Assembly: GCA_003220055.1 (NCBI GenBank)
Contig: QHRF01000005.1
Span: 1-50,138, forward strand
Direction of reading: 5' to 3'
From: Verrucomicrobiota bacterium
GTDB lineage: Bacteria > Verrucomicrobiota > Verrucomicrobiia > Chthoniobacterales > UBA10450
DNA length: 50,138 nucleotides
The notes beneath the pieces are model-generated. The model searched no databases, was not told the origin of the DNA, and saw only the letters and a list, made by a program, of their open reading frames with translations. The position numbers and the translations under genes were made by a program. Below are positions 1 to 50,138 of the stretch, in pieces; the stretch's first letter is position 1, and the number at the start of each line of letters is the position of its first letter.

Positions 1-1077
1 AATTTCAACGCGGGCCAGTTTACCAAGCAATTGCAGCTCGGCGCATTCATTCCGGAGATCGACCCGAAATTACGCGGCATTCCGACGATGCATACCGAAG
101 CGGCCTGCGCTTCCGGAGCGCTTTCCGTTTTACTCGGCGCGGAATGGGTCATGGGCGGGCTTTACGATGCGGTGCTGGTGGTTGGCGCAGAGCAACAAAA
201 GACGATGTCGTCGCTCGATGGCTCGGATGTTCTCGGCGCGGCGGCCGATTATCACAACGAAAAACCGGAATACGGCGATTTTATGTTCCCGAAGCTTTTC
301 GGGCGGATCGCGCAAATTTATATTGATAAGTATGGCGCTAAAGAGTCGGACCTGGCCACGGTCGCCTGGAAAAACTACGCGCACGCGAAACTGAATCCGT
401 TGGCGCAAATGCGCGACGCCGATTTGACGCTCGATTGCGCCTCGCAAATTTCGGACAAAAACCCGAGCGTCGCGCCGCCGCTAAAGGTTTCCGATTGCTC
501 GCAAATCACCGACGGCGCGGCTTCGGTCGTGCTCGTTTCTGGAAAATATTTGGAGAAGATTGGCCGCGAGAAAAAGAAGACGCCGCGATTACTCGGCTTT
601 GGTCACGCGACTGACTATTTGCCGCTCGATAAAAAAGACGCGCCGACCTTTTCGATTGCGCGCAAGGCGGCCGAGCAAGCGTTTAGCATGGCCAATATGA
701 AACCGCGCGATCTGCACGGCGCTGACGTGCACGATTGTTTTTCGATCACCGAGATCGTGGTTTACGAAATTCTCGGTTTGGCCGAGCCGGGCAAGGGCGC
801 GGAACTGGCCAAGAGTGGCGCGACCACGCTGCCGCAGGTCCGACATGAGAAAATGCGCGGCCAGTTTCCGTTTGAAATTCCGGTTAATGCCGGCGGCGGA
901 CTAATTGGCGACGGTCATCCGGTGGGCGCGACCGGCGTGCGACAGGTGGTCGAAGCGTATCAGCATCTGACCGAACAAGCGGGCGCGCGTCAGATTCCAA
1001 ACGCCAGGCGTTATCTGACCTTCAACATGGGCGGCAGTCTGACGACATCCGTCGCGATGTTGTGGGGCAGGGATTAA
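1..1077 (+). CDS. SCP2-type thiolase (acyl-CoA acetyltransferase family), 5'-truncated
   Basis: The reading frame is open from base 1, so the N-terminus lies outside the window; 358 residues are visible. Thiolases make or cleave the C-C bond of 3-ketoacyl-CoA. The nucleophilic Cys lies in EAACASG (codon 106-108), a later HDCF motif is typical of the SCP2/SCP-x thiolase subgroup, and GDGHPVGATG holds the catalytic His. The usual C-terminal thiolase Cys motif (CxGGG) is replaced by FNMGGS, which also fits SCP2 thiolases, where the HDCF cysteine is thought to act as acid/base. The neighbouring reductase, acyl-CoA mutase and CoA-transferase genes suggest a role in acyl-CoA turnover. Substrate chain length cannot be read from the sequence. 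Confidence 0.9.
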   Translation, partial: NFNAGQFTKQLQLGAFIPEIDPKLRGIPTMHTEAACASGALSVLLGAEWVMGGLYDAVLVVGAEQQKTMSSLDGSDVLGAAADYHNEKPEYGDFMFPKLFGRIAQIYIDKYGAKESDLATVAWKNYAHAKLNPLAQMRDADLTLDCASQISDKNPSVAPPLKVSDCSQITDGAASVVLVSGKYLEKIGREKKKTPRLLGFGHATDYLPLDKKDAPTFSIARKAAEQAFSMANMKPRDLHGADVHDCFSITEIVVYEILGLAEPGKGAELAKSGATTLPQVRHEKMRGQFPFEIPVNAGGGLIGDGHPVGATGVRQVVEAYQHLTEQAGARQIPNARRYLTFNMGGSLTTSVAMLWGRD

Positions 1078-1409
1078 ACGGCGTCGTCGCGGAGCTCCGC
1101 GAGCCGGTTTCGGACGGCTTCGCAGCGTTTGCGTTCGCGAATCGCGTCTGCTTCGGGTAAACACTGAGCCTCATAAGGCGGCCGCGCCGGTTGGAGGCAT
1201 CCTTGCACAAAATCATTTGCTAATCCCGTGCTCGCGAGTTTTGTCGCCGTCCGAAGCTCTTCCGCTTCGGCGAGGAGCTGGTCCCGAATAGCAATGTAGG
1301 CGTTGATCTCGGCGGCGGAATAAGCTGACCCGAATGCTGAGCTGATTGTGATTGCCGTGCGCGCTTTCGGCTTCGCTGCCGGTATGGTGGAGCTGATGGC
1401 AAGAGGCAT
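1074..1409 (-). CDS. Hypothetical protein, doubtful
   Basis: A 111-codon frame that reads toward the thiolase gene and overlaps its stop by a few bases. The middle (AYSAAEINAYIAIRDQLL and the following Glu/Leu-rich stretch) could form helices. The C-terminal half is rich in Arg, Glu and Cys. The frame is open upstream to the stop of the next minus-strand gene (1482), so the start is uncertain. I recognise no domain. It is listed because it is the only plausible gene in a 400-base gap, but it may be a chance frame. Confidence 0.35.
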   Translation of the reverse strand: MPLAISSTIPAAKPKARTAITISSAFGSAYSAAEINAYIAIRDQLLAEAEELRTATKLASTGLANDFVQGCLQPARPPYEAQCLPEADAIRERKRCEAVRNRLAELRDDAV

Positions 1410-1481
1410 GCATCCCCAAAGAGCATTTCCCGTGCTGACCTCGGCCCGCGACTTGACGTCGATGTTTTTCGCGCGATTGCG

Positions 1482-1850
1482 CTAAATAATCGCGTAGATC
1501 AGAAACACGCCCAGAGCGAAAGCGGCTGCGCCCCAAGCGATTTGAATCGTTCGATTTCTGGCGAGCCACCAATCGATCATTCGTCGATGTCGATCTAAGC
1601 CGAGCAGTAGCGTTGCGGCTGCGACGATTAAAATGAGTCCGCCGAGAATGCGCAGCAGCGCAGGCGCTTTCGAATCCTCCGCGGCTGCCAACAGGCCCAA
1701 ACCCAAGACCGCTCGAATTGCCGTGGCAACCCAAAGCCCGGTCTTATCGGCAAAAAGTCGCGCGATATCATTAGCTCGACCTGGAAAAAAGATGGCCAGT
1801 ACGCCCATGGCTGCGACGAAGGCGCTTAGAATCAAGGCCAACGCAGTCAT
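1482..1850 (-). CDS. Small integral membrane protein, unknown function
   Basis: 122 residues, almost all hydrophobic. Predicted membrane segments lie at about residues 3-22, 40-57, 64-83 and 103-121, separated by short basic loops such as DRHRRMIDWW. This layout suggests a four-helix membrane protein. It faces away from the VOC-protein gene at 1901, leaving a gap of about 50 bases that may hold divergent promoters. No catalytic motif is visible. I do not recognise the family. Confidence 0.65.
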   Translation of the reverse strand: MTALALILSAFVAAMGVLAIFFPGRANDIARLFADKTGLWVATAIRAVLGLGLLAAAEDSKAPALLRILGGLILIVAAATLLLGLDRHRRMIDWWLARNRTIQIAWGAAAFALGVFLIYAII

Positions 1851-1900
1851 ATCTGCGTTTTACCGCTTTAATTTTGCCATTCCCAACTTTTATTTGAGCC

Positions 1901-2287
1901 ATGAAAGTACCATTTACGCTCGGCGTGGTCGGCCATTTCGGCCTGGCCGTGCGCGATCCGAAGAAAAGCGCCCGCTGGTTTCAAGGAATCCTCGGTTTAC
2001 GTAAAGAATTTGAATTCGACAACGGAATCGCGGTCGGGAATGACAACGTCACCATCGCGCTGTTTAAAGGGAATCCGTCGCCGCAAACTTTCGATCACAT
2101 GTCGTTTCATCTGCCCAATGTGTCGATCTTGCGAAAAGCGCTCGCGCATTTGAAAAAGCACAAGGTCGAGATTGAGGATCCGGGTGACGAGATCGGTCCG
2201 GAAGGGCCGGGTTCGCCGCACATGGGTCTCTGGTTTCACGATCCCGATGGCTATCGTTGGGAACTCAGCGTGCAGGGCGGACGCTAA
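1901..2287 (+). CDS. VOC-superfamily (glyoxalase/dioxygenase-like) protein
   Basis: 128 residues with the paired beta-alpha-beta-beta-beta pattern of vicinal oxygen chelate proteins. Candidate metal ligands are the His in VGHFGLAV (about residue 12), the His in FDHMSFHL (about 67) and the Glu in YRWELSV near the C-terminus. The FHDPDGYRWEL ending is typical of small single-domain glyoxalase/bleomycin-resistance family members. The acyl-CoA context made me consider methylmalonyl-CoA epimerase, but the sequence lacks that enzyme's characteristic motifs, so no substrate is assigned. Confidence 0.8.
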   Translation: MKVPFTLGVVGHFGLAVRDPKKSARWFQGILGLRKEFEFDNGIAVGNDNVTIALFKGNPSPQTFDHMSFHLPNVSILRKALAHLKKHKVEIEDPGDEIGPEGPGSPHMGLWFHDPDGYRWELSVQGGR

Positions 2288-2419
2288 GTAGACGGTCAAG
2301 CTCGAGATGGGCGGCGAGTGAGTGGTCGGGAAGCTCACGAATCAATTATCGGTGCAAGGTGGCAAATAGATCGGTTGGCGCGGCCCAAAAATTGCGCATT
2401 GTTTTGCGGGAGTTAAATT

Positions 2420-2644
2420 GTGAACGGGATGCTTGGACTCATCGTCGGCTGTCTAAAATGGGCTGCGGTCGGTTTCGTCGTGGCCTTTGTTCTCATGAAA
2501 CTCTATGAAGGCAGCCATATTCATGACGATGTCCCCAGACCCGAATTCAAGGTCCGGCAATCAAGGCGCGCGGTGCTGGTGCTTTCCACATTTGCGGGAA
2601 TGCTGTCGGCGCTAGTTTGGTTGTTAGTGCAGACTTGGGACTGA
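2420..2644 (+). CDS. Small two-helix membrane protein
   Basis: 74 residues from a GTG start; an ATG three codons in is equally possible. Two hydrophobic segments (about residues 4-26 and 49-70) flank a polar loop containing HIHDDVPRP. The gene ends 15 bases before the stop of the convergent reductase gene. Family and function are unknown. Hydrophobic pattern and codon use look genuine, but it is too short to be sure. Confidence 0.55.
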   Translation: MNGMLGLIVGCLKWAAVGFVVAFVLMKLYEGSHIHDDVPRPEFKVRQSRRAVLVLSTFAGMLSALVWLLVQTWD

Positions 2645-2658
2645 TCCGCGAGTCCGAT

Positions 2659-3414
2659 TTATCCCATGTAAAAACCGCCGTTAACGTTGAGCACGTGCCC
2701 GGTGATGTAACTTGCCATCGGTGACGCCAGAAATAGCGCGGCATCGACAATTTCGCGCACGTCGCCGAGCCGGCCGAGTGGAATCTGCTTCTTGAAATTT
2801 TCAGTGACCTCGTCGGGCATCCCTTTGCTCATCCCAACATCGATGAATCCAGGCGCGATCGCGTTGACGGTTATATTCTGACGCGCGAGCTCACGCGCCG
2901 AAACTTTGGTCAGGGCGACAATCGCAGCTTTGCTGGAGGAATAATTGGCCTGACCGAACAAGCCCACTTGTCCGCTGACCGACGACAAATTCACGATCCG
3001 TCCGCCGTTTCGCAGAATCGGGATCGCTTTTTGGGTGGCGTTGAACGTTCCGGTGAGATTGACGCGGACAATGCTTTCGAATTCTTCCAGCGACATCTTC
3101 TTGATTGTGCGGTCGCGAATGACTCCGGAGTTGTTCACGAGAATATCGAGACCACCATGTCGATCTTGAATTTGTTTCATCATCGCTTCGACTTGCTGCG
3201 GCTGAGTCACGTCGCAATCAATCACCAGCGGATCCTTCAATTCCTTCGCCACACTTTCCGCATCGGCTTTGTTCTGGCCTTGCGGGTCCGTGAAATAATT
3301 GACCACGCAGGTCGCGCCGTGTTTGCCGAAAGCTTTGGTCATCTCGGCGCCGATGCCGCGCGAGCTGCCGGTCACGAGGACAACTTTACCGGTAAAATCC
3401 AATGCGTCGGGCAT
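2659..3414 (-). CDS. Short-chain dehydrogenase/reductase, FabG/PhaB-like
   Basis: 251 residues, the usual length of a classical SDR. Visible motifs are the nucleotide-binding TGSSRGIG (15-22), the NNSG structural motif (94-97), catalytic Ser near 145 (NLSSVSG), Tyr158 and Lys162 (YSSSK), and a C-terminal NVNGGFYMG like that of 3-oxoacyl-ACP and acetoacetyl-CoA reductases. It would reduce a 3-ketoacyl thioester, or oxidise the 3-hydroxy form, with NAD(P). The nearby thiolase and acyl-CoA enzymes favour a CoA rather than an ACP substrate, but this is inference. The start codon abuts an inverted repeat at 3414-3509. Confidence 0.9.
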   Translation of the reverse strand: MPDALDFTGKVVLVTGSSRGIGAEMTKAFGKHGATCVVNYFTDPQGQNKADAESVAKELKDPLVIDCDVTQPQQVEAMMKQIQDRHGGLDILVNNSGVIRDRTIKKMSLEEFESIVRVNLTGTFNATQKAIPILRNGGRIVNLSSVSGQVGLFGQANYSSSKAAIVALTKVSARELARQNITVNAIAPGFIDVGMSKGMPDEVTENFKKQIPLGRLGDVREIVDAALFLASPMASYITGHVLNVNGGFYMG

Positions 3415-3509
3415 AGACAGGATTTACAGGATTATCAGGATGAGGTTGAAAGGCAAATCAGATAGGGAAATCCTGTTTTGAAATCCAAAAATCCTGTTAA
3501 TCCTGTCTA
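3414..3509. repeat. Imperfect inverted repeat between divergent genes
   Basis: A left arm at 3414-3434 (TAGACAGGATTTACAGGAT) is repeated in reverse complement at 3489-3509 (ATCCTGTTAATCCTGTCTA), with further AATCCTGTTTT between them. The element fills nearly the whole gap between the reductase and the mutase gene. It touches the reductase start codon and ends 5 bases before the mutase ATG. A cruciform or mRNA hairpin is possible. Confidence 0.8.
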
Positions 3510-3513
3510 GTTC

Positions 3514-4689
3514 ATGGCTTCACCGATCCGAATTTTGACCGCCGTCCCGATTTGCGATGGGCACGACAGCGCGATCAACACGATCAATCTCGAGTTCATC
3601 CGGCACGGGATCGAGGTCGTTTATCTGGGATATCATCGATCGGTTGGCGACATCGTGCGTGCGGCGATCCAGGAAGACGTTCGCGCGATCGGTATTTCCA
3701 GTTACAACGGTGGTCACATCGAGTTTTTCGCGGAAGTAGTCGCTCTTTTGCGCGAGAAAGGCGCGGCCGACATCAAGGTGTTCGGCGGCGGCGGCGGCAC
3801 AATCACGCACGAGGACGCCGCGATGATGCGCCGCAAAGGCGTGGACGAAATCTTTTTCGCCGGCACATCGCTCGACGAGATGGTGAAGTTCGTTCATCAA
3901 CGTTATGGCAAGCCGCGCGCGAAACGCGCGCGCGCAAAAAGTTCGGACATCGAGCTCGCTCATAAGTTGACCGAAATCGAAGACAAAAAGAAAATTCGAA
4001 ATTCGAAATTCGGAATTCGAAATTCGTGTAAAACGCGCGTAATCGGATTTACGGGTCCAGGTGGTGCGGGCAAGACAACACTGATCGACGAGTTGGTGCT
4101 GCGTTTTTTGAACAAAGATCGACAATCGCGCGTCGCGATCTTGTCGCACGATCCGAGCGTGATCGGCGAGGGCGCGCTGCTGGGTGATCGCGCGACGATG
4201 ATTAATTCCCAAAACGATCGCGTTTTCATGCGAAGCATGGCTACGCGCGGACAGGCCGGAGGACTCTCGCCGGCAACCCACGATTGCCTCGCGCTCCTCG
4301 CCCGATCGGGATTCGATTATGTGATCATTGAAACGGTCGGCACGGGCCAGGAAGCGATGCCGTTTCAGAAAAATGGAATTGTCGATCAAACCGTGTTGGT
4401 GATGAACCCGGATTACGGCAGCCGGCTGCAGTTACAAAAAATCGTGATGCTCGATCTGGCCGATATCGTGGTCGTGAACAAAAGCGATTTGCAACGTGCC
4501 CGGACCGCGCACACGGAGATTGAACAACGGCTCGAGCAAAATCGGCGCGCCCAGTGCCTGATCGATACCGTCGCAAAACGGCATCGCGACTCTGGCGTCG
4601 ACAAATTGTTCGGGTTAATTTCAACGAGCGACAAATCTAAACGCGGAAAGGAACGGAAAAGCCATGAGCAAGCTCGGACAGGTCGTTGA
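3514..4689 (+). CDS. B12-binding domain plus MeaB-like GTPase chaperone (N-terminal part of IcmF-type mutase)
   Basis: 391 residues. Residues 1-130 are a cobalamin-binding domain with DGHDSA (15-20, the lower-ligand His region) and the glycine run VFGGGGGTI (89-97) characteristic of IcmF. Residues 173-370 are a MeaB/ArgK-like GTPase with P-loop GPGGAGKT (181-188), ETVGTGQ (273-279) and NKSD (322-325). In fused isobutyryl-CoA mutases the order is B12 domain, GTPase, mutase barrel. Here the barrel is in the next, overlapping ORF in another frame. The GTPase would load and protect adenosylcobalamin. The linker at 160-172 (IRNSKFGIRNS) is encoded by a short repeat (3992-4026). Confidence 0.88.
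   Translation: MASPIRILTAVPICDGHDSAINTINLEFIRHGIEVVYLGYHRSVGDIVRAAIQEDVRAIGISSYNGGHIEFFAEVVALLREKGAADIKVFGGGGGTITHEDAAMMRRKGVDEIFFAGTSLDEMVKFVHQRYGKPRAKRARAKSSDIELAHKLTEIEDKKKIRNSKFGIRNSCKTRVIGFTGPGGAGKTTLIDELVLRFLNKDRQSRVAILSHDPSVIGEGALLGDRATMINSQNDRVFMRSMATRGQAGGLSPATHDCLALLARSGFDYVIIETVGTGQEAMPFQKNGIVDQTVLVMNPDYGSRLQLQKIVMLDLADIVVVNKSDLQRARTAHTEIEQRLEQNRRAQCLIDTVAKRHRDSGVDKLFGLISTSDKSKRGKERKSHEQARTGR
3992..4026. repeat. AATTCGAAATTCG-type repeat inside the mutase linker
   Basis: About 35 bases made of repeated, partly self-complementary AATTCGAAATTCG and GGAATTCG units, much more AT-rich than the flanking gene. It is translated in frame as KIRNSKFGIRNS between the B12 and GTPase domains, where a flexible linker would tolerate extra residues. 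Confidence 0.8.
4645..4652 (+). promoter_or_regulatory. Ribosome-binding site for the mutase barrel ORF
   Basis: GGAAAGGA lies 11 bases before the ATG at 4664, inside the end of the upstream ORF. It supports independent, coupled translation of the second mutase ORF rather than a simple sequencing frameshift. Confidence 0.5.
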
Positions 4690-6472
4690 GTCGGTTGAGA
4701 CATATAACCAATTCGTGCTCGACCAGGTGAAACGCGCGCGCAGCGATGAAAAATTCGGGCGCGACCTGCTCGGCCGTTGGAACGACATCAAAGCGAAAAT
4801 TCCGACGACCCGTGCGCCGACGGGTTTGCCGTTGCCGCGACTCGCCCTTCCTGAAATCGATGAGCCGGGTGAAATCGCGCGCTTTTTGTTAGGTGAAGGA
4901 TTGCCCGGCGAGTTTCCATTTCTGAACGGCGCCTATCGCGAGATGTATCTCGAGCCCGTTCGCGAAGTAGAAAGCTTCGAGAAAGACGGCGAAACGAAAA
5001 AGAGCAAGACCGACAAAAAGATTCCGCAAGCCGAAGAACCGACGCGTTTGTTCTCGGGTCTGATGTTGGCTGAAGACACAAACGAGCGTTTCCACTATCT
5101 CACGCGTCATCAGCGGACGCACCGGCTCAGCACGGCGTTCGATGGTCCGACTCTCTATGGGATCGACAGCGATGCGGACGGCGTTTTCGGAAAAATCGGC
5201 GAGGGCGGCGTCGCGATCGACACCGTCGAGGACATGGTCCGTCTCTACGACGGCTTCGATCTCGGTTCGGCAAATTTTTCGGCGTCGATGACGATCAGTG
5301 GGCCGGCCCCGATCATCATGGCGATGTACATCGCGGCCGCGAAACGCCGCTTCGGTCCGAGCGTTGTGCCAAAACTACGCGGCACAATCCAGGCCGACAT
5401 TTTCAAGGAAGTTCAGGCCCAGAACGAAACGATTTTCCCAATCGAACCTTCGCTGCGATTCCTGACCGACATGGTGGAATTCACCACCCGTGAAATGCCG
5501 CGCTGGTATCCGATCTCGATCAGCGGCTATCACATCGGCGAAGCCGGTTCGACGCCGGTGCAGCAGGCGGCTTACACACTCTCGAACGGCTTTGCTTACG
5601 CGGAAATGTTCGCGGCCCGCGGAATTCCAGTCGATCAATTCGGACCACGGCTTTCATTCTTCCTCGATTGCGGGCTCGACGTCGAATACATCGCGCTCGC
5701 GCGCGTGTCCCGGCGCATCTGGGCGATTGGAATGCGCGACGTCTTTGGCGCCGGACCGAAAGCGCAGCTTTACAAGTTGCACACTCAAACCAGCGGTCGC
5801 TCGCTCATCGCCGCGGAATTCAAAAATAATCTCACCCGCACGGCCGCTGAATTGATCCTCGCTTACATGAACGCGACCAATTCATGTCACTCCAATAGCG
5901 CCGACGAACCATTTACCACGCCGAGCGAAGAATGGATCCGGCTCGCGGCGCACGGCCAGGCGATCTTGCTCGAGGAGTCAGGCATTTTTAAACACACCAT
6001 GAACATGCTGAGCGGTTCGCCTGGCATGAAAGCGGTCGAACGCGCAGTCGAGGCCGCGATCCTCGAGGAATTTCGCGAGATCGAACGGCTCGGTGGGGTG
6101 CTCGCGGCGGTGGAAGACCGCTATCAGCGCAGCCAAATCCAAAATGCCTCGCACCGTTACGAGCAACAGATTAACGACGGCGTCCGGCCAATCATCGGAC
6201 TGAATCGTTATCGCAACGGCAGCGACGATATGCCGGAAGTGAAACTCGCGCGCACGCCACGGAAGAAACAGCAGTTGCAGGTCGAGCGACTGGCGAAATT
6301 TAAAAAGAAAAACGCCGACAAATCGAAACGCGCTCTCGATAAACTCGCGGCCGCGGTCGAGAGCGGGAAAAATTGTTTTCCGGAATTGCTCGAGGCCGTC
6401 GAGGTCTGCTCGTTAGGCCAGATCACCGGCCGACTTCAGGAAGTCGTCGGCAGGTTCCGGCCGATGGTATAA
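4664..6472 (+). CDS. Acyl-CoA mutase large (catalytic barrel) subunit, IcmF/MCM-like
   Basis: 602 residues matching the substrate-binding TIM-barrel half of adenosylcobalamin-dependent mutases. Recognisable stretches are RLSTAFDGPTLYG (154-166), GKIGEGGVAIDTVEDM (176-191), GFDLGSANFSASMTISGPAP (197-216), and DGVRPIIGLNRYR near the C-terminus. The start region and STAFDGPTLYG follow isobutyryl-CoA mutase/IcmF rather than standard MutA/MutB. It should isomerise a short branched or linear acyl-CoA (isobutyryl/butyryl or similar) together with the preceding B12/GTPase protein; the exact substrate is not certain. It overlaps the upstream ORF by 26 bases in a different frame. The last 60 residues are Lys-rich before a final helix. 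Confidence 0.9.
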   Translation: MSKLGQVVESVETYNQFVLDQVKRARSDEKFGRDLLGRWNDIKAKIPTTRAPTGLPLPRLALPEIDEPGEIARFLLGEGLPGEFPFLNGAYREMYLEPVREVESFEKDGETKKSKTDKKIPQAEEPTRLFSGLMLAEDTNERFHYLTRHQRTHRLSTAFDGPTLYGIDSDADGVFGKIGEGGVAIDTVEDMVRLYDGFDLGSANFSASMTISGPAPIIMAMYIAAAKRRFGPSVVPKLRGTIQADIFKEVQAQNETIFPIEPSLRFLTDMVEFTTREMPRWYPISISGYHIGEAGSTPVQQAAYTLSNGFAYAEMFAARGIPVDQFGPRLSFFLDCGLDVEYIALARVSRRIWAIGMRDVFGAGPKAQLYKLHTQTSGRSLIAAEFKNNLTRTAAELILAYMNATNSCHSNSADEPFTTPSEEWIRLAAHGQAILLEESGIFKHTMNMLSGSPGMKAVERAVEAAILEEFREIERLGGVLAAVEDRYQRSQIQNASHRYEQQINDGVRPIIGLNRYRNGSDDMPEVKLARTPRKKQQLQVERLAKFKKKNADKSKRALDKLAAAVESGKNCFPELLEAVEVCSLGQITGRLQEVVGRFRPMV

Positions 6473-6946
6473 TCAACTGCGCTCGACCCGGCAGGAGTAA
6501 CAGCCCGCGCCGGCATTGTGAAGGTGCAGATAGCTAACCTTTGCGTCGTCGAAAAACTTTTCGATCTGCGACTCCAATTCCTTACCTGGTATGACGGCCG
6601 CGTTCACCATCATCCCTTTGGCATTGTAGGCGCGAACTGACATAACTCGGCTGGTCACTACGTCCGGAATTTCGCCTGGGGCCAGCTCGATTTCCTTGGC
6701 GGTTTCGCGGACAAAAATCGCCCCGGATGCGCGATACGGCGATTCAACGTCGTGATGGACGAAGGGCGCCAGAATGACGCGTTCGCCGATCTCCGCGTCT
6801 TGTAAGCTCACTCGACAAGGGAATCCCGGTTTTGCATCGACGATCAAACGGCGCGCGCCTTTTTGCGCGAGCTCATTGTCATCGAGCGAAAAGAGCGGCT
6901 CAAATTGCGTCAGTGGCAAACCAACAATTCGAAAATTTGTTTTCAT
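6473..6946 (-). CDS. DUF1203 family protein
   Basis: 157 residues from the MKTNFRIVGLP start; an upstream in-frame start at 6982 would add 12 unlikely residues. The sequence closely follows the DUF1203 pattern: GARRLIVDAKPGFPCRVSL, YRASGAIFVRE, MSVRAYNAKGMMV, and the C-terminal HNAGAGCYSCRVERS with two Cys. It is probably cytoplasmic, with no signal peptide. Biochemical function is unknown for the family. Its stop codon directly abuts the stop of the convergent mutase gene. Confidence 0.85.
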   Translation of the reverse strand: MKTNFRIVGLPLTQFEPLFSLDDNELAQKGARRLIVDAKPGFPCRVSLQDAEIGERVILAPFVHHDVESPYRASGAIFVRETAKEIELAPGEIPDVVTSRVMSVRAYNAKGMMVNAAVIPGKELESQIEKFFDDAKVSYLHLHNAGAGCYSCRVERS

Positions 6947-6995
6947 AGCGACACGATCAACGACCCTGTCGCCGCCAAACACCCGATTCTTGCGC

Positions 6996-7400
6996 CTATT
7001 TTTTGCCGACTTTCTTCAGTCGCATGTTCTGCCGGTAAAGCTCGACGCAACGGGAATCGGCTACCCGCGTCGTTTTGAGCGATACGATGATGTCGTCGCC
7101 GGCGCGCGTGATTGTGCCTGTCCCAGCGTTTCTGGCGCTGTCCTTGAACGTGAATTCGGCGGTTCCCTTGGAAGTGATTTTGCCGTTGCCGTCGGCGACT
7201 GGCAGTAAGCCGTGACCATCGTTGTAACCGGCGCTGAACCAAACGGTCACTACACTTCCGCTTTGCTCCAGGCTCATTTGAAACGTCGCTTGGCCGCTCA
7301 GAAAATTTCTGTCGGCATACTCGCCGGCGAAATCCGGCGGACCAGCAGCAATCGAAACTATCGCGAGCGCAACGAGCAAAATCAGACTTCGATTCTTCAT
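6996..7400 (-). CDS. Secreted hypothetical protein
   Basis: 134 residues from MKNRSLILLVALAIVSIAAG, a clear signal peptide (an upstream start at 7430 would spoil it). The mature part begins near GPPDFAGEYADR and is beta-rich, with SGQATFQMSLEQSG, AEFTFKDSARNAGTGT and a basic C-terminus. The pattern resembles small extracytoplasmic beta-barrel or lipocalin-like proteins, but no family is recognised. It is likely transcribed with the DUF1203 gene 49 bases downstream. Confidence 0.65.
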   Translation of the reverse strand: MKNRSLILLVALAIVSIAAGPPDFAGEYADRNFLSGQATFQMSLEQSGSVVTVWFSAGYNDGHGLLPVADGNGKITSKGTAEFTFKDSARNAGTGTITRAGDDIIVSLKTTRVADSRCVELYRQNMRLKKVGKK

Positions 7401-7504
7401 GGACGCGTTGTAACTCCGTGCGCGGAACATTGCGATCTCGAACCGTCACATGTCGAACGCATGCGATCTCCTTGATTCGTATTGTGAGCGTTTCGGACGG
7501 CGTT

Positions 7505-8818
7505 ATGCTGCGCGCAGTCATGCTTTCGGGGGAAATAGGCACCGGCGAAAGTGCGCGCAGTCGGATTACGTGGCGGCTTCTGCCGTTTCTCTTTCTCCTC
7601 TACGTCGCGAATTATCTCGATCGCACGAACATCGCGTATGCAACGCTCGGGATGAAGGGCGACCTCGGTCTAAGCGACTCGGTGTTCGGCACGGCGAGCG
7701 GAATTTTCTTCATCGGATATTTCGCACTCCAAATTCCCGGCGCGCTGCTGGTAGAACGCTGGAGCGCCAGATGGTTGTTGTCGCTAACGCTGATCACGTG
7801 GGGCGCACTGACAACCCTAACCGGTTTCGTGCGCACGCCGCTCGAACTTTACGGCGCGCGGTTTCTGCTGGGCGCAGCTGAAGCGGGATTTTTCCCCGGC
7901 GTGATTGTTTATCTCTCGCACTGGTTTATTTATCAGGACCGGGCCAAGGCGGTGGCGCGATTTATGGCGGCGATTCCAATTGGCTTTGTGCTCGGTGGAC
8001 CTATTGCCGGAAGTATTCTTCGGGTGCATTGGTTAGGCATCGTCGGATGGCGATGGCTTTTTCTTCTCGAAGGTTTGCCAGCGGTTCTGCTGGGGATAAC
8101 GGCGTTGTTCGTGCTGCCCGATTGGCCTAACGAAGCGCGATGGCTTCCGCCTAACGAGCGCGATTGGATCACTGCTCGCCTCAACGAAGAGCGCCGCGCG
8201 AAGGCGCACGCGGAGCAGATGACGATTTGGCAAGCGCTTCGACATCCAGCGGTGCTGGTGCTCACTGCCGGGCTGTTCTTCACCTATACCGGTGGGTACG
8301 CGTTTTGGTTTTGGTTTCCGACGATGCTCCAGCGACTCACCGGTTGGACAGATGTTCAACGCATCGGATGGGTGGGCGCGATTCCGTTTCTGGCGGGCTT
8401 GATCGGCATGCTCATTCTCGGCTGGAGCTCCGATCGCATGGGCGAGCGACGGTGGCATTTTGCTATTCCTCAATTGACGGCTGCGCTCGCACTCGGCGTG
8501 TGGTTTTTCATTCCGCATTCAAATATCCTGCTCATCCTCGTGTTCACGCTGCTCGGCTTCGGCACGGTGGCTTATCTGCCCTCATTTTGGGCGTTGCCTT
8601 CCGCGTTTCTCACCAGCTCAGCCGCCGCCGCGGCGATCGGCTTCATCAATTGCACCGCCAGCATCGGCGGCTTCGTCGGTCCGAAAATTATCGGCAATCT
8701 GAGTCAGCGCACCGGCTCGTTCACTGCCGGATTTATCTTCATGATCGTGTGCTTTACAATCGCGTCATTGCTGGTGCTGCTGTGTCCGCGGGAACGCTCA
8801 GCGCCACTCAGCGCTTGA
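7505..8818 (+). CDS. MFS transporter, anion:cation symporter (ACS)-like
   Basis: 437 residues from ATG 7505; ATG 7520 is also possible, and the longer frame from 7418 overlaps the divergent gene and is unlikely. About twelve membrane helices are visible in two halves, with a loop near the centre containing [24 protein letters not shown] in the first helix region and the helix 4-5 signature [16 protein letters not shown] are typical of the ACS family (uptake of tartrate, phthalate, galactonate and other organic anions). It probably imports a carboxylate that feeds the neighbouring acyl-CoA pathways; the substrate is unknown. Confidence 0.85.
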
Positions 8819-10163
8819 GGGCAACGTCGAACGGTACGCCGGTCTTGGCGCGAACGTCGTCCACCGTGACGCCGGGATGCAATTCAATTAGAACGAGGCC
8901 GCCGCCCTTCTTCACTTCGAACACGCACAGGTCGGTGATGATGAGGTTGACGACTCCTAAGCCAGTGATGGGCAGCGTGCATTCTTTCAAGATCTTCGGA
9001 CTGCCGTCCTTCGAGGTATGTTCCATCACGACAACAACGCGTTTCACTCCCGCGACAAGGTCCATTGCTCCGCCCGGTCCTTTGACCATTTTCCCGGGAA
9101 TCATCCAGTTCGCGATGTCGCCTTTGTCCGTCACCTCGAATGCACCGAGAATTGCAAGATCGATGTGTCCGCCGCGAATCATCGTGAATGAGTCGGCACT
9201 CGAGAAAAAGGCCGAGCCGGGCATCGTCGTAATGGTCTGCTTACCGGCGTTGATCAGGTCGGGGTCCACCGCGTCTTGGGTCGGGAACGGGCCGATGCCG
9301 AGCAAACCGTTCTCGGACTGGAGCGTGACGTTCATGCCTTCGGGAATGTAATTGGCCACCAGCGTCGGGATGCCGATGCCGAGGTTGACGTAGTAACCGT
9401 CGCGCAATTCCTGCGCTGCGCGCTTGGCCATCAACTCGCGGATTGGGTTCTCTTTTTTCGCAGTCGCGCTGCCCTGCACGGTGCAAAACTCGATGCGTTT
9501 CTCGTACTTGCCGCCTTGGATGATGCGGTCGACGAAGATGCCCGGCGTGTGGATCTGGTCCGGATCCAACTCGCCGACTTCGACGAGTTGCTCGACCTCG
9601 GCGACGCAGACCGTGCCACAAGTGGCGATCATCGGGTTGAAGTTCCGTGAGGTTTTTCGAAAAATAAGATTGCCTGACTTGTCGCCCTTCCATGCTTTCA
9701 CGATCGAAAGCTCGGCGGTGATTCCTGGTTCGAGCACATATTCGGTGTCGCCGAAAGTTTTTGTCTCCTTACCCTCGGTCAGTTTTGTGGCGAACCCGGT
9801 CCGAGTATAAAATCCCGGAATTCCCGCGCCGCCCGCGCGCAATCGCTCGGCCAGTGTGCCCTGCGGGATGAGTTCGAGTTCGAGTTCGCCTGCCAGCACC
9901 TGCCGCTCGAACTCCTTGTTCTCGCCGACGTAGGAGGCCATGACTTTTTTCACCTGTCGTGCCGGCAGCAGAACTCCCATGCCGAAGTTATCCACGCCAG
10001 CGTTGTTGCCCACGATCGTGAGGCCCCTGACGCCACTCGCGTGCAAGGCGGCGATGAGATTCTCCGGTATCCCGCACAGGCCAAATCCTCCGGCAGCGAT
10101 CGTCATGTTGTCGTGAAGCAGGCCGTCAAGCGCAGCCTTGGCGTCAGGATAGACTTTGCTCAT
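8808..10163 (-). CDS. 3-oxoacid CoA-transferase, fused A and B subunits
   Basis: 451 residues. Residues 1-230 are the A subunit ([12 protein letters not shown] at 25-36, GNNAG at 52-56) and residues 237-451 the B subunit ([14 protein letters not shown], then SENGLLGIG with the catalytic Glu284, and ending [15 protein letters not shown]). In many bacteria these are two genes (scoA/scoB); here they form one chain, as in eukaryotic SCOT, joined by a short linker (SATAKKENP). It moves CoA between succinate and an acetoacetate-like 3-oxoacid. The 3' end overlaps the convergent MFS gene by 11 bases. Confidence 0.92.
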
Positions 10164-10261
10164 GGGAAGAGATTAACCACGGATCATCGGAATGCGAGCG
10201 AGACAGGCGCCGTCCAGAGTTGCCGACGCAGAAATCATCGGCAGATTGGACGTTCAATTTC

Positions 10262-11629
10262 ATGGCCACAAAAACGCTCGCGCATCAACTCGCGAATTAC
10301 GCTTGCGAGTTAAAATTCGAAGACCTTTCAAAAGAAGTTGTGCACGAGGTGAGGCGCCGGGTAACCGATTCGCTTGGCTGCGCGCTCGGGGCGTGGAACG
10401 AAGAACCATGCGCGATCGCGAGAAAGGTCGCCTCGGAATTCTCGGCAAAGAATGGATCGACAATCATCGGGACGGCGCACCAAGCCCCGCCGGATTGGGC
10501 TGCGTTCGCTACCGGCTGTTGCATTCGCTATTTCGATTACAACGACACCTATTTGTCGAAGGAACCGGCGCATCCCAGCGATAACATTTCGGCGGCGCTG
10601 GCCGTTGCCGAAAGCGTTGGCGCGACCGGCAGGGAATTCATCACCGCGATCGCGCTCGCTTACGAAGTGCAGTGCCGGTTTTGCGACGCGGCGAGCCTCC
10701 GTGCACGGGGCTGGGATCACGTGACCTACGGCGCATTTTCAACGGCACTCGCCTCGGCGAAGTTAATGAAGCTTGAACTGGAGAAAACGCGGCACGCCGT
10801 GAACATCGCCGGCGTGGGTTGTGCGGCGATGCGGCAGGCGCGCGTCGGTGAGCTTTCTCATTGGAAAGGTGTGGCTTTTGCCGATGCTGCGCGACGCGGC
10901 GTTTACTCGGCAGTGCTGGCGCGCGGGGGCATGACCGGTCCGGCGCCGATTTTTGAAGGCCAAATGGGTTTCGAAAAGGAACTTGGCGTTTCGTTGGGCG
11001 ATGTTGGCGAGAAATTCAAAGGCGCGCCTGCGATGATCCTCAACACGAGTATCAAATATTGGCCCGCGGAATATCATAGCCAGAGCGCGATCGAAGCGGC
11101 GTTGTTTCTGCGAGAACAAATCGACGATGTGTCGCAAGTGAAAGCGATGACGATCGAAAGTCACGATGCGTCCGTCGACATTATCGGGAGCGAACCGGAG
11201 AAATGGAGACCGGAGACGCGCGAAACCGCCGATCACAGTTTGCCCTACATCACCGCGATCGCCTTAATCGACGGCGAGGTAACCGAAAAGCAATTTCAAC
11301 CGGAGCGTTTCATGGATCCGAAGATCTGGAAGTTTTTGGAGAACGTGAAAGTCGAACGCAACGCGGAGTTGAGTGCGATGTATCCGGGCGCAGTGGCTAA
11401 CATCGTGCATGTCGATCTTGCGGACGGGAGGCGATTGACCAAGCGCGCCGATTATCCGCTGGGGCACGCGAAGAATCGTCTCGAAGATTTTGAAGTGGAA
11501 AAGAAATTCTTGAAACTGGTCGCCCCAACTTTTACTCGCGATCACGCGGCAAAAATTATTGAGCACGTCTGGAGTATGGACGAACAGAGAGACGTGCATC
11601 ATTTGATGAAGCTGGTGCGAGTTCATTGA
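10262..11629 (+). CDS. prpD: MmgE/PrpD family, 2-methylcitrate dehydratase
   Basis: 455 residues from MATKTLAHQLANY; the frame is open to 10220 but the shorter start fits the family. Features include DSLGCALGAW, CCIRYFDYNDTYLSKEPAHPSDN (read as two overlapping conserved patches, FDYNDTY and HPSDN) and SIKYWPAEYHSQ, all standard for PrpD. It dehydrates 2-methylcitrate in propionate oxidation and needs no Fe-S cluster. prpB and prpC follow at once, which makes this assignment firm within the wider MmgE/PrpD family. Confidence 0.92.
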   Translation: MATKTLAHQLANYACELKFEDLSKEVVHEVRRRVTDSLGCALGAWNEEPCAIARKVASEFSAKNGSTIIGTAHQAPPDWAAFATGCCIRYFDYNDTYLSKEPAHPSDNISAALAVAESVGATGREFITAIALAYEVQCRFCDAASLRARGWDHVTYGAFSTALASAKLMKLELEKTRHAVNIAGVGCAAMRQARVGELSHWKGVAFADAARRGVYSAVLARGGMTGPAPIFEGQMGFEKELGVSLGDVGEKFKGAPAMILNTSIKYWPAEYHSQSAIEAALFLREQIDDVSQVKAMTIESHDASVDIIGSEPEKWRPETRETADHSLPYITAIALIDGEVTEKQFQPERFMDPKIWKFLENVKVERNAELSAMYPGAVANIVHVDLADGRRLTKRADYPLGHAKNRLEDFEVEKKFLKLVAPTFTRDHAAKIIEHVWSMDEQRDVHHLMKLVRVH

Positions 11630-11631
11630 GC

Positions 11632-12504
11632 ATGAAAAAAACCGAGCGCGTAACGACAATGTTCCGGCAGCTGATCGCCAAAGGAACAGTGATGATGCCG
11701 GGCGTGCCGAACGCGGCATTGGCCCGACAGGTCGAGCGCGCCGGTTTCGACGCGGTTTACATCAGCGGAGCGGGAATGGCCAACGCGACCGCGGGCCTAC
11801 CGGATATCGGTTTACTGACCCTGACCGAAGTCGTGCAACTGGCAGGCTATGTCGCAAAGGCGGTGAATATCCCGGCGATTGTCGATGCCGACACCGGTTT
11901 TGGGGGATCGGAAAATGTGGCCCGGACAATTCAGGAATTGGAAAAAGCCGGTCTGGCCGGATGTCACATCGAAGACCAGGAATTCCCCAAGCGTTGTGGA
12001 CATCTCTCCGGCAAATCGATTGTCGATGTTGAGGAGATGGTCGGGAGAATCAAAGCGGCAGTTGCGGCGCGGCAGGATCCTGATTTCATGATCATCGCGC
12101 GCACGGATGCGCGGGCAGTGGAGGACTTCGATCGCGCGATCGAGCGGGCCGGTGAATATCTCGCCGCCGGGGCGGACGCGATTTTTCCAGAAGCCCTGCA
12201 AAGCGCGGATGAGTTTCGCGATTTCGCCAAGGAGATCGACCGGCCGTTGCTCGCAAACATGACCGAGTTCGGCAAGAGTCCGTTGCTTTCCGTCGAGCAA
12301 CTCTCCGATTTCGGTTACCGGATGGTGATCTTCCCGATGAGCGCCATCCGGGTTGCCATGAAAGCGAGCGAAACCTTTTTCCGCGGGTTGAAAAAGGCCG
12401 GCAGCCAATCGGATTGGCTCGATAAGATGCAAACGCGTCAGGAGCTTTACGATCTGCTCGATTACGATCCGGCGGCAGAAGAATGGTCAGGTTTTCGCGA
12501 CTGA
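11632..12504 (+). CDS. prpB: 2-methylisocitrate lyase
   Basis: 290 residues. The ATG at 11632 is chosen over a TTG at 11626 that overlaps the prpD stop. It is an isocitrate lyase/PEP mutase superfamily barrel with the metal-binding DADTGFGG (85-92), catalytic KRCGH (120-124, Cys122), and IARTDAR. It splits 2-methylisocitrate into pyruvate and succinate. It starts two bases after prpD, so the genes are surely cotranscribed. Confidence 0.93.
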   Translation: MKKTERVTTMFRQLIAKGTVMMPGVPNAALARQVERAGFDAVYISGAGMANATAGLPDIGLLTLTEVVQLAGYVAKAVNIPAIVDADTGFGGSENVARTIQELEKAGLAGCHIEDQEFPKRCGHLSGKSIVDVEEMVGRIKAAVAARQDPDFMIIARTDARAVEDFDRAIERAGEYLAAGADAIFPEALQSADEFRDFAKEIDRPLLANMTEFGKSPLLSVEQLSDFGYRMVIFPMSAIRVAMKASETFFRGLKKAGSQSDWLDKMQTRQELYDLLDYDPAAEEWSGFRD

Positions 12505-12547
12505 TCATTTGTCGAACGGCGTATCGTTGTTAACGTGACGGAAGACG

Positions 12548-13684
12548 ATGAGTACTGACGCAAAACCAGAATACAGCCCGGGCTTAGCCGGCGTGATTGC
12601 GGGCGAGACGAAGATTTGCTGGGTGGATCCGAACGCGGGCCTGATGTACCGCGGCTATGACATTCACGAAATGGGCAACAAGGCGACGTTCGAGGAAGTT
12701 GCTTATTTGCTCCTGAACGGCGAATTGCCGAACGGAAAGCAGCTGAAGGAATTCAAGGAACAAATCGCCGCGCAACGCGAGCTGCCGAAGGAAGTCGTCG
12801 AGATGCTGCGGCTTTTGCCGAAGTCGACGCATCCGATGGACATGCTCCGCACTGGTGTGTCGATGTTGAGCGCGTTCGACAAAGATATAAGTGACAACTC
12901 GCATGACGCTAACATTCGCAAATCGATCAAACTGATTGCGCGGGTGATGACTTTGATCACGGACGGCTGGCGGATTTCACAGCGCGAAAAACCATTGCCG
13001 GAAAAACCGGAGCTGAGCCAGGCCGGTAATTTCTTTTACAAACTGGATGGCAGGGTGCCGGAGGCCTGGCAGACGCGGATGATGGATACGATTTTCAATT
13101 TGTATGCAGACCACGAATTCAACGCGTCGACGTTTGCAGCGCGTGTGACCGCATCCACGCTGGCTGGAATTTACGCGGCGGTGACGTCGGCGGTCGGCAC
13201 GTTGAAAGGACCATTGCACGGCGGAGCGAACGAAGAATCGATGAAAATGCTCGAAGAAATCAAGACGCCTGATCGTGCGGAGGAATGGTTGAAGAAACAG
13301 CTCGCCGCCAAGGCCAAGATCATGGGGTTCGGGCATCGGGTTTACAAAAAGGGCGATTCCCGCGTGCCAGTCATGCGCAAGATCGCGCACGATCTCGGCA
13401 AGCGAACGGGAAAAGAGAACTGGGTGCTCATTTGTGAAAAACTCGAAGAAGTGATGGATCGGGAAAAAGGCCTTTGCGCGAATGTCGATCTTTATGCGGC
13501 GCCAGTTTTTTGGATGCTCGGATTCAAACCGGAGTTGAACACGCCGTTGTTTGCGGCCTCACGCGTGGCGGGTTGGTGCGCGCATGTCACCGAGCAGCAC
13601 GACAACAATCGGTTGATTCGCCCACGCTCGCTTTACACCGGCCCGAAGCTCCGGAAATATCCCGGTCCTCCGGGTTCTGCTTAA
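12548..13684 (+). CDS. prpC: 2-methylcitrate synthase (citrate synthase family)
   Basis: 378 residues, the short type I-like citrate synthase length typical of PrpC. Catalytic residues are His224 (GPLHGGANEE), His263 (GFGHRVYKKGD) and Asp314 (NVDLYAAPV), with substrate-binding His189 (ADHEFNAST). It condenses propionyl-CoA with oxaloacetate. Its place behind prpD-prpB supports methylcitrate over citrate synthase activity, although many such enzymes do both. The gene ends 20 bases before the thioesterase start. Confidence 0.92.
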   Translation: MSTDAKPEYSPGLAGVIAGETKICWVDPNAGLMYRGYDIHEMGNKATFEEVAYLLLNGELPNGKQLKEFKEQIAAQRELPKEVVEMLRLLPKSTHPMDMLRTGVSMLSAFDKDISDNSHDANIRKSIKLIARVMTLITDGWRISQREKPLPEKPELSQAGNFFYKLDGRVPEAWQTRMMDTIFNLYADHEFNASTFAARVTASTLAGIYAAVTSAVGTLKGPLHGGANEESMKMLEEIKTPDRAEEWLKKQLAAKAKIMGFGHRVYKKGDSRVPVMRKIAHDLGKRTGKENWVLICEKLEEVMDREKGLCANVDLYAAPVFWMLGFKPELNTPLFAASRVAGWCAHVTEQHDNNRLIRPRSLYTGPKLRKYPGPPGSA

Positions 13685-13686
13685 CG

Positions 13687-13701
13687 CCAGTCGGCTCGGA
13701 C
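13687..13701 (+). repeat. CCAGTCCGGCTCGGAC family repeat, copy 1
   Basis: CCAGTCGGCTCGGAC, one base shorter than the family form. It fills most of the 20-base gap between the prpC stop and the thioesterase ATG, so it occupies the ribosome-binding region. Confidence 0.7.
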
Positions 13702-13704
13702 TCA

Positions 13705-14169
13705 ATGGCGGAGCGATCGCTTCAAGAACAATACGCTCCCGAAAATTCGTGTTGGGGTTGCGGCCCGGCGAATCCTGACGGTCTGCGCATCCGCAGCTTT
13801 GCCAAAAACGGCGAAGTCGTTGCCGAATGGCAACCGCAACCGAAGTACGAAGCGTTTCCCGGCGTGTTGAATGGCGGCATCATCGGCACGCTGCTCGACT
13901 GTCATTGCAATTGGACCGCGGCCTATCATTTGATGAAACACGCAGGCGCTGACCATCCGCCCTGCACGGTGACGGCTGAATATGCGATCAAACTGCTGCG
14001 GCCAACTCCGACGAACGGACCAGTCACGCTTTCCGCGCACGTTGTCGATCTGACCGATGATCGCGCGACGGTTGAAGGCGCGTTGAGCGGGGGAGGGAAA
14101 GTGTGCGCGACCTGCCGCGGCATTTTCGTCGCGGTGAAAGAAGGCCATCCCGCGTTTCACCGCTGGTAA
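13705..14169 (+). CDS. Hotdog-fold thioesterase (PaaI-like)
   Basis: 154 residues from [20 protein letters not shown]; the frame is open far upstream but overlaps prpC there. It has the 4HBT/PaaI pattern: [14 protein letters not shown], a long beta region, [20 protein letters not shown] (Gly-Gly and Asp of the active-site helix, near residues 50-70) and a basic-hydrophobic end. It probably hydrolyses an acyl-CoA. The four Cys in the first and last thirds (CWGC, CATC) might bind a metal. The gene stops 3 bases before the tRNA. Confidence 0.82.
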
Positions 14170-14172
14170 ATG

Positions 14173-14246
14173 CGCGCCCGGGGTGACTCGAACACCCGAC
14201 CTACGGATTAGAAATCCGTTGCTCTATCCAGCTGAGCTACGGGCGC
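14173..14246 (-). tRNA. tRNA-Arg(UCU)
   Basis: Read on the minus strand, a 7-bp acceptor stem GCGCCCG/CGGGCGC, D-arm GCTCAGCTGGATAGAGC, anticodon arm with loop TTTCTAA (anticodon TCT), and T-arm GGGTGTTCGAGTCACCC form a complete 74-nt cloverleaf. The 3' CCA is not encoded. Confidence 0.95.
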
Positions 14247-14357
14247 AAATTGCGGATGGAACGTAATCACGCTGCGAACCACTGCAATCATGGTTGTGCC
14301 GCAAAGATCTCGATCTTGCTTTCGCATGCGCAAAACTCGAGCGTTGATTTTGATTCG

Positions 14358-14702
14358 ATGAACGCGCTCCTGGTCATCTTTCCTTACAAATATCAAGGCA
14401 CCTGGGTCTTCGATGATCCGACGGTCGGTCTTTTCCGCGAGCCGTTTATCGCCGGGATCGACACCATGATCGACAAAGCAGCGGCTGATGTTCCGAACGC
14501 AGAAAAAGGTTTTCGCGCCATCTTTAGTGCGGCGCCGTTTCCAGGAGCGAACTTGAAACTCGAATGGCGCCGAGAAGAATCAGGCGGCAACTGGTATCAC
14601 AACGATCGGTTCAAGATGGAGGGATGGCTCTGTCCTGCGCTCTTGAAATATTTTCCGACCGCGCCGCGAGAGATTTATGTGAAGATCGAGCCCAAGAATT
14701 AG
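14358..14702 (+). CDS. Conserved small hypothetical protein
   Basis: 114 residues from MNALLVIFPYKYQGTWVFDD; the frame is open upstream to 14250 but those residues look non-coding. It is rich in aromatic residues with the patterns GLFREPFIAGID, FSAAPFPGANLKLEWRREE and the C-terminal AREIYVKIEP-like strand. No signal peptide or membrane segment is seen. It resembles a small uncharacterised family (possibly DUF6717; I am unsure). Function unknown. Confidence 0.65.
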   Translation: MNALLVIFPYKYQGTWVFDDPTVGLFREPFIAGIDTMIDKAAADVPNAEKGFRAIFSAAPFPGANLKLEWRREESGGNWYHNDRFKMEGWLCPALLKYFPTAPREIYVKIEPKN

Positions 14703-14784
14703 GTCGCGAGCCGCCCACGCGAATTGGCCGACGCAACTGGATCCAACTGCCTGCCCTGAGCGACAGTCGAACGGGTCACGTTGG

Positions 14785-15018
14785 TTATTCGTGGATGCGA
14801 TGCTTAAGCTCCCAAACACGCAACGCCGCGAGCAAAAGAGCTTTGGTGCGTGTCAGCGTTCCCGCTGCGGCCATGGTCGTTCCAACATCGTTGCCGGACT
14901 GAGCGCCGTGCGCATTCTTGCCATTCCGGCCGCGGTTTCGATTCCGCTTATGCCCCTTGGTCTTTTTAACCCGGCGCGTGGCCGATTCGCTCACCACCAC
15001 ATGACCGCTGCTATTCAT
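14785..15018 (-). CDS. Small basic hypothetical protein
   Basis: 77 residues from MNSSGHVVV; longer starts exist up to 15102. The first half is strongly basic (RRVKKTKGHKRNRNRGRNGK). The second half could form a helix (LTRTKALLLAALRVWELKHR). Such a profile suits a nucleic-acid-binding protein, but I see no named domain. It is the only likely gene in the 480-base gap before sppA. Coding status is uncertain. Confidence 0.4.
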   Translation of the reverse strand: MNSSGHVVVSESATRRVKKTKGHKRNRNRGRNGKNAHGAQSGNDVGTTMAAAGTLTRTKALLLAALRVWELKHRIHE

Positions 15019-15181
15019 AAAGTCCCTCATTCCCAAGCAGCTTCCAGACCAGTTTAAGACAGCGCGGGAGGGTCGGCATTTCATTTCCGATAAAACCCGC
15101 ATATTCGCTGAACGTTGTGCTGAAACGGCGTGAAAACCGCTTGTGCGCCCCTTAGTTCTCCGTCAGTTTCAACCCCACACC

Positions 15182-16192
15182 ATGGCTGATCGTAAACTCG
15201 GCTGTCTCACTATTTTCTTGTTCGTGGCCCTCTGTGCCAGCGTGTTCATGAACTTTATTCTGGCGATGGCAGCGTTCCGTGGGTTCGGGACGGCAGGCTC
15301 GCGATTTGAGGAACCTTTGCCGCGCTTTCGCGAAATCGTTATCGAACGCGGGACGCGCATGGTTCCCGACCGGATCGCGTTGATTACCATGCGCGGTCTG
15401 ATCAGCTCCTCGATTCCGGGCAACGTCAGCGATTCGATGGTCGAAGATATGCGTCTGGCGTTGCAGCAGGCGCGCGACGACAACCGGGTCAAAGCGATCG
15501 TGCTCGAAATCGATTCGCCCGGCGGCGAAGTCACCGCGTCCGATCAAATTTACAATGCTGTGACCAAAGCACGCGCCCGCAAGCCGGTCGTGGTCTACAT
15601 GGATTCGCTGACTGCGTCCGGCGGTTACTACATCGCCTGCGGCGGGAAATTTTTAATGGCCAATGAGACGACGATCACCGGCAGTATTGGCGTAATCATT
15701 CAAACGCTCAATTACGAGCAGTTGTTCAATAAAATCGGGCTCGCCTCGGTCGTTTTTAAGAGCGGCAAGTTCAAAGACATTTTGAACGGAGCCCGGCCGA
15801 TGACTCCGGAGGAGCGCGAGCTGGTCCAGAGTTTCGTTATGCAAACCTACGACAAGTTTCTTGGCATCGTCTCCAAAGAACGCAGTCTTCCGGCCGACAT
15901 GTTGCGCAATACCATTGCTGACGGCCGAATTCTCTCCGGCAAAGAAGCGTTGAACAACAAGCTCGTGGACGGACTCGGTCAACTCGAGGACGCATTTGCC
16001 AAAGCGAAGCAGCTCGGCAATGCGCCGCAGGCGACCGTGGTGAAATACGGGCCGCCGTTTAGTCTCGCCCGATTCTTCCGCGCTTTCGGGCAGACCGGCG
16101 ATTCGAAAATCGAGCTGCAATTGCCGAAACAGTTCGTGCCACAACTCGAGAGCGGGCGCGCGTATTTTTTGCCCAGCTTTTACGCTCCTTAA
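15182..16192 (+). CDS. sppA: Signal peptide peptidase SppA
   Basis: 336 residues from MADRKLGCLT. One N-terminal membrane anchor (about 9-30) is followed by a Clp/crotonase-like protease domain of the short, single-domain bacterial type. The Ser/Lys dyad is Ser146 (TASGGYY) and Lys198 (SGKFKDI), nearly the same spacing as in Bacillus SppA; GGEVTAS and GSIGVI are also conserved. It degrades leftover signal peptides at the membrane. It is the first gene of a close-packed run through alr. Confidence 0.93.
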   Translation: MADRKLGCLTIFLFVALCASVFMNFILAMAAFRGFGTAGSRFEEPLPRFREIVIERGTRMVPDRIALITMRGLISSSIPGNVSDSMVEDMRLALQQARDDNRVKAIVLEIDSPGGEVTASDQIYNAVTKARARKPVVVYMDSLTASGGYYIACGGKFLMANETTITGSIGVIIQTLNYEQLFNKIGLASVVFKSGKFKDILNGARPMTPEERELVQSFVMQTYDKFLGIVSKERSLPADMLRNTIADGRILSGKEALNNKLVDGLGQLEDAFAKAKQLGNAPQATVVKYGPPFSLARFFRAFGQTGDSKIELQLPKQFVPQLESGRAYFLPSFYAP

Positions 16193-16209
16193 CGGCGCGC
16201 AGAAAAGAG

Positions 16210-17037
16210 ATGTTAGCTGGTGCTTTCAGTAGCGTGCTCTGGACGCTGCTTGGCTCGCTCATGGTTGTGGCGGGCGCGCTAGTTTATGGCACTCTCGTCC
16301 GGCAAATCAGGGCCCGGCGTGCGACCGCCGCGCCCGAGAGCACCGAGGTTACGCCGGAAAAGACGTTCGGGTTACCGGAGGCGTTTTTGGCAGCTGGCTT
16401 GGTCTTGTTTCTTTTGATAAGCGTGACTGCTTCGGTTGGTCGGGCGCCGATTCAACTGAGTAGCCGTGACCTGGTCGCAAATTTTCTGCTCGCATTGTTC
16501 ATTGTCTTCGTTGTGGCTGCATTCCTGAAGCTTCGTGGCATCGATATCGATTCGTTAGGCGGATTTTCGAGGACGAGCCTTAAACGAGCGCTTAGCACGG
16601 CCGTTGTTTTGTTACTCGCGGCAACGCCATTGATCATCCTGACCGAAGCCCTGACTCAAAACGCATTCGGAAGTGGCTCGAGCAGACAGGAGATTGTCGA
16701 TCTTTTCAACAGCTCGCGCACGATTGAACAACGCATGATGATTATTGTTCTGGCCGTGGTCGTCGCGCCCATTTCCGAAGAGTTCATCTTTCGCTTTTTT
16801 ATCTATGGTGTGCTGCGCCGGTATTTCGGCATCGCCATCGGTTTAGTCTTCAATGCGTTGCTTTTCGCTGCTGCGCATAATCACTTGCCGTCGGCCGCGC
16901 CGTTGTTTGTTCTCGGTGGTTGCTTCACTCTTGCCTACGAATGGAGCGGATCGATCCTTGTTTGCATGGCCATGCATTCTCTTTTCAACTCCGTTCAACT
17001 GATCTTCCTCGCCTTTCCCGAACTGGTTCAGCAATGA
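16210..17037 (+). CDS. CPBP family intramembrane glutamic endopeptidase
   Basis: 275 residues with about eight hydrophobic segments. The CAAX protease/bacteriocin-processing (CPBP, Abi) motif EExxxR is at 190-195 (SEEFIFRFF), and a second motif with His lies at 223-225 (AAHNH). These residues form the catalytic site of the Rce1-like family. The substrate is unknown. The ATGA overlap with thiL shows cotranscription. Confidence 0.87.
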   Translation: MLAGAFSSVLWTLLGSLMVVAGALVYGTLVRQIRARRATAAPESTEVTPEKTFGLPEAFLAAGLVLFLLISVTASVGRAPIQLSSRDLVANFLLALFIVFVVAAFLKLRGIDIDSLGGFSRTSLKRALSTAVVLLLAATPLIILTEALTQNAFGSGSSRQEIVDLFNSSRTIEQRMMIIVLAVVVAPISEEFIFRFFIYGVLRRYFGIAIGLVFNALLFAAAHNHLPSAAPLFVLGGCFTLAYEWSGSILVCMAMHSLFNSVQLIFLAFPELVQQ

Positions 17038-17942
17038 AACTGCGCGCGGTTGGCGAAGACGCGCTCCTCGCATCGTTGCTGCGCGGACCGCCAGTTTCTC
17101 AAAGAGTGATCGCCGCTGCCGGTGACGATTGCGCGGTGGTTGAATCTCCAGACCGGAAGACGTCGCTTGTCCTGAAAACCGACTGCGTAGTCGAGAAAAT
17201 CCACTTTGCACCTGCGGCCGACCCAATCCTCGTCGGCTGGAAAGCGATGATGCGGCCGCTGAGCGACTTCGCCGCCATCTCCGCCGTCCCGCAATTTGCG
17301 CTCGTTACGCTGATCGTGTCGGCAACAAGGTCGACAATGTGGGTCAAAAAACTTTATCGCGGGCTGCAACGAGCGGCATCGCGTTTCGGTGTTGGCATTG
17401 TTGGCGGAGAAACCAGCGCCACGCGGGGGCCAGCTGTCATTTCGGTGAGCGTTACCGGCTTTGTTGAAAAAGGTCGCTGGATCTCGCGGGCCGGCGGAAA
17501 AAAAGGCGACGATCTATTCGTGACTGGCCGTTTGGGTGGATCGTTGCGCGGAAGACATTTGCGCTTTGTGCCGCGCATCAATGAATCGCGCTGGTTGACT
17601 AAGAATTTCCGCGTCCACGCTATGATGGATTTGAGCGACGGTCTCGGCGCCGATCTGCCGCGCCTGGCCAGGGCAAGCAAACTCGCGTTCAAGATTGACC
17701 GGGAGAAGTTGCCGCTCGCCCGCGGCGCGAAGATCGACAACGCAATTTCAGATGGTGAGGACTACGAACTCCTTTTCGCAATCTCGCGACGCGACCGCGA
17801 GCGGCTCGAGCGTGCCTGGCGCAAGAAATTCCCGAAACTTCTGCTGACGCGCATCGGCCGGCTCAGTCAATTCTCAATAAAGGCCAGTCCGGCTCGGACC
17901 AACTCTCAACTTCTGCCCGGTGGCTACGTTCATTTCAAATAG
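17034..17942 (+). CDS. thiL: Thiamine-monophosphate kinase
   Basis: 302 residues from the ATG that overlaps the previous stop. PurM-like ATP-binding fold: AAGDDCAVVE (binding-loop Asp residues), VLKTDCVVEKIHF, GGETSAT, DLSDGLGADLPRLA and the ending GGYVHFK. It phosphorylates thiamine monophosphate to the diphosphate cofactor. The last 25 codons contain a 24-base dispersed repeat (17876-17899), translated as SIKASPART, just before the conserved C-terminal GYVHF. The gene overlaps tsaE by 23 bases. Confidence 0.92.
   Translation: MKLRAVGEDALLASLLRGPPVSQRVIAAAGDDCAVVESPDRKTSLVLKTDCVVEKIHFAPAADPILVGWKAMMRPLSDFAAISAVPQFALVTLIVSATRSTMWVKKLYRGLQRAASRFGVGIVGGETSATRGPAVISVSVTGFVEKGRWISRAGGKKGDDLFVTGRLGGSLRGRHLRFVPRINESRWLTKNFRVHAMMDLSDGLGADLPRLARASKLAFKIDREKLPLARGAKIDNAISDGEDYELLFAISRRDRERLERAWRKKFPKLLLTRIGRLSQFSIKASPARTNSQLLPGGYVHFK
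17876..17899 (+). repeat. CCAGTCCGGCTCGGAC family repeat, copy 2, inside thiL
   Basis: A 24-base sequence running AATAAAGG then CCAGTCCGGCTCGGAC, identical to the reverse complement of 28234-28257 in pdxA. It is read here in the frame S-I-K-A-S-P-A-R-T, a different frame from that in pdxA. Confidence 0.9.
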
Positions 17943-18333
17943 CCCGGACGAAACCGAAGTCTTCGGCCGTCGGTTCGCGGAAAAAATTAAGCCTGGCGAT
18001 GTGCTTGCACTTACCGGTGGTCTGGGCAGCGGCAAAACACAATTCGTTAAAGGGCTCGCTGCCGGCCTAGGCGCGGCGACGGCTGCGACCAGTCCGACTT
18101 TCACCCTTGTTCACGAATACTCCGGCGGAGGTCTGCCGGTTTATCATTTCGATTTTTTCCGCGTCGAAGATCGACAATCGGCCGAACGGCTGGGACTCGA
18201 TGATTATTTTTTCGGCGACGGCGTTTCCGTGATTGAATGGGCCGACCGATTTCCGGACCTGATCCCGGAAAATGCGCGCTGGGTTGCTTTCGAAACGAAA
18301 TCTGAGACGCAGCGCGCGATTACCGCCAAATGA
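17920..18333 (+). CDS. tsaE: tRNA threonylcarbamoyladenosine biosynthesis ATPase TsaE
   Basis: 137 residues. P-loop GGLGSGKT (33-40), SPTFTLVHEY (switch-like segment) and HFDFFRV, all standard for TsaE/YjeE. It powers t6A37 formation with TsaB and TsaD. The gene overlaps thiL by 23 bases and tsaB by 4 bases (ATGA). tsaD is not in the window. Confidence 0.94.
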   Translation: MATFISNSPDETEVFGRRFAEKIKPGDVLALTGGLGSGKTQFVKGLAAGLGAATAATSPTFTLVHEYSGGGLPVYHFDFFRVEDRQSAERLGLDDYFFGDGVSVIEWADRFPDLIPENARWVAFETKSETQRAITAK

Positions 18334-18935
18334 AAATTCTCGCGCTCGAGCTCTCCAGCGCCCGCGGAAGTCTTGCCGTTGCCAGCAATGGTAATGTCGA
18401 AATCGTCCGGGAATGGCCAAATGACCGAAAGAATTCCGGCCCGTTCTTCGAATACTTAACTGAAGTGCAGAAGCCATTTGGAAAGAAGGAGACAATCATC
18501 GTCGGGCTCGGACCCGGTTCTTATGCGGGTACCCGGATCGCCATCTCCGCTGCGATCGGGTTGCAGGCCGCGTCCCATGCGCGGCTGATCGGATTTCCGT
18601 CGATCTGCGCAATCGAGTGCGAGGCGGAGGAATATTGCGTGATCGGCGACGCACGACGTAAGTCATTCTTTTTTACGCGCGTGCGTGACAACAATTTGCT
18701 CGAAGGGCCAGCGTTAATGTCCGACGCTGAACTGCGCGCGAAATTGGATAAACTCGATAGCAAGATGTCGATCTTTGCCATCGCGAATCTTCCGCAATTC
18801 GAGCGCGCTGAGGTCCGCTATCCATCTGCTAAAGTTCTCGCTCAGCTTGCCAGCGATTCGAGTCGAAATTTCGCGCAGCCGCCGCTCGAGCCGATTTATT
18901 TGCGCGAACCGCATATCACTATTCCAAAGAAATGA
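18330..18935 (+). CDS. tsaB: tRNA threonylcarbamoyladenosine biosynthesis protein TsaB
   Basis: 201 residues. It starts MKILALELSSARGSLAV and has GLGPGSYAGTRI and GLQAASHARLIGFPS, the ASKHA-type signatures of TsaB/YeaZ. The C-terminal half is divergent, as is usual, and ends in PIYLREP. It forms a dimer with TsaD in t6A synthesis. It sits between tsaE and alr with ATGA overlaps at both ends. Confidence 0.92.
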   Translation: MKILALELSSARGSLAVASNGNVEIVREWPNDRKNSGPFFEYLTEVQKPFGKKETIIVGLGPGSYAGTRIAISAAIGLQAASHARLIGFPSICAIECEAEEYCVIGDARRKSFFFTRVRDNNLLEGPALMSDAELRAKLDKLDSKMSIFAIANLPQFERAEVRYPSAKVLAQLASDSSRNFAQPPLEPIYLREPHITIPKK

Positions 18936-20032
18936 CACAGAATTATCGCTGCTGGGCTGAAATTGATCGGAGTGCGTTGCGGCACAATGCGAAGGTTGTG
19001 CGCGACCGAATTGGTCCGGCCGAGATGCTCGCAGTCGTCAAAGCGAACGCCTATGGCCACGGCATGCTCGGTGTCGCCGAAACGCTGGCCGACGATACGC
19101 AGCTCTTTGGCGTTGCCAATTTGGAAGAAGCGCTCGCGCTTCGCGAATCGCTTAGCCATCCAATCCTGATCCTCGGTCCTGCTACTCCAGATGAAAGATC
19201 GGCAATCGTGGAACGCGGATTCATTCCCTGCGTCTCGACTCTGGGTGAGACGCAGGATTTTAATCGTCTCGCACGTGGCGACGCCAAGGTTTCGATTAAT
19301 TTCAAAGTCGATACCGGAATGGGACGAATGGGCGTCGTCGAGAATGAAGCCGTGGACGTTTTTAAACGCGTCGCGGCGCTGCCGAAGATCGACATTCACA
19401 GCATTTCGACACACATGCCGGTTTCCGATGTCGATCCGGATTACACGCGCGATGAACTGGTTCGATTTCGTAAAATCGTCGAGCAACTCCGCGCCGCGGT
19501 TCCTGGCAATTACAAAGCGCACGTCCTGCAAAGCGCCGGCACCCTCGCGTTCAATGACCCAACTTTCGAGATCGTGCGCGCGGGCATCATTCTTTATGGG
19601 ATTTCGCCGCTCCCGGAATTTCAAAACCTTTTCAAACCGGCGATGACGTGGAAAACGCGGATTGGTTTGATTCGCGACATGCCGAAGGGCAGCTCAATCA
19701 GTTACGGACGCACATTCATCACGCCAAAACCGATGCGGGTGGCGACATTGACCGCCGGTTATGCCGATGGTTACCCGCGTCATCTGTCAAACCGCGAAGC
19801 CGACGTCTTGGTTCGCGGCCGACGTTGTCCGCTGCTTGGACGCGTGACGATGGATCTGATGATGATCGATGTTTCGCATATCGAAGAGGTCGATGTTGGC
19901 GAGGAAGTGGTCTTGATGGGGCAGCAAGGCAACGAAGCTGTTTGTTGCGGTGAATTGGGCGAAAAGGCCGGCACCATCACTTGGGAAATCACGACCCGGA
20001 TTGGCCAGCGCGTGAAGCGAGTTTTCGTTTGA
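18932..20032 (+). CDS. alr: Alanine racemase
   Basis: 366 residues. The PLP lysine is Lys37 (VVKANAYGHG) and the second catalytic base Tyr258 (SISYGRTF); RMGV and GYADGYPRHLSNR are also conserved. It supplies D-alanine for peptidoglycan. The tsaB/alr four-base overlap makes it the last member of the sppA-alr transcription unit. Confidence 0.95.
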   Translation: MTQNYRCWAEIDRSALRHNAKVVRDRIGPAEMLAVVKANAYGHGMLGVAETLADDTQLFGVANLEEALALRESLSHPILILGPATPDERSAIVERGFIPCVSTLGETQDFNRLARGDAKVSINFKVDTGMGRMGVVENEAVDVFKRVAALPKIDIHSISTHMPVSDVDPDYTRDELVRFRKIVEQLRAAVPGNYKAHVLQSAGTLAFNDPTFEIVRAGIILYGISPLPEFQNLFKPAMTWKTRIGLIRDMPKGSSISYGRTFITPKPMRVATLTAGYADGYPRHLSNREADVLVRGRRCPLLGRVTMDLMMIDVSHIEEVDVGEEVVLMGQQGNEAVCCGELGEKAGTITWEITTRIGQRVKRVFV

Positions 20033-20119
20033 AGCTCGACCCTGACCTCGATTCTCTCAGCGCTCCACCCAGTCGCGATCCCGATCCCGAAGTCGCGAAG
20101 CGGCAGGTGAGGGTTGTTC

Positions 20120-20533
20120 GTGATAGAAACACGGATTGGAAACGATCGTTCCCTGTTTTACTTTGAAACGGTGTTCCAGATCATTTTCAACGAGCTGAGC
20201 GCGGCTGAGATGTCGGCGTTGCCGAAGAAAATGCAGCTCGATTTGCTTGAGCAATTTCAGATTTTGCCCGAAGACCTCGATCGTCTCGACGCCAAACATT
20301 TCGGTGTGATCGAGCGTGGAGGAAAAAAGTTATATCGCTATCGCGCTAAAGATTACCGGATTTACTTCGCCAAGACACAGGAAGGGATTAAGATTCATCG
20401 CGTTCTGCACAAGAACACGTTTCGAGATTTTCTTTTTCGCAGCAAACTGCCGGTGTCGGAAGATCAAGCGCTCGGCAAAACGCGCGAGTTCTGGAAACTG
20501 ATCGAGCAAGGCGAGAAAACAAGGAAGACGTAG
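20120..20533 (+). CDS. RelE/ParE-like protein, no antitoxin seen
   Basis: About 137 residues from GTG 20120; TTG 20114 or a later ATG are alternatives. The centre and C-terminus follow the RelE/ParE toxin fold: an Lys/Leu-rich helical pair, then GKKLYRYRAKDYRIYF and IKIHRVLHKNT, with basic and aromatic residues placed as in mRNA interferases. The C-terminal 35 residues form an extra charged helix. No small antitoxin gene is next to it: alr lies upstream and a broken membrane gene downstream. It may be a solitary toxin-like or regulatory protein. Confidence 0.6.
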   Translation: MIETRIGNDRSLFYFETVFQIIFNELSAAEMSALPKKMQLDLLEQFQILPEDLDRLDAKHFGVIERGGKKLYRYRAKDYRIYFAKTQEGIKIHRVLHKNTFRDFLFRSKLPVSEDQALGKTREFWKLIEQGEKTRKT

Positions 20534-20563
20534 AGAAACGCAACGACTCCAAGTCAAATTTAG

Positions 20564-20838
20564 ATGAGCGTCAAAGTGCAGGTCATTCTCGTTACGATTT
20601 GGTTTGCATCATTTTTCGCTTTCATGGCTTCGATCATCTGGGGCCCAATGGCTGAACAGAACTACAATGCCGCGATGTCGCCTGCGTTTCGCTGGTTGTA
20701 TCCAGCTGGTTGTATCCAGCAAGGCTGCGCGAAAAAGAAGTAAACGTTCGGTTTCAAAAAGGGATGGCTTGGTTCGGACTTTTTTTTGGAGCCTTTGTGT
20801 ACGCGTTGGCGCTCGCAAGTATTTTGCGCGGAAAATAA
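20564..20838 (+). pseudogene. Small two-helix membrane protein broken by 14-bp duplication
   Basis: The frame starting ATGAGCGTC stops after 59 residues at 20741-20743, in the middle of the protein. The 14-base unit TGGTTGTATCCAGC occurs twice in tandem (20693-20706 and 20707-20720). Removing one copy joins the first part to the downstream frame and gives an 86-residue protein with a helix at about 6-27, RWLYPARLREKE, and a second helix near GMAWFGLFFGAF. The repaired frame ends at 20836-20838. This is a recent inactivation or a reversible slippage site. Family unknown. Confidence 0.75.
20693..20720 (+). repeat. Perfect 14-bp tandem duplication
   Basis: Two head-to-tail copies of TGGTTGTATCCAGC. 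Because 14 is not a multiple of three, it shifts the reading frame of the surrounding gene. Confidence 0.95.
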
Positions 20839-20847
20839 TTTCAGACG

Positions 20848-20991
20848 GTCATTCCGAGCGGAGCGAGGAATCTCACAATCGAAGCTTGGATCACACAAAC
20901 TAATCAGAGTGATCAACGAGCCTGTGAGAGATCCTTCGCTGCCCTCGGGGTGACAGAAAATAAAATGCGACGGTCATAGACCGCCGCTACA
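20848..20991. repeat. Repeat-filled intergenic stretch
   Basis: The 206 bases between the broken gene and rpsR hold no gene. They contain a pair of facing sequences: GTCATTCCGAGCGGAGCGAG (from 20848) with GAATCTCA, and GAGATCCTTCGCTGCCCTCG with GGGTGACA (to about 20955). Their ends are roughly inverted copies. Next comes CGACGGTCATAGACCGCCGC at 20968, repeated with two changes at 40843. A third short palindrome (GGCAGGCGAGGCGCCTGCC) lies at about 20998-21016. Confidence 0.8.
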
Positions 20992-21044
20992 CGAGTGGCA
21001 GGCGAGGCGCCTGCCCTGCAATTCCGGCGCGCGAATTTCGCGCG

Positions 21045-21284
21045 CTATTTCATTAGCAGCACCGAGCGGCTGCGCTTGATTTCGCGGGTGATTTTACGGT
21101 GGAGATGCGCCGGCATGCCGGTGACGCGGCGGGGGAGAATCTTGCCGCTCTCGGTCACGAATTTTTTCAGGAGATCGGGGTTTTTGTAATCGATCGCTTC
21201 GATCGAGATGTCGATTCTGCGCCGGGGCATGGCGCGATTGGCGCGGCGAAAAGCGGAACGGCGTTTGGCGGTCTTGGGTTGCAT
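21045..21284 (-). CDS. rpsR: 30S ribosomal protein bS18
   Basis: 79 residues. It has the bS18 core: [19 protein letters not shown], then [16 protein letters not shown] and the basic ending [12 protein letters not shown]. It binds bS6 and 16S rRNA on the platform. No Cys is present. It is the last gene of dksA-rpmG-rpsR; the 6-base gap to rpmG implies cotranscription. Confidence 0.93.
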
Positions 21285-21290
21285 CGACAG

Positions 21291-21464
21291 TTACTTGGTT
21301 TCGCGATGAAGCGTGTGCTTGCGCAAAAACGGATTGTATTTCTTTTTCTCAAGCCGGTTCGGTGTGCGCGGACTTTTCTTGTTCCGAAAAGACATGTAAC
21401 GCGAAACCGGTTTGCCGAGCGCTTTCGCTTCGGTGCATTCGAGGGTGATGATTTCCTGTGCCAT
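21291..21464 (-). CDS. rpmG: 50S ribosomal protein bL33, zinc-free form
   Basis: 57 residues, starting [13 protein letters not shown] and containing [10 protein letters not shown] and [18 protein letters not shown], the bL33 signature. Zinc-binding bL33 carries two CxxC pairs; this one has a single Cys, so it is the C-minus form. It lies between dksA (start 5 bases after the dksA stop) and rpsR. Confidence 0.92.
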
Positions 21465-21469
21465 CGCAG

Positions 21470-22090
21470 CTACTCCTTGGATTCGGCCGCCGGCGCCGCT
21501 TCTTCTTCTTCACCTTCGCCGCCCTCGTCATCGGTCAGACCAAAGAGCGAGGTGACTGATTGCCGGACGCGCGACGCTTTATTCTGTTTCTCGAGCTGCG
21601 ATTGACATTCGACGGTGAACCGCGCGAACGGGATTGCTTCGAGACGCGCGTGCGGGATTGGTTTGCCCGACATTTCGCAAATTCCGTAAGTCCCCAGCTC
21701 GATCCGCTTCAGCGCCTGATCGATTTCGTAAAGGGCGTCCTGTTCCTGCGAAAGCAGACTGAGCGCGAAATCGCGATCGTAAGCGTCGGAGCCAGCGTCG
21801 GCCTGATGCATGCCGAATGCGGAAGCTTCGCTGCCTTCAGCACGTGAACGGAGTGTGTCTTGCGCCACGCCGGCCATGGAATCGACCATGGCATCGCGCA
21901 ATTGCAGGAGCTTCTCCTTTTGCTTGCGAGTAAACGGGCTCAATTTGCGCTCGTGATGATTGCGTCCGAGCAAGGTCTCGCGCGGATTCGCGCTGGCGCG
22001 GGCTTTTTTGGCAGAAACCTTGCGGGCTGGCTTCGCTTTACGGGGGGCAGCTTTCTTAGCTGAATTTTTTTTCTTTTTCTGTTTGGCCAT
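21470..22090 (-). CDS. DksA/TraR family protein with Lys-rich N-terminus and degenerate zinc finger
   Basis: 206 residues. Residues 1-45 are very rich in Lys, Ala and Arg ([14 protein letters not shown]). A coiled-coil helix pair (about 50-135) contains [17 protein letters not shown] DksA-like finger follows ([20 protein letters not shown], then FTVECQ). Of the four zinc Cys of classical DksA, only the first and last remain; the others are Ser and Thr. An acidic tail (EGGEGEEEE) closes the protein. DksA binds RNA polymerase to tune stable-RNA promoters; the Lys-rich tail suggests added nucleic-acid contact. It probably leads the rpmG-rpsR operon. Confidence 0.87.
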
Positions 22091-22099
22091 AATTCAAAA

Positions 22100-22121
22100 G
22101 GCGCCCCAGCAGTCGGGCGCC
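22100..22121 (-). terminator. Hairpin with short U-run directly before dksA
   Basis: Minus-strand stem GGCGCCC/GGGCGCC around an 8-base loop, followed by TTTTGAATT and the dksA ATG 10 bases later. It could end the ABC permease transcript (stop at 22210) or act as a leader attenuator for dksA-rpmG-rpsR, since it leaves almost no room for a separate promoter. Confidence 0.5.
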
Positions 22122-22209
22122 GAAAAAAACGGAGGCTTAATTAAGGACAATTCCTAATCAGCGCAAGGGGAGATTTGACGAATCTCCGGGCTGTTTAATT
22201 CGACTGAAC

Positions 22210-23007
22210 CTAGGAGCTGGCGCTGGAGTATCGCCGCAGGGCGAATACCCAGAACGCGCGAGAGAGGCAAAAGACCACGGTCGAGGCCACCACCAGCTGA
22301 AACATGAGCGGGCCGGGCTGACCGAACGACTTGATTAACAATCGCGCGGGAATGTTGGCCACAATCACGACCGGGACGATCCAGCCGAAAATGATTTTGA
22401 AGAGGCGCGGGAAAATCGCGTCCGGATAACGCGCGATGTTGAGGAAGTTGAAATAGCCGTAAACCAGACCCTGCGCCCGCACGATCCAGAAACTGACCGC
22501 GGCCAGGCTGAGCATGATCGAATAATGCACCGCGATGCCGAACCCGATCGCTATGGCGTAAAGCAAGATCGACATCGGAGTTGGGACGACACTGAGCTTC
22601 GCCAGGGCAACGCCAACGACCACACCGCCGAGGGCGGCGTTGACGACGCTGTCGAGGCCGAATTGTTTGGTCGAGACGGCAAATTGACTGTCGACCGGCA
22701 AGACCAGGAGCGAGTCCAGTTTTCCGGTACGGACCAGCTCAGGAATAGCGGCGACGTTGACGAAAAAGAAAGCCTGGAAAAGTTGCGCGATCATTTGATG
22801 GGTGCCGATGAGCAAAACCACTTCCCATTTTGTCCAATCTCCGATGCGGTCGACATTACCGAAGATGATGGAGAAAAAAACGATCTGGCCGACGAACCAA
22901 AGCACCTCCACCAGCATCCAAAGCAGGAAGTTTGCTTTGAAGCTCATCTCGCGGATGAGCGAGTTGCGCAGCATGATTGAGTAAATCTCGATGTAACGCC
23001 GGAGCAC
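22210..23007 (-). CDS. ABC-2 family permease (COG3694-type)
   Basis: 265 residues with six predicted membrane segments. It begins with MLRRYIEIYSIMLRNSLIREMSF, a cytoplasmic amphipathic N-terminus, and has EVLWFVGQIVFF and PELVRTGKLDSLLVLPVDSQ, the segment typical of ABC-2 permeases that pair with a second permease and a separate ATPase. The partner-type permease lies at 27019-27834 on the same strand, but 4 kb of opposite-strand genes now separate them. No cognate ATPase is in the window. Substrate unknown. Confidence 0.85.
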   Translation of the reverse strand: MLRRYIEIYSIMLRNSLIREMSFKANFLLWMLVEVLWFVGQIVFFSIIFGNVDRIGDWTKWEVVLLIGTHQMIAQLFQAFFFVNVAAIPELVRTGKLDSLLVLPVDSQFAVSTKQFGLDSVVNAALGGVVVGVALAKLSVVPTPMSILLYAIAIGFGIAVHYSIMLSLAAVSFWIVRAQGLVYGYFNFLNIARYPDAIFPRLFKIIFGWIVPVVIVANIPARLLIKSFGQPGPLMFQLVVASTVVFCLSRAFWVFALRRYSSASS

Positions 23008-23052
23008 GTTTGCCTGTCATTTTAATTGGACCCCAAGTCAAATCTCACCTTC

Positions 23053-24240
23053 ATGAAGCGCTTTCTCCCTATCGGCGTCATCATCGTCGCCCTTCTCATC
23101 ATTTTGTTCGCCGTTCGCCGATGCACGCAAAGCGGCGTCTCGGGATATCTGACCGCGAATGTGACGCGCGGGCCGATCACGCAACTTGTGACCGCGACCG
23201 GCACGCTCAATCCGGTGGTCAATGTCCAGGTGGGCAGCCAGGTCTCGGGTAACATTGCCAAACTCTTCGCCGATTTTAATTCGGAGGTGAAAGCGGGCCA
23301 GACGGTGGCGCAAATCGACCCGATGCTCTTCCAAGCGGCGGTGACTCAGGCTGAGGGTGACGTGGCAAATGCGCAAGCGGCGCTGGAGCTGGCGAAGGTA
23401 AACGCTACGCGCACGCAACAGCTCTTTAACCAAAAGAATTCCTCGCAACAGGACCTCGACACCGCCAACGCGAACCTTCATCAGGCCGAGGCCAACGTGA
23501 AAATCAAGCAAGGCGCCCTCGATAAAGCGAAAGCCGATCTCGACCACTGCACGATCACGTCGCCGATCGATGGCGTGGTGATCTCGCGCAATGTCGACGT
23601 TGGCCAGACCGTGGCTGCGAGTTTGCAGGCGCCGGTCATCTTCCAGATTGCGAACGATCTTAGCAAAATGCAGATCGATTCGAACGTGGCAGAGGCCGAC
23701 GTCGGCGCGGTGAGCGTGGACCAGGATGTCGATTTTACCGTCGACGCTTTTCCGACGCGCACGTTTCACGGCAAAGTGGTGCAAGTGCGCAACGCCCCGA
23801 TCACGGTGCAAAACGTCGTCACCTACGATACGGTTATCGGGGTCAACAACGCGGATTTGAAATTGAAACCGGGAATGACCGCGAACGTTTCAATCATCAT
23901 CGCGCACAAGGACAACGTGGTTCAGCTCAAGAACGCCGCGTTGCGTTATCGTCCACCGGACGCGGCGACTGCCGAGCAACCGAAGTCGACATCTTCCCCG
24001 AGCGGTCAGCGTCCGACTGGAGCGCGGGAACGCCGGCCTGACCGCACCGTTTATGTTTTGTCCTATGGCAGACCGAAGCCCGTCCAAATCAAAACTGGAA
24101 TCAGCGACGGGATAATGACCGAAGTCACCGAAGGTTTGAAAGAAGGTGATCGTGTCGTGACGGCAGAACTCTCGTCGTTGGCCGCGTCATCGTCGCCACC
24201 GGCAAATCCATTCGGCGGGCAGCAGCGAAGATTTCCATAA
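23053..24240 (+). CDS. Periplasmic adaptor (membrane fusion protein), MacA-like
   Basis: 395 residues from MKRFLPIGVIIVAL; the longer frame from 23026 adds nine residues. One N-terminal membrane anchor is followed by the lipoyl half-motif (GTLNPVVNVQVGSQVSGNI), an alpha-hairpin (about 90-160, with repeated Ala/Gln/Asn heptads and NQKNSSQQDLDTA), the second lipoyl half (CTITSPIDGVVISRNVD), and beta-barrel domains. The tail is Pro/Ser-rich. It links the inner-membrane ABC transporter to an outer-membrane TolC-like channel, which is not seen here. The two following genes supply the ATPase and permease. Confidence 0.9.
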   Translation: MKRFLPIGVIIVALLIILFAVRRCTQSGVSGYLTANVTRGPITQLVTATGTLNPVVNVQVGSQVSGNIAKLFADFNSEVKAGQTVAQIDPMLFQAAVTQAEGDVANAQAALELAKVNATRTQQLFNQKNSSQQDLDTANANLHQAEANVKIKQGALDKAKADLDHCTITSPIDGVVISRNVDVGQTVAASLQAPVIFQIANDLSKMQIDSNVAEADVGAVSVDQDVDFTVDAFPTRTFHGKVVQVRNAPITVQNVVTYDTVIGVNNADLKLKPGMTANVSIIIAHKDNVVQLKNAALRYRPPDAATAEQPKSTSSPSGQRPTGARERRPDRTVYVLSYGRPKPVQIKTGISDGIMTEVTEGLKEGDRVVTAELSSLAASSSPPANPFGGQQRRFP

Positions 24241-24280
24241 CCGATGAATCCGAAACGGCGCAACGTGGATCGAGCAGTAC

Positions 24281-24300
24281 AGGCCCGTCCGGCTCGGACC
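24281..24300 (+). repeat. CCAGTCCGGCTCGGAC family repeat, copy 3
   Basis: AGGCCCGTCCGGCTCGGACC, one mismatch from the family form. It lies in the 134-base gap between the adaptor and ATPase genes. A short hairpin GCGGC-GAA-GCCGC follows at 24316-24328. Confidence 0.85.
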
Positions 24301-24374
24301 TCGATGTTAAGCCACGCGGCGAAGCCGCAAATGTTTGGCATCGCCCGCGGAGCGGCCGATCCACCGACATCGAC

Positions 24375-25136
24375 ATGAAGAACGGCGAAGTGGTCAAACT
24401 GACCGACGTGCACAAAACCTATCGCACCGGCGACGTCGAGGTGCAGGCCGTCCGCGGCGTCTCTCTCGAGATTCAACGCGGCGAATTTGTGGCATTGATG
24501 GGTGCGAGCGGTTCGGGCAAATCGACGCTAATGAATATTCTCGGTTGTCTTGATCGGCCGACTTCCGGGCGCTACCTCTTGGACGATGCGGACGTTTCGG
24601 CGCTCGACCGCGATCGGTTGGCGGACATTCGCAATCACAAACTTGGTTTTGTTTTCCAAAGTTTTAATTTGCTGCCGCGTACATCGGCGCGGGAAAACGT
24701 CGAGCTTCCGCTCCTTTACGGCACCCATCGCCTGACGCACGCGCAACTGCGTGAAAAAGCAGATGCAGTGCTCGCGTCAGTTGGATTGGCCGGACGCGAG
24801 GATCATCATCCCAGCCAACTTTCCGGCGGTCAGCAGCAGCGCGTCGCGATTGCGCGTGCGCTTGTGAACGACCCGGAGGTTGTGCTCGCCGACGAGCCGA
24901 CCGGGAATCTCGATAGTCGGACCAGTGTCGAAATCATGGGAATTTTTCAACAGCTCAACGAACGCGGCATTACTATCATCATGGTAACGCACGAACAGGA
25001 CATTGCCGCTTACGCGCGCCGCAACGTGGTGATGCGCGATGGATTAATCCTGAACGATTTCAATGTAACGCGGCGCCTCGATGCCGCGACCGAGCTGGCA
25101 AAAATCGCGCCAATCGATTCGCAGGTTCAAGTATGA
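24375..25136 (+). CDS. ABC transporter ATPase, MacB/LolD-like
   Basis: 253 residues. Walker A GASGSGKST (43-51), Q-loop in FVFQSFNLLPR, signature LSGGQQQRVAIARAL, Walker B VVLADEPTGNLD and switch His in MVTHEQ. It belongs to the MacB/LolD/YknY group that drives mechanotransmission rather than transport through the membrane domain. The C-terminal 35 residues are variable. It overlaps the permease gene by four bases. Confidence 0.92.
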   Translation: MKNGEVVKLTDVHKTYRTGDVEVQAVRGVSLEIQRGEFVALMGASGSGKSTLMNILGCLDRPTSGRYLLDDADVSALDRDRLADIRNHKLGFVFQSFNLLPRTSARENVELPLLYGTHRLTHAQLREKADAVLASVGLAGREDHHPSQLSGGQQQRVAIARALVNDPEVVLADEPTGNLDSRTSVEIMGIFQQLNERGITIIMVTHEQDIAAYARRNVVMRDGLILNDFNVTRRLDAATELAKIAPIDSQVQV

Positions 25137-26350
25137 GAATTGGATCGACCTTAAACATCGCCCTGCGCGCGTTGCGCCGGAACAAAATGCGTTCAGTGCT
25201 GACCGCGCTCGGAATCATCATCGGCGTCGCGGCGGTGATCGCGATGGTCGGGATCGGCAATGGCGCGAAAGCACAGGTCGAAGCGCAGATCGCCAGTCTC
25301 GGACAAAATGTAATTTTGATTTTTTCCGGGAGCACGACGTCTAGCGGCATTCGAACCGGTTGGGGTGGCGCAGGCACGTTGAAAATTGAAGACGCGGAAG
25401 CGATTCGACGGGAAGTGCCCGGGGTTGTTGCCGTGAGCGAAGAAGTTGTTTCGACGACGCAGGTTGCGGCCGGAAATCAGAATTGGTTTACGCGGATCTA
25501 CGGCGAGTCGGCCGATTACCTCGATATCCGACAATGGGCGCTGGCCGATGGCGCGCCGTTCACGGCGCAAGACGTGCGCAGCGCAAATAAGGTTTGCGTC
25601 ATCGGGCGCACAACGTCTTCGCAGATTTACGGCAACGACGATCCGGTCGGCCAAATTATCCGAATCAAAAATGTGCCGTTCACTATCACCGGCATCCTGA
25701 CGCCGAAAGGCTTGAGCACACAGGGCGTCGATCAGGACGACATCGTGATCATGCCCTATACGAGCGCAATGAAGCGCGTCGTCGGCGGGACGACGTTGCG
25801 CAACATCAATGTGCAGATCGGGGACGGCCGGCAGATCGCGGCGGCCCAACAGCAAATCATCTCGCTGTTGCGACAGCGCCATAACATCCGTCCCGGCCGC
25901 GATGACGATTTCACCGTGCGCAATCAGCAGGAGATCGCGGATGCGGCTACGGCGACGACTGCGGTGATGACAGTTTTGCTAGGCTCAATCGCCGGCGTCT
26001 CGCTCGTGGTCGGCGGAATCGGGATCATGAACATCATGCTCGTGAGCGTGACTGAGCGAACGCGCGAGATCGGCACGCGTATAGCCGTGGGCGCGCACGG
26101 GAGCGACATCCTCATGCAATTTCTGATCGAAGCGGTCACGCTCAGCTCGGTTGGTGGCGTTATTGGAATTATTTTCGGAATCGGAGCCTCGAAAATTTTG
26201 TCGAGCTACGCGCACTGGCCGACGCTGATTTCGCTCAGCTCGATCATCGTGGCTTTCATGTTCAGCGCCGCCGTCGGAATCTTCTTTGGATTCTATCCGG
26301 CGCGCAAAGCGGCCGCGCTCGATCCGATCGAAGCATTGCGCTACGAGTGA
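25133..26350 (+). CDS. ABC transporter permease, MacB/FtsX-like
   Basis: 405 residues. A first helix at about 24-44 (LTALGIIIGVAAVIAMVGIG) is followed by a long periplasmic MacB domain (about 50-270, with GESADYLDIRQW) and three C-terminal helices containing GGIGIMNIMLVSVTERTREIG, the cytoplasmic coupling motif. The end FGFYPARKAAALDPIEALRYE is typical. In Escherichia coli MacB is a single fused chain; here ATPase and permease are separate, as in YknYZ. It probably exports a lipid-like, peptide or antibiotic substrate with the adaptor. Confidence 0.92.
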   Translation: MRIGSTLNIALRALRRNKMRSVLTALGIIIGVAAVIAMVGIGNGAKAQVEAQIASLGQNVILIFSGSTTSSGIRTGWGGAGTLKIEDAEAIRREVPGVVAVSEEVVSTTQVAAGNQNWFTRIYGESADYLDIRQWALADGAPFTAQDVRSANKVCVIGRTTSSQIYGNDDPVGQIIRIKNVPFTITGILTPKGLSTQGVDQDDIVIMPYTSAMKRVVGGTTLRNINVQIGDGRQIAAAQQQIISLLRQRHNIRPGRDDDFTVRNQQEIADAATATTAVMTVLLGSIAGVSLVVGGIGIMNIMLVSVTERTREIGTRIAVGAHGSDILMQFLIEAVTLSSVGGVIGIIFGIGASKILSSYAHWPTLISLSSIIVAFMFSAAVGIFFGFYPARKAAALDPIEALRYE

Positions 26351-26360
26351 GAACCCGGAC

Positions 26361-26432
26361 GAACCACGAATGGACACCAATGGACACTAAGAAGAGAACA
26401 AAATTCGTGTTTATTCGTGTGCATTAGTGGTT
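26361..26432. repeat. Inverted repeat upstream of the rhodanese gene
   Basis: Left arm GAACCACGAATGGACACCAA (26361 onward) and right arm ending GTGCATTAGTGGTT (to 26432) are imperfect reverse complements built from CACGAAT/ATTCGTG units. It fills the gap between the MacB-type permease and the rhodanese gene, ending 11 bases before the ATG. Confidence 0.8.
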
Positions 26433-26443
26433 AGAAATCTAGC

Positions 26444-26809
26444 ATGGCTGAGCACAAGGGTTTCCAGGATTTGGTCGCGGACGCGAAAAAGAAGATTACT
26501 GAAATTTCTCCGACCGACGCCGCTACAAAGTCAAAGAGCGGTGACACGGTGATTGTCGATGTTCGCGAGCAGGACGAGTTCGACGAATCGCACATTCCCG
26601 AAGCGGTCCACATGAGCCGCGGAATGCTTGAGCTCGAAGTCGAAGAAAAATTTCCCGATCGCAATATGACGATCATCTGTCATTGCGGCGGCGGCGGGCG
26701 TTCCGCGCTCGCGGCCGAAAGTTTGCAGAAGATGGGCTACAAAAACGTCCGTTCCATGGCCGGCGGTTTCAAAGCCTGGAAAGCGGCGGGATTACCGACT
26801 ACGAAGTGA
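26444..26809 (+). CDS. Rhodanese-domain sulfurtransferase
   Basis: 121 residues, a single rhodanese domain: VIVDVREQDEFDESHIPEAVH, active-site Cys in CHCGGGGRSALAA (about 86), and SMAGGFKAWKAAGLP. It would carry a persulfide for sulfur transfer; the acceptor is unknown. No signal peptide is present. It overlaps the next small gene by four bases (GTGA). Confidence 0.9.
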   Translation: MAEHKGFQDLVADAKKKITEISPTDAATKSKSGDTVIVDVREQDEFDESHIPEAVHMSRGMLELEVEEKFPDRNMTIICHCGGGGRSALAAESLQKMGYKNVRSMAGGFKAWKAAGLPTTK

Positions 26810-27012
26810 CAGACTCGCGGCAGCTTCCAATTACGCTTCGTCCCAATCGACAAGGAATGTTTTTTCTGATCGTCGTGTCGCTCGTCTTTGTCGCGATTTC
26901 GTGGTGGGTCGCTCGGCTTGGCAACGCTGTCGGTTATCTTGGCGTCGCGTTCTTCGGACTTGGACTCGTCGTTGTCGTGATCAAGCTGCTGCCGCAATCC
27001 TCGTCCGCGTAA
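26806..27012 (+). CDS. Small two-helix membrane protein
   Basis: 68 residues from a GTG that overlaps the rhodanese stop codon. It has a polar N-terminus (LPITLRPNRQG) and two membrane helices (about 18-37 and 42-62). The ITLRPNR-then-helix start resembles the N-terminus of larger STM3941-like membrane proteins, of which this might be a short form; the similarity is weak. Likely cotranslated with the rhodanese. Confidence 0.6.
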   Translation: MTDSRQLPITLRPNRQGMFFLIVVSLVFVAISWWVARLGNAVGYLGVAFFGLGLVVVVIKLLPQSSSA

Positions 27013-27018
27013 TCCGAA

Positions 27019-27834
27019 TTAACCGCCGACGGCTTGGTAATGGCGCAAGCCGCGGTGCCACATGGTGCGCGCGACGGCCCAGGTTAAGAAAAGCCAGCCG
27101 GTCTGGATGGCGAGGGCTTGCCAAAGTTCCGCGCCTTTTAATCGCTCCAGAAAAATCGCGACCGGACAAAACAGTTCGTAATAGAAAGGCATCCATTTCA
27201 GCGCCGCCTGAATTCCGGCCGGCATGATGTCGATCGGGAACATCTGGCCGCCCAGGAAATATTCGAACGAGTAAACGATGAAGACGATGGTGGTGATTTC
27301 CAAAATCCAGAACGCCATCATCGCCAGCGAGTAGGTGATGAAGAACTGGATGAACGCCGCCATCAACATCGACAACGTCGCGAGGATGTAAGTCGTCGGA
27401 TCGTGCGGGAGCGCGACGTAACTGCGGAAGTAAAGAAAGATCACCGCGATCGGTGGCAGGGTGACGAAGGTGTAAACGAGCCGGCCACTGCAAAAAATGC
27501 TGAACCGATAGGCGAGATAACTCATCGGCTTGGTCAGGAGCGCGTTGATCTGGCCTTCGCGAATATCGGCCGCGATTTGCCATTCGTCTTCGGTTGGCGT
27601 GACCAGGTTGCTGACCAGGATCGTGAGCAAATAGTAGTAGATCATCGAGCCGTAGTCGTAGCCGTGGAGAGCGCCGCCTCGCTCTTTGAAGACCGCGCTC
27701 CACAGAAAAACCGTGCCGGCGAGCGGGATCAATCCGAACGCCGCGCGCAGAAAATAATTCCAACGATAAACAAACGTGTTCTGGAGCCCGATGTTGAAGA
27801 CGGAAACGTACTTGTCGATCCTGCTCGCGCTCAT
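27019..27834 (-). CDS. ABC-2 family permease (COG4587-type)
   Basis: 271 residues from MSASRIDKYVSVFNIG; a frame open to 27882 adds 16 acidic residues. Six membrane segments are predicted. ADIREGQINALLTKPMSYL and PIDIMPAGIQAALKWMPFYY match the ABC-2 subfamily that teams with the permease found at 22210-23007. Such pairs usually lie next to each other with an ATPase gene; neither arrangement is kept here. Confidence 0.85.
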   Translation of the reverse strand: MSASRIDKYVSVFNIGLQNTFVYRWNYFLRAAFGLIPLAGTVFLWSAVFKERGGALHGYDYGSMIYYYLLTILVSNLVTPTEDEWQIAADIREGQINALLTKPMSYLAYRFSIFCSGRLVYTFVTLPPIAVIFLYFRSYVALPHDPTTYILATLSMLMAAFIQFFITYSLAMMAFWILEITTIVFIVYSFEYFLGGQMFPIDIMPAGIQAALKWMPFYYELFCPVAIFLERLKGAELWQALAIQTGWLFLTWAVARTMWHRGLRHYQAVGG

Positions 27835-27906
27835 GCTGTAATCGTCATCGTAGTCGAAAAGAAGGCCCGCCAAAAACGCCAAAGGGCGCGAAACTGCGGA
27901 AGAATA

Positions 27907-28848
27907 TTACTGCTCCTTTATTTGGCGCTCTTTCGCCTGTTTGGCGGATAATTTTCGGCCCTGCGCCAATTCAACGGCCAGATTGATCGCCGCGATCATG
28001 CTGTCGGCGCGCGCGATGCCTTTGCCGGCGATTTCAAACGCCGTTCCATGATCGGGGCTCGTGCGTGGAAACGGCAGACCGAGCGTCACGTTCACGCCGT
28101 TATGAAACGCGTGAAGCTTCAGCGGGATCAAACCCTGATCGTGATACATGCAAAGGACGGCATTGAATTGGCCCTCGGCCGCGCGATGAAAAACCGTGTC
28201 CGGCGAATGAGGACCGGAGAAGATTGCTGACTTGTCCGAGCCGGACTGGCCTTTATTGCTGATTGCTGATTGTAGCTTGGCCACAGCAGGCGCGATGATT
28301 TCGATCTCTTCGCGGCCGATCTTTCCGGACTCGCTGGCGTGCGGATTTAATCCGGCGACGGCGATTCGCGGCGAATTGATTCCGCGGCGTCCCAGAAAAT
28401 CGAGAAGTAACAAACCGACGCGGACAATTTCCGGCTGTTTGAGGGCGCGCGGAACTTCACTCAGCGGAATATGCGTAGTGACCAGGGCGACTGTGATTTT
28501 TCCGCCGGTCAAACACATCGCGAAGTTTTTCACGGCGCAGCGCTCGGCAAAAAATTCGGTTTGTCCGGAAAACTTGAACCCCGCTTCGTACATCCGCGCT
28601 TTGTGAATTGGTCCGGTCACGATCCCGTGCAGCTCGCTGCGCCGCGCGCGGGTAACTGCTTCTTCAAGCGCGGCCGCGGCCGCGCGCGCAGTTTTAACTG
28701 TCGGCGCGCCTGGCTTGCAACCCGGCTGCCGGCCGATGACGACGTATTCAACTGAATCGGGAACGCGTCCCGATTTCAGGGCAAGATCGGCAATCTCCGG
28801 TCCGATGCCGGCGCAATCACCAAGCGTGATCCCGATGCGCGGTCGCAT
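27907..28848 (-). CDS. pdxA: 4-hydroxythreonine-4-phosphate dehydrogenase
   Basis: 313 residues. It starts MRPRIGITLGDCAGIGPEI; metal-binding His are His126 (TTHIPLSEVP), His170 (LNPHASESG) and His236 (YHDQGLIPLK), and GTAFEIAGKG is conserved. It catalyses the oxidation step of pyridoxal-phosphate synthesis by the DXP-dependent route. The N-terminal part (about 35-60) is shorter than usual. Residues 193-209 (QSAISNKGQSGSDKSAI) are encoded by repeats (28234-28269) inserted before the conserved GPHSPDTVF. The enzyme could tolerate this surface loop. Confidence 0.92.
   Translation of the reverse strand: MRPRIGITLGDCAGIGPEIADLALKSGRVPDSVEYVVIGRQPGCKPGAPTVKTARAAAAALEEAVTRARRSELHGIVTGPIHKARMYEAGFKFSGQTEFFAERCAVKNFAMCLTGGKITVALVTTHIPLSEVPRALKQPEIVRVGLLLLDFLGRRGINSPRIAVAGLNPHASESGKIGREEIEIIAPAVAKLQSAISNKGQSGSDKSAIFSGPHSPDTVFHRAAEGQFNAVLCMYHDQGLIPLKLHAFHNGVNVTLGLPFPRTSPDHGTAFEIAGKGIARADSMIAAINLAVELAQGRKLSAKQAKERQIKEQ
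28234..28257 (-). repeat. CCAGTCCGGCTCGGAC family repeat, copy 4, inside pdxA
   Basis: The reverse complement is identical over 24 bases to the thiL copy (17876-17899). It is followed on the plus strand by a second small repeat, GCTGATTGCTGATTG. It is translated as NKGQSGSD, a different frame from that in thiL. Confidence 0.9.
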
Positions 28849-28866
28849 CGCACATTGTCACCAAGC

Positions 28867-28888
28867 GGGCGATTGAGGTCAATCGCCC
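28867..28888. repeat. Perfect 10-bp palindrome
   Basis: GGGCGATTGA and TCAATCGCCC around a two-base centre, in the 111-base gap between pdxA and the peptidyl-prolyl isomerase. It is followed by a purine-rich stretch (28897-28940). It lacks a U-run on either strand, so it is not an obvious terminator. Confidence 0.8.
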
Positions 28889-28959
28889 CTACCTAGACAA
28901 GAAGACTAAGAGGAAGCGGAAGAGGAAGAGCGGGAGGGGAGAAAACGCCGAACGTCCAA

Positions 28960-29943
28960 TTAGAAGGTTTTGATGTAAGCCTTTGAGCGGAGACTGGCGA
29001 GCCACTTTTCCTGCAGCTTTTGCGCTTCCAGCTGGATCAATTTCTTTTCGATCTCGACGCGCGCATCGGCCAGTTTTTTGGTGTCACCGCCGTGTTTGTC
29101 TTCGACTTTGAGAATGTAGTAGTTGCCGCTGAACTCGACGATGTTGCTGATTTTGCCGGGCGTGAGGCTGAAGGCGACTTTTTCGAGCGGTCCGGCCAGC
29201 GTCTTGCGCTCGATCCAGCCCCAGTCACCGCCATGTTCGCGGGTGCTGTCTTCGGAATAAAGCTGCGCCATGCGTTCGAACTCGGCGCCGTTGACGAGCT
29301 TGCCGAAAATCTCATCGGCCATCGCCTTCTGGGCGGCGGCGTTGCCGTCACTAGCGTGACTTGGAATCATGATCAGACGCAGCTTGACTTGCTCCTTGCT
29401 GGTGAATTCTTCTCGATGTGCCTTGTAATATTCGTCCACTTTTGCGGGCGAAGCGATGCTGTTGAGCTTGACGTTCTTACTCCGCATCGCCTGGACGATC
29501 ATTTTCTCGGTCTCCATCTTTTTGAACTCGCCCATGGTGAAATTCTGGGCCTCGAGCGTTTTGATGAAGGTGTTCCGATCGCCGCCGAAATCGGTGCGAA
29601 TGATATCGTGCATCCGGTCCTCCACGAAATGGTCCGGAATCTGGTAGTTTTCTTTTTTGAACGCCTGAATAATGAGTTGGCGATCGATCAAATCCCGAAG
29701 CGCGGCCTGGCGCACTTCCTTCACCTTTTTGATGAGCTCCTCGCCATTGAATTGGGCGCGCAATAATTTTTCTCGCGGCGCGACGAGACCGCGGACCTGC
29801 GAAAAAGTGATCACGTCGCCATTCACGACCGCCGCGACGCCATCGACGACTTCCGGGTCCCCCGCGGCATAAGCGGCGCGACAAATCGGCGAAAAATTCA
29901 GCAGGCAGGCTGAGATCAGCGCGATAGGAATTTGCCGCATCAT
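28960..29943 (-). CDS. Periplasmic peptidyl-prolyl cis-trans isomerase, SurA-like
   Basis: 327 residues; ATG 29943 or the adjacent ATG 29940 could start it. A signal peptide (about 1-27) is followed by a SurA N-terminal chaperone domain (DGVAAVVNGDVITFSQV, then helices to about 170) and one parvulin domain (about 180-285, with LIMIPSH, FGKLVNGAEFERMAQLYSEDS, HGGDWGWIE and KISNIVEFSGNYYILKV). It probably helps fold outer-membrane proteins. Only one parvulin domain is present, against two in E. coli SurA. It overlaps the mfd stop by four bases. Confidence 0.88.
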   Translation of the reverse strand: MMRQIPIALISACLLNFSPICRAAYAAGDPEVVDGVAAVVNGDVITFSQVRGLVAPREKLLRAQFNGEELIKKVKEVRQAALRDLIDRQLIIQAFKKENYQIPDHFVEDRMHDIIRTDFGGDRNTFIKTLEAQNFTMGEFKKMETEKMIVQAMRSKNVKLNSIASPAKVDEYYKAHREEFTSKEQVKLRLIMIPSHASDGNAAAQKAMADEIFGKLVNGAEFERMAQLYSEDSTREHGGDWGWIERKTLAGPLEKVAFSLTPGKISNIVEFSGNYYILKVEDKHGGDTKKLADARVEIEKKLIQLEAQKLQEKWLASLRSKAYIKTF

Positions 29944-32900
29944 GTAAATTTTTTCGTTAACTCCAAAACTTCCCCGAGATGCGTTGGTTTCGCAACTAAA
30001 CGGGGGAATTTGCCGTCGACAAGTATAAGCTCGCCCCGCCGGGTCAGCATCAACTTTCGCTCGCGCACTTCCACGCGACTGATACCGGCTTTGGCGGCGG
30101 CGAGCTTGATTTCGGCGAGGAGAAACAGATTGTCAACCGCTTCCGGGAACTTCCCGAACCGGTCGCGCCATTCGCGCTGAACGCGGTCGAACTGATCGCG
30201 GGTGCTGGTCTCGGCGATCTCGCGGTAAGCTTTGATCCGCAATCCAGTGTCGCTGACGTAATTGGCCGGAACGAACGCCGGAATGCGCCGTTCGGGGCCG
30301 AGCTGCGCGAATTCGGCTTCATTGGTGGCCACAAAATCAATTCGAAGATCGACCTCGAGCCGCGGCTGAAATTTTCGCCCTTTTAGTTGTGCGACCGCTT
30401 GCTTGAGCAACTGGCAATAAAGATCGAAACCGATCGCGATGATATGGCCGCTTTGGGCGGTGCCGAGAATGCTGCCGGCGCCGCGAATCTCGAGATCGCG
30501 CATGGCAATACGAAAACCGGCGCCAAGCGAGCTGTATTGCTTGATCGCGTTAATCCGTTTGCGCGCGGCGCCGATCGTCATCATTTCGCGCGGCAAAAGC
30601 AAATAGGCGTAAGCCTTGTGTTCAGCGCGACCGACGCGGCCGCGAAGTTGGTAGAGATCCGCCAAGCCGAAACGGTCGGCCCGGTCGATGACGATCGTGT
30701 TCGTGTTCGGAATATCGAGACCGCTTTCGATGATGGTAGTGCAAACGAGCACGTCGATTTTTCCCGCAACAAAACGCGCCATCACTTCCTCGAGCTCGTC
30801 CGAATCCATTTGCCCGTGTCCAATTTCGACGCGTGCTTGCGGGACAAGATCGACAATTTTTTCCCGCACTCGGTCGATTGTTTGAACGCGGTTGTGCAAA
30901 AAATAAACCTGGCCCTGCCGTTCGAGCTCTCGATTGATCGCATCGCGAATAATGCGCTCGTCGTAACCGCAGACAATCGTTTCCACCGGCAAACGGTTGA
31001 GCGGCGGCGTTTCGATGGTCGACATGTCTTTCACGCCGACGAGCGAAAGATAAAGCGTGCGCGGAATCGGCGTGGCCGAAAGCGTCAACACGTCGACCAG
31101 CTTGAAGAGTTCCTTGAATTTTTCTTTGTGCAAAACGCCGAAGCGCTGTTCTTCGTCGATCACGACCAGGCCAAGATCCTTGAATACGACGTCGCCGGAA
31201 ATGAGGCGATGCGTGCCGATGACGATGTCGACGCCGCCCTGGCGAAGAAGCTCGAGGATTTTGCGCTGCTCACTTTGCGATCGAAACCGGCTGAGCATTT
31301 CAATCCGCACCGGGTAATCGAGCATGCGTTGGCGAAAAACCTCGAAGTGTTGTTGCGCGAGGACGGTCGTGGGCGCGAGCACGGCGACTTGCCTTCCGTC
31401 CATGACTGCTTTGAAGGCTGCGCGAATCGCAACCTCGGTTTTACCGAAGCCGACGTCGCCGCAGATCAACCGGTCCATCGGCCGCGGTTGCTCCATGTCG
31501 ATCTTCGCGTCGATGATCGCCTTCATCTGGTCGGGCGTTTCGCGAAACGGAAAGGAATGCTCGAACTCGCGTTGCCACTTTGTGTCAGGCCCAAACGCGT
31601 GGCCGGGGACGGTTTCGCGCTCGGCCTGGACCGCGAGCATTTTGCCGGCGTAATCGAAAATGGATGAGGCCGCGTTCTTTTTGGCACGCGCCCATTTTGA
31701 ATCGGCGAGCGAACTGAGCTGCGGTGATCGTTTGCCGACGCCGACATAACGCGAGACGAGATAGGCCTGCTCCAGCGGCACGTAGAGCTTCGCTTCGTCC
31801 GCGAATTCGAGCGCGAGCACTTCCTGTTCGCCGTTTGTCGTTGTTGGAATGCGCATGAGGCCCGCGAACCGAGCCACGCCGTGTTCGAGATGAACGACGA
31901 GATCGTCCTCGTTCAGCTCGCTGAAATCAATTTGGGCACGGTGACGTTCGGCGTGGTAAAGCCGCCGGCGCGCGTGCGGCGCGAAACGGCCGAACAATTC
32001 AGCGGCTGACAAAACGACCAGATCTGCCGGCGGAAAACAAAAGCCGCGCGCGAGCGTGCCGAGAACAAGATTAACATCTCGCAACACATCGGCGCTGATC
32101 AATTCGCGGAAACGCTCGATCTCGCCCTCGGTCTGAAAATAAACCACGATCCGCGCTTTATTTTTACGCCACTCGTTCAGTCGCTTAATGAATTGATCGC
32201 GCTTCGCTTCCGCGAGCAGAAAGTCGCCGACCGCGAACTCGCCGATGTCGCAATCCTGAAACGCGCCGCTGAAATCTTCGGGACCGCTTTCGATCCAGCC
32301 CTCGCTGATTTGAACAACTTGACGGCTTAAAGCCGTCAAGTTTTCCGTGGCTTCCTCCGGCTCGATCTCGATGATGAGGTCCTCTTTGCCGATGTAGTCG
32401 CGGACAAAACCGCTTTGGTCGCCCGCGCCGCCGAGCAAGATGTCGATCTTACGCAGGTCGCGCACGGAAGTTTGGGTATCGATATCGAATTCACGCAGCG
32501 ATTCGACGTTATCGCCAAAGAACTCGAGCCGTACCGGCAGCGGCGCCTGCCACGAATAAAGATCGACGATGCCACCGCGAACAGCGAATTGGCCGCGAGT
32601 GGTGACCTGGGCGAGGCGTTCGTAACCGGAGCCGCTCAACTTTTCGAGCAATTGCTCCATGGTTGACGTAGCGCCCGGTTTGATTTTCAGAGTCGCGGCT
32701 GACACAGCGCCGCGTTTCGGCGCCGGTTGCTCGAGACTCGCGCGAGTGGTGACGATCACGTGCGGTCCCGGTTCGCTATCGATTTTCGCCAGGAGCGCCA
32801 ATCGCTCAGCCGCGATTTCAGGATCGGGCAAAACATTTTCGACCGCGGCGAATTCGGCTTCGGGCAGAAATTGCGTAGCTGGAAGCCAATTCAGGATTGT

Positions 32901-33152
32901 TTCGTAAAGCGAATCCTGCGCACGCACGCTCGGGCAAACAATCCACACCGTTTTCGGCATCCGCCGCGCGATAACGGCGGCCAGAAAAGCCTGTCCCGGC
33001 GCGATGATGTGCGAAAATTTTGCCGGCGCCCGTTGGGTCTCGATCTGTTCGAGCTTGCGCGCAATCGGAGCACTTTGCGCGACGCGCTCGAGCAATTCGC
33101 CGGATATCGATTTTTCCACGGCGAACTTTCGCCGAAAGTGGCGAAGCTTCAA
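29940..33152 (-). CDS. mfd: Transcription-repair coupling factor
   Basis: 1070 residues from TTG 33152; GTG 33119 ([10 protein letters not shown]) may be the true start. The layout is UvrB-like N-terminus (about 1-350), RNA polymerase-interacting RID domain (about 413-470, [17 protein letters not shown]), RecG-like translocase with Walker A GDVGFGKT (565-572) and DEEQ (666-669), [18 protein letters not shown], and a C-terminal TRCF domain. It removes stalled polymerase and recruits UvrA. Residues 271-279 (NLTALSRQV) are encoded by a perfect palindrome (32316-32342). Confidence 0.95.
32316..32342. repeat. 13-bp-arm palindrome inside mfd
   Basis: AACTTGACGGCTT, one central base, then AAGCCGTCAAGTT: a perfect inverted repeat in the middle of the mfd reading frame, between the UvrB-like domains. 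It is translated without interrupting the frame. Confidence 0.92.
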
Positions 33153-33252
33153 AAAGGTCGATCGGCCGCTCCGCGAGCGATGCTAATTAATGCAGCTTCG
33201 CCGCCATTTTTAACATCGAGCAAGGGACGGCTCGATCCGCCTCGCGTGGAAT

Positions 33253-33861
33253 TTAATTCGTGATCGTAACTGGAGTGCCGGTTGAAACCGATTTGAAGAA
33301 ATTCTCGGCCATGAATTGCGGCATCCGAATACAACCGTGGGATGCGGGGTAGCCAGGGAGATATCCGGCGTGCATGCCGACACCGTCGACGATGCGCATA
33401 AAATAAGGCATGGGGGCGCCTTTGAAATGGCTGCCCGGCGGTTTCTTGTCGTCCACCGAGACGTTGGGCATCACGACGTTACCGGAGTCGTCAACGAAAT
33501 CGCCATATTTGGTTGAGACGTGGCTAATGTCTTTTTGGATGATCGAGAAATGACCGGTAGGCGTAATCAACCCCTCGCGTCCGGTAGATAGCTGCGAAAT
33601 TCCGACCAGCATTCCGCTTTTGTAAAAATAAGCGCGCTGTTCTTTCAGGTTGATTTTGACGGAAGGCTTGCCGCCGAGGTGATCGCCGTCCCAGTAAGAA
33701 ACGGTATCGGTGGGTGCGCCGGCAGTTGGAGCAGTGCCATGAACGCCGCCGAGATATTGCGTTTGGCCCGAGTAACGGACGTCTTCCTCGCAACTGGTGG
33801 CGATTAAACTCAACGTTGTGAGAAATGACAAAAGAAACAGCCGATAAAATGAAGAACGCAT
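33253..33861 (-). CDS. L,D-transpeptidase (YkuD), probable lipoprotein
   Basis: 202 residues from MRSSFYRLFLLSFLTTLSL; the longer frame to 34038 runs into the opposite gene. The N-terminal hydrophobic stretch ends in IATSCEE, a lipobox-like site (weak at -3). The YkuD domain follows (VKINLKEQRAYFY to the end), with catalytic Cys and His in YPASHGCIRMP (about 170-180). It forms 3-3 cross-links in peptidoglycan or anchors proteins to it. It stands alone; the gap to mfd is 100 bases with no gene. Confidence 0.9.
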   Translation of the reverse strand: MRSSFYRLFLLSFLTTLSLIATSCEEDVRYSGQTQYLGGVHGTAPTAGAPTDTVSYWDGDHLGGKPSVKINLKEQRAYFYKSGMLVGISQLSTGREGLITPTGHFSIIQKDISHVSTKYGDFVDDSGNVVMPNVSVDDKKPPGSHFKGAPMPYFMRIVDGVGMHAGYLPGYPASHGCIRMPQFMAENFFKSVSTGTPVTITN

Positions 33862-33981
33862 AAAAACTTTTCGGTCGAACCCTTTACCGGAGGAGTATCC
33901 AAAGTCAAGAGATGCAGCGCTGGCGAATTTCGGCCCTTTCCGCGGCTTGAATTGTGCTTTCTTCGAGGCAGCGTTTCCGGC

Positions 33982-34326
33982 ATGCCGACTTACGAGTATC
34001 ACTGCCGGAAGTGCGACCAAAATTTTGAGATGTTTCAATCAATGCGCGACGAACCACTCCGGGAATGTCCCAAGGATCTCTGCCGGCTCCCAAAATGGGG
34101 CCATGGCAAGGTAAAACGGCTTCTCGGCACCGGCGCCGGGATTATTTTCAAAGGCTCCGGCTTTTATAGCACCGACTATCGGAGCAAAGCGTATCAGGAA
34201 GCGGCCAAGAAAGAAGCGCCTACCGCCGGCGAAAAATCTTCGTCCGGCAAAGAATCTAAAACGCCCCCGCCAAAGACATCGACCTCAGCCCCACCGACTA
34301 ACCCGAAGAAGGGACCGGCAGCATGA
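33982..34326 (+). CDS. FmdB-family zinc-ribbon regulatory protein
   Basis: 114 residues from MPTYEYHCRKC. The FmdB ribbon uses CRKC (8-11) and CPKDLC (near 32-37), followed by KVKRLLGTGAGIIFKGSGFYSTDY, standard for the family. The C-terminal 45 residues are Lys/Ser/Pro/Thr-rich and probably disordered. The role is regulatory in some organisms but mostly unknown. It overlaps the next gene by four bases. Confidence 0.87.
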   Translation: MPTYEYHCRKCDQNFEMFQSMRDEPLRECPKDLCRLPKWGHGKVKRLLGTGAGIIFKGSGFYSTDYRSKAYQEAAKKEAPTAGEKSSSGKESKTPPPKTSTSAPPTNPKKGPAA

Positions 34327-35066
34327 CGACGACGACAACAATGACGAAATTAGTTTGTGGGGAGTGCCGGCACGAAAACGAAGCCGAGCGGATCTACTGC
34401 CACAATTGCGGTGAACGCCTGGACCGTTCCGCGGCGGCTGCGCGAAAGCCGATGGTGGATCCGACAGAGACACATCGGCGTTTGCAGAAGATGTTGGAAC
34501 CGCCGAGCAGGGTCCGTCACAATTTCTTTGCTGTGAGCAAATTAGTTTTGGCTGCGGTCGCTGCGGCCGCCCTGGTCGAGATGGCCCTGCCACCGGAACT
34601 TCCAGCGCCGACAAAGATTGTGTCACCACAAATCGATCTCGATTTGGAAAACGCACATCTGAGGCCCAGCCCGCTGGAATATTCGCAAGACCAGATTAAC
34701 GCTTATCTGACTTATCGGTTGATCAGCAAAAAAAAGGCGCTGACTTACCCGTTCCTGACATTCGTGCGCGCGACTGCTTCTTTCCGCGAAGGTGCTTGCA
34801 CCATTGGCGTGGAGCGTTCGCTCTTTGGTTATTCAATTTTCAGCCGCACATCTCATCGCGTCGATACGAGCGCGGGAAAAATTGCTGCCACAAATGTTGG
34901 CGGCTGGATCGGGCGGCTGCCGATTCATCCCGCGATCATGCAATTCGGCGATATCATTTTCGCCGATTTATGGTCGGTGCTCGAGCGCGAGCGTAAATTG
35001 ATCGGAAAAATGGGAGCAGTGAACTTTCACGACGGCAGCGTTACAATAACCGCGCCGACTCGTTAA
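34323..35066 (+). CDS. Zinc-ribbon membrane protein, unknown function
   Basis: 247 residues. A zinc ribbon with CGEC (12-15) and CHNC (26-29) at the N-terminus is followed by one membrane helix (about 70-90, KLVLAAVAAAALVEMAL) and an extracytoplasmic domain of about 150 residues (SQDQINAYLTYRL, FGYSIFSRTSHRVD and GGWIGRLPIHPAIMQF). The pairing with FmdB suggests both respond to a metal or a redox state. No enzyme motif is visible. The domain pattern (ribbon inside, large domain outside) is unlike a common family I know. Confidence 0.72.
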   Translation: MTTTTTMTKLVCGECRHENEAERIYCHNCGERLDRSAAAARKPMVDPTETHRRLQKMLEPPSRVRHNFFAVSKLVLAAVAAAALVEMALPPELPAPTKIVSPQIDLDLENAHLRPSPLEYSQDQINAYLTYRLISKKKALTYPFLTFVRATASFREGACTIGVERSLFGYSIFSRTSHRVDTSAGKIAATNVGGWIGRLPIHPAIMQFGDIIFADLWSVLERERKLIGKMGAVNFHDGSVTITAPTR

Positions 35067-35148
35067 AATGGAAGTGGCCGGGAGCCCGCCATTTCTCCAT
35101 CGGACTCGCCGGCCAACCAACCAATCAATCAATCTGTTTTAGTTTTCG

Positions 35149-35826
35149 CTAGTAACGGAGACCCATGTTCCGCAGGAGCGATCCACTGATCGCGCCGTCC
35201 ACGCGGAGACCGTGGTCGCGCTCATACGCCTGAATAGCGTAACGGGTGCGCGGTCCCGTGACTCCGTCGATTGCGCCGCGATAGTAACCGGCTCGGGCCA
35301 GTCGCGATTGAACTTGGATCACGATAGATCCATTTGCGTAGGTGCCGTAACCGGGACGGTTATAACCGTAATATCCGTAGCTGTAGTTGTACGGATAAGA
35401 GCCGTAATAACCGTACGGGTAACCGTAGGAGTAATACGGGTAACCGAACCCGAATGAAACGGAGGGGCCGTAAGAGTAATACGGATAGCCATACCCGTTG
35501 CCATATGAGCCGTACGGGTAGCTGTATCCATAGGTGCGGCTGCCTACGAAAACTCTGCTTCGATCACGAACGGTACGAGTTCCAATGGTGGCTGTATTTC
35601 CGCCAGTTGCGAAACTCCGTGTTCGGATCGCGCCTCTATTACCGCCAGTTGCGAAACTCCGTGTTCGGACCGCGGCCTTTCCGCCAGTTGTCATTGTCGT
35701 GGTCTGTTTTGCCGCTCGCACTTTTGCCTTCGAGCGAGCCCGGTCATTCCCTGGGGCAGCCGTCGCCAGCGACCCGGTCAAGATCAACCCTGTAACCACG
35801 CTTAATAGGATGCGTTTTGTGTTCAT
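35149..35826 (-). CDS. Secreted Tyr/Gly-rich protein with peptidoglycan-binding domain
   Basis: 225 residues from MNTKRILLSVVTGLIL, with a signal peptide. A basic segment contains two copies of a 14-residue repeat (RTRSFATGGN). A Tyr/Gly/Pro/Ser-rich stretch of about 85 residues follows (YGYSYPYGSYG, YYSYGYPYGYYGSY). The C-terminus is a PG_binding_1 domain (VQSRLARAGYYRGAIDGVTG, then TRYAIQAYERDHGLRVDG). It is likely a cell-wall-bound surface protein. The 33-base DNA repeats lie at 35600-35632 and 35642-35674. Confidence 0.82.
   Translation of the reverse strand: MNTKRILLSVVTGLILTGSLATAAPGNDRARSKAKVRAAKQTTTMTTGGKAAVRTRSFATGGNRGAIRTRSFATGGNTATIGTRTVRDRSRVFVGSRTYGYSYPYGSYGNGYGYPYYSYGPSVSFGFGYPYYSYGYPYGYYGSYPYNYSYGYYGYNRPGYGTYANGSIVIQVQSRLARAGYYRGAIDGVTGPRTRYAIQAYERDHGLRVDGAISGSLLRNMGLRY
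35600..35674 (-). repeat. Tandem 42-bp coding repeat
   Basis: Two copies of a 33-base sequence (one mismatch) 42 bases apart, with a partial third at 35681. They encode RTRSFATGG in the surface protein. Confidence 0.9.
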
Positions 35827-35958
35827 AAGCCTGTTTTTGATTCTAGAAATTAGACGTGAGAAACAGGCGAGAGTTTCACTTTTTTTGCAGAAAAATTCGC
35901 AATCGTGCTCGCCACTGGACGCTGAGCGCAACTATTCTGCTCCCAGCTGTTTGTGAAG

Positions 35959-37242
35959 ATGAAAATTCGCGCGATTTTGGCAGGAGCGCTCCTCCTCGGT
36001 TGTTCGATTTTCGAATTGCTTGGAGCGACCCCGATTGAACGCAGCGTCAGCCCATCCGGGCAATTCGTCATTTACGGAGGCGATGCGGCGTGGCGTGGTG
36101 CGGTCTCCGCGCTGGCCGAGCGCACCAAAGCCAATCTGCTCGCTGTCTTGCAACGACGCGATCAATGGGGCGCCGCGATCGTTGTTAATTTGCAATCGCC
36201 CGCGGCGAATCTGCCGGAAATACCGGCGACAGCTTTGCGCTTCAGTCAAACCGGATCTGGCCTGAAATTGCAACTCGACCTCACGATTTCGCGCAAAATG
36301 GATTTCGGAGCAATGGAGCGTGAACTGTTGCGGGCGATTCTGCTTGAAATGATTTATCGGAATCAACCCGGGATTGCTTCGGGTGCGACCTATGTTGAGC
36401 CGCCAAACTGGCTGATTGAAGGCTTGCTCGCTTTGGCGCCGAATTGCGATCGCACATCGCTGACCAACGCGCTGGCCGTGCCGGGACGAATCACACCGCT
36501 CGATGAGCTTTTGTGGGAGCGGCCCGAATTGCTCGATTCCGCCGGGCGGCTTCTTTATCGCGCCTACTCGTTCGCGCTCGTTCAGTTGCTAATCGAACGC
36601 GCGGACGGCCACGCGCACCTCGGCCGTTACATCGACAATCTCTCATTCACTTCAAACGATCCGTTGGCCGATTTGCAGGCAGTGTTTCCGCAACTTGCCG
36701 GAAACGATCAAAAAATTTGGAAATCGAAGATTGCAGACATTAAGAGTTCAGGGCGCGCTGATCTTCTGACTTTTTCGCAGACGGAGGAAAAGCTCTCCAG
36801 CCTTTTACAGACGAAATTTGTGGGGACCGGCGGGCGCGATAAATTTCTATCCTTCGAAGATCTTTGCCAAAAGAAGCCGGCTCCGGCGCAGCGGCTGGCG
36901 CTCCAAAAATTTAGTCAGGAATTATTGTTGTTGGCTGCGCAGGCCAACCCAGCGCTTCGCTCAGTCGTCCAGGATTATCAGCAAGTTTCTGCGCAGCTGG
37001 CGCTCGGAAAACTTCGTGGCCTGGCGGCACGCCTAGCCGACTTGAAAACTTTGCGCTCAAAACTGTCCTCGCGAATGACCGAAATCGACGATTACCTCAA
37101 CTGGTTCGAGGCGACGCAATTGTCAACCCGAAGCGGTCTCTTTGAGGATTGCCTCAACCCTTCAAGCCTAGAGACTCCTTCCCGGGGGCATCGAAAGGAC
37201 TCGTTCTCCGCTTATCTCGACGCGATGGAGACGCAGTTCTAG
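35959..37242 (+). CDS. Secreted gluzincin-like protein lacking the zinc site
   Basis: 427 residues from MKIRAILAGALLLGCSIFEL (a GTG two codons earlier is possible), with a signal peptide. The middle resembles a peptidase MA-like domain: RELLRAILLEMIYRN at about 113-127 lies where HExxH is expected, and PPNWLIEGLLALAP matches the following WLxEG motif. The His/Glu zinc ligands are gone, so it is probably non-catalytic. A C-terminal helical region (about 320-400) may be coiled coil. The role is unknown. Confidence 0.7.
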   Translation: MKIRAILAGALLLGCSIFELLGATPIERSVSPSGQFVIYGGDAAWRGAVSALAERTKANLLAVLQRRDQWGAAIVVNLQSPAANLPEIPATALRFSQTGSGLKLQLDLTISRKMDFGAMERELLRAILLEMIYRNQPGIASGATYVEPPNWLIEGLLALAPNCDRTSLTNALAVPGRITPLDELLWERPELLDSAGRLLYRAYSFALVQLLIERADGHAHLGRYIDNLSFTSNDPLADLQAVFPQLAGNDQKIWKSKIADIKSSGRADLLTFSQTEEKLSSLLQTKFVGTGGRDKFLSFEDLCQKKPAPAQRLALQKFSQELLLLAAQANPALRSVVQDYQQVSAQLALGKLRGLAARLADLKTLRSKLSSRMTEIDDYLNWFEATQLSTRSGLFEDCLNPSSLETPSRGHRKDSFSAYLDAMETQF

Positions 37243-37351
37243 GATTGCTCGCCACGGCGACGTCCGGCGGCGGATCGAACTTCGAGTAGTTGCTCATTCG
37301 AGCGTTTCTCATTAAGGTAGTTGCCGCGGGTTAAGCCGCGCGTTTTTCTTG

Positions 37352-37780
37352 ATGCAGAAGATTGGATTTGCCGAAGCCCTCGATTCGATTGTGGCGAGCG
37401 ACCCGCGTTATCAACGCGAGGCCTACATTTTTTTGCGCGACGCGCTCGATTTCACGACCAAGCAGCAAAAGAAAGCAAAAGGGACAACGGTGAGGCATGT
37501 TTCCGGACCGGAGTTGCTCGAAGGCATCCGGCAATATGCGCTCAAAGAATTTGGACCGATGGTGGTGACGGTGTTCGAGAATTGGGGGATCCGTTCCTGT
37601 GAAGATATCGGTCACATGGTTTTCAATCTCATCGGCGCCGGTATTTTTGGAAAGACGGACCAAGATTCGATCGAGGATTTCAAGGCCGTTTACGATTTTC
37701 AGGACGCGTTCGTGAAGCCGTACGCCCCGGAAAAGAAACTCGAAGTCCCGAAAAGTTTACCGGCGCCGAAAATTGTATGA
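37352..37780 (+). CDS. Minf_1886 family protein
   Basis: 142 residues from MQKIGFAEALDSIVASDPRY. It follows the Minf_1886 pattern: QREAYIFLRDALDFTTK, VSGPELLEGIRQYALKEFGPM, and WGIRSCEDIGHMVFNLI. The family is named from Methylacidiphilum and is common in Verrucomicrobiota and Planctomycetota. It has no known function. The gene overlaps the M16 protease start by four bases. Confidence 0.88.
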   Translation: MQKIGFAEALDSIVASDPRYQREAYIFLRDALDFTTKQQKKAKGTTVRHVSGPELLEGIRQYALKEFGPMVVTVFENWGIRSCEDIGHMVFNLIGAGIFGKTDQDSIEDFKAVYDFQDAFVKPYAPEKKLEVPKSLPAPKIV

Positions 37781-38799
37781 CGGGCGCAGCCCCGCGGGTG
37801 GCCCTAATTTCTGCGATTGTCTTTAGCATGGTGAACTTGAAAGCTGCCGCTGTGGGTGACTCCGCCGTCATCACTTTTCCGCCGAGTACGGCGCAAAAAT
37901 GGGTCCTGCCCGACGGCCTGACGCTGATCGTCCAGGAAGACCGAAGCGCACCGGTGGCAAGCGTGCAAGCGTGGTGCGGCACCGGCAGCATTTACGAGGA
38001 CGAGAAATTGGGCGCCGGTCTCTCGCACATCCTCGAACACATGCTGTTTAAGGGAACCAAAACGCAATCTGGCAACGCGATCGCGCAAAAAATCCAGGAC
38101 GTGGGCGGTTACATCAACGCCTACACTTCTTTCGATCGGACAGTTTTTTGGATCGACGTGCCGAAGGATGGAGTCCAGACCGCGCTCGCGGTTTTGTCCG
38201 ACGCGATGATGAATTCGACTCTCCCGCCGGAAGAATACGCAAAAGAGCAGGAGGTCATTCGCCGCGAGTTCGCAATGGGCCTTGACGACCCTGATCGTCA
38301 GGCGGGCTTGCTCCTCTTCGCGACCGCGTATCAGCGCCATCCCTATCGGCTCCCGGTGATCGGAGAGATAGAAATTTACAACCAGCTCACGCAGGAGCAG
38401 GTGATGCAGTATTACAAATCGCGTTACGTGCCGAACAATCTCACCTTCATCGTGGTGGGAGATGTCGATGGCGAAAAAGTGCACCAGCAACTGGCGGACT
38501 TTTTCAAAAGTTACCCGGAGAAATCGCTCAAGCCGGTTTTTGTTCCGGAAGAACCGCCGCAACTCGGCCGTCGCGAAGTGCATCACGAATTCGCGACCGA
38601 GCTGACACGGCTTTCGCTCGCTTGGCACATTCCCGAGATCACGAATCCGGATGTTCCCGCGCTCGACTTGCTTTCGACGATTTTGGGTGAGGGGCGGAGC
38701 TCGCGTTTGTATCGGCACGTGCGTGAACAAGCGGGCCTCGCAGAAGTTGATCTTGCAGATCATTGCCGAAGTGAAACAGGCCGGCGTGACCGCCGATGA
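37777..38799 (+). pseudogene. M16 zinc protease, N-terminal part, interrupted
   Basis: The first M16 half-domain is intact: a signal-like N-terminus, QAWCGTGSIYEDE, and zinc motif HILEH (84-88) with distal Glu in EQEVIRREF. The match continues into the second half-domain (SSRLYRHVREQAGLA) to about base 38740, then shifts to unrelated residues and stops at 38799. The continuation is in another frame from about 38741, and about 40-50 expected residues are missing between them. A deletion with frameshift, a split gene or an assembly error are the options. Confidence 0.75.
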
Positions 38800-40351
38800 A
38801 TTGATGAAAGCGAAAAAAATGTCGCTCAGTCATCATCTCGATGCCCTCACCACCATGCGCGGTCAGGCGTCCGATCTCGGATCTAATTGGTTGCTCACCC
38901 GAAATTTGAGCTTCAGTCGCGACTATTTGACCGCCGTCCAAAAAGTAACCTTGGACGATATTCGCCGCGTCGCAGCGAGATATCTGGTCGATCAAAACCT
39001 GACGGTCGCGTCGCTCAATCCAAAAGGGTCGCTTGGCGCGAAACAGGAGGTCTCAAAGCCGGCCGCGGTCACGGAAATTCAAAAATTCGAGCTGTCCAAC
39101 GGGCTGCGCTTACTTGTGCGCGAAGATCCGCGCTTGCCGCTGGTTTCGATGAGTGCCGTTTTCCGGAGCGGATTGCTTGCTGAAACTCCGGAGATAAATG
39201 GAATCACGCGCTTGACCGCTCGGGTTTTGCTCAAAGGCACAAAGACGCGCACTGCCGAGCAAATCGCCAATCAGATCGAAGCCATCGGCGGATCGATCTC
39301 GAGCGACGCCGGCAACAACAGCATGAGTGTCGGCGTTCATGTGATGAAACCGGATCTGAAGACCGGGGTCGATTTGCTGTGTGATGTTCTGCTCAACGCG
39401 AAATTTCCTGAAAAGGCAGTCGCACGCGAAAAAGAAGTTCAAATCGCCGGTGTTAAACAAGAAGAGGAACAGTTGACGACTGTTGCGCGGAACATTCTCC
39501 GCCAGGCGCTCTTCACCGATCATCCCTATGCCTTGCGCTCGAATGGCTCGCCCGAATCGCTGCAGCATCTAACCCAGAAAGATTTAGTCCAATTCCGCGA
39601 CAAATATCTGATAGCGAAAAATGGCGTGATTTCAGTTTTTGGAAATGTGAATGCGGCCGAAGTGAAGCAGTTGTTCGAGCGGGCGCTTGGCACAATGAAG
39701 CCCGGCTCACTCGCGCTGACCGATGCGCGGGCGCCGGCGCCGATCACCAAAACAGAGATTGTCGAAAGCAATAAGGAAAAAGCGCAAGGCGTGATCATGG
39801 TCGGCTATCGCGGTGTCGATATGTTCGACAAAGATCGATTCGCACTCGAGTTGATCGACGAAGCAAGCAGCGACCTCGGCTCGCGATTTTTCATCCGTAT
39901 TCGTGAGCAAATGGGACTGGCGTATTACGTCGGAGCCAGCCAGATGCAGGGACTCGTTCCCGGTCTGTTCGCATTTTATCTCGGGACCGATCCGCAAAAA
40001 ATCGAGCCGGTGAAAACGGCGTTGCTCGACGAGATCCGGAAACTGGCGAGCGAAGGCCTCACTCAGGAGGAGTTAACGCGCGCGAAAAAGAAATTGATCG
40101 GGCAGCACCAAATCGCAAGGCAAAGCAATGATTCGTTCGGCTATCAATGCGCGCTCGACGAGCTTTATGGGCTCGGCTTCGATTATTACAAGAAACTTGA
40201 GCATGATGTGGAAGCGGTCTCCATGGACGAGGTCAAACGAGTTGCGGCGAAATATTTTCGCGACCAGCCGTATGTTTTGGCAACAGTCCGACCGCCCACC
40301 TCCGCCAAGGCTACGGCGGGCAGACCGGAGAGCTCTCCAGTTGCGAAATAA
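38741..40351 (+). pseudogene. M16 protease, C-terminal part
   Basis: About 536 residues in the frame that takes over after the break, starting in KLILQIIAEVKQAGVTADEL. It holds the end of the first M16 domain and a complete second M16 module (FELSNGLRLLVREDPRLPLV to RIREQMGLAYYVGASQMQ), which in two-domain enzymes carries the Arg/Tyr substrate-binding residues and no zinc site. If translated on its own it could start at GTG 38771 or ATG 38804. The final residues (TSAKATAGRPESS) come from a repeat at 40297-40324. Confidence 0.75.
40297..40324 (+). repeat. CCGCC-hairpin coding repeat, copy A
   Basis: CCTCCGCCAAGGCTACGGCG plus GGCA: CCGCC/GGCGG arms around an 8-base loop. It matches 20 of 24 bases of the copy at 40701-40724 and is in the same reading frame there. 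Confidence 0.85.
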
Positions 40352-40359
40352 AAGTAGAT

Positions 40360-40815
40360 ATGGCTGGCGAAACCCAAACTAGCGTGCAAAGCGGGGAACT
40401 TTCGCAGCGCTTCATCGAGTTTGTGATGATGCACGCGCAGAACGCGGCGCTGTTTCTCGGGCAGATTCCGAACCCGAAAACCGGCGAGGGCGAAGTGAAT
40501 CTCGAGCTCGCGAAAATGTTTATCGATCAACTGGCGATGATTCAGGAAAAAACGCGAGGTAATTTGACGAACGACGAATCGACCGTGCTCCGCAATACGC
40601 TCTCGAATTTGCAAATGGTCTATGTCGAAGTTGCCCAGCAGGCCCCGAAAGGTGCAGCGCAGCCGGAACGACCTGCGACTGAGCCAAAGGCAGAAACATC
40701 CTCCTTCGCCGAGCCTACGGCGGACAAGTCGACCAAGACGCCGGAGCAACCGCCAATTGCGCCAGCAACCGAATCCGAGTCGAAGAAAAAGTTCACCAAG
40801 AGTTACGGCTCGTGA
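40360..40815 (+). CDS. DUF1844 family protein
   Basis: 151 residues. Residues 12-90 are the DUF1844 helical domain (FIEFVMMHAQNAALFLGQIP, then EVNLELAKMFIDQLAMI, and STVLRNTLSNLQMVYVEVA). The C-terminal 60 residues are Pro/Glu/Thr/Lys-rich and disordered, and include FAEPTADK from repeat copy B. Function unknown. It follows the protease gene by 8 bases. Confidence 0.87.
   Translation: MAGETQTSVQSGELSQRFIEFVMMHAQNAALFLGQIPNPKTGEGEVNLELAKMFIDQLAMIQEKTRGNLTNDESTVLRNTLSNLQMVYVEVAQQAPKGAAQPERPATEPKAETSSFAEPTADKSTKTPEQPPIAPATESESKKKFTKSYGS
40701..40724 (+). repeat. CCGCC-hairpin coding repeat, copy B
   Basis: CTTCGCCGAGCCTACGGCGG then ACA: the second copy of the element at 40297-40324, also near the end of a gene and in the same reading frame (F-A-E-P-T-A-D). 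Confidence 0.85.
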
Positions 40816-40842
40816 ATTGAAGAGACGCGTTGCCAGCGTCGT

Positions 40843-40866
40843 CGAAGGTCAAAGACCGCCGCTACA
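40843..40866 (+). repeat. Second copy of the GACCGCCGCTACA repeat
   Basis: CGAAGGTCAAAGACCGCCGC then TACA, differing at two of 24 bases from 20968-20991. It ends right before the TTG that opens the topoisomerase frame. Confidence 0.85.
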
Positions 40867-41991
40867 TTGTCAGTCTGGGAATTGAACTACGTGCGCACAA
40901 GGGCGAGAAATGGAAACGGGAATGGCGCAAAGATCGTTGCCGATGCGATCGACGTAGCCGAGGAGGCGGGACTCCGTTATGTCAGCGACGATCGGCCTGG
41001 TTACACGCGCAAAGCGAAGGGCGACGATTTCGATTGGCTGGACGCGGATGGAGAACCGATTCGCGATGAGCAGCGACTTCTGCGAATCAAGCGGCTCGCG
41101 ATTCCGCCGGCGTGGACTGAGGTTTGGGTTTCTCCTCTGGCGAACGGTCACATCCAGGCGACCGGTCGCGACGCGCGCGGTCGCAAGCAATACGTTTACC
41201 ACGACCGCTGGCGCGAAGTTCGCGACGAAAACAAATACGATCGCATAATCAGTTTCGGCAAAACCCTCCCAAAGATCCGCCGACGAATCGCGCGAGATTT
41301 GAAGTTGGCCGGATTGCCGCGAAACAAAGTCCTGGCGACGGTCGTGCAATTGCTTGAGCGCACGTTCATCCGCATCGGCAATGAGGAGTACGCGCGCGAA
41401 AACAAATCATTTGGGCTCACGACGATGAAAGATCGACATGTCGAGGTCAAAGGCGCGAAATTGCGTTTTCGTTTTCGCGGCAAGAGCGGGCGCGAGCATG
41501 AGGTCGATGTGACCGACGGGCGCATCGCGAACATTATTTCCAAGCTCCAGGACCTCCCCGGCCAGGACTTGTTTCAATACGTCGACCATGACGGCAAAGT
41601 GCGGGACATCACTTCACAGGACGTGAATGAGTACCTCCGCGAAATTACCGGCGAAGATTTCAGCGCAAAAGATTTTCGGACCTGGGCGGGAACAGTTCTG
41701 ACCGCGATCGCGCTCAACGCGCAGGAACAGTTCGAGACCCCAAAACAGGCGAAGTTGAACATCAATACGGTGATCAAGGCGGTCGCCAAAATTCTTGGTA
41801 ACACGCCGGCGATTTGCCGGAAATGCTATATCCATCCGGCTGTGCTCGAGAATTATCTCGATCAAAAATCAATCGACGGATTGAAGCAAACCACGGAAGA
41901 CGCGCTCGAAAAGGAAGATGTCGATCTTCGCTCGAGCGAAACCGCCATCCTTAAGTTCTTGAAATCGCGCTTAACGAAAAAAGCCGCCTAA
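40867..41991 (+). CDS. DNA topoisomerase IB (poxvirus/bacterial type)
   Basis: 374 residues from TTG 40867; GTG 40891 is an alternative, and no ATG is near. An N-terminal domain (LRYVSDDRPGYTR, then LAIPPAWTEVWVSP) is followed by the catalytic domain with RIGNEEYARENKSFGLTT, KSGREHEVDV and the nucleophile Tyr321 in CRKCYIHP. It relaxes supercoils through a 3'-phosphotyrosine link. Such enzymes are scattered in bacteria and probably spread by transfer. The start region next to a repeat is uncertain. Confidence 0.92.
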   Translation: MSVWELNYVRTRARNGNGNGAKIVADAIDVAEEAGLRYVSDDRPGYTRKAKGDDFDWLDADGEPIRDEQRLLRIKRLAIPPAWTEVWVSPLANGHIQATGRDARGRKQYVYHDRWREVRDENKYDRIISFGKTLPKIRRRIARDLKLAGLPRNKVLATVVQLLERTFIRIGNEEYARENKSFGLTTMKDRHVEVKGAKLRFRFRGKSGREHEVDVTDGRIANIISKLQDLPGQDLFQYVDHDGKVRDITSQDVNEYLREITGEDFSAKDFRTWAGTVLTAIALNAQEQFETPKQAKLNINTVIKAVAKILGNTPAICRKCYIHPAVLENYLDQKSIDGLKQTTEDALEKEDVDLRSSETAILKFLKSRLTKKAA

Positions 41992-41996
41992 TCGCG

Positions 41997-43001
41997 TCAG
42001 CGACCGCCGCCGCGTGGAGTCGCGCTTGCTTTTGGTTTGGCACTTTTGCGGACAGTGATCGTTGCTTCACTCGGAGCGGGCGTGGCCGATTTCTCGGGAG
42101 ATTTTTTTGTGGAGGGCCAGATCAAGCGCCAAGGCTGGCTTTTTATTGTGTCGCTAAATTCCTTGATGTTCTGGCCGGTGGGTCCGAGATCGTTGATCGT
42201 CACTTTCAATTTTTCCGACGAGCTCCGCAGATTTTGGAGCGTGATTTCGATGTTGTTGTTCTCGGTCAGACTGGTGCTGATTTTCTCGATGTTGTTGAGG
42301 GAATGAGAAAGCGCGCTGTCGGGCGCGGTCATGTCGGCGATGTGTTCGCCGAACAATTTCACCTGACTGAGTGCCTGGTTCAGCTCCGAGTTCTCATCGG
42401 TGATGTGATTAAGATTTTGCGCGGTCTGCTGAAGGTCTTTCATCGTGTTGGTCGCTTCGGCGGCGACGGGCTTGATCACTTCGAGCATTTTGGCGGCGGC
42501 TTCGCCGATGTCCGGGTTGCGTTCGCCGGCGAACATTTCACCATCCCGCGCCCGTCCCGACGATTCGGTTCCCTGCGTGATATCGATCGCCATCTCGCCG
42601 AGCAATCCGAGCTGCATCAGGCGCGTGCGCGCATCGCGATAGACAAGGGCATTGCGGTCAACCTGAACGTCAATGCGCGCTTCGTATTTTGGTTTCCCTG
42701 GCTCCGGACTCGGCGTTGGACTTGTTTCCGGCGGAGCGAAGGCGGCGGCTGCTTCTTCGGCGCGACGTTCTTCTTCGCGCGACACGGGCGAAAATAATTT
42801 TTGGACCTGACCAATCTTGCGTCCGGCGAGCATCACGACTGCGCCTTGTTTAATGCCGGCGGCGTTGTCGACGTAAATTTTGTAAGTAACGAGCGGGCGA
42901 AAAAGTCCGGGCGCGCCCAGCAAGACCAAAAGAAAGACGAGCACGGCCACGGTCCCGACCACCAGCAGGCCGGTCATGATTTCATTTTTTTGCAATTGCA
43001 T
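41997..43001 (-). CDS. mlaD: MCE/MlaD family substrate-binding protein
   Basis: 334 residues. One N-terminal membrane helix (about 9-29) is followed by an MCE domain (YVDNAAGIKQGAVVMLAG, then GLLGEMAIDI). The domain carries an inserted charged and Pro-rich loop of about 35 residues (SREEERRAEEAAAAF, then ETSPTPSPEPGKPK). A long helical tail (about 165-290) and a basic Ser/Pro/Ala end follow. It binds phospholipid at the periplasmic face and works with MlaE and MlaF. It overlaps mlaF by 20 bases. Confidence 0.88.
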   Translation of the reverse strand: MQLQKNEIMTGLLVVGTVAVLVFLLVLLGAPGLFRPLVTYKIYVDNAAGIKQGAVVMLAGRKIGQVQKLFSPVSREEERRAEEAAAAFAPPETSPTPSPEPGKPKYEARIDVQVDRNALVYRDARTRLMQLGLLGEMAIDITQGTESSGRARDGEMFAGERNPDIGEAAAKMLEVIKPVAAEATNTMKDLQQTAQNLNHITDENSELNQALSQVKLFGEHIADMTAPDSALSHSLNNIEKISTSLTENNNIEITLQNLRSSSEKLKVTINDLGPTGQNIKEFSDTIKSQPWRLIWPSTKKSPEKSATPAPSEATITVRKSAKPKASATPRGGGR

Positions 43002-43773
43002 CTTGGCTTCCTTCCAGAATGGGACCTTCGGTGCTGCCGCTCAAGAACTGAGCGACGACTGGATTTGTGGATTGCTTGAATTTTTCAGGCTCAGCGTCTT
43101 CGATGATTTTTCCTTGGTACAACATAGCCATTCGCGTGCCGATGCGAAAGGCGCTGTCCATTTCATGGGTTACGATAATTGAGGTGACTTTGGATTTCTC
43201 GGTCAGGCTGATGATCAATTCGTCGATGACCGACGCAATCACCGGGTCGAGACCGGCCACCGGTTCGTCGAAAAGGATCAATTCCGGCTCGAGGACAAGG
43301 GCCCGCGCCAGACTCACGCGTTTTTTCATCCCGCCGCTTAATTCCGACGGCAGCAGATGTTTCGCGTCTTTCATTCCGACCAGATCCAGTTTTTCGTCCA
43401 CAATCTTGTCGATCTCCTTGCGTGACTTGTCGGTTAATTCCTCGAGCGGAAGCGCGACGTTGTCGCGGACGTTGCGCGAACTAAGCAGCGCCGAGTATTG
43501 GTAAACCATCCCGATCTGCCGCCGCACCTGCTGCAATTTGCGCCGTTTCAAACGCGTGATTTCGAATTGCTTGAAGAAAATCGAACCGTCAATGGGTTTC
43601 AATATTCCCAGAATCAGCCGGAGAATTGTGCTCTTGCCGCTGCCGCTTTGGCCCATGATCACAAGGCGCTCCTCGGGCTCGACTGAAAGTGAGCAACCAT
43701 CGAGCACTTTTTTTTCTTCGAACTGCATGTCCACGTGCCGCAATTCGACCATGTGCGAGTTCTTCACGCTCAT
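42982..43773 (-). CDS. mlaF: Lipid-transport ABC ATPase MlaF-like
   Basis: 263 residues from MSVKNSHMVELRHVD; the longer ORF upstream is a shadow of mlaE. Walker A GQSGSGKST (41-49), signature LSGGMKKRVSLARAL, Walker B LILFDEPVAGLDP and switch His in VTHEMD. It powers retrograde or anterograde lipid movement between the membranes. It overlaps mlaE by four bases. Confidence 0.92.
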   Translation of the reverse strand: MSVKNSHMVELRHVDMQFEEKKVLDGCSLSVEPEERLVIMGQSGSGKSTILRLILGILKPIDGSIFFKQFEITRLKRRKLQQVRRQIGMVYQYSALLSSRNVRDNVALPLEELTDKSRKEIDKIVDEKLDLVGMKDAKHLLPSELSGGMKKRVSLARALVLEPELILFDEPVAGLDPVIASVIDELIISLTEKSKVTSIIVTHEMDSAFRIGTRMAMLYQGKIIEDAEPEKFKQSTNPVVAQFLSGSTEGPILEGSQDAIAKK

Positions 43774-44621
43774 GTCGGGAAAAAATTGACGTAAACGATG
43801 TTGTAGAGCGTATCGACGCCGATCACGACCGTGATTGCGGTGACGACGCTCGAGGTCGTCGCGGTGCCGACCCCGGCCGCGCCGCCCTTTACCGAGAGAC
43901 CGCGATAGCAAGCGATCGCTGCGATGAGCAAACCGAACATGAAACTCTTGAACACGCCTGTGATGAGGTCCCGAATCAGCAACGCATCGCGGACAAGATC
44001 GAGAAAATAGGGGAACGCGATGGCGAAATAGGCTTTTGAAATCAAGCTGCTGGCGAAGATCGCGGAGATATTTGAAACCGTTGAAAGGCACGGCATCAGG
44101 AAAAACAAGGCGAGCATTCGCGGCGCGACCAAGAACCGAAGCGGTCCGATGCCCATCGCTTCGATGGCTTCGATTTCTTCGGAAACCTGCATCGTGCCGA
44201 GCTCGGCGGTGAAGGACGCGCCGATTCGCGCTGCAAGCATGATGCCCGTCAGCAACGGTCCAAGCTCGCGCGTAAAGCTAATCGCCACTAGACCGGGAAT
44301 CAGCCGCTCCGTTCCAAAGCGTTGCAATTGGTAACCGGTCAGTAACGCCATCGTCAGGCCGAGAAAAAATGAGACCAGCGCGACCAACGGAACGGAATCG
44401 ACGCCGGCGCGCTCGGCATGCCTGAAAAAACTAACAGCGCGAAAAGGTGCTCGTCCGTCGCGCAAACGCTCGATCGTTTCCTCGAACGTGTGCGCAATGA
44501 ACCAGAACATGCTGCCCACTTCGAGCAGGAAATTGCGAAACAGTTCACCCACTTCCTGTAACGCGATCGCCGGTGCCGCGATTAAACCTTCTTCAGTCGA
44601 GTCCTGTTTTTGCTCAGCCAT
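43770..44621 (-). CDS. mlaE: Lipid-transport ABC permease MlaE-like
   Basis: 283 residues with about six membrane helices. ITRELGPLLTG-type motif (SFTRELGPLLTGIMLAARIG), then TAELGTMQVSEEIEAIEAMG, is diagnostic of MlaE. It leads the mlaE-mlaF-mlaD transcription unit; mlaB and mlaC are not seen. The divergent asparaginase gene starts 103 bases away. Confidence 0.93.
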   Translation of the reverse strand: MAEQKQDSTEEGLIAAPAIALQEVGELFRNFLLEVGSMFWFIAHTFEETIERLRDGRAPFRAVSFFRHAERAGVDSVPLVALVSFFLGLTMALLTGYQLQRFGTERLIPGLVAISFTRELGPLLTGIMLAARIGASFTAELGTMQVSEEIEAIEAMGIGPLRFLVAPRMLALFFLMPCLSTVSNISAIFASSLISKAYFAIAFPYFLDLVRDALLIRDLITGVFKSFMFGLLIAAIACYRGLSVKGGAAGVGTATTSSVVTAITVVIGVDTLYNIVYVNFFPT

Positions 44622-44723
44622 GTCGGAAGGGGAAACTGCCTCAGTTCACGGAGGCGAAAAAGCGATTTCTTCTCACTGGCGTGCTGCCGGACCGCGGTCT
44701 ATCTGTTCGAACGCAAGAAATTT

Positions 44724-45752
44724 ATGTCGGCGCGATGTTTTCTAATTTGCGGACTAGTCGTGGTCGCGGCATTAGCTCATGCGCAGCAGTTCGGCAAGAT
44801 GAGTTCAATGAAGGAAAATAAAATTGGATTGGTTGTTCACGGCGGCGCCGGAACGATGGAGCGCGGCAAGATGACGCCGGAACGCGAGCGCGAGTATCGT
44901 GCGGGAATTGAAAATGCGCTTCGGGCCGGCTGGGAAATACTGCAACACGGCGGGTCGAGTTTGGACGCGACTGAAGCTGCGGTGCGCACGTTCGAAGACG
45001 ATCCACTTTTCAACGCCGGCAAAGGCTCGGTCTTCTCGGCCGCCGGCACCAACGAAATGGACGCTGCGATCATGGACGGGAAAACGCTCAAAGCTGGCGC
45101 CGTGGCTGACGTGCGACATATCAAAAACCCGATCAGTCTTGCGCGGCTCGTGATGGAGAAATCGCCGCACGTTTTGATGAGCGGCGAGGGCGCGGAAACC
45201 TTTGCCAAAGAACACGGCGTCGAGCTCGTCGATCAAAAATATTTTTTCACTCAGGAACGCTGGGACGCACTCCAGAAAACAAAAGCCGCCGAAAAGGCGG
45301 GCGCCAACGGTGACAAGAAGTTCATAATCACCGACCAGGACTTGCATGGAACGGTTGGCGCGGTCGCACTGGATCGAAATGGAAATTTGGCCGCAGCAAC
45401 TTCGACCGGGGGCAAAACAAACAAACTGAGTGGGCGGATCGGCGATACGCCGATCATTGGCGGAGGTACCTACGCGAACAATGCGACTTGCGCCGTGTCG
45501 GGCACTGGAGATGGCGAGTATTTCATCATGGCCACGGCCGCGCACGACGTCTCGGCGTTAATGGAATATCGGCATAAAACCGTCGAGGAAGCGAGTGTCG
45601 CGGTCATCGATAAAATCGCAAAACTTGGTGGGACCGGCGGCATGATCGCAATCGATAAAAGCGGCAAAATCGCGCTACCGTTCAACACCTCGGGAATGTA
45701 TCGGGGATATGTCGATCCAAACGGCAAGTTCATCACCGAGATTTATCGCTGA
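44724..45752 (+). CDS. Secreted isoaspartyl peptidase/L-asparaginase (Ntn hydrolase)
   Basis: 342 residues from MSARCFLICG, with a signal peptide to about Ala20; the frame to 44610 is not needed. Type III plant-like asparaginase: VVHGGAGTM, GGSSLDATEAAV, FNAGKGSVF, and autoprocessing nucleophile Thr210 (LHGTVGAVALD), then GDTPIIGGGTYA and GTGDGEYF. It removes isoaspartyl residues from peptides or hydrolyses asparagine, here outside the cytoplasm. Confidence 0.92.
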   Translation: MSARCFLICGLVVVAALAHAQQFGKMSSMKENKIGLVVHGGAGTMERGKMTPEREREYRAGIENALRAGWEILQHGGSSLDATEAAVRTFEDDPLFNAGKGSVFSAAGTNEMDAAIMDGKTLKAGAVADVRHIKNPISLARLVMEKSPHVLMSGEGAETFAKEHGVELVDQKYFFTQERWDALQKTKAAEKAGANGDKKFIITDQDLHGTVGAVALDRNGNLAAATSTGGKTNKLSGRIGDTPIIGGGTYANNATCAVSGTGDGEYFIMATAAHDVSALMEYRHKTVEEASVAVIDKIAKLGGTGGMIAIDKSGKIALPFNTSGMYRGYVDPNGKFITEIYR

Positions 45753-45754
45753 AG

Positions 45755-45825
45755 TCGTGACTCGTAATTCGTTACATCGTTAAATCGTTGCCGAATCACG
45801 AGTCTCGATTCACGAATCTCGACTT
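45755..45825. repeat. Low-complexity CGATTCACGAATCTCG repeats
   Basis: The gap between the peptidase and glycosyltransferase genes is filled with related 8-12 base units (GACTCGTAATTCG, CGAATCACGAGTCTCG, GATTCACGAATCTCG), partly inverted relative to each other. Confidence 0.7.
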
Positions 45826-45828
45826 TCC

Positions 45829-46542
45829 ATGCTACCGCCCTTCTCCGTCGCTATTCCCTGCTTTAACGAAGGGGCGCGAATCGGTGACACCGTCCGCTCG
45901 ACGCTTGATTATTTATCCTCGGAAAGTCCGGACGCGGAATTGATTGTAGTCAACGACGGTTCGACAGACGCAACATCGACGATCGTTCGAGACGCATTAG
46001 CGGGTGCAAAAATCCAAACTCGAATGCTTGAGAATTTTCCTAATCGCGGAAAAGGCGCAGCGGTACGCACCGGACTGCTTGCGGCGACCAAACCAATCGG
46101 ATTGTTTTTCGACGCCGACCTTTCCACACCGTTGAAGGAGATTCCGAAAGTGATCGAGCCGATCGCTAACGGAGATGTCGATATTGCGTTCGGTTCGCGC
46201 GCGCTTGATCGCAGTCTGATCGGTATTCGGCAGCCATGGCGGCGCGAACAGGCCGGTCGCGTGTTCAATTTGATCGTGCGACTCGCGACTGGGATGCCGT
46301 TCTGGGACACGCAGTGCGGTTTCAAAGCCTTTCGGCTCGATGTTTGCCGGCCAATTCTGGAAAAGGCGCACACCATTGGGTTCGCGTTTGATGTTGAGCT
46401 TCTATTTCTCGCCCATCGCGCCGGATTGAGGCTGCGCGAAATTCCGGTGCGTTGGAACCATGCCGAAGGCAGCAAGGTCCAGGTGATTCACGATAGCTTG
46501 CGCATGCTGCGCGAAGTGATCGCATTGCGGATGAACTTGTAG
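45829..46542 (+). CDS. Family 2 glycosyltransferase, dolichyl-phosphate glucosyltransferase-like
   Basis: 237 residues. GT-A fold: SVAIPCFNEGARI, ELIVVNDGSTDATS (DGS), FFDADLSTPLKEIPKVI (DxD), and DTQCGFKAFR, which match Alg5/DPM-like enzymes that make polyprenyl-phosphate sugars. No membrane helix is present. It transfers a hexose from a nucleotide sugar, probably to undecaprenyl phosphate. Confidence 0.87.
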   Translation: MLPPFSVAIPCFNEGARIGDTVRSTLDYLSSESPDAELIVVNDGSTDATSTIVRDALAGAKIQTRMLENFPNRGKGAAVRTGLLAATKPIGLFFDADLSTPLKEIPKVIEPIANGDVDIAFGSRALDRSLIGIRQPWRREQAGRVFNLIVRLATGMPFWDTQCGFKAFRLDVCRPILEKAHTIGFAFDVELLFLAHRAGLRLREIPVRWNHAEGSKVQVIHDSLRMLREVIALRMNL

Positions 46543-46543
46543 C

Positions 46544-46562
46544 CGCTTCGCTCTGCGAAGCG
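46544..46562. repeat. 8-bp palindrome after the glycosyltransferase gene
   Basis: CGCTTCGC-TCT-GCGAAGCG, in an 80-base gap between convergent genes. It may serve as a bidirectional stop, although there is no U-run. Confidence 0.6.
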
Positions 46563-46622
46563 TGACGCTCGCGCGTGCATCGCGTCGTTCAGAGAGCGAC
46601 GCCTACGAACAAAGCTTGGGTG

Positions 46623-47024
46623 TTACTTCTTAACGACTTCGGCGTTCTCGAGCATCGCGATACCGCCGCGGTCGGCTAATTTGCCCTTCAGCGTCACCGT
46701 TTTGCCGCAGTACTCCGCCAACTGCTCGTTCATCGGTTTGTGCTCGCCGACGACCAGATACGCTTTGCCGTCACTAACAATTCCGACCGGGCCGCCGTTC
46801 TTGATGCATTTCGCGCCGCAGGATTGACCATGACTTTCGCCGACCGCGTTGTGATCGACATAGCACATCATATCGACGATTTCGCCGGTCACGGTTTTCT
46901 CGGCACTGGCGCTGAGATTTTCTTTTCCGTGCTCATGCTCTTGAGCGAGAGCGAAGGGAGAAAGTGTTAAAGCGATGGCGAACATCGCACTGACTACCAT
47001 CTGGCAAAGGTTCGGTTTATTCAT
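46623..47024 (-). CDS. Secreted Cys-containing hypothetical protein
   Basis: 133 residues. A signal peptide ends near ALAQ (28). The mature domain has TVTGEIVDMMCYVDHN, then SHGQSCGAKCIKNGGPVG, and YCGKTVTLKGKLADRGG. Four Cys and nearby His (EHEHG, VDHN) could bind a metal or form disulfides. The beta-rich pattern suggests a small OB-like or cupredoxin-like fold. No named family is recognised. It lies 4 bases after carA on the same strand. Confidence 0.68.
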   Translation of the reverse strand: MNKPNLCQMVVSAMFAIALTLSPFALAQEHEHGKENLSASAEKTVTGEIVDMMCYVDHNAVGESHGQSCGAKCIKNGGPVGIVSDGKAYLVVGEHKPMNEQLAEYCGKTVTLKGKLADRGGIAMLENAEVVKK

Positions 47025-47027
47025 AAT

Positions 47028-48179
47028 TCATTTTCCCCTCTTCTTGTCCTCAATCAAATCCGCGAACTGCGAAAAGAAATAGGACGCGTCATGCGGGCCG
47101 GGCGCGGCTTCGGGATGATACTGCACGCTGAAAATCGGCAATTCCTTGTGACGCATGCCTTCGACCGTGTTGTCGTTCAAATTGATGTGGCTTACTTCGA
47201 CATTTTTCGGCAAAGACTCGGGATCGACTGCGAAACCGTGATTCTGTGCGGTGATCGCGACCTTGCCGGTACTTAAATCCTTGACTGGCTGATTGGCGCC
47301 GCGATGGCCGAACTTTAGTTTGAATGTCGTTCCACCGAACGCGAAGCCGAGGATTTGGTGGCCAAGGCAAATTCCAAAGATCGGCTTCTTGCCCATTAAA
47401 TCGGCGACCGTTTTGTGGGCGTAAGGCAGCGCCGACGGGTCTCCTGGACCATTTGAAAGAAAAATTCCGTCTGGATTGAGGGCGAGCGCCTGCTCAGCGG
47501 TTGTCGCAGCTGGAACGACCGTGACGCCAAACCCCTTCTGCCGCAGCAGTCGCAAAATATTTTGTTTGATACCGTAATCATAAGCAACGACCCGAAATCG
47601 AATTGGCGGCAATTTCGGTTTGTTGTCGCCGTTGCCATTCACGATCGACCAAGGTTCGCTTAACTTATCGCTCGGGTCCCATTGATAAATCTCCGGCGTC
47701 GAGACTTCGCGGACATAATCCATTCCAATCACGCCTTCGCCATTGAGCGCGCGTTGCACCGCTTGTTCGGTCGACATTTCCTCAGTCGTTAAACACGCCT
47801 TCATCGCGCCACGCGTCCGCAAATGCCGCGTCAGCGCGCGCGTGTCGATCCCTTGGACGCCGGGGATGTCCCATTTGCGCAAATATTCATCGAGCGACAT
47901 TTCCGAACGCCAGTTGCTCGGCGCCTCGCTCAGTTCTTCGATTACAAACCCACGGACGTGCGGCGAGCGGCTTTCCTGATCGAGCGAGTTGGTTCCGTAA
48001 TTTCCGATTAGCGGATAAGTCATGGCCACGATCTGGCCCCGATAGGAAGGATCGGTCAGTACTTCCTGATAACCGGTCATCGCGGTGTTGAAACAAATCT
48101 CGCCGACGCGCGTTCCGGTTGCGCCAAATGATTCGCCCCCGAAATATTTTCCGTCTTCGAGAGCGAGCAGGGCGCGCAT
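47028..48179 (-). CDS. carA: Carbamoyl-phosphate synthase small subunit
   Basis: 383 residues. N-terminal CarA domain ([32 protein letters not shown]) and C-terminal class I glutamine amidotransferase with Cys271 (GICLGHQ), His355 and Glu357 (YHPEAAPGP). It feeds ammonia to CarB for arginine and pyrimidine synthesis; carB is not in the window. The 5' leader (48180-48480) holds a structured RNA and a repeat. Confidence 0.95.
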
Positions 48180-48251
48180 CGCGGGTGATTGTCGATGTTA
48201 ACGAGCGAATTTCAAATGTTTGAATTCAATCTTCGACGTTGGGCATTTAAT

Positions 48252-48269
48252 GCCAGTCCGGCTCGGACC
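48252..48269 (+). repeat. CCAGTCCGGCTCGGAC family repeat, copy 5
   Basis: GCCAGTCCGGCTCGGACC in the carA leader, between the terminator (48294-48324) and the carA start. The preceding TTTAAT weakly matches the AATAAAGG extension seen in copies 2 and 4. Confidence 0.9.
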
Positions 48270-48284
48270 GTTGGGCGTTTTGCT

Positions 48285-48324
48285 GAAAAGGAAAAGGCCC
48301 GGATCGACAAGCAATCCGGGCCTT
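48285..48324 (-). terminator. Strong intrinsic terminator
   Basis: 11-bp perfect stem AAGGCCCGGAT/ATCCGGGCCTT (48294-48304 with 48314-48324), a 9-base loop, then TTTTCCTTTTC on the minus strand. It ends the structured RNA about 105 bases before the carA start. Confidence 0.88.
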
Positions 48325-48465
48325 CTGCAAAGTTTTACCCCACAGGTGCCGTTTAGGTGAATCTCCCGTTCCCTTTCGGTAAACGGCGGATGACCGTCGC
48401 TGCGGAATCTGACTTCCAATAAAGGCCTGTCATTCTCCGCACCAACCAAGCCTCCTTTATTTCGT
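48285..48465 (-). ncRNA. Structured RNA upstream of carA (leader or small RNA), class unknown
   Basis: Read on the minus strand. A hairpin pairs 48429-48441 with 48401-48413 (TGCGGAG..TGAC with GTCA..TTCCGCA, one small internal loop). Its 15-base loop contains CCTTTATT, complementary to AATAAAGG just upstream (48454-48461 with 48418-48425), giving a pseudoknot. Another stem pairs GCCGTTTA (48380-48387) with TAAACGGC (48348-48355). A third hairpin, CTGTGGGG/CTTTGCAG, and a terminator follow. No riboswitch, T-box, 6S or SRP signature could be matched. It lies between pheT and carA, so it could be a carA attenuator or an independent RNA. Confidence 0.6.
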
Positions 48466-48598
48466 CAACTATCGGTTCGGGGACGTCACCTCAATCTCGA
48501 ACATCGCAGGGTAAATTCGAAAGCCGCTGGTTGAGAGTTGAGTGGAAAGCACTGGTTTCCTTCCCAACCCTCAACGAGCGGCTTTCACTTTCAAAGAA

Positions 48599-50138
48599 CT
48601 ACTCGCGCAATTCCGCGCCGAGGTCGCGCTGCAATCGCTCGCGAATTTTCGCGTGCACCGCACTCACTTCCTCACTTGTCAGTGTGCGACTCCGATCTCG
48701 ATATGTCAATCGATATGCAAGCGACTTTCGTTCCGATCCGAGACCGGCTGCGCCTTCCCCGGCGAACAAATCGAACAGTTCCACGCGTTCGAGCAACGGC
48801 TCCTTCGGTTCTTGAATCGCTCGCAAAATTTTCGCGTGCGAAACTTCTTCCGGCACAATCATCGCAATGTCGCGCGTGATTGATGGATACCGGTCAAGCT
48901 CGCCAAACTTTTTCGCTGATTCGCCAACGACTAAAAGAAGATCGGCATGCAGCTCAGCAATGAGCACCGGACCTGGCGCACTGGATTTGGTCGCTGAAAG
49001 TTGTCCGCTAAAGCCGATCATTTGATCTCGGGACCAAATGTCGACCGCCAGCGCGAGATCAGGATATTTCGCCGGCCGAAACGACAGATCTGGAATAACG
49101 CACTCCAACGCGCCCTTGAGATCGAACAGGTCCAGACCGCGGCTCGTTTGCGATCGCCAATTCGGCGCGCGCGTAATATTTCCCCAGAGCAAAATCCCGA
49201 GATGCCGTTCTTCCTTTCCGGACGGCGGGATAAACGTGCGCCCGATTTCAAAGATGGCGACGGTCTCGGCGCCCGCGCGAACATTTCGTTCGAGCACTTC
49301 GAGCAGACCGCCGATCAAGGTTGGCCGCAGCGCGATGTGATCTTCGCTCAACGGATTGCGCAGCTCGATCGCGTTTTCGCTGAAGGCGGAGGCGCTTCTC
49401 GGAATCAATTTGGATGTGCGCGCTTCCGAAAGTCCGTGCGCAACCAGACGCGCGCGGAAGACCGATTCCAAATCGTGCGAATGATCGGCCGCGCTCGAAG
49501 GCGTGAACCGGCTTCGGTCGGTCCCCGGAACCTTGTCGACTCCGAATGCGCGAATGACCTCTTCGATAAGATCGACATCGCGCTGCAAGTCCCGCCGATG
49601 GCTCGGAATTTTCCATTTCGTCGTCCTAGCGGCGCTAGTTTTTTTCAGACCGAGCCCGGTCAGAATCTCATCGACGGTCTTCGGCTTAATCGTGATGCCG
49701 ACGACTCGATCGGCTTTTTCGTAGGTCAGCGAAACGTCAGCCGGATTCGCCGGCACTTTGCCCGCCACTCCAATTTCTTTTGCCGGAGTTCCATTCGCGA
49801 TCTCGCGAATCAGTTCGGTTGCGCGGTGCGATGCCCGCAAAACCATTTCCGGATCGACCCCGCGTTCGAAGCGATAACTCGCGTCGCTCGGTAAACTCAA
49901 ATTGCGCGCAGTGCGCCGAACGCTGGCCGGTAAAAAGTAAGCGCTCTCGAGCAGAATGTTTTTTGTGGATTCCGTCACACCGGTTTCTTCGCCGCCCATT
50001 ACTCCGGCAATTCCAACCGCGCGCTCTTGATCGGCAACGACCAGATTATCCGGCTTGAGCGAGTAAGTCTTGCCGTCGAGCGCGAGAAATTTCTCGCCGT
50101 CCCGCGCCAGCCGGACATTAATTCCATCTTTCAATTTA
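48599..50138 (-). CDS. pheT: Phenylalanine-tRNA ligase beta subunit, truncated at window end
   Basis: About 513 C-terminal residues are visible; the N-terminus lies beyond base 50138. Visible parts are the end of the B3/B4 editing domain (GIAGVMGGEETGVTE, ESAYFLPASVRRTARNL), domain B5 (about 120-200, SHRRDLQRDVDLIEEVIR), the catalytic-like core (NPLSEDHIALRPTLIGGLLE) and the C-terminal anticodon-binding domain (KFGELDRYPSITRDIAMIVP, then RLTYRDRSRTLTSEEV). It pairs with PheS to charge tRNA-Phe. Confidence 0.95.
   Translation of the reverse strand, partial: KLKDGINVRLARDGEKFLALDGKTYSLKPDNLVVADQERAVGIAGVMGGEETGVTESTKNILLESAYFLPASVRRTARNLSLPSDASYRFERGVDPEMVLRASHRATELIREIANGTPAKEIGVAGKVPANPADVSLTYEKADRVVGITIKPKTVDEILTGLGLKKTSAARTTKWKIPSHRRDLQRDVDLIEEVIRAFGVDKVPGTDRSRFTPSSAADHSHDLESVFRARLVAHGLSEARTSKLIPRSASAFSENAIELRNPLSEDHIALRPTLIGGLLEVLERNVRAGAETVAIFEIGRTFIPPSGKEERHLGILLWGNITRAPNWRSQTSRGLDLFDLKGALECVIPDLSFRPAKYPDLALAVDIWSRDQMIGFSGQLSATKSSAPGPVLIAELHADLLLVVGESAKKFGELDRYPSITRDIAMIVPEEVSHAKILRAIQEPKEPLLERVELFDLFAGEGAAGLGSERKSLAYRLTYRDRSRTLTSEEVSAVHAKIRERLQRDLGAELRE

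Follow-up and report, generated by a model that had tools for sequence, protein, structure and literature searches.

The window analysed here, a stretch of 50 138 nucleotides from a Chthoniobacterales (Verrucomicrobiota) bacterium, carries pheT and carA on its minus strand, with pheT ending at 48599 (TIGR00472) and carA starting at 48179 (TIGR01368, 506 bits). Among named genomes, its best matches lie within Chthoniobacterales/Spartobacteria, close to Candidatus Udaeobacter. The gap of about 420 bases that separates them holds, in the order of transcription, a long hairpin, an RNA that we assign below to the 6S family, and an intrinsic terminator, after which carA begins. The terminator, AAGGCCCGGAU..AUCCGGGCCUU with a T-rich tail (48286–48324, minus strand), has the 11-bp stem (48324–48294) that an initial annotation had described from the letters of the window. 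Most members of the same family keep a hairpin with a T-run even as the terminator sequence varies; in more distant families, a simple search found no equivalent terminator at many loci.

The long hairpin between pheT and the RNA (48516–48592, minus strand; −42.7 kcal/mol, z −6.7) lies outside the 6S RNA. It occurs as a single copy immediately 5′ of the 6S RNA in the host's family; none was seen upstream of the 6S RNA in other families of the order. Its loop, GGAAACCAGUG, is conserved, and a set of 24 relatives includes some compensatory changes. It is probably the 3′ end of pheT, possibly acting as a pheT terminator, here lacking a U-run, or as a processing site.

A full-length match to the 6S RNA family

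A permissive Rfam scan of the pheT–carA gap matched RF00013 (6S/SsrS RNA) at 48515–48333 on the minus strand, with 44.4 bits and an E-value of 7.6e-8. The match runs from end to end of the model (positions 1–187 of 187) and gives the RNA a full extent of ∼183 nt (48333–48515); the second-best Rfam match in the gap had an E-value of 0.28. The curated gathering score of RF00013, which is a curation threshold and not a biological feature, is 46.4 bits, 2 bits above the window copy. Because the window copy scores just below this cut-off, an Rfam scan of the window at default settings reported only a tRNA and missed the 6S RNA. Matches to mir-1202, Thr_leader, P8 and suhB were rejected, being far under their own cut-offs and overlapping plain hairpins. 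None of the leader and riboswitch models scored above chance in the gap; the best of them, Thr_leader, which has a cut-off of 55, scored 18.2 bits, largely over the terminator.

Rescanning with RF00013 put three orthologues and E. coli ssrS all above the cut-off. The initial annotation had been able to match the element to no known class, and had proposed an Rfam scan in which a strong hit would count against it. The class is RF00013, and the strong hit comes from orthologues above the gathering score. A scan of the whole source genome (80% complete) matched RF00013 once only. The start of the RNA is predicted to lie near 48515; a promoter scan upstream of the RNA gave no match to a sigma-70-type promoter.

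The conserved rod

The claim that the minus strand encodes a stably folding RNA has held: a 195-nt single-sequence fold of this strand reached −79 kcal/mol (z −4.55 versus shuffles, none of 200 being as stable), and the element is conserved at the DNA level in 134 of the 197 genomes of the order. The minimum-energy fold of the window sequence alone is a different structure from the 6S rod, and the folded segments did not contain the whole 5′ end. An alignment of 58 sequences was made with MAFFT, with no use of structure, leaving out one locus that lacks the 3′ third of the RNA (L017), one at which the contig ends (L025) and one that duplicates the window (L031). From this alignment, RNAalifold recovered the 6S rod unaided, with its closing stem, central bubble and interrupted apical stem. 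In the consensus rod, 97.0% of 2269 cells are paired and compensatory (double) changes occur at 18 of 40 pairs. Shuffled controls were 89.9% paired and sliding the partner gave at most 48%; on none of five measures did any of 500 shuffles reach the observed value.

The covariation sits in the closing stem and the apical arm. The closing (terminal) stem pairs its 5′ strand, UUACCCUGCGAUGUUCG (48498–48514, minus strand), with its 3′ strand, CGGCACCUGUGGGGUAA (48335–48351, minus strand); these are consensus helices 1 and 2, in which 99.8–100% of cells are paired and five pairs have compensatory changes. The apical (internal) arm with its terminal loop (48388–48455, minus strand; helices 6–10) has 94.7–100% of cells paired and many compensatory changes, and corresponds to the long irregular hairpin of the initial annotation. 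Helix P2 (CCCG/CGGG and CC/GG) is almost invariant, with 99.7% of cells paired, and is thus too conserved to show covariation.

The boundaries and other pairings that had been proposed fared less well. The element had been placed at 48285–48465, but the extent of the RF00013 match puts its 5′ end near 48515, and a boundary at 48465 excludes the closing stem's 5′ strand as well as the side of the bubble that holds the pRNA template. A supposed G-U-rich hairpin, CUGUGGGGU..ACUUUGCAG, is in competition with the closing stem, the 5′ partner of which fell outside the interval. A supposedly perfect 8-bp stem, GCCGUUUA/UAAACGGC, takes its 3′ strand from the closing stem; this 8-bp stem is 67.4% paired, and one G-C pair at its centre is disrupted in 48 of the 57 relatives. 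The suggested pseudoknot between hairpin loop and flank, AAUAAAGG/CCUUUAUU, is present in the window sequence, but only 67.6% of its cells are paired across the 57 distinct relatives, mostly at a conserved GG/CC end, and its middle pairs are broken in 29–36 sequences. The pseudoknot and the 8-bp stem are particular to the window sequence and its nearest kin. They probably arose because the closing stem's 5′ strand lay beyond the chosen interval, freeing the 3′ strand for other partners; folding of the single sequence goes astray in a similar way.

The central bubble and a predicted product RNA

In other bacteria, 6S RNA associates with RNA polymerase and turns it down once growth stops. In known 6S RNAs, the rod mimics an open promoter and is bound by RNA polymerase that carries the main sigma factor; copying of the 5′ side of the bubble into a product RNA (pRNA) then unwinds P2 and frees the enzyme (PMC8876501). 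The corresponding elements can be placed in the window. The 5′ strand of P2, the downstream helix by the central bubble (48474–48482, minus strand), pairs with 48365–48372 and is the predicted pRNA template; the template motif CCGAUA is the same in E. coli ssrS at the matching place and is near-invariant in relatives. In E. coli, pRNA synthesis begins at U44. The matching position here predicts a pRNA start at 48471 on the plus strand with AUCGGUUCGGGG, giving a putative product 5′-AUCGGUUCGGGGACGUC (48471–48487, plus strand).

Folding in relatives points to a short hairpin, CCGUU...AACGG (48366–48386, minus strand), on the bubble's 3′ side, and the 3′ strand of P2 forms part of it. Nearly all relatives fold a hairpin at this place, with either CCCGUU/AACGGG or CCCUUU/AAAGGG as its register. 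Owing to this alternation, covariation support for the window's own CCGUU/AACGG register was not found among them.

The element probably acts by mimicking a promoter for the housekeeping RNA polymerase, which a pRNA starting near 48471 would release; the functional steps are those that we infer by analogy. On the return of NTPs, polymerase would start near position 45 of the RNA (48471) and transcribe the bubble's 5′ side into a short pRNA, 5′-AUCGGUUCGGGG..., and this synthesis would open helix P2. The freed 3′ strand of P2 could then pair inside the bubble on its 3′ side, as the CCGUU/AACGG hairpin, and the enzyme would be released.

Distribution, neighbouring genes and comparison with known RNAs

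An order-wide search matched RF00013 in 137 of 197 genomes, as a rule with one copy per genome, and coincided in place with the DNA-level search (for example, G176:C111, G119:C47 and G091:C10). Scores at or above the cut-off were obtained in 62 of the 197, including orthologues of the pheT–carA locus; more than half of the matching genomes (75 of 137) score below it. In a sample of the phylum, 124 of 241 genomes matched, 86 of them passing the cut-off, with a top score of 100.7 bits. A search of library titles and abstracts yielded no description of 6S RNA in the host's group, which RF00013 covers. At one locus (L017, G013:C174, match 1501–1616), the 6S sequence breaks off after GGGAACGGGA and continues as terminator-like sequence, so that the 3′ third is lost, by either a deletion or an assembly error; the RF00013 search found no 6S RNA in that genome.

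The RNA lies 3′ of pheT in nearly all loci. A rival proposal is a cis-acting ligand-binding leader of carA, a riboswitch or attenuator sensing pyrimidine, arginine or glutamine. The appearance is that of many leaders, a structured RNA followed by a terminator, and carA does start here ∼155 nt beyond the 6S match, with the terminator between. Nevertheless, the entire structure matches 6S RNA, the special pairings that had been proposed are not conserved, and 21 loci, mostly from other families, have the RNA but no carA within ∼1.3–1.5 kb downstream. The genes next to the RNA in these loci are unrelated and several lie on the opposite strand: a UvrD helicase (L033) and threonyl-tRNA-synthetase-like genes (L049, L053) are opposite-strand neighbours, and an M50 peptidase (L045) and a 5′–3′ exonuclease domain (L047) are among the other downstream genes. 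At L041, the RNA stays beside pheT despite an insertion that parts it from carA. The carA-less loci refute the leader in its general form, and we consider such a role very unlikely. Of the initial suggestion of a ligand-binding leader or a stable small RNA, the second half stands; the end-to-end 6S match, the RNA's own terminator and the frequent absence of carA speak against the first. Two family members, L005 and L041, have at least ∼1 kb of extra DNA between the 6S RNA and carA, and the intervening frame at L005 gave no hit in Pfam.

A 6S-like RNA that has shifted to another target, binding the RNA polymerase core without sigma as does Ms1 of Actinobacteria, would be compatible with the sub-threshold score of the window copy, and 6S-like rods can indeed bind core instead of holoenzyme (PMC9130861). 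The full-length RF00013 match, the many relatives above the cut-off, and the conservation of the pRNA template and start motif CCGAUA in common with E. coli make this highly improbable. Palindromes are common close to gene ends, and a chance fold or a DNA repeat devoid of RNA function might have been suspected; an element that is kept in 134 of 197 genomes with covariation, and in single copy, refutes this, and we assign it a negligible chance. We also think it improbable that the pheT 3′ hairpin, 6S RNA and carA are co-transcribed in the family, the 6S RNA being partly processed from pheT read-through or partly reading through into carA; such an arrangement would link polymerase control, translation capacity and pyrimidine synthesis.

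We conclude, with a probability of about 0.97, that the element is the single-copy ssrS (6S RNA) gene of this Chthoniobacterales bacterium, on the minus strand of the pheT–carA gap and with its own terminator; a polymerase-release mechanism is what we infer for it. Membership of the family by covariance model, the conserved 6S-type rod and conservation of the RNA independently of carA are directly supported. It is a stand-alone, genuine and ordinary 6S RNA gene, notable only for its sub-threshold score and its location between pheT and carA. An apparent orphan RNA upstream of carA is thereby settled as 6S RNA, with no new mechanism. At default thresholds, Rfam scans overlook 6S RNA in many Chthoniobacterales, many being soil metagenome assemblies, and extending the RF00013 seed with sequences of the 58-sequence alignment would mend their annotation.

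Comparison with E. coli ssrS, the type of RF00013, reveals the same full-length covariance match, a length of ∼183 nt, the same succession of closing stem, central bubble and apical arm, a single copy and an own terminator, and the UGUUCG, CCGAUA and CGGCA motifs are identical at matching places. The two differ in score (139.8 bits for E. coli, 44.4 here) and in locus, the E. coli gene lying between zapA and fau. B. subtilis 6S-1 RNA has the same rod and pRNA logic, and its bubble likewise carries a short 3′-side hairpin (PMC8876501); folding suggests that the hairpin here, unlike that one, shares the 3′ strand of P2 and is closer to the E. coli release hairpin. Ms1 RNA resembles the element in its 6S-like shape and in polymerase binding, which is predicted here, but Ms1 binds core polymerase and occurs in Actinobacteria (PMC9130861). 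Amino-acid and pyrimidine leaders and riboswitches likewise place a structured RNA and a terminator 5′ of a biosynthetic gene; they differ in that no Rfam leader match rises above chance here and carA is not a fixed neighbour.
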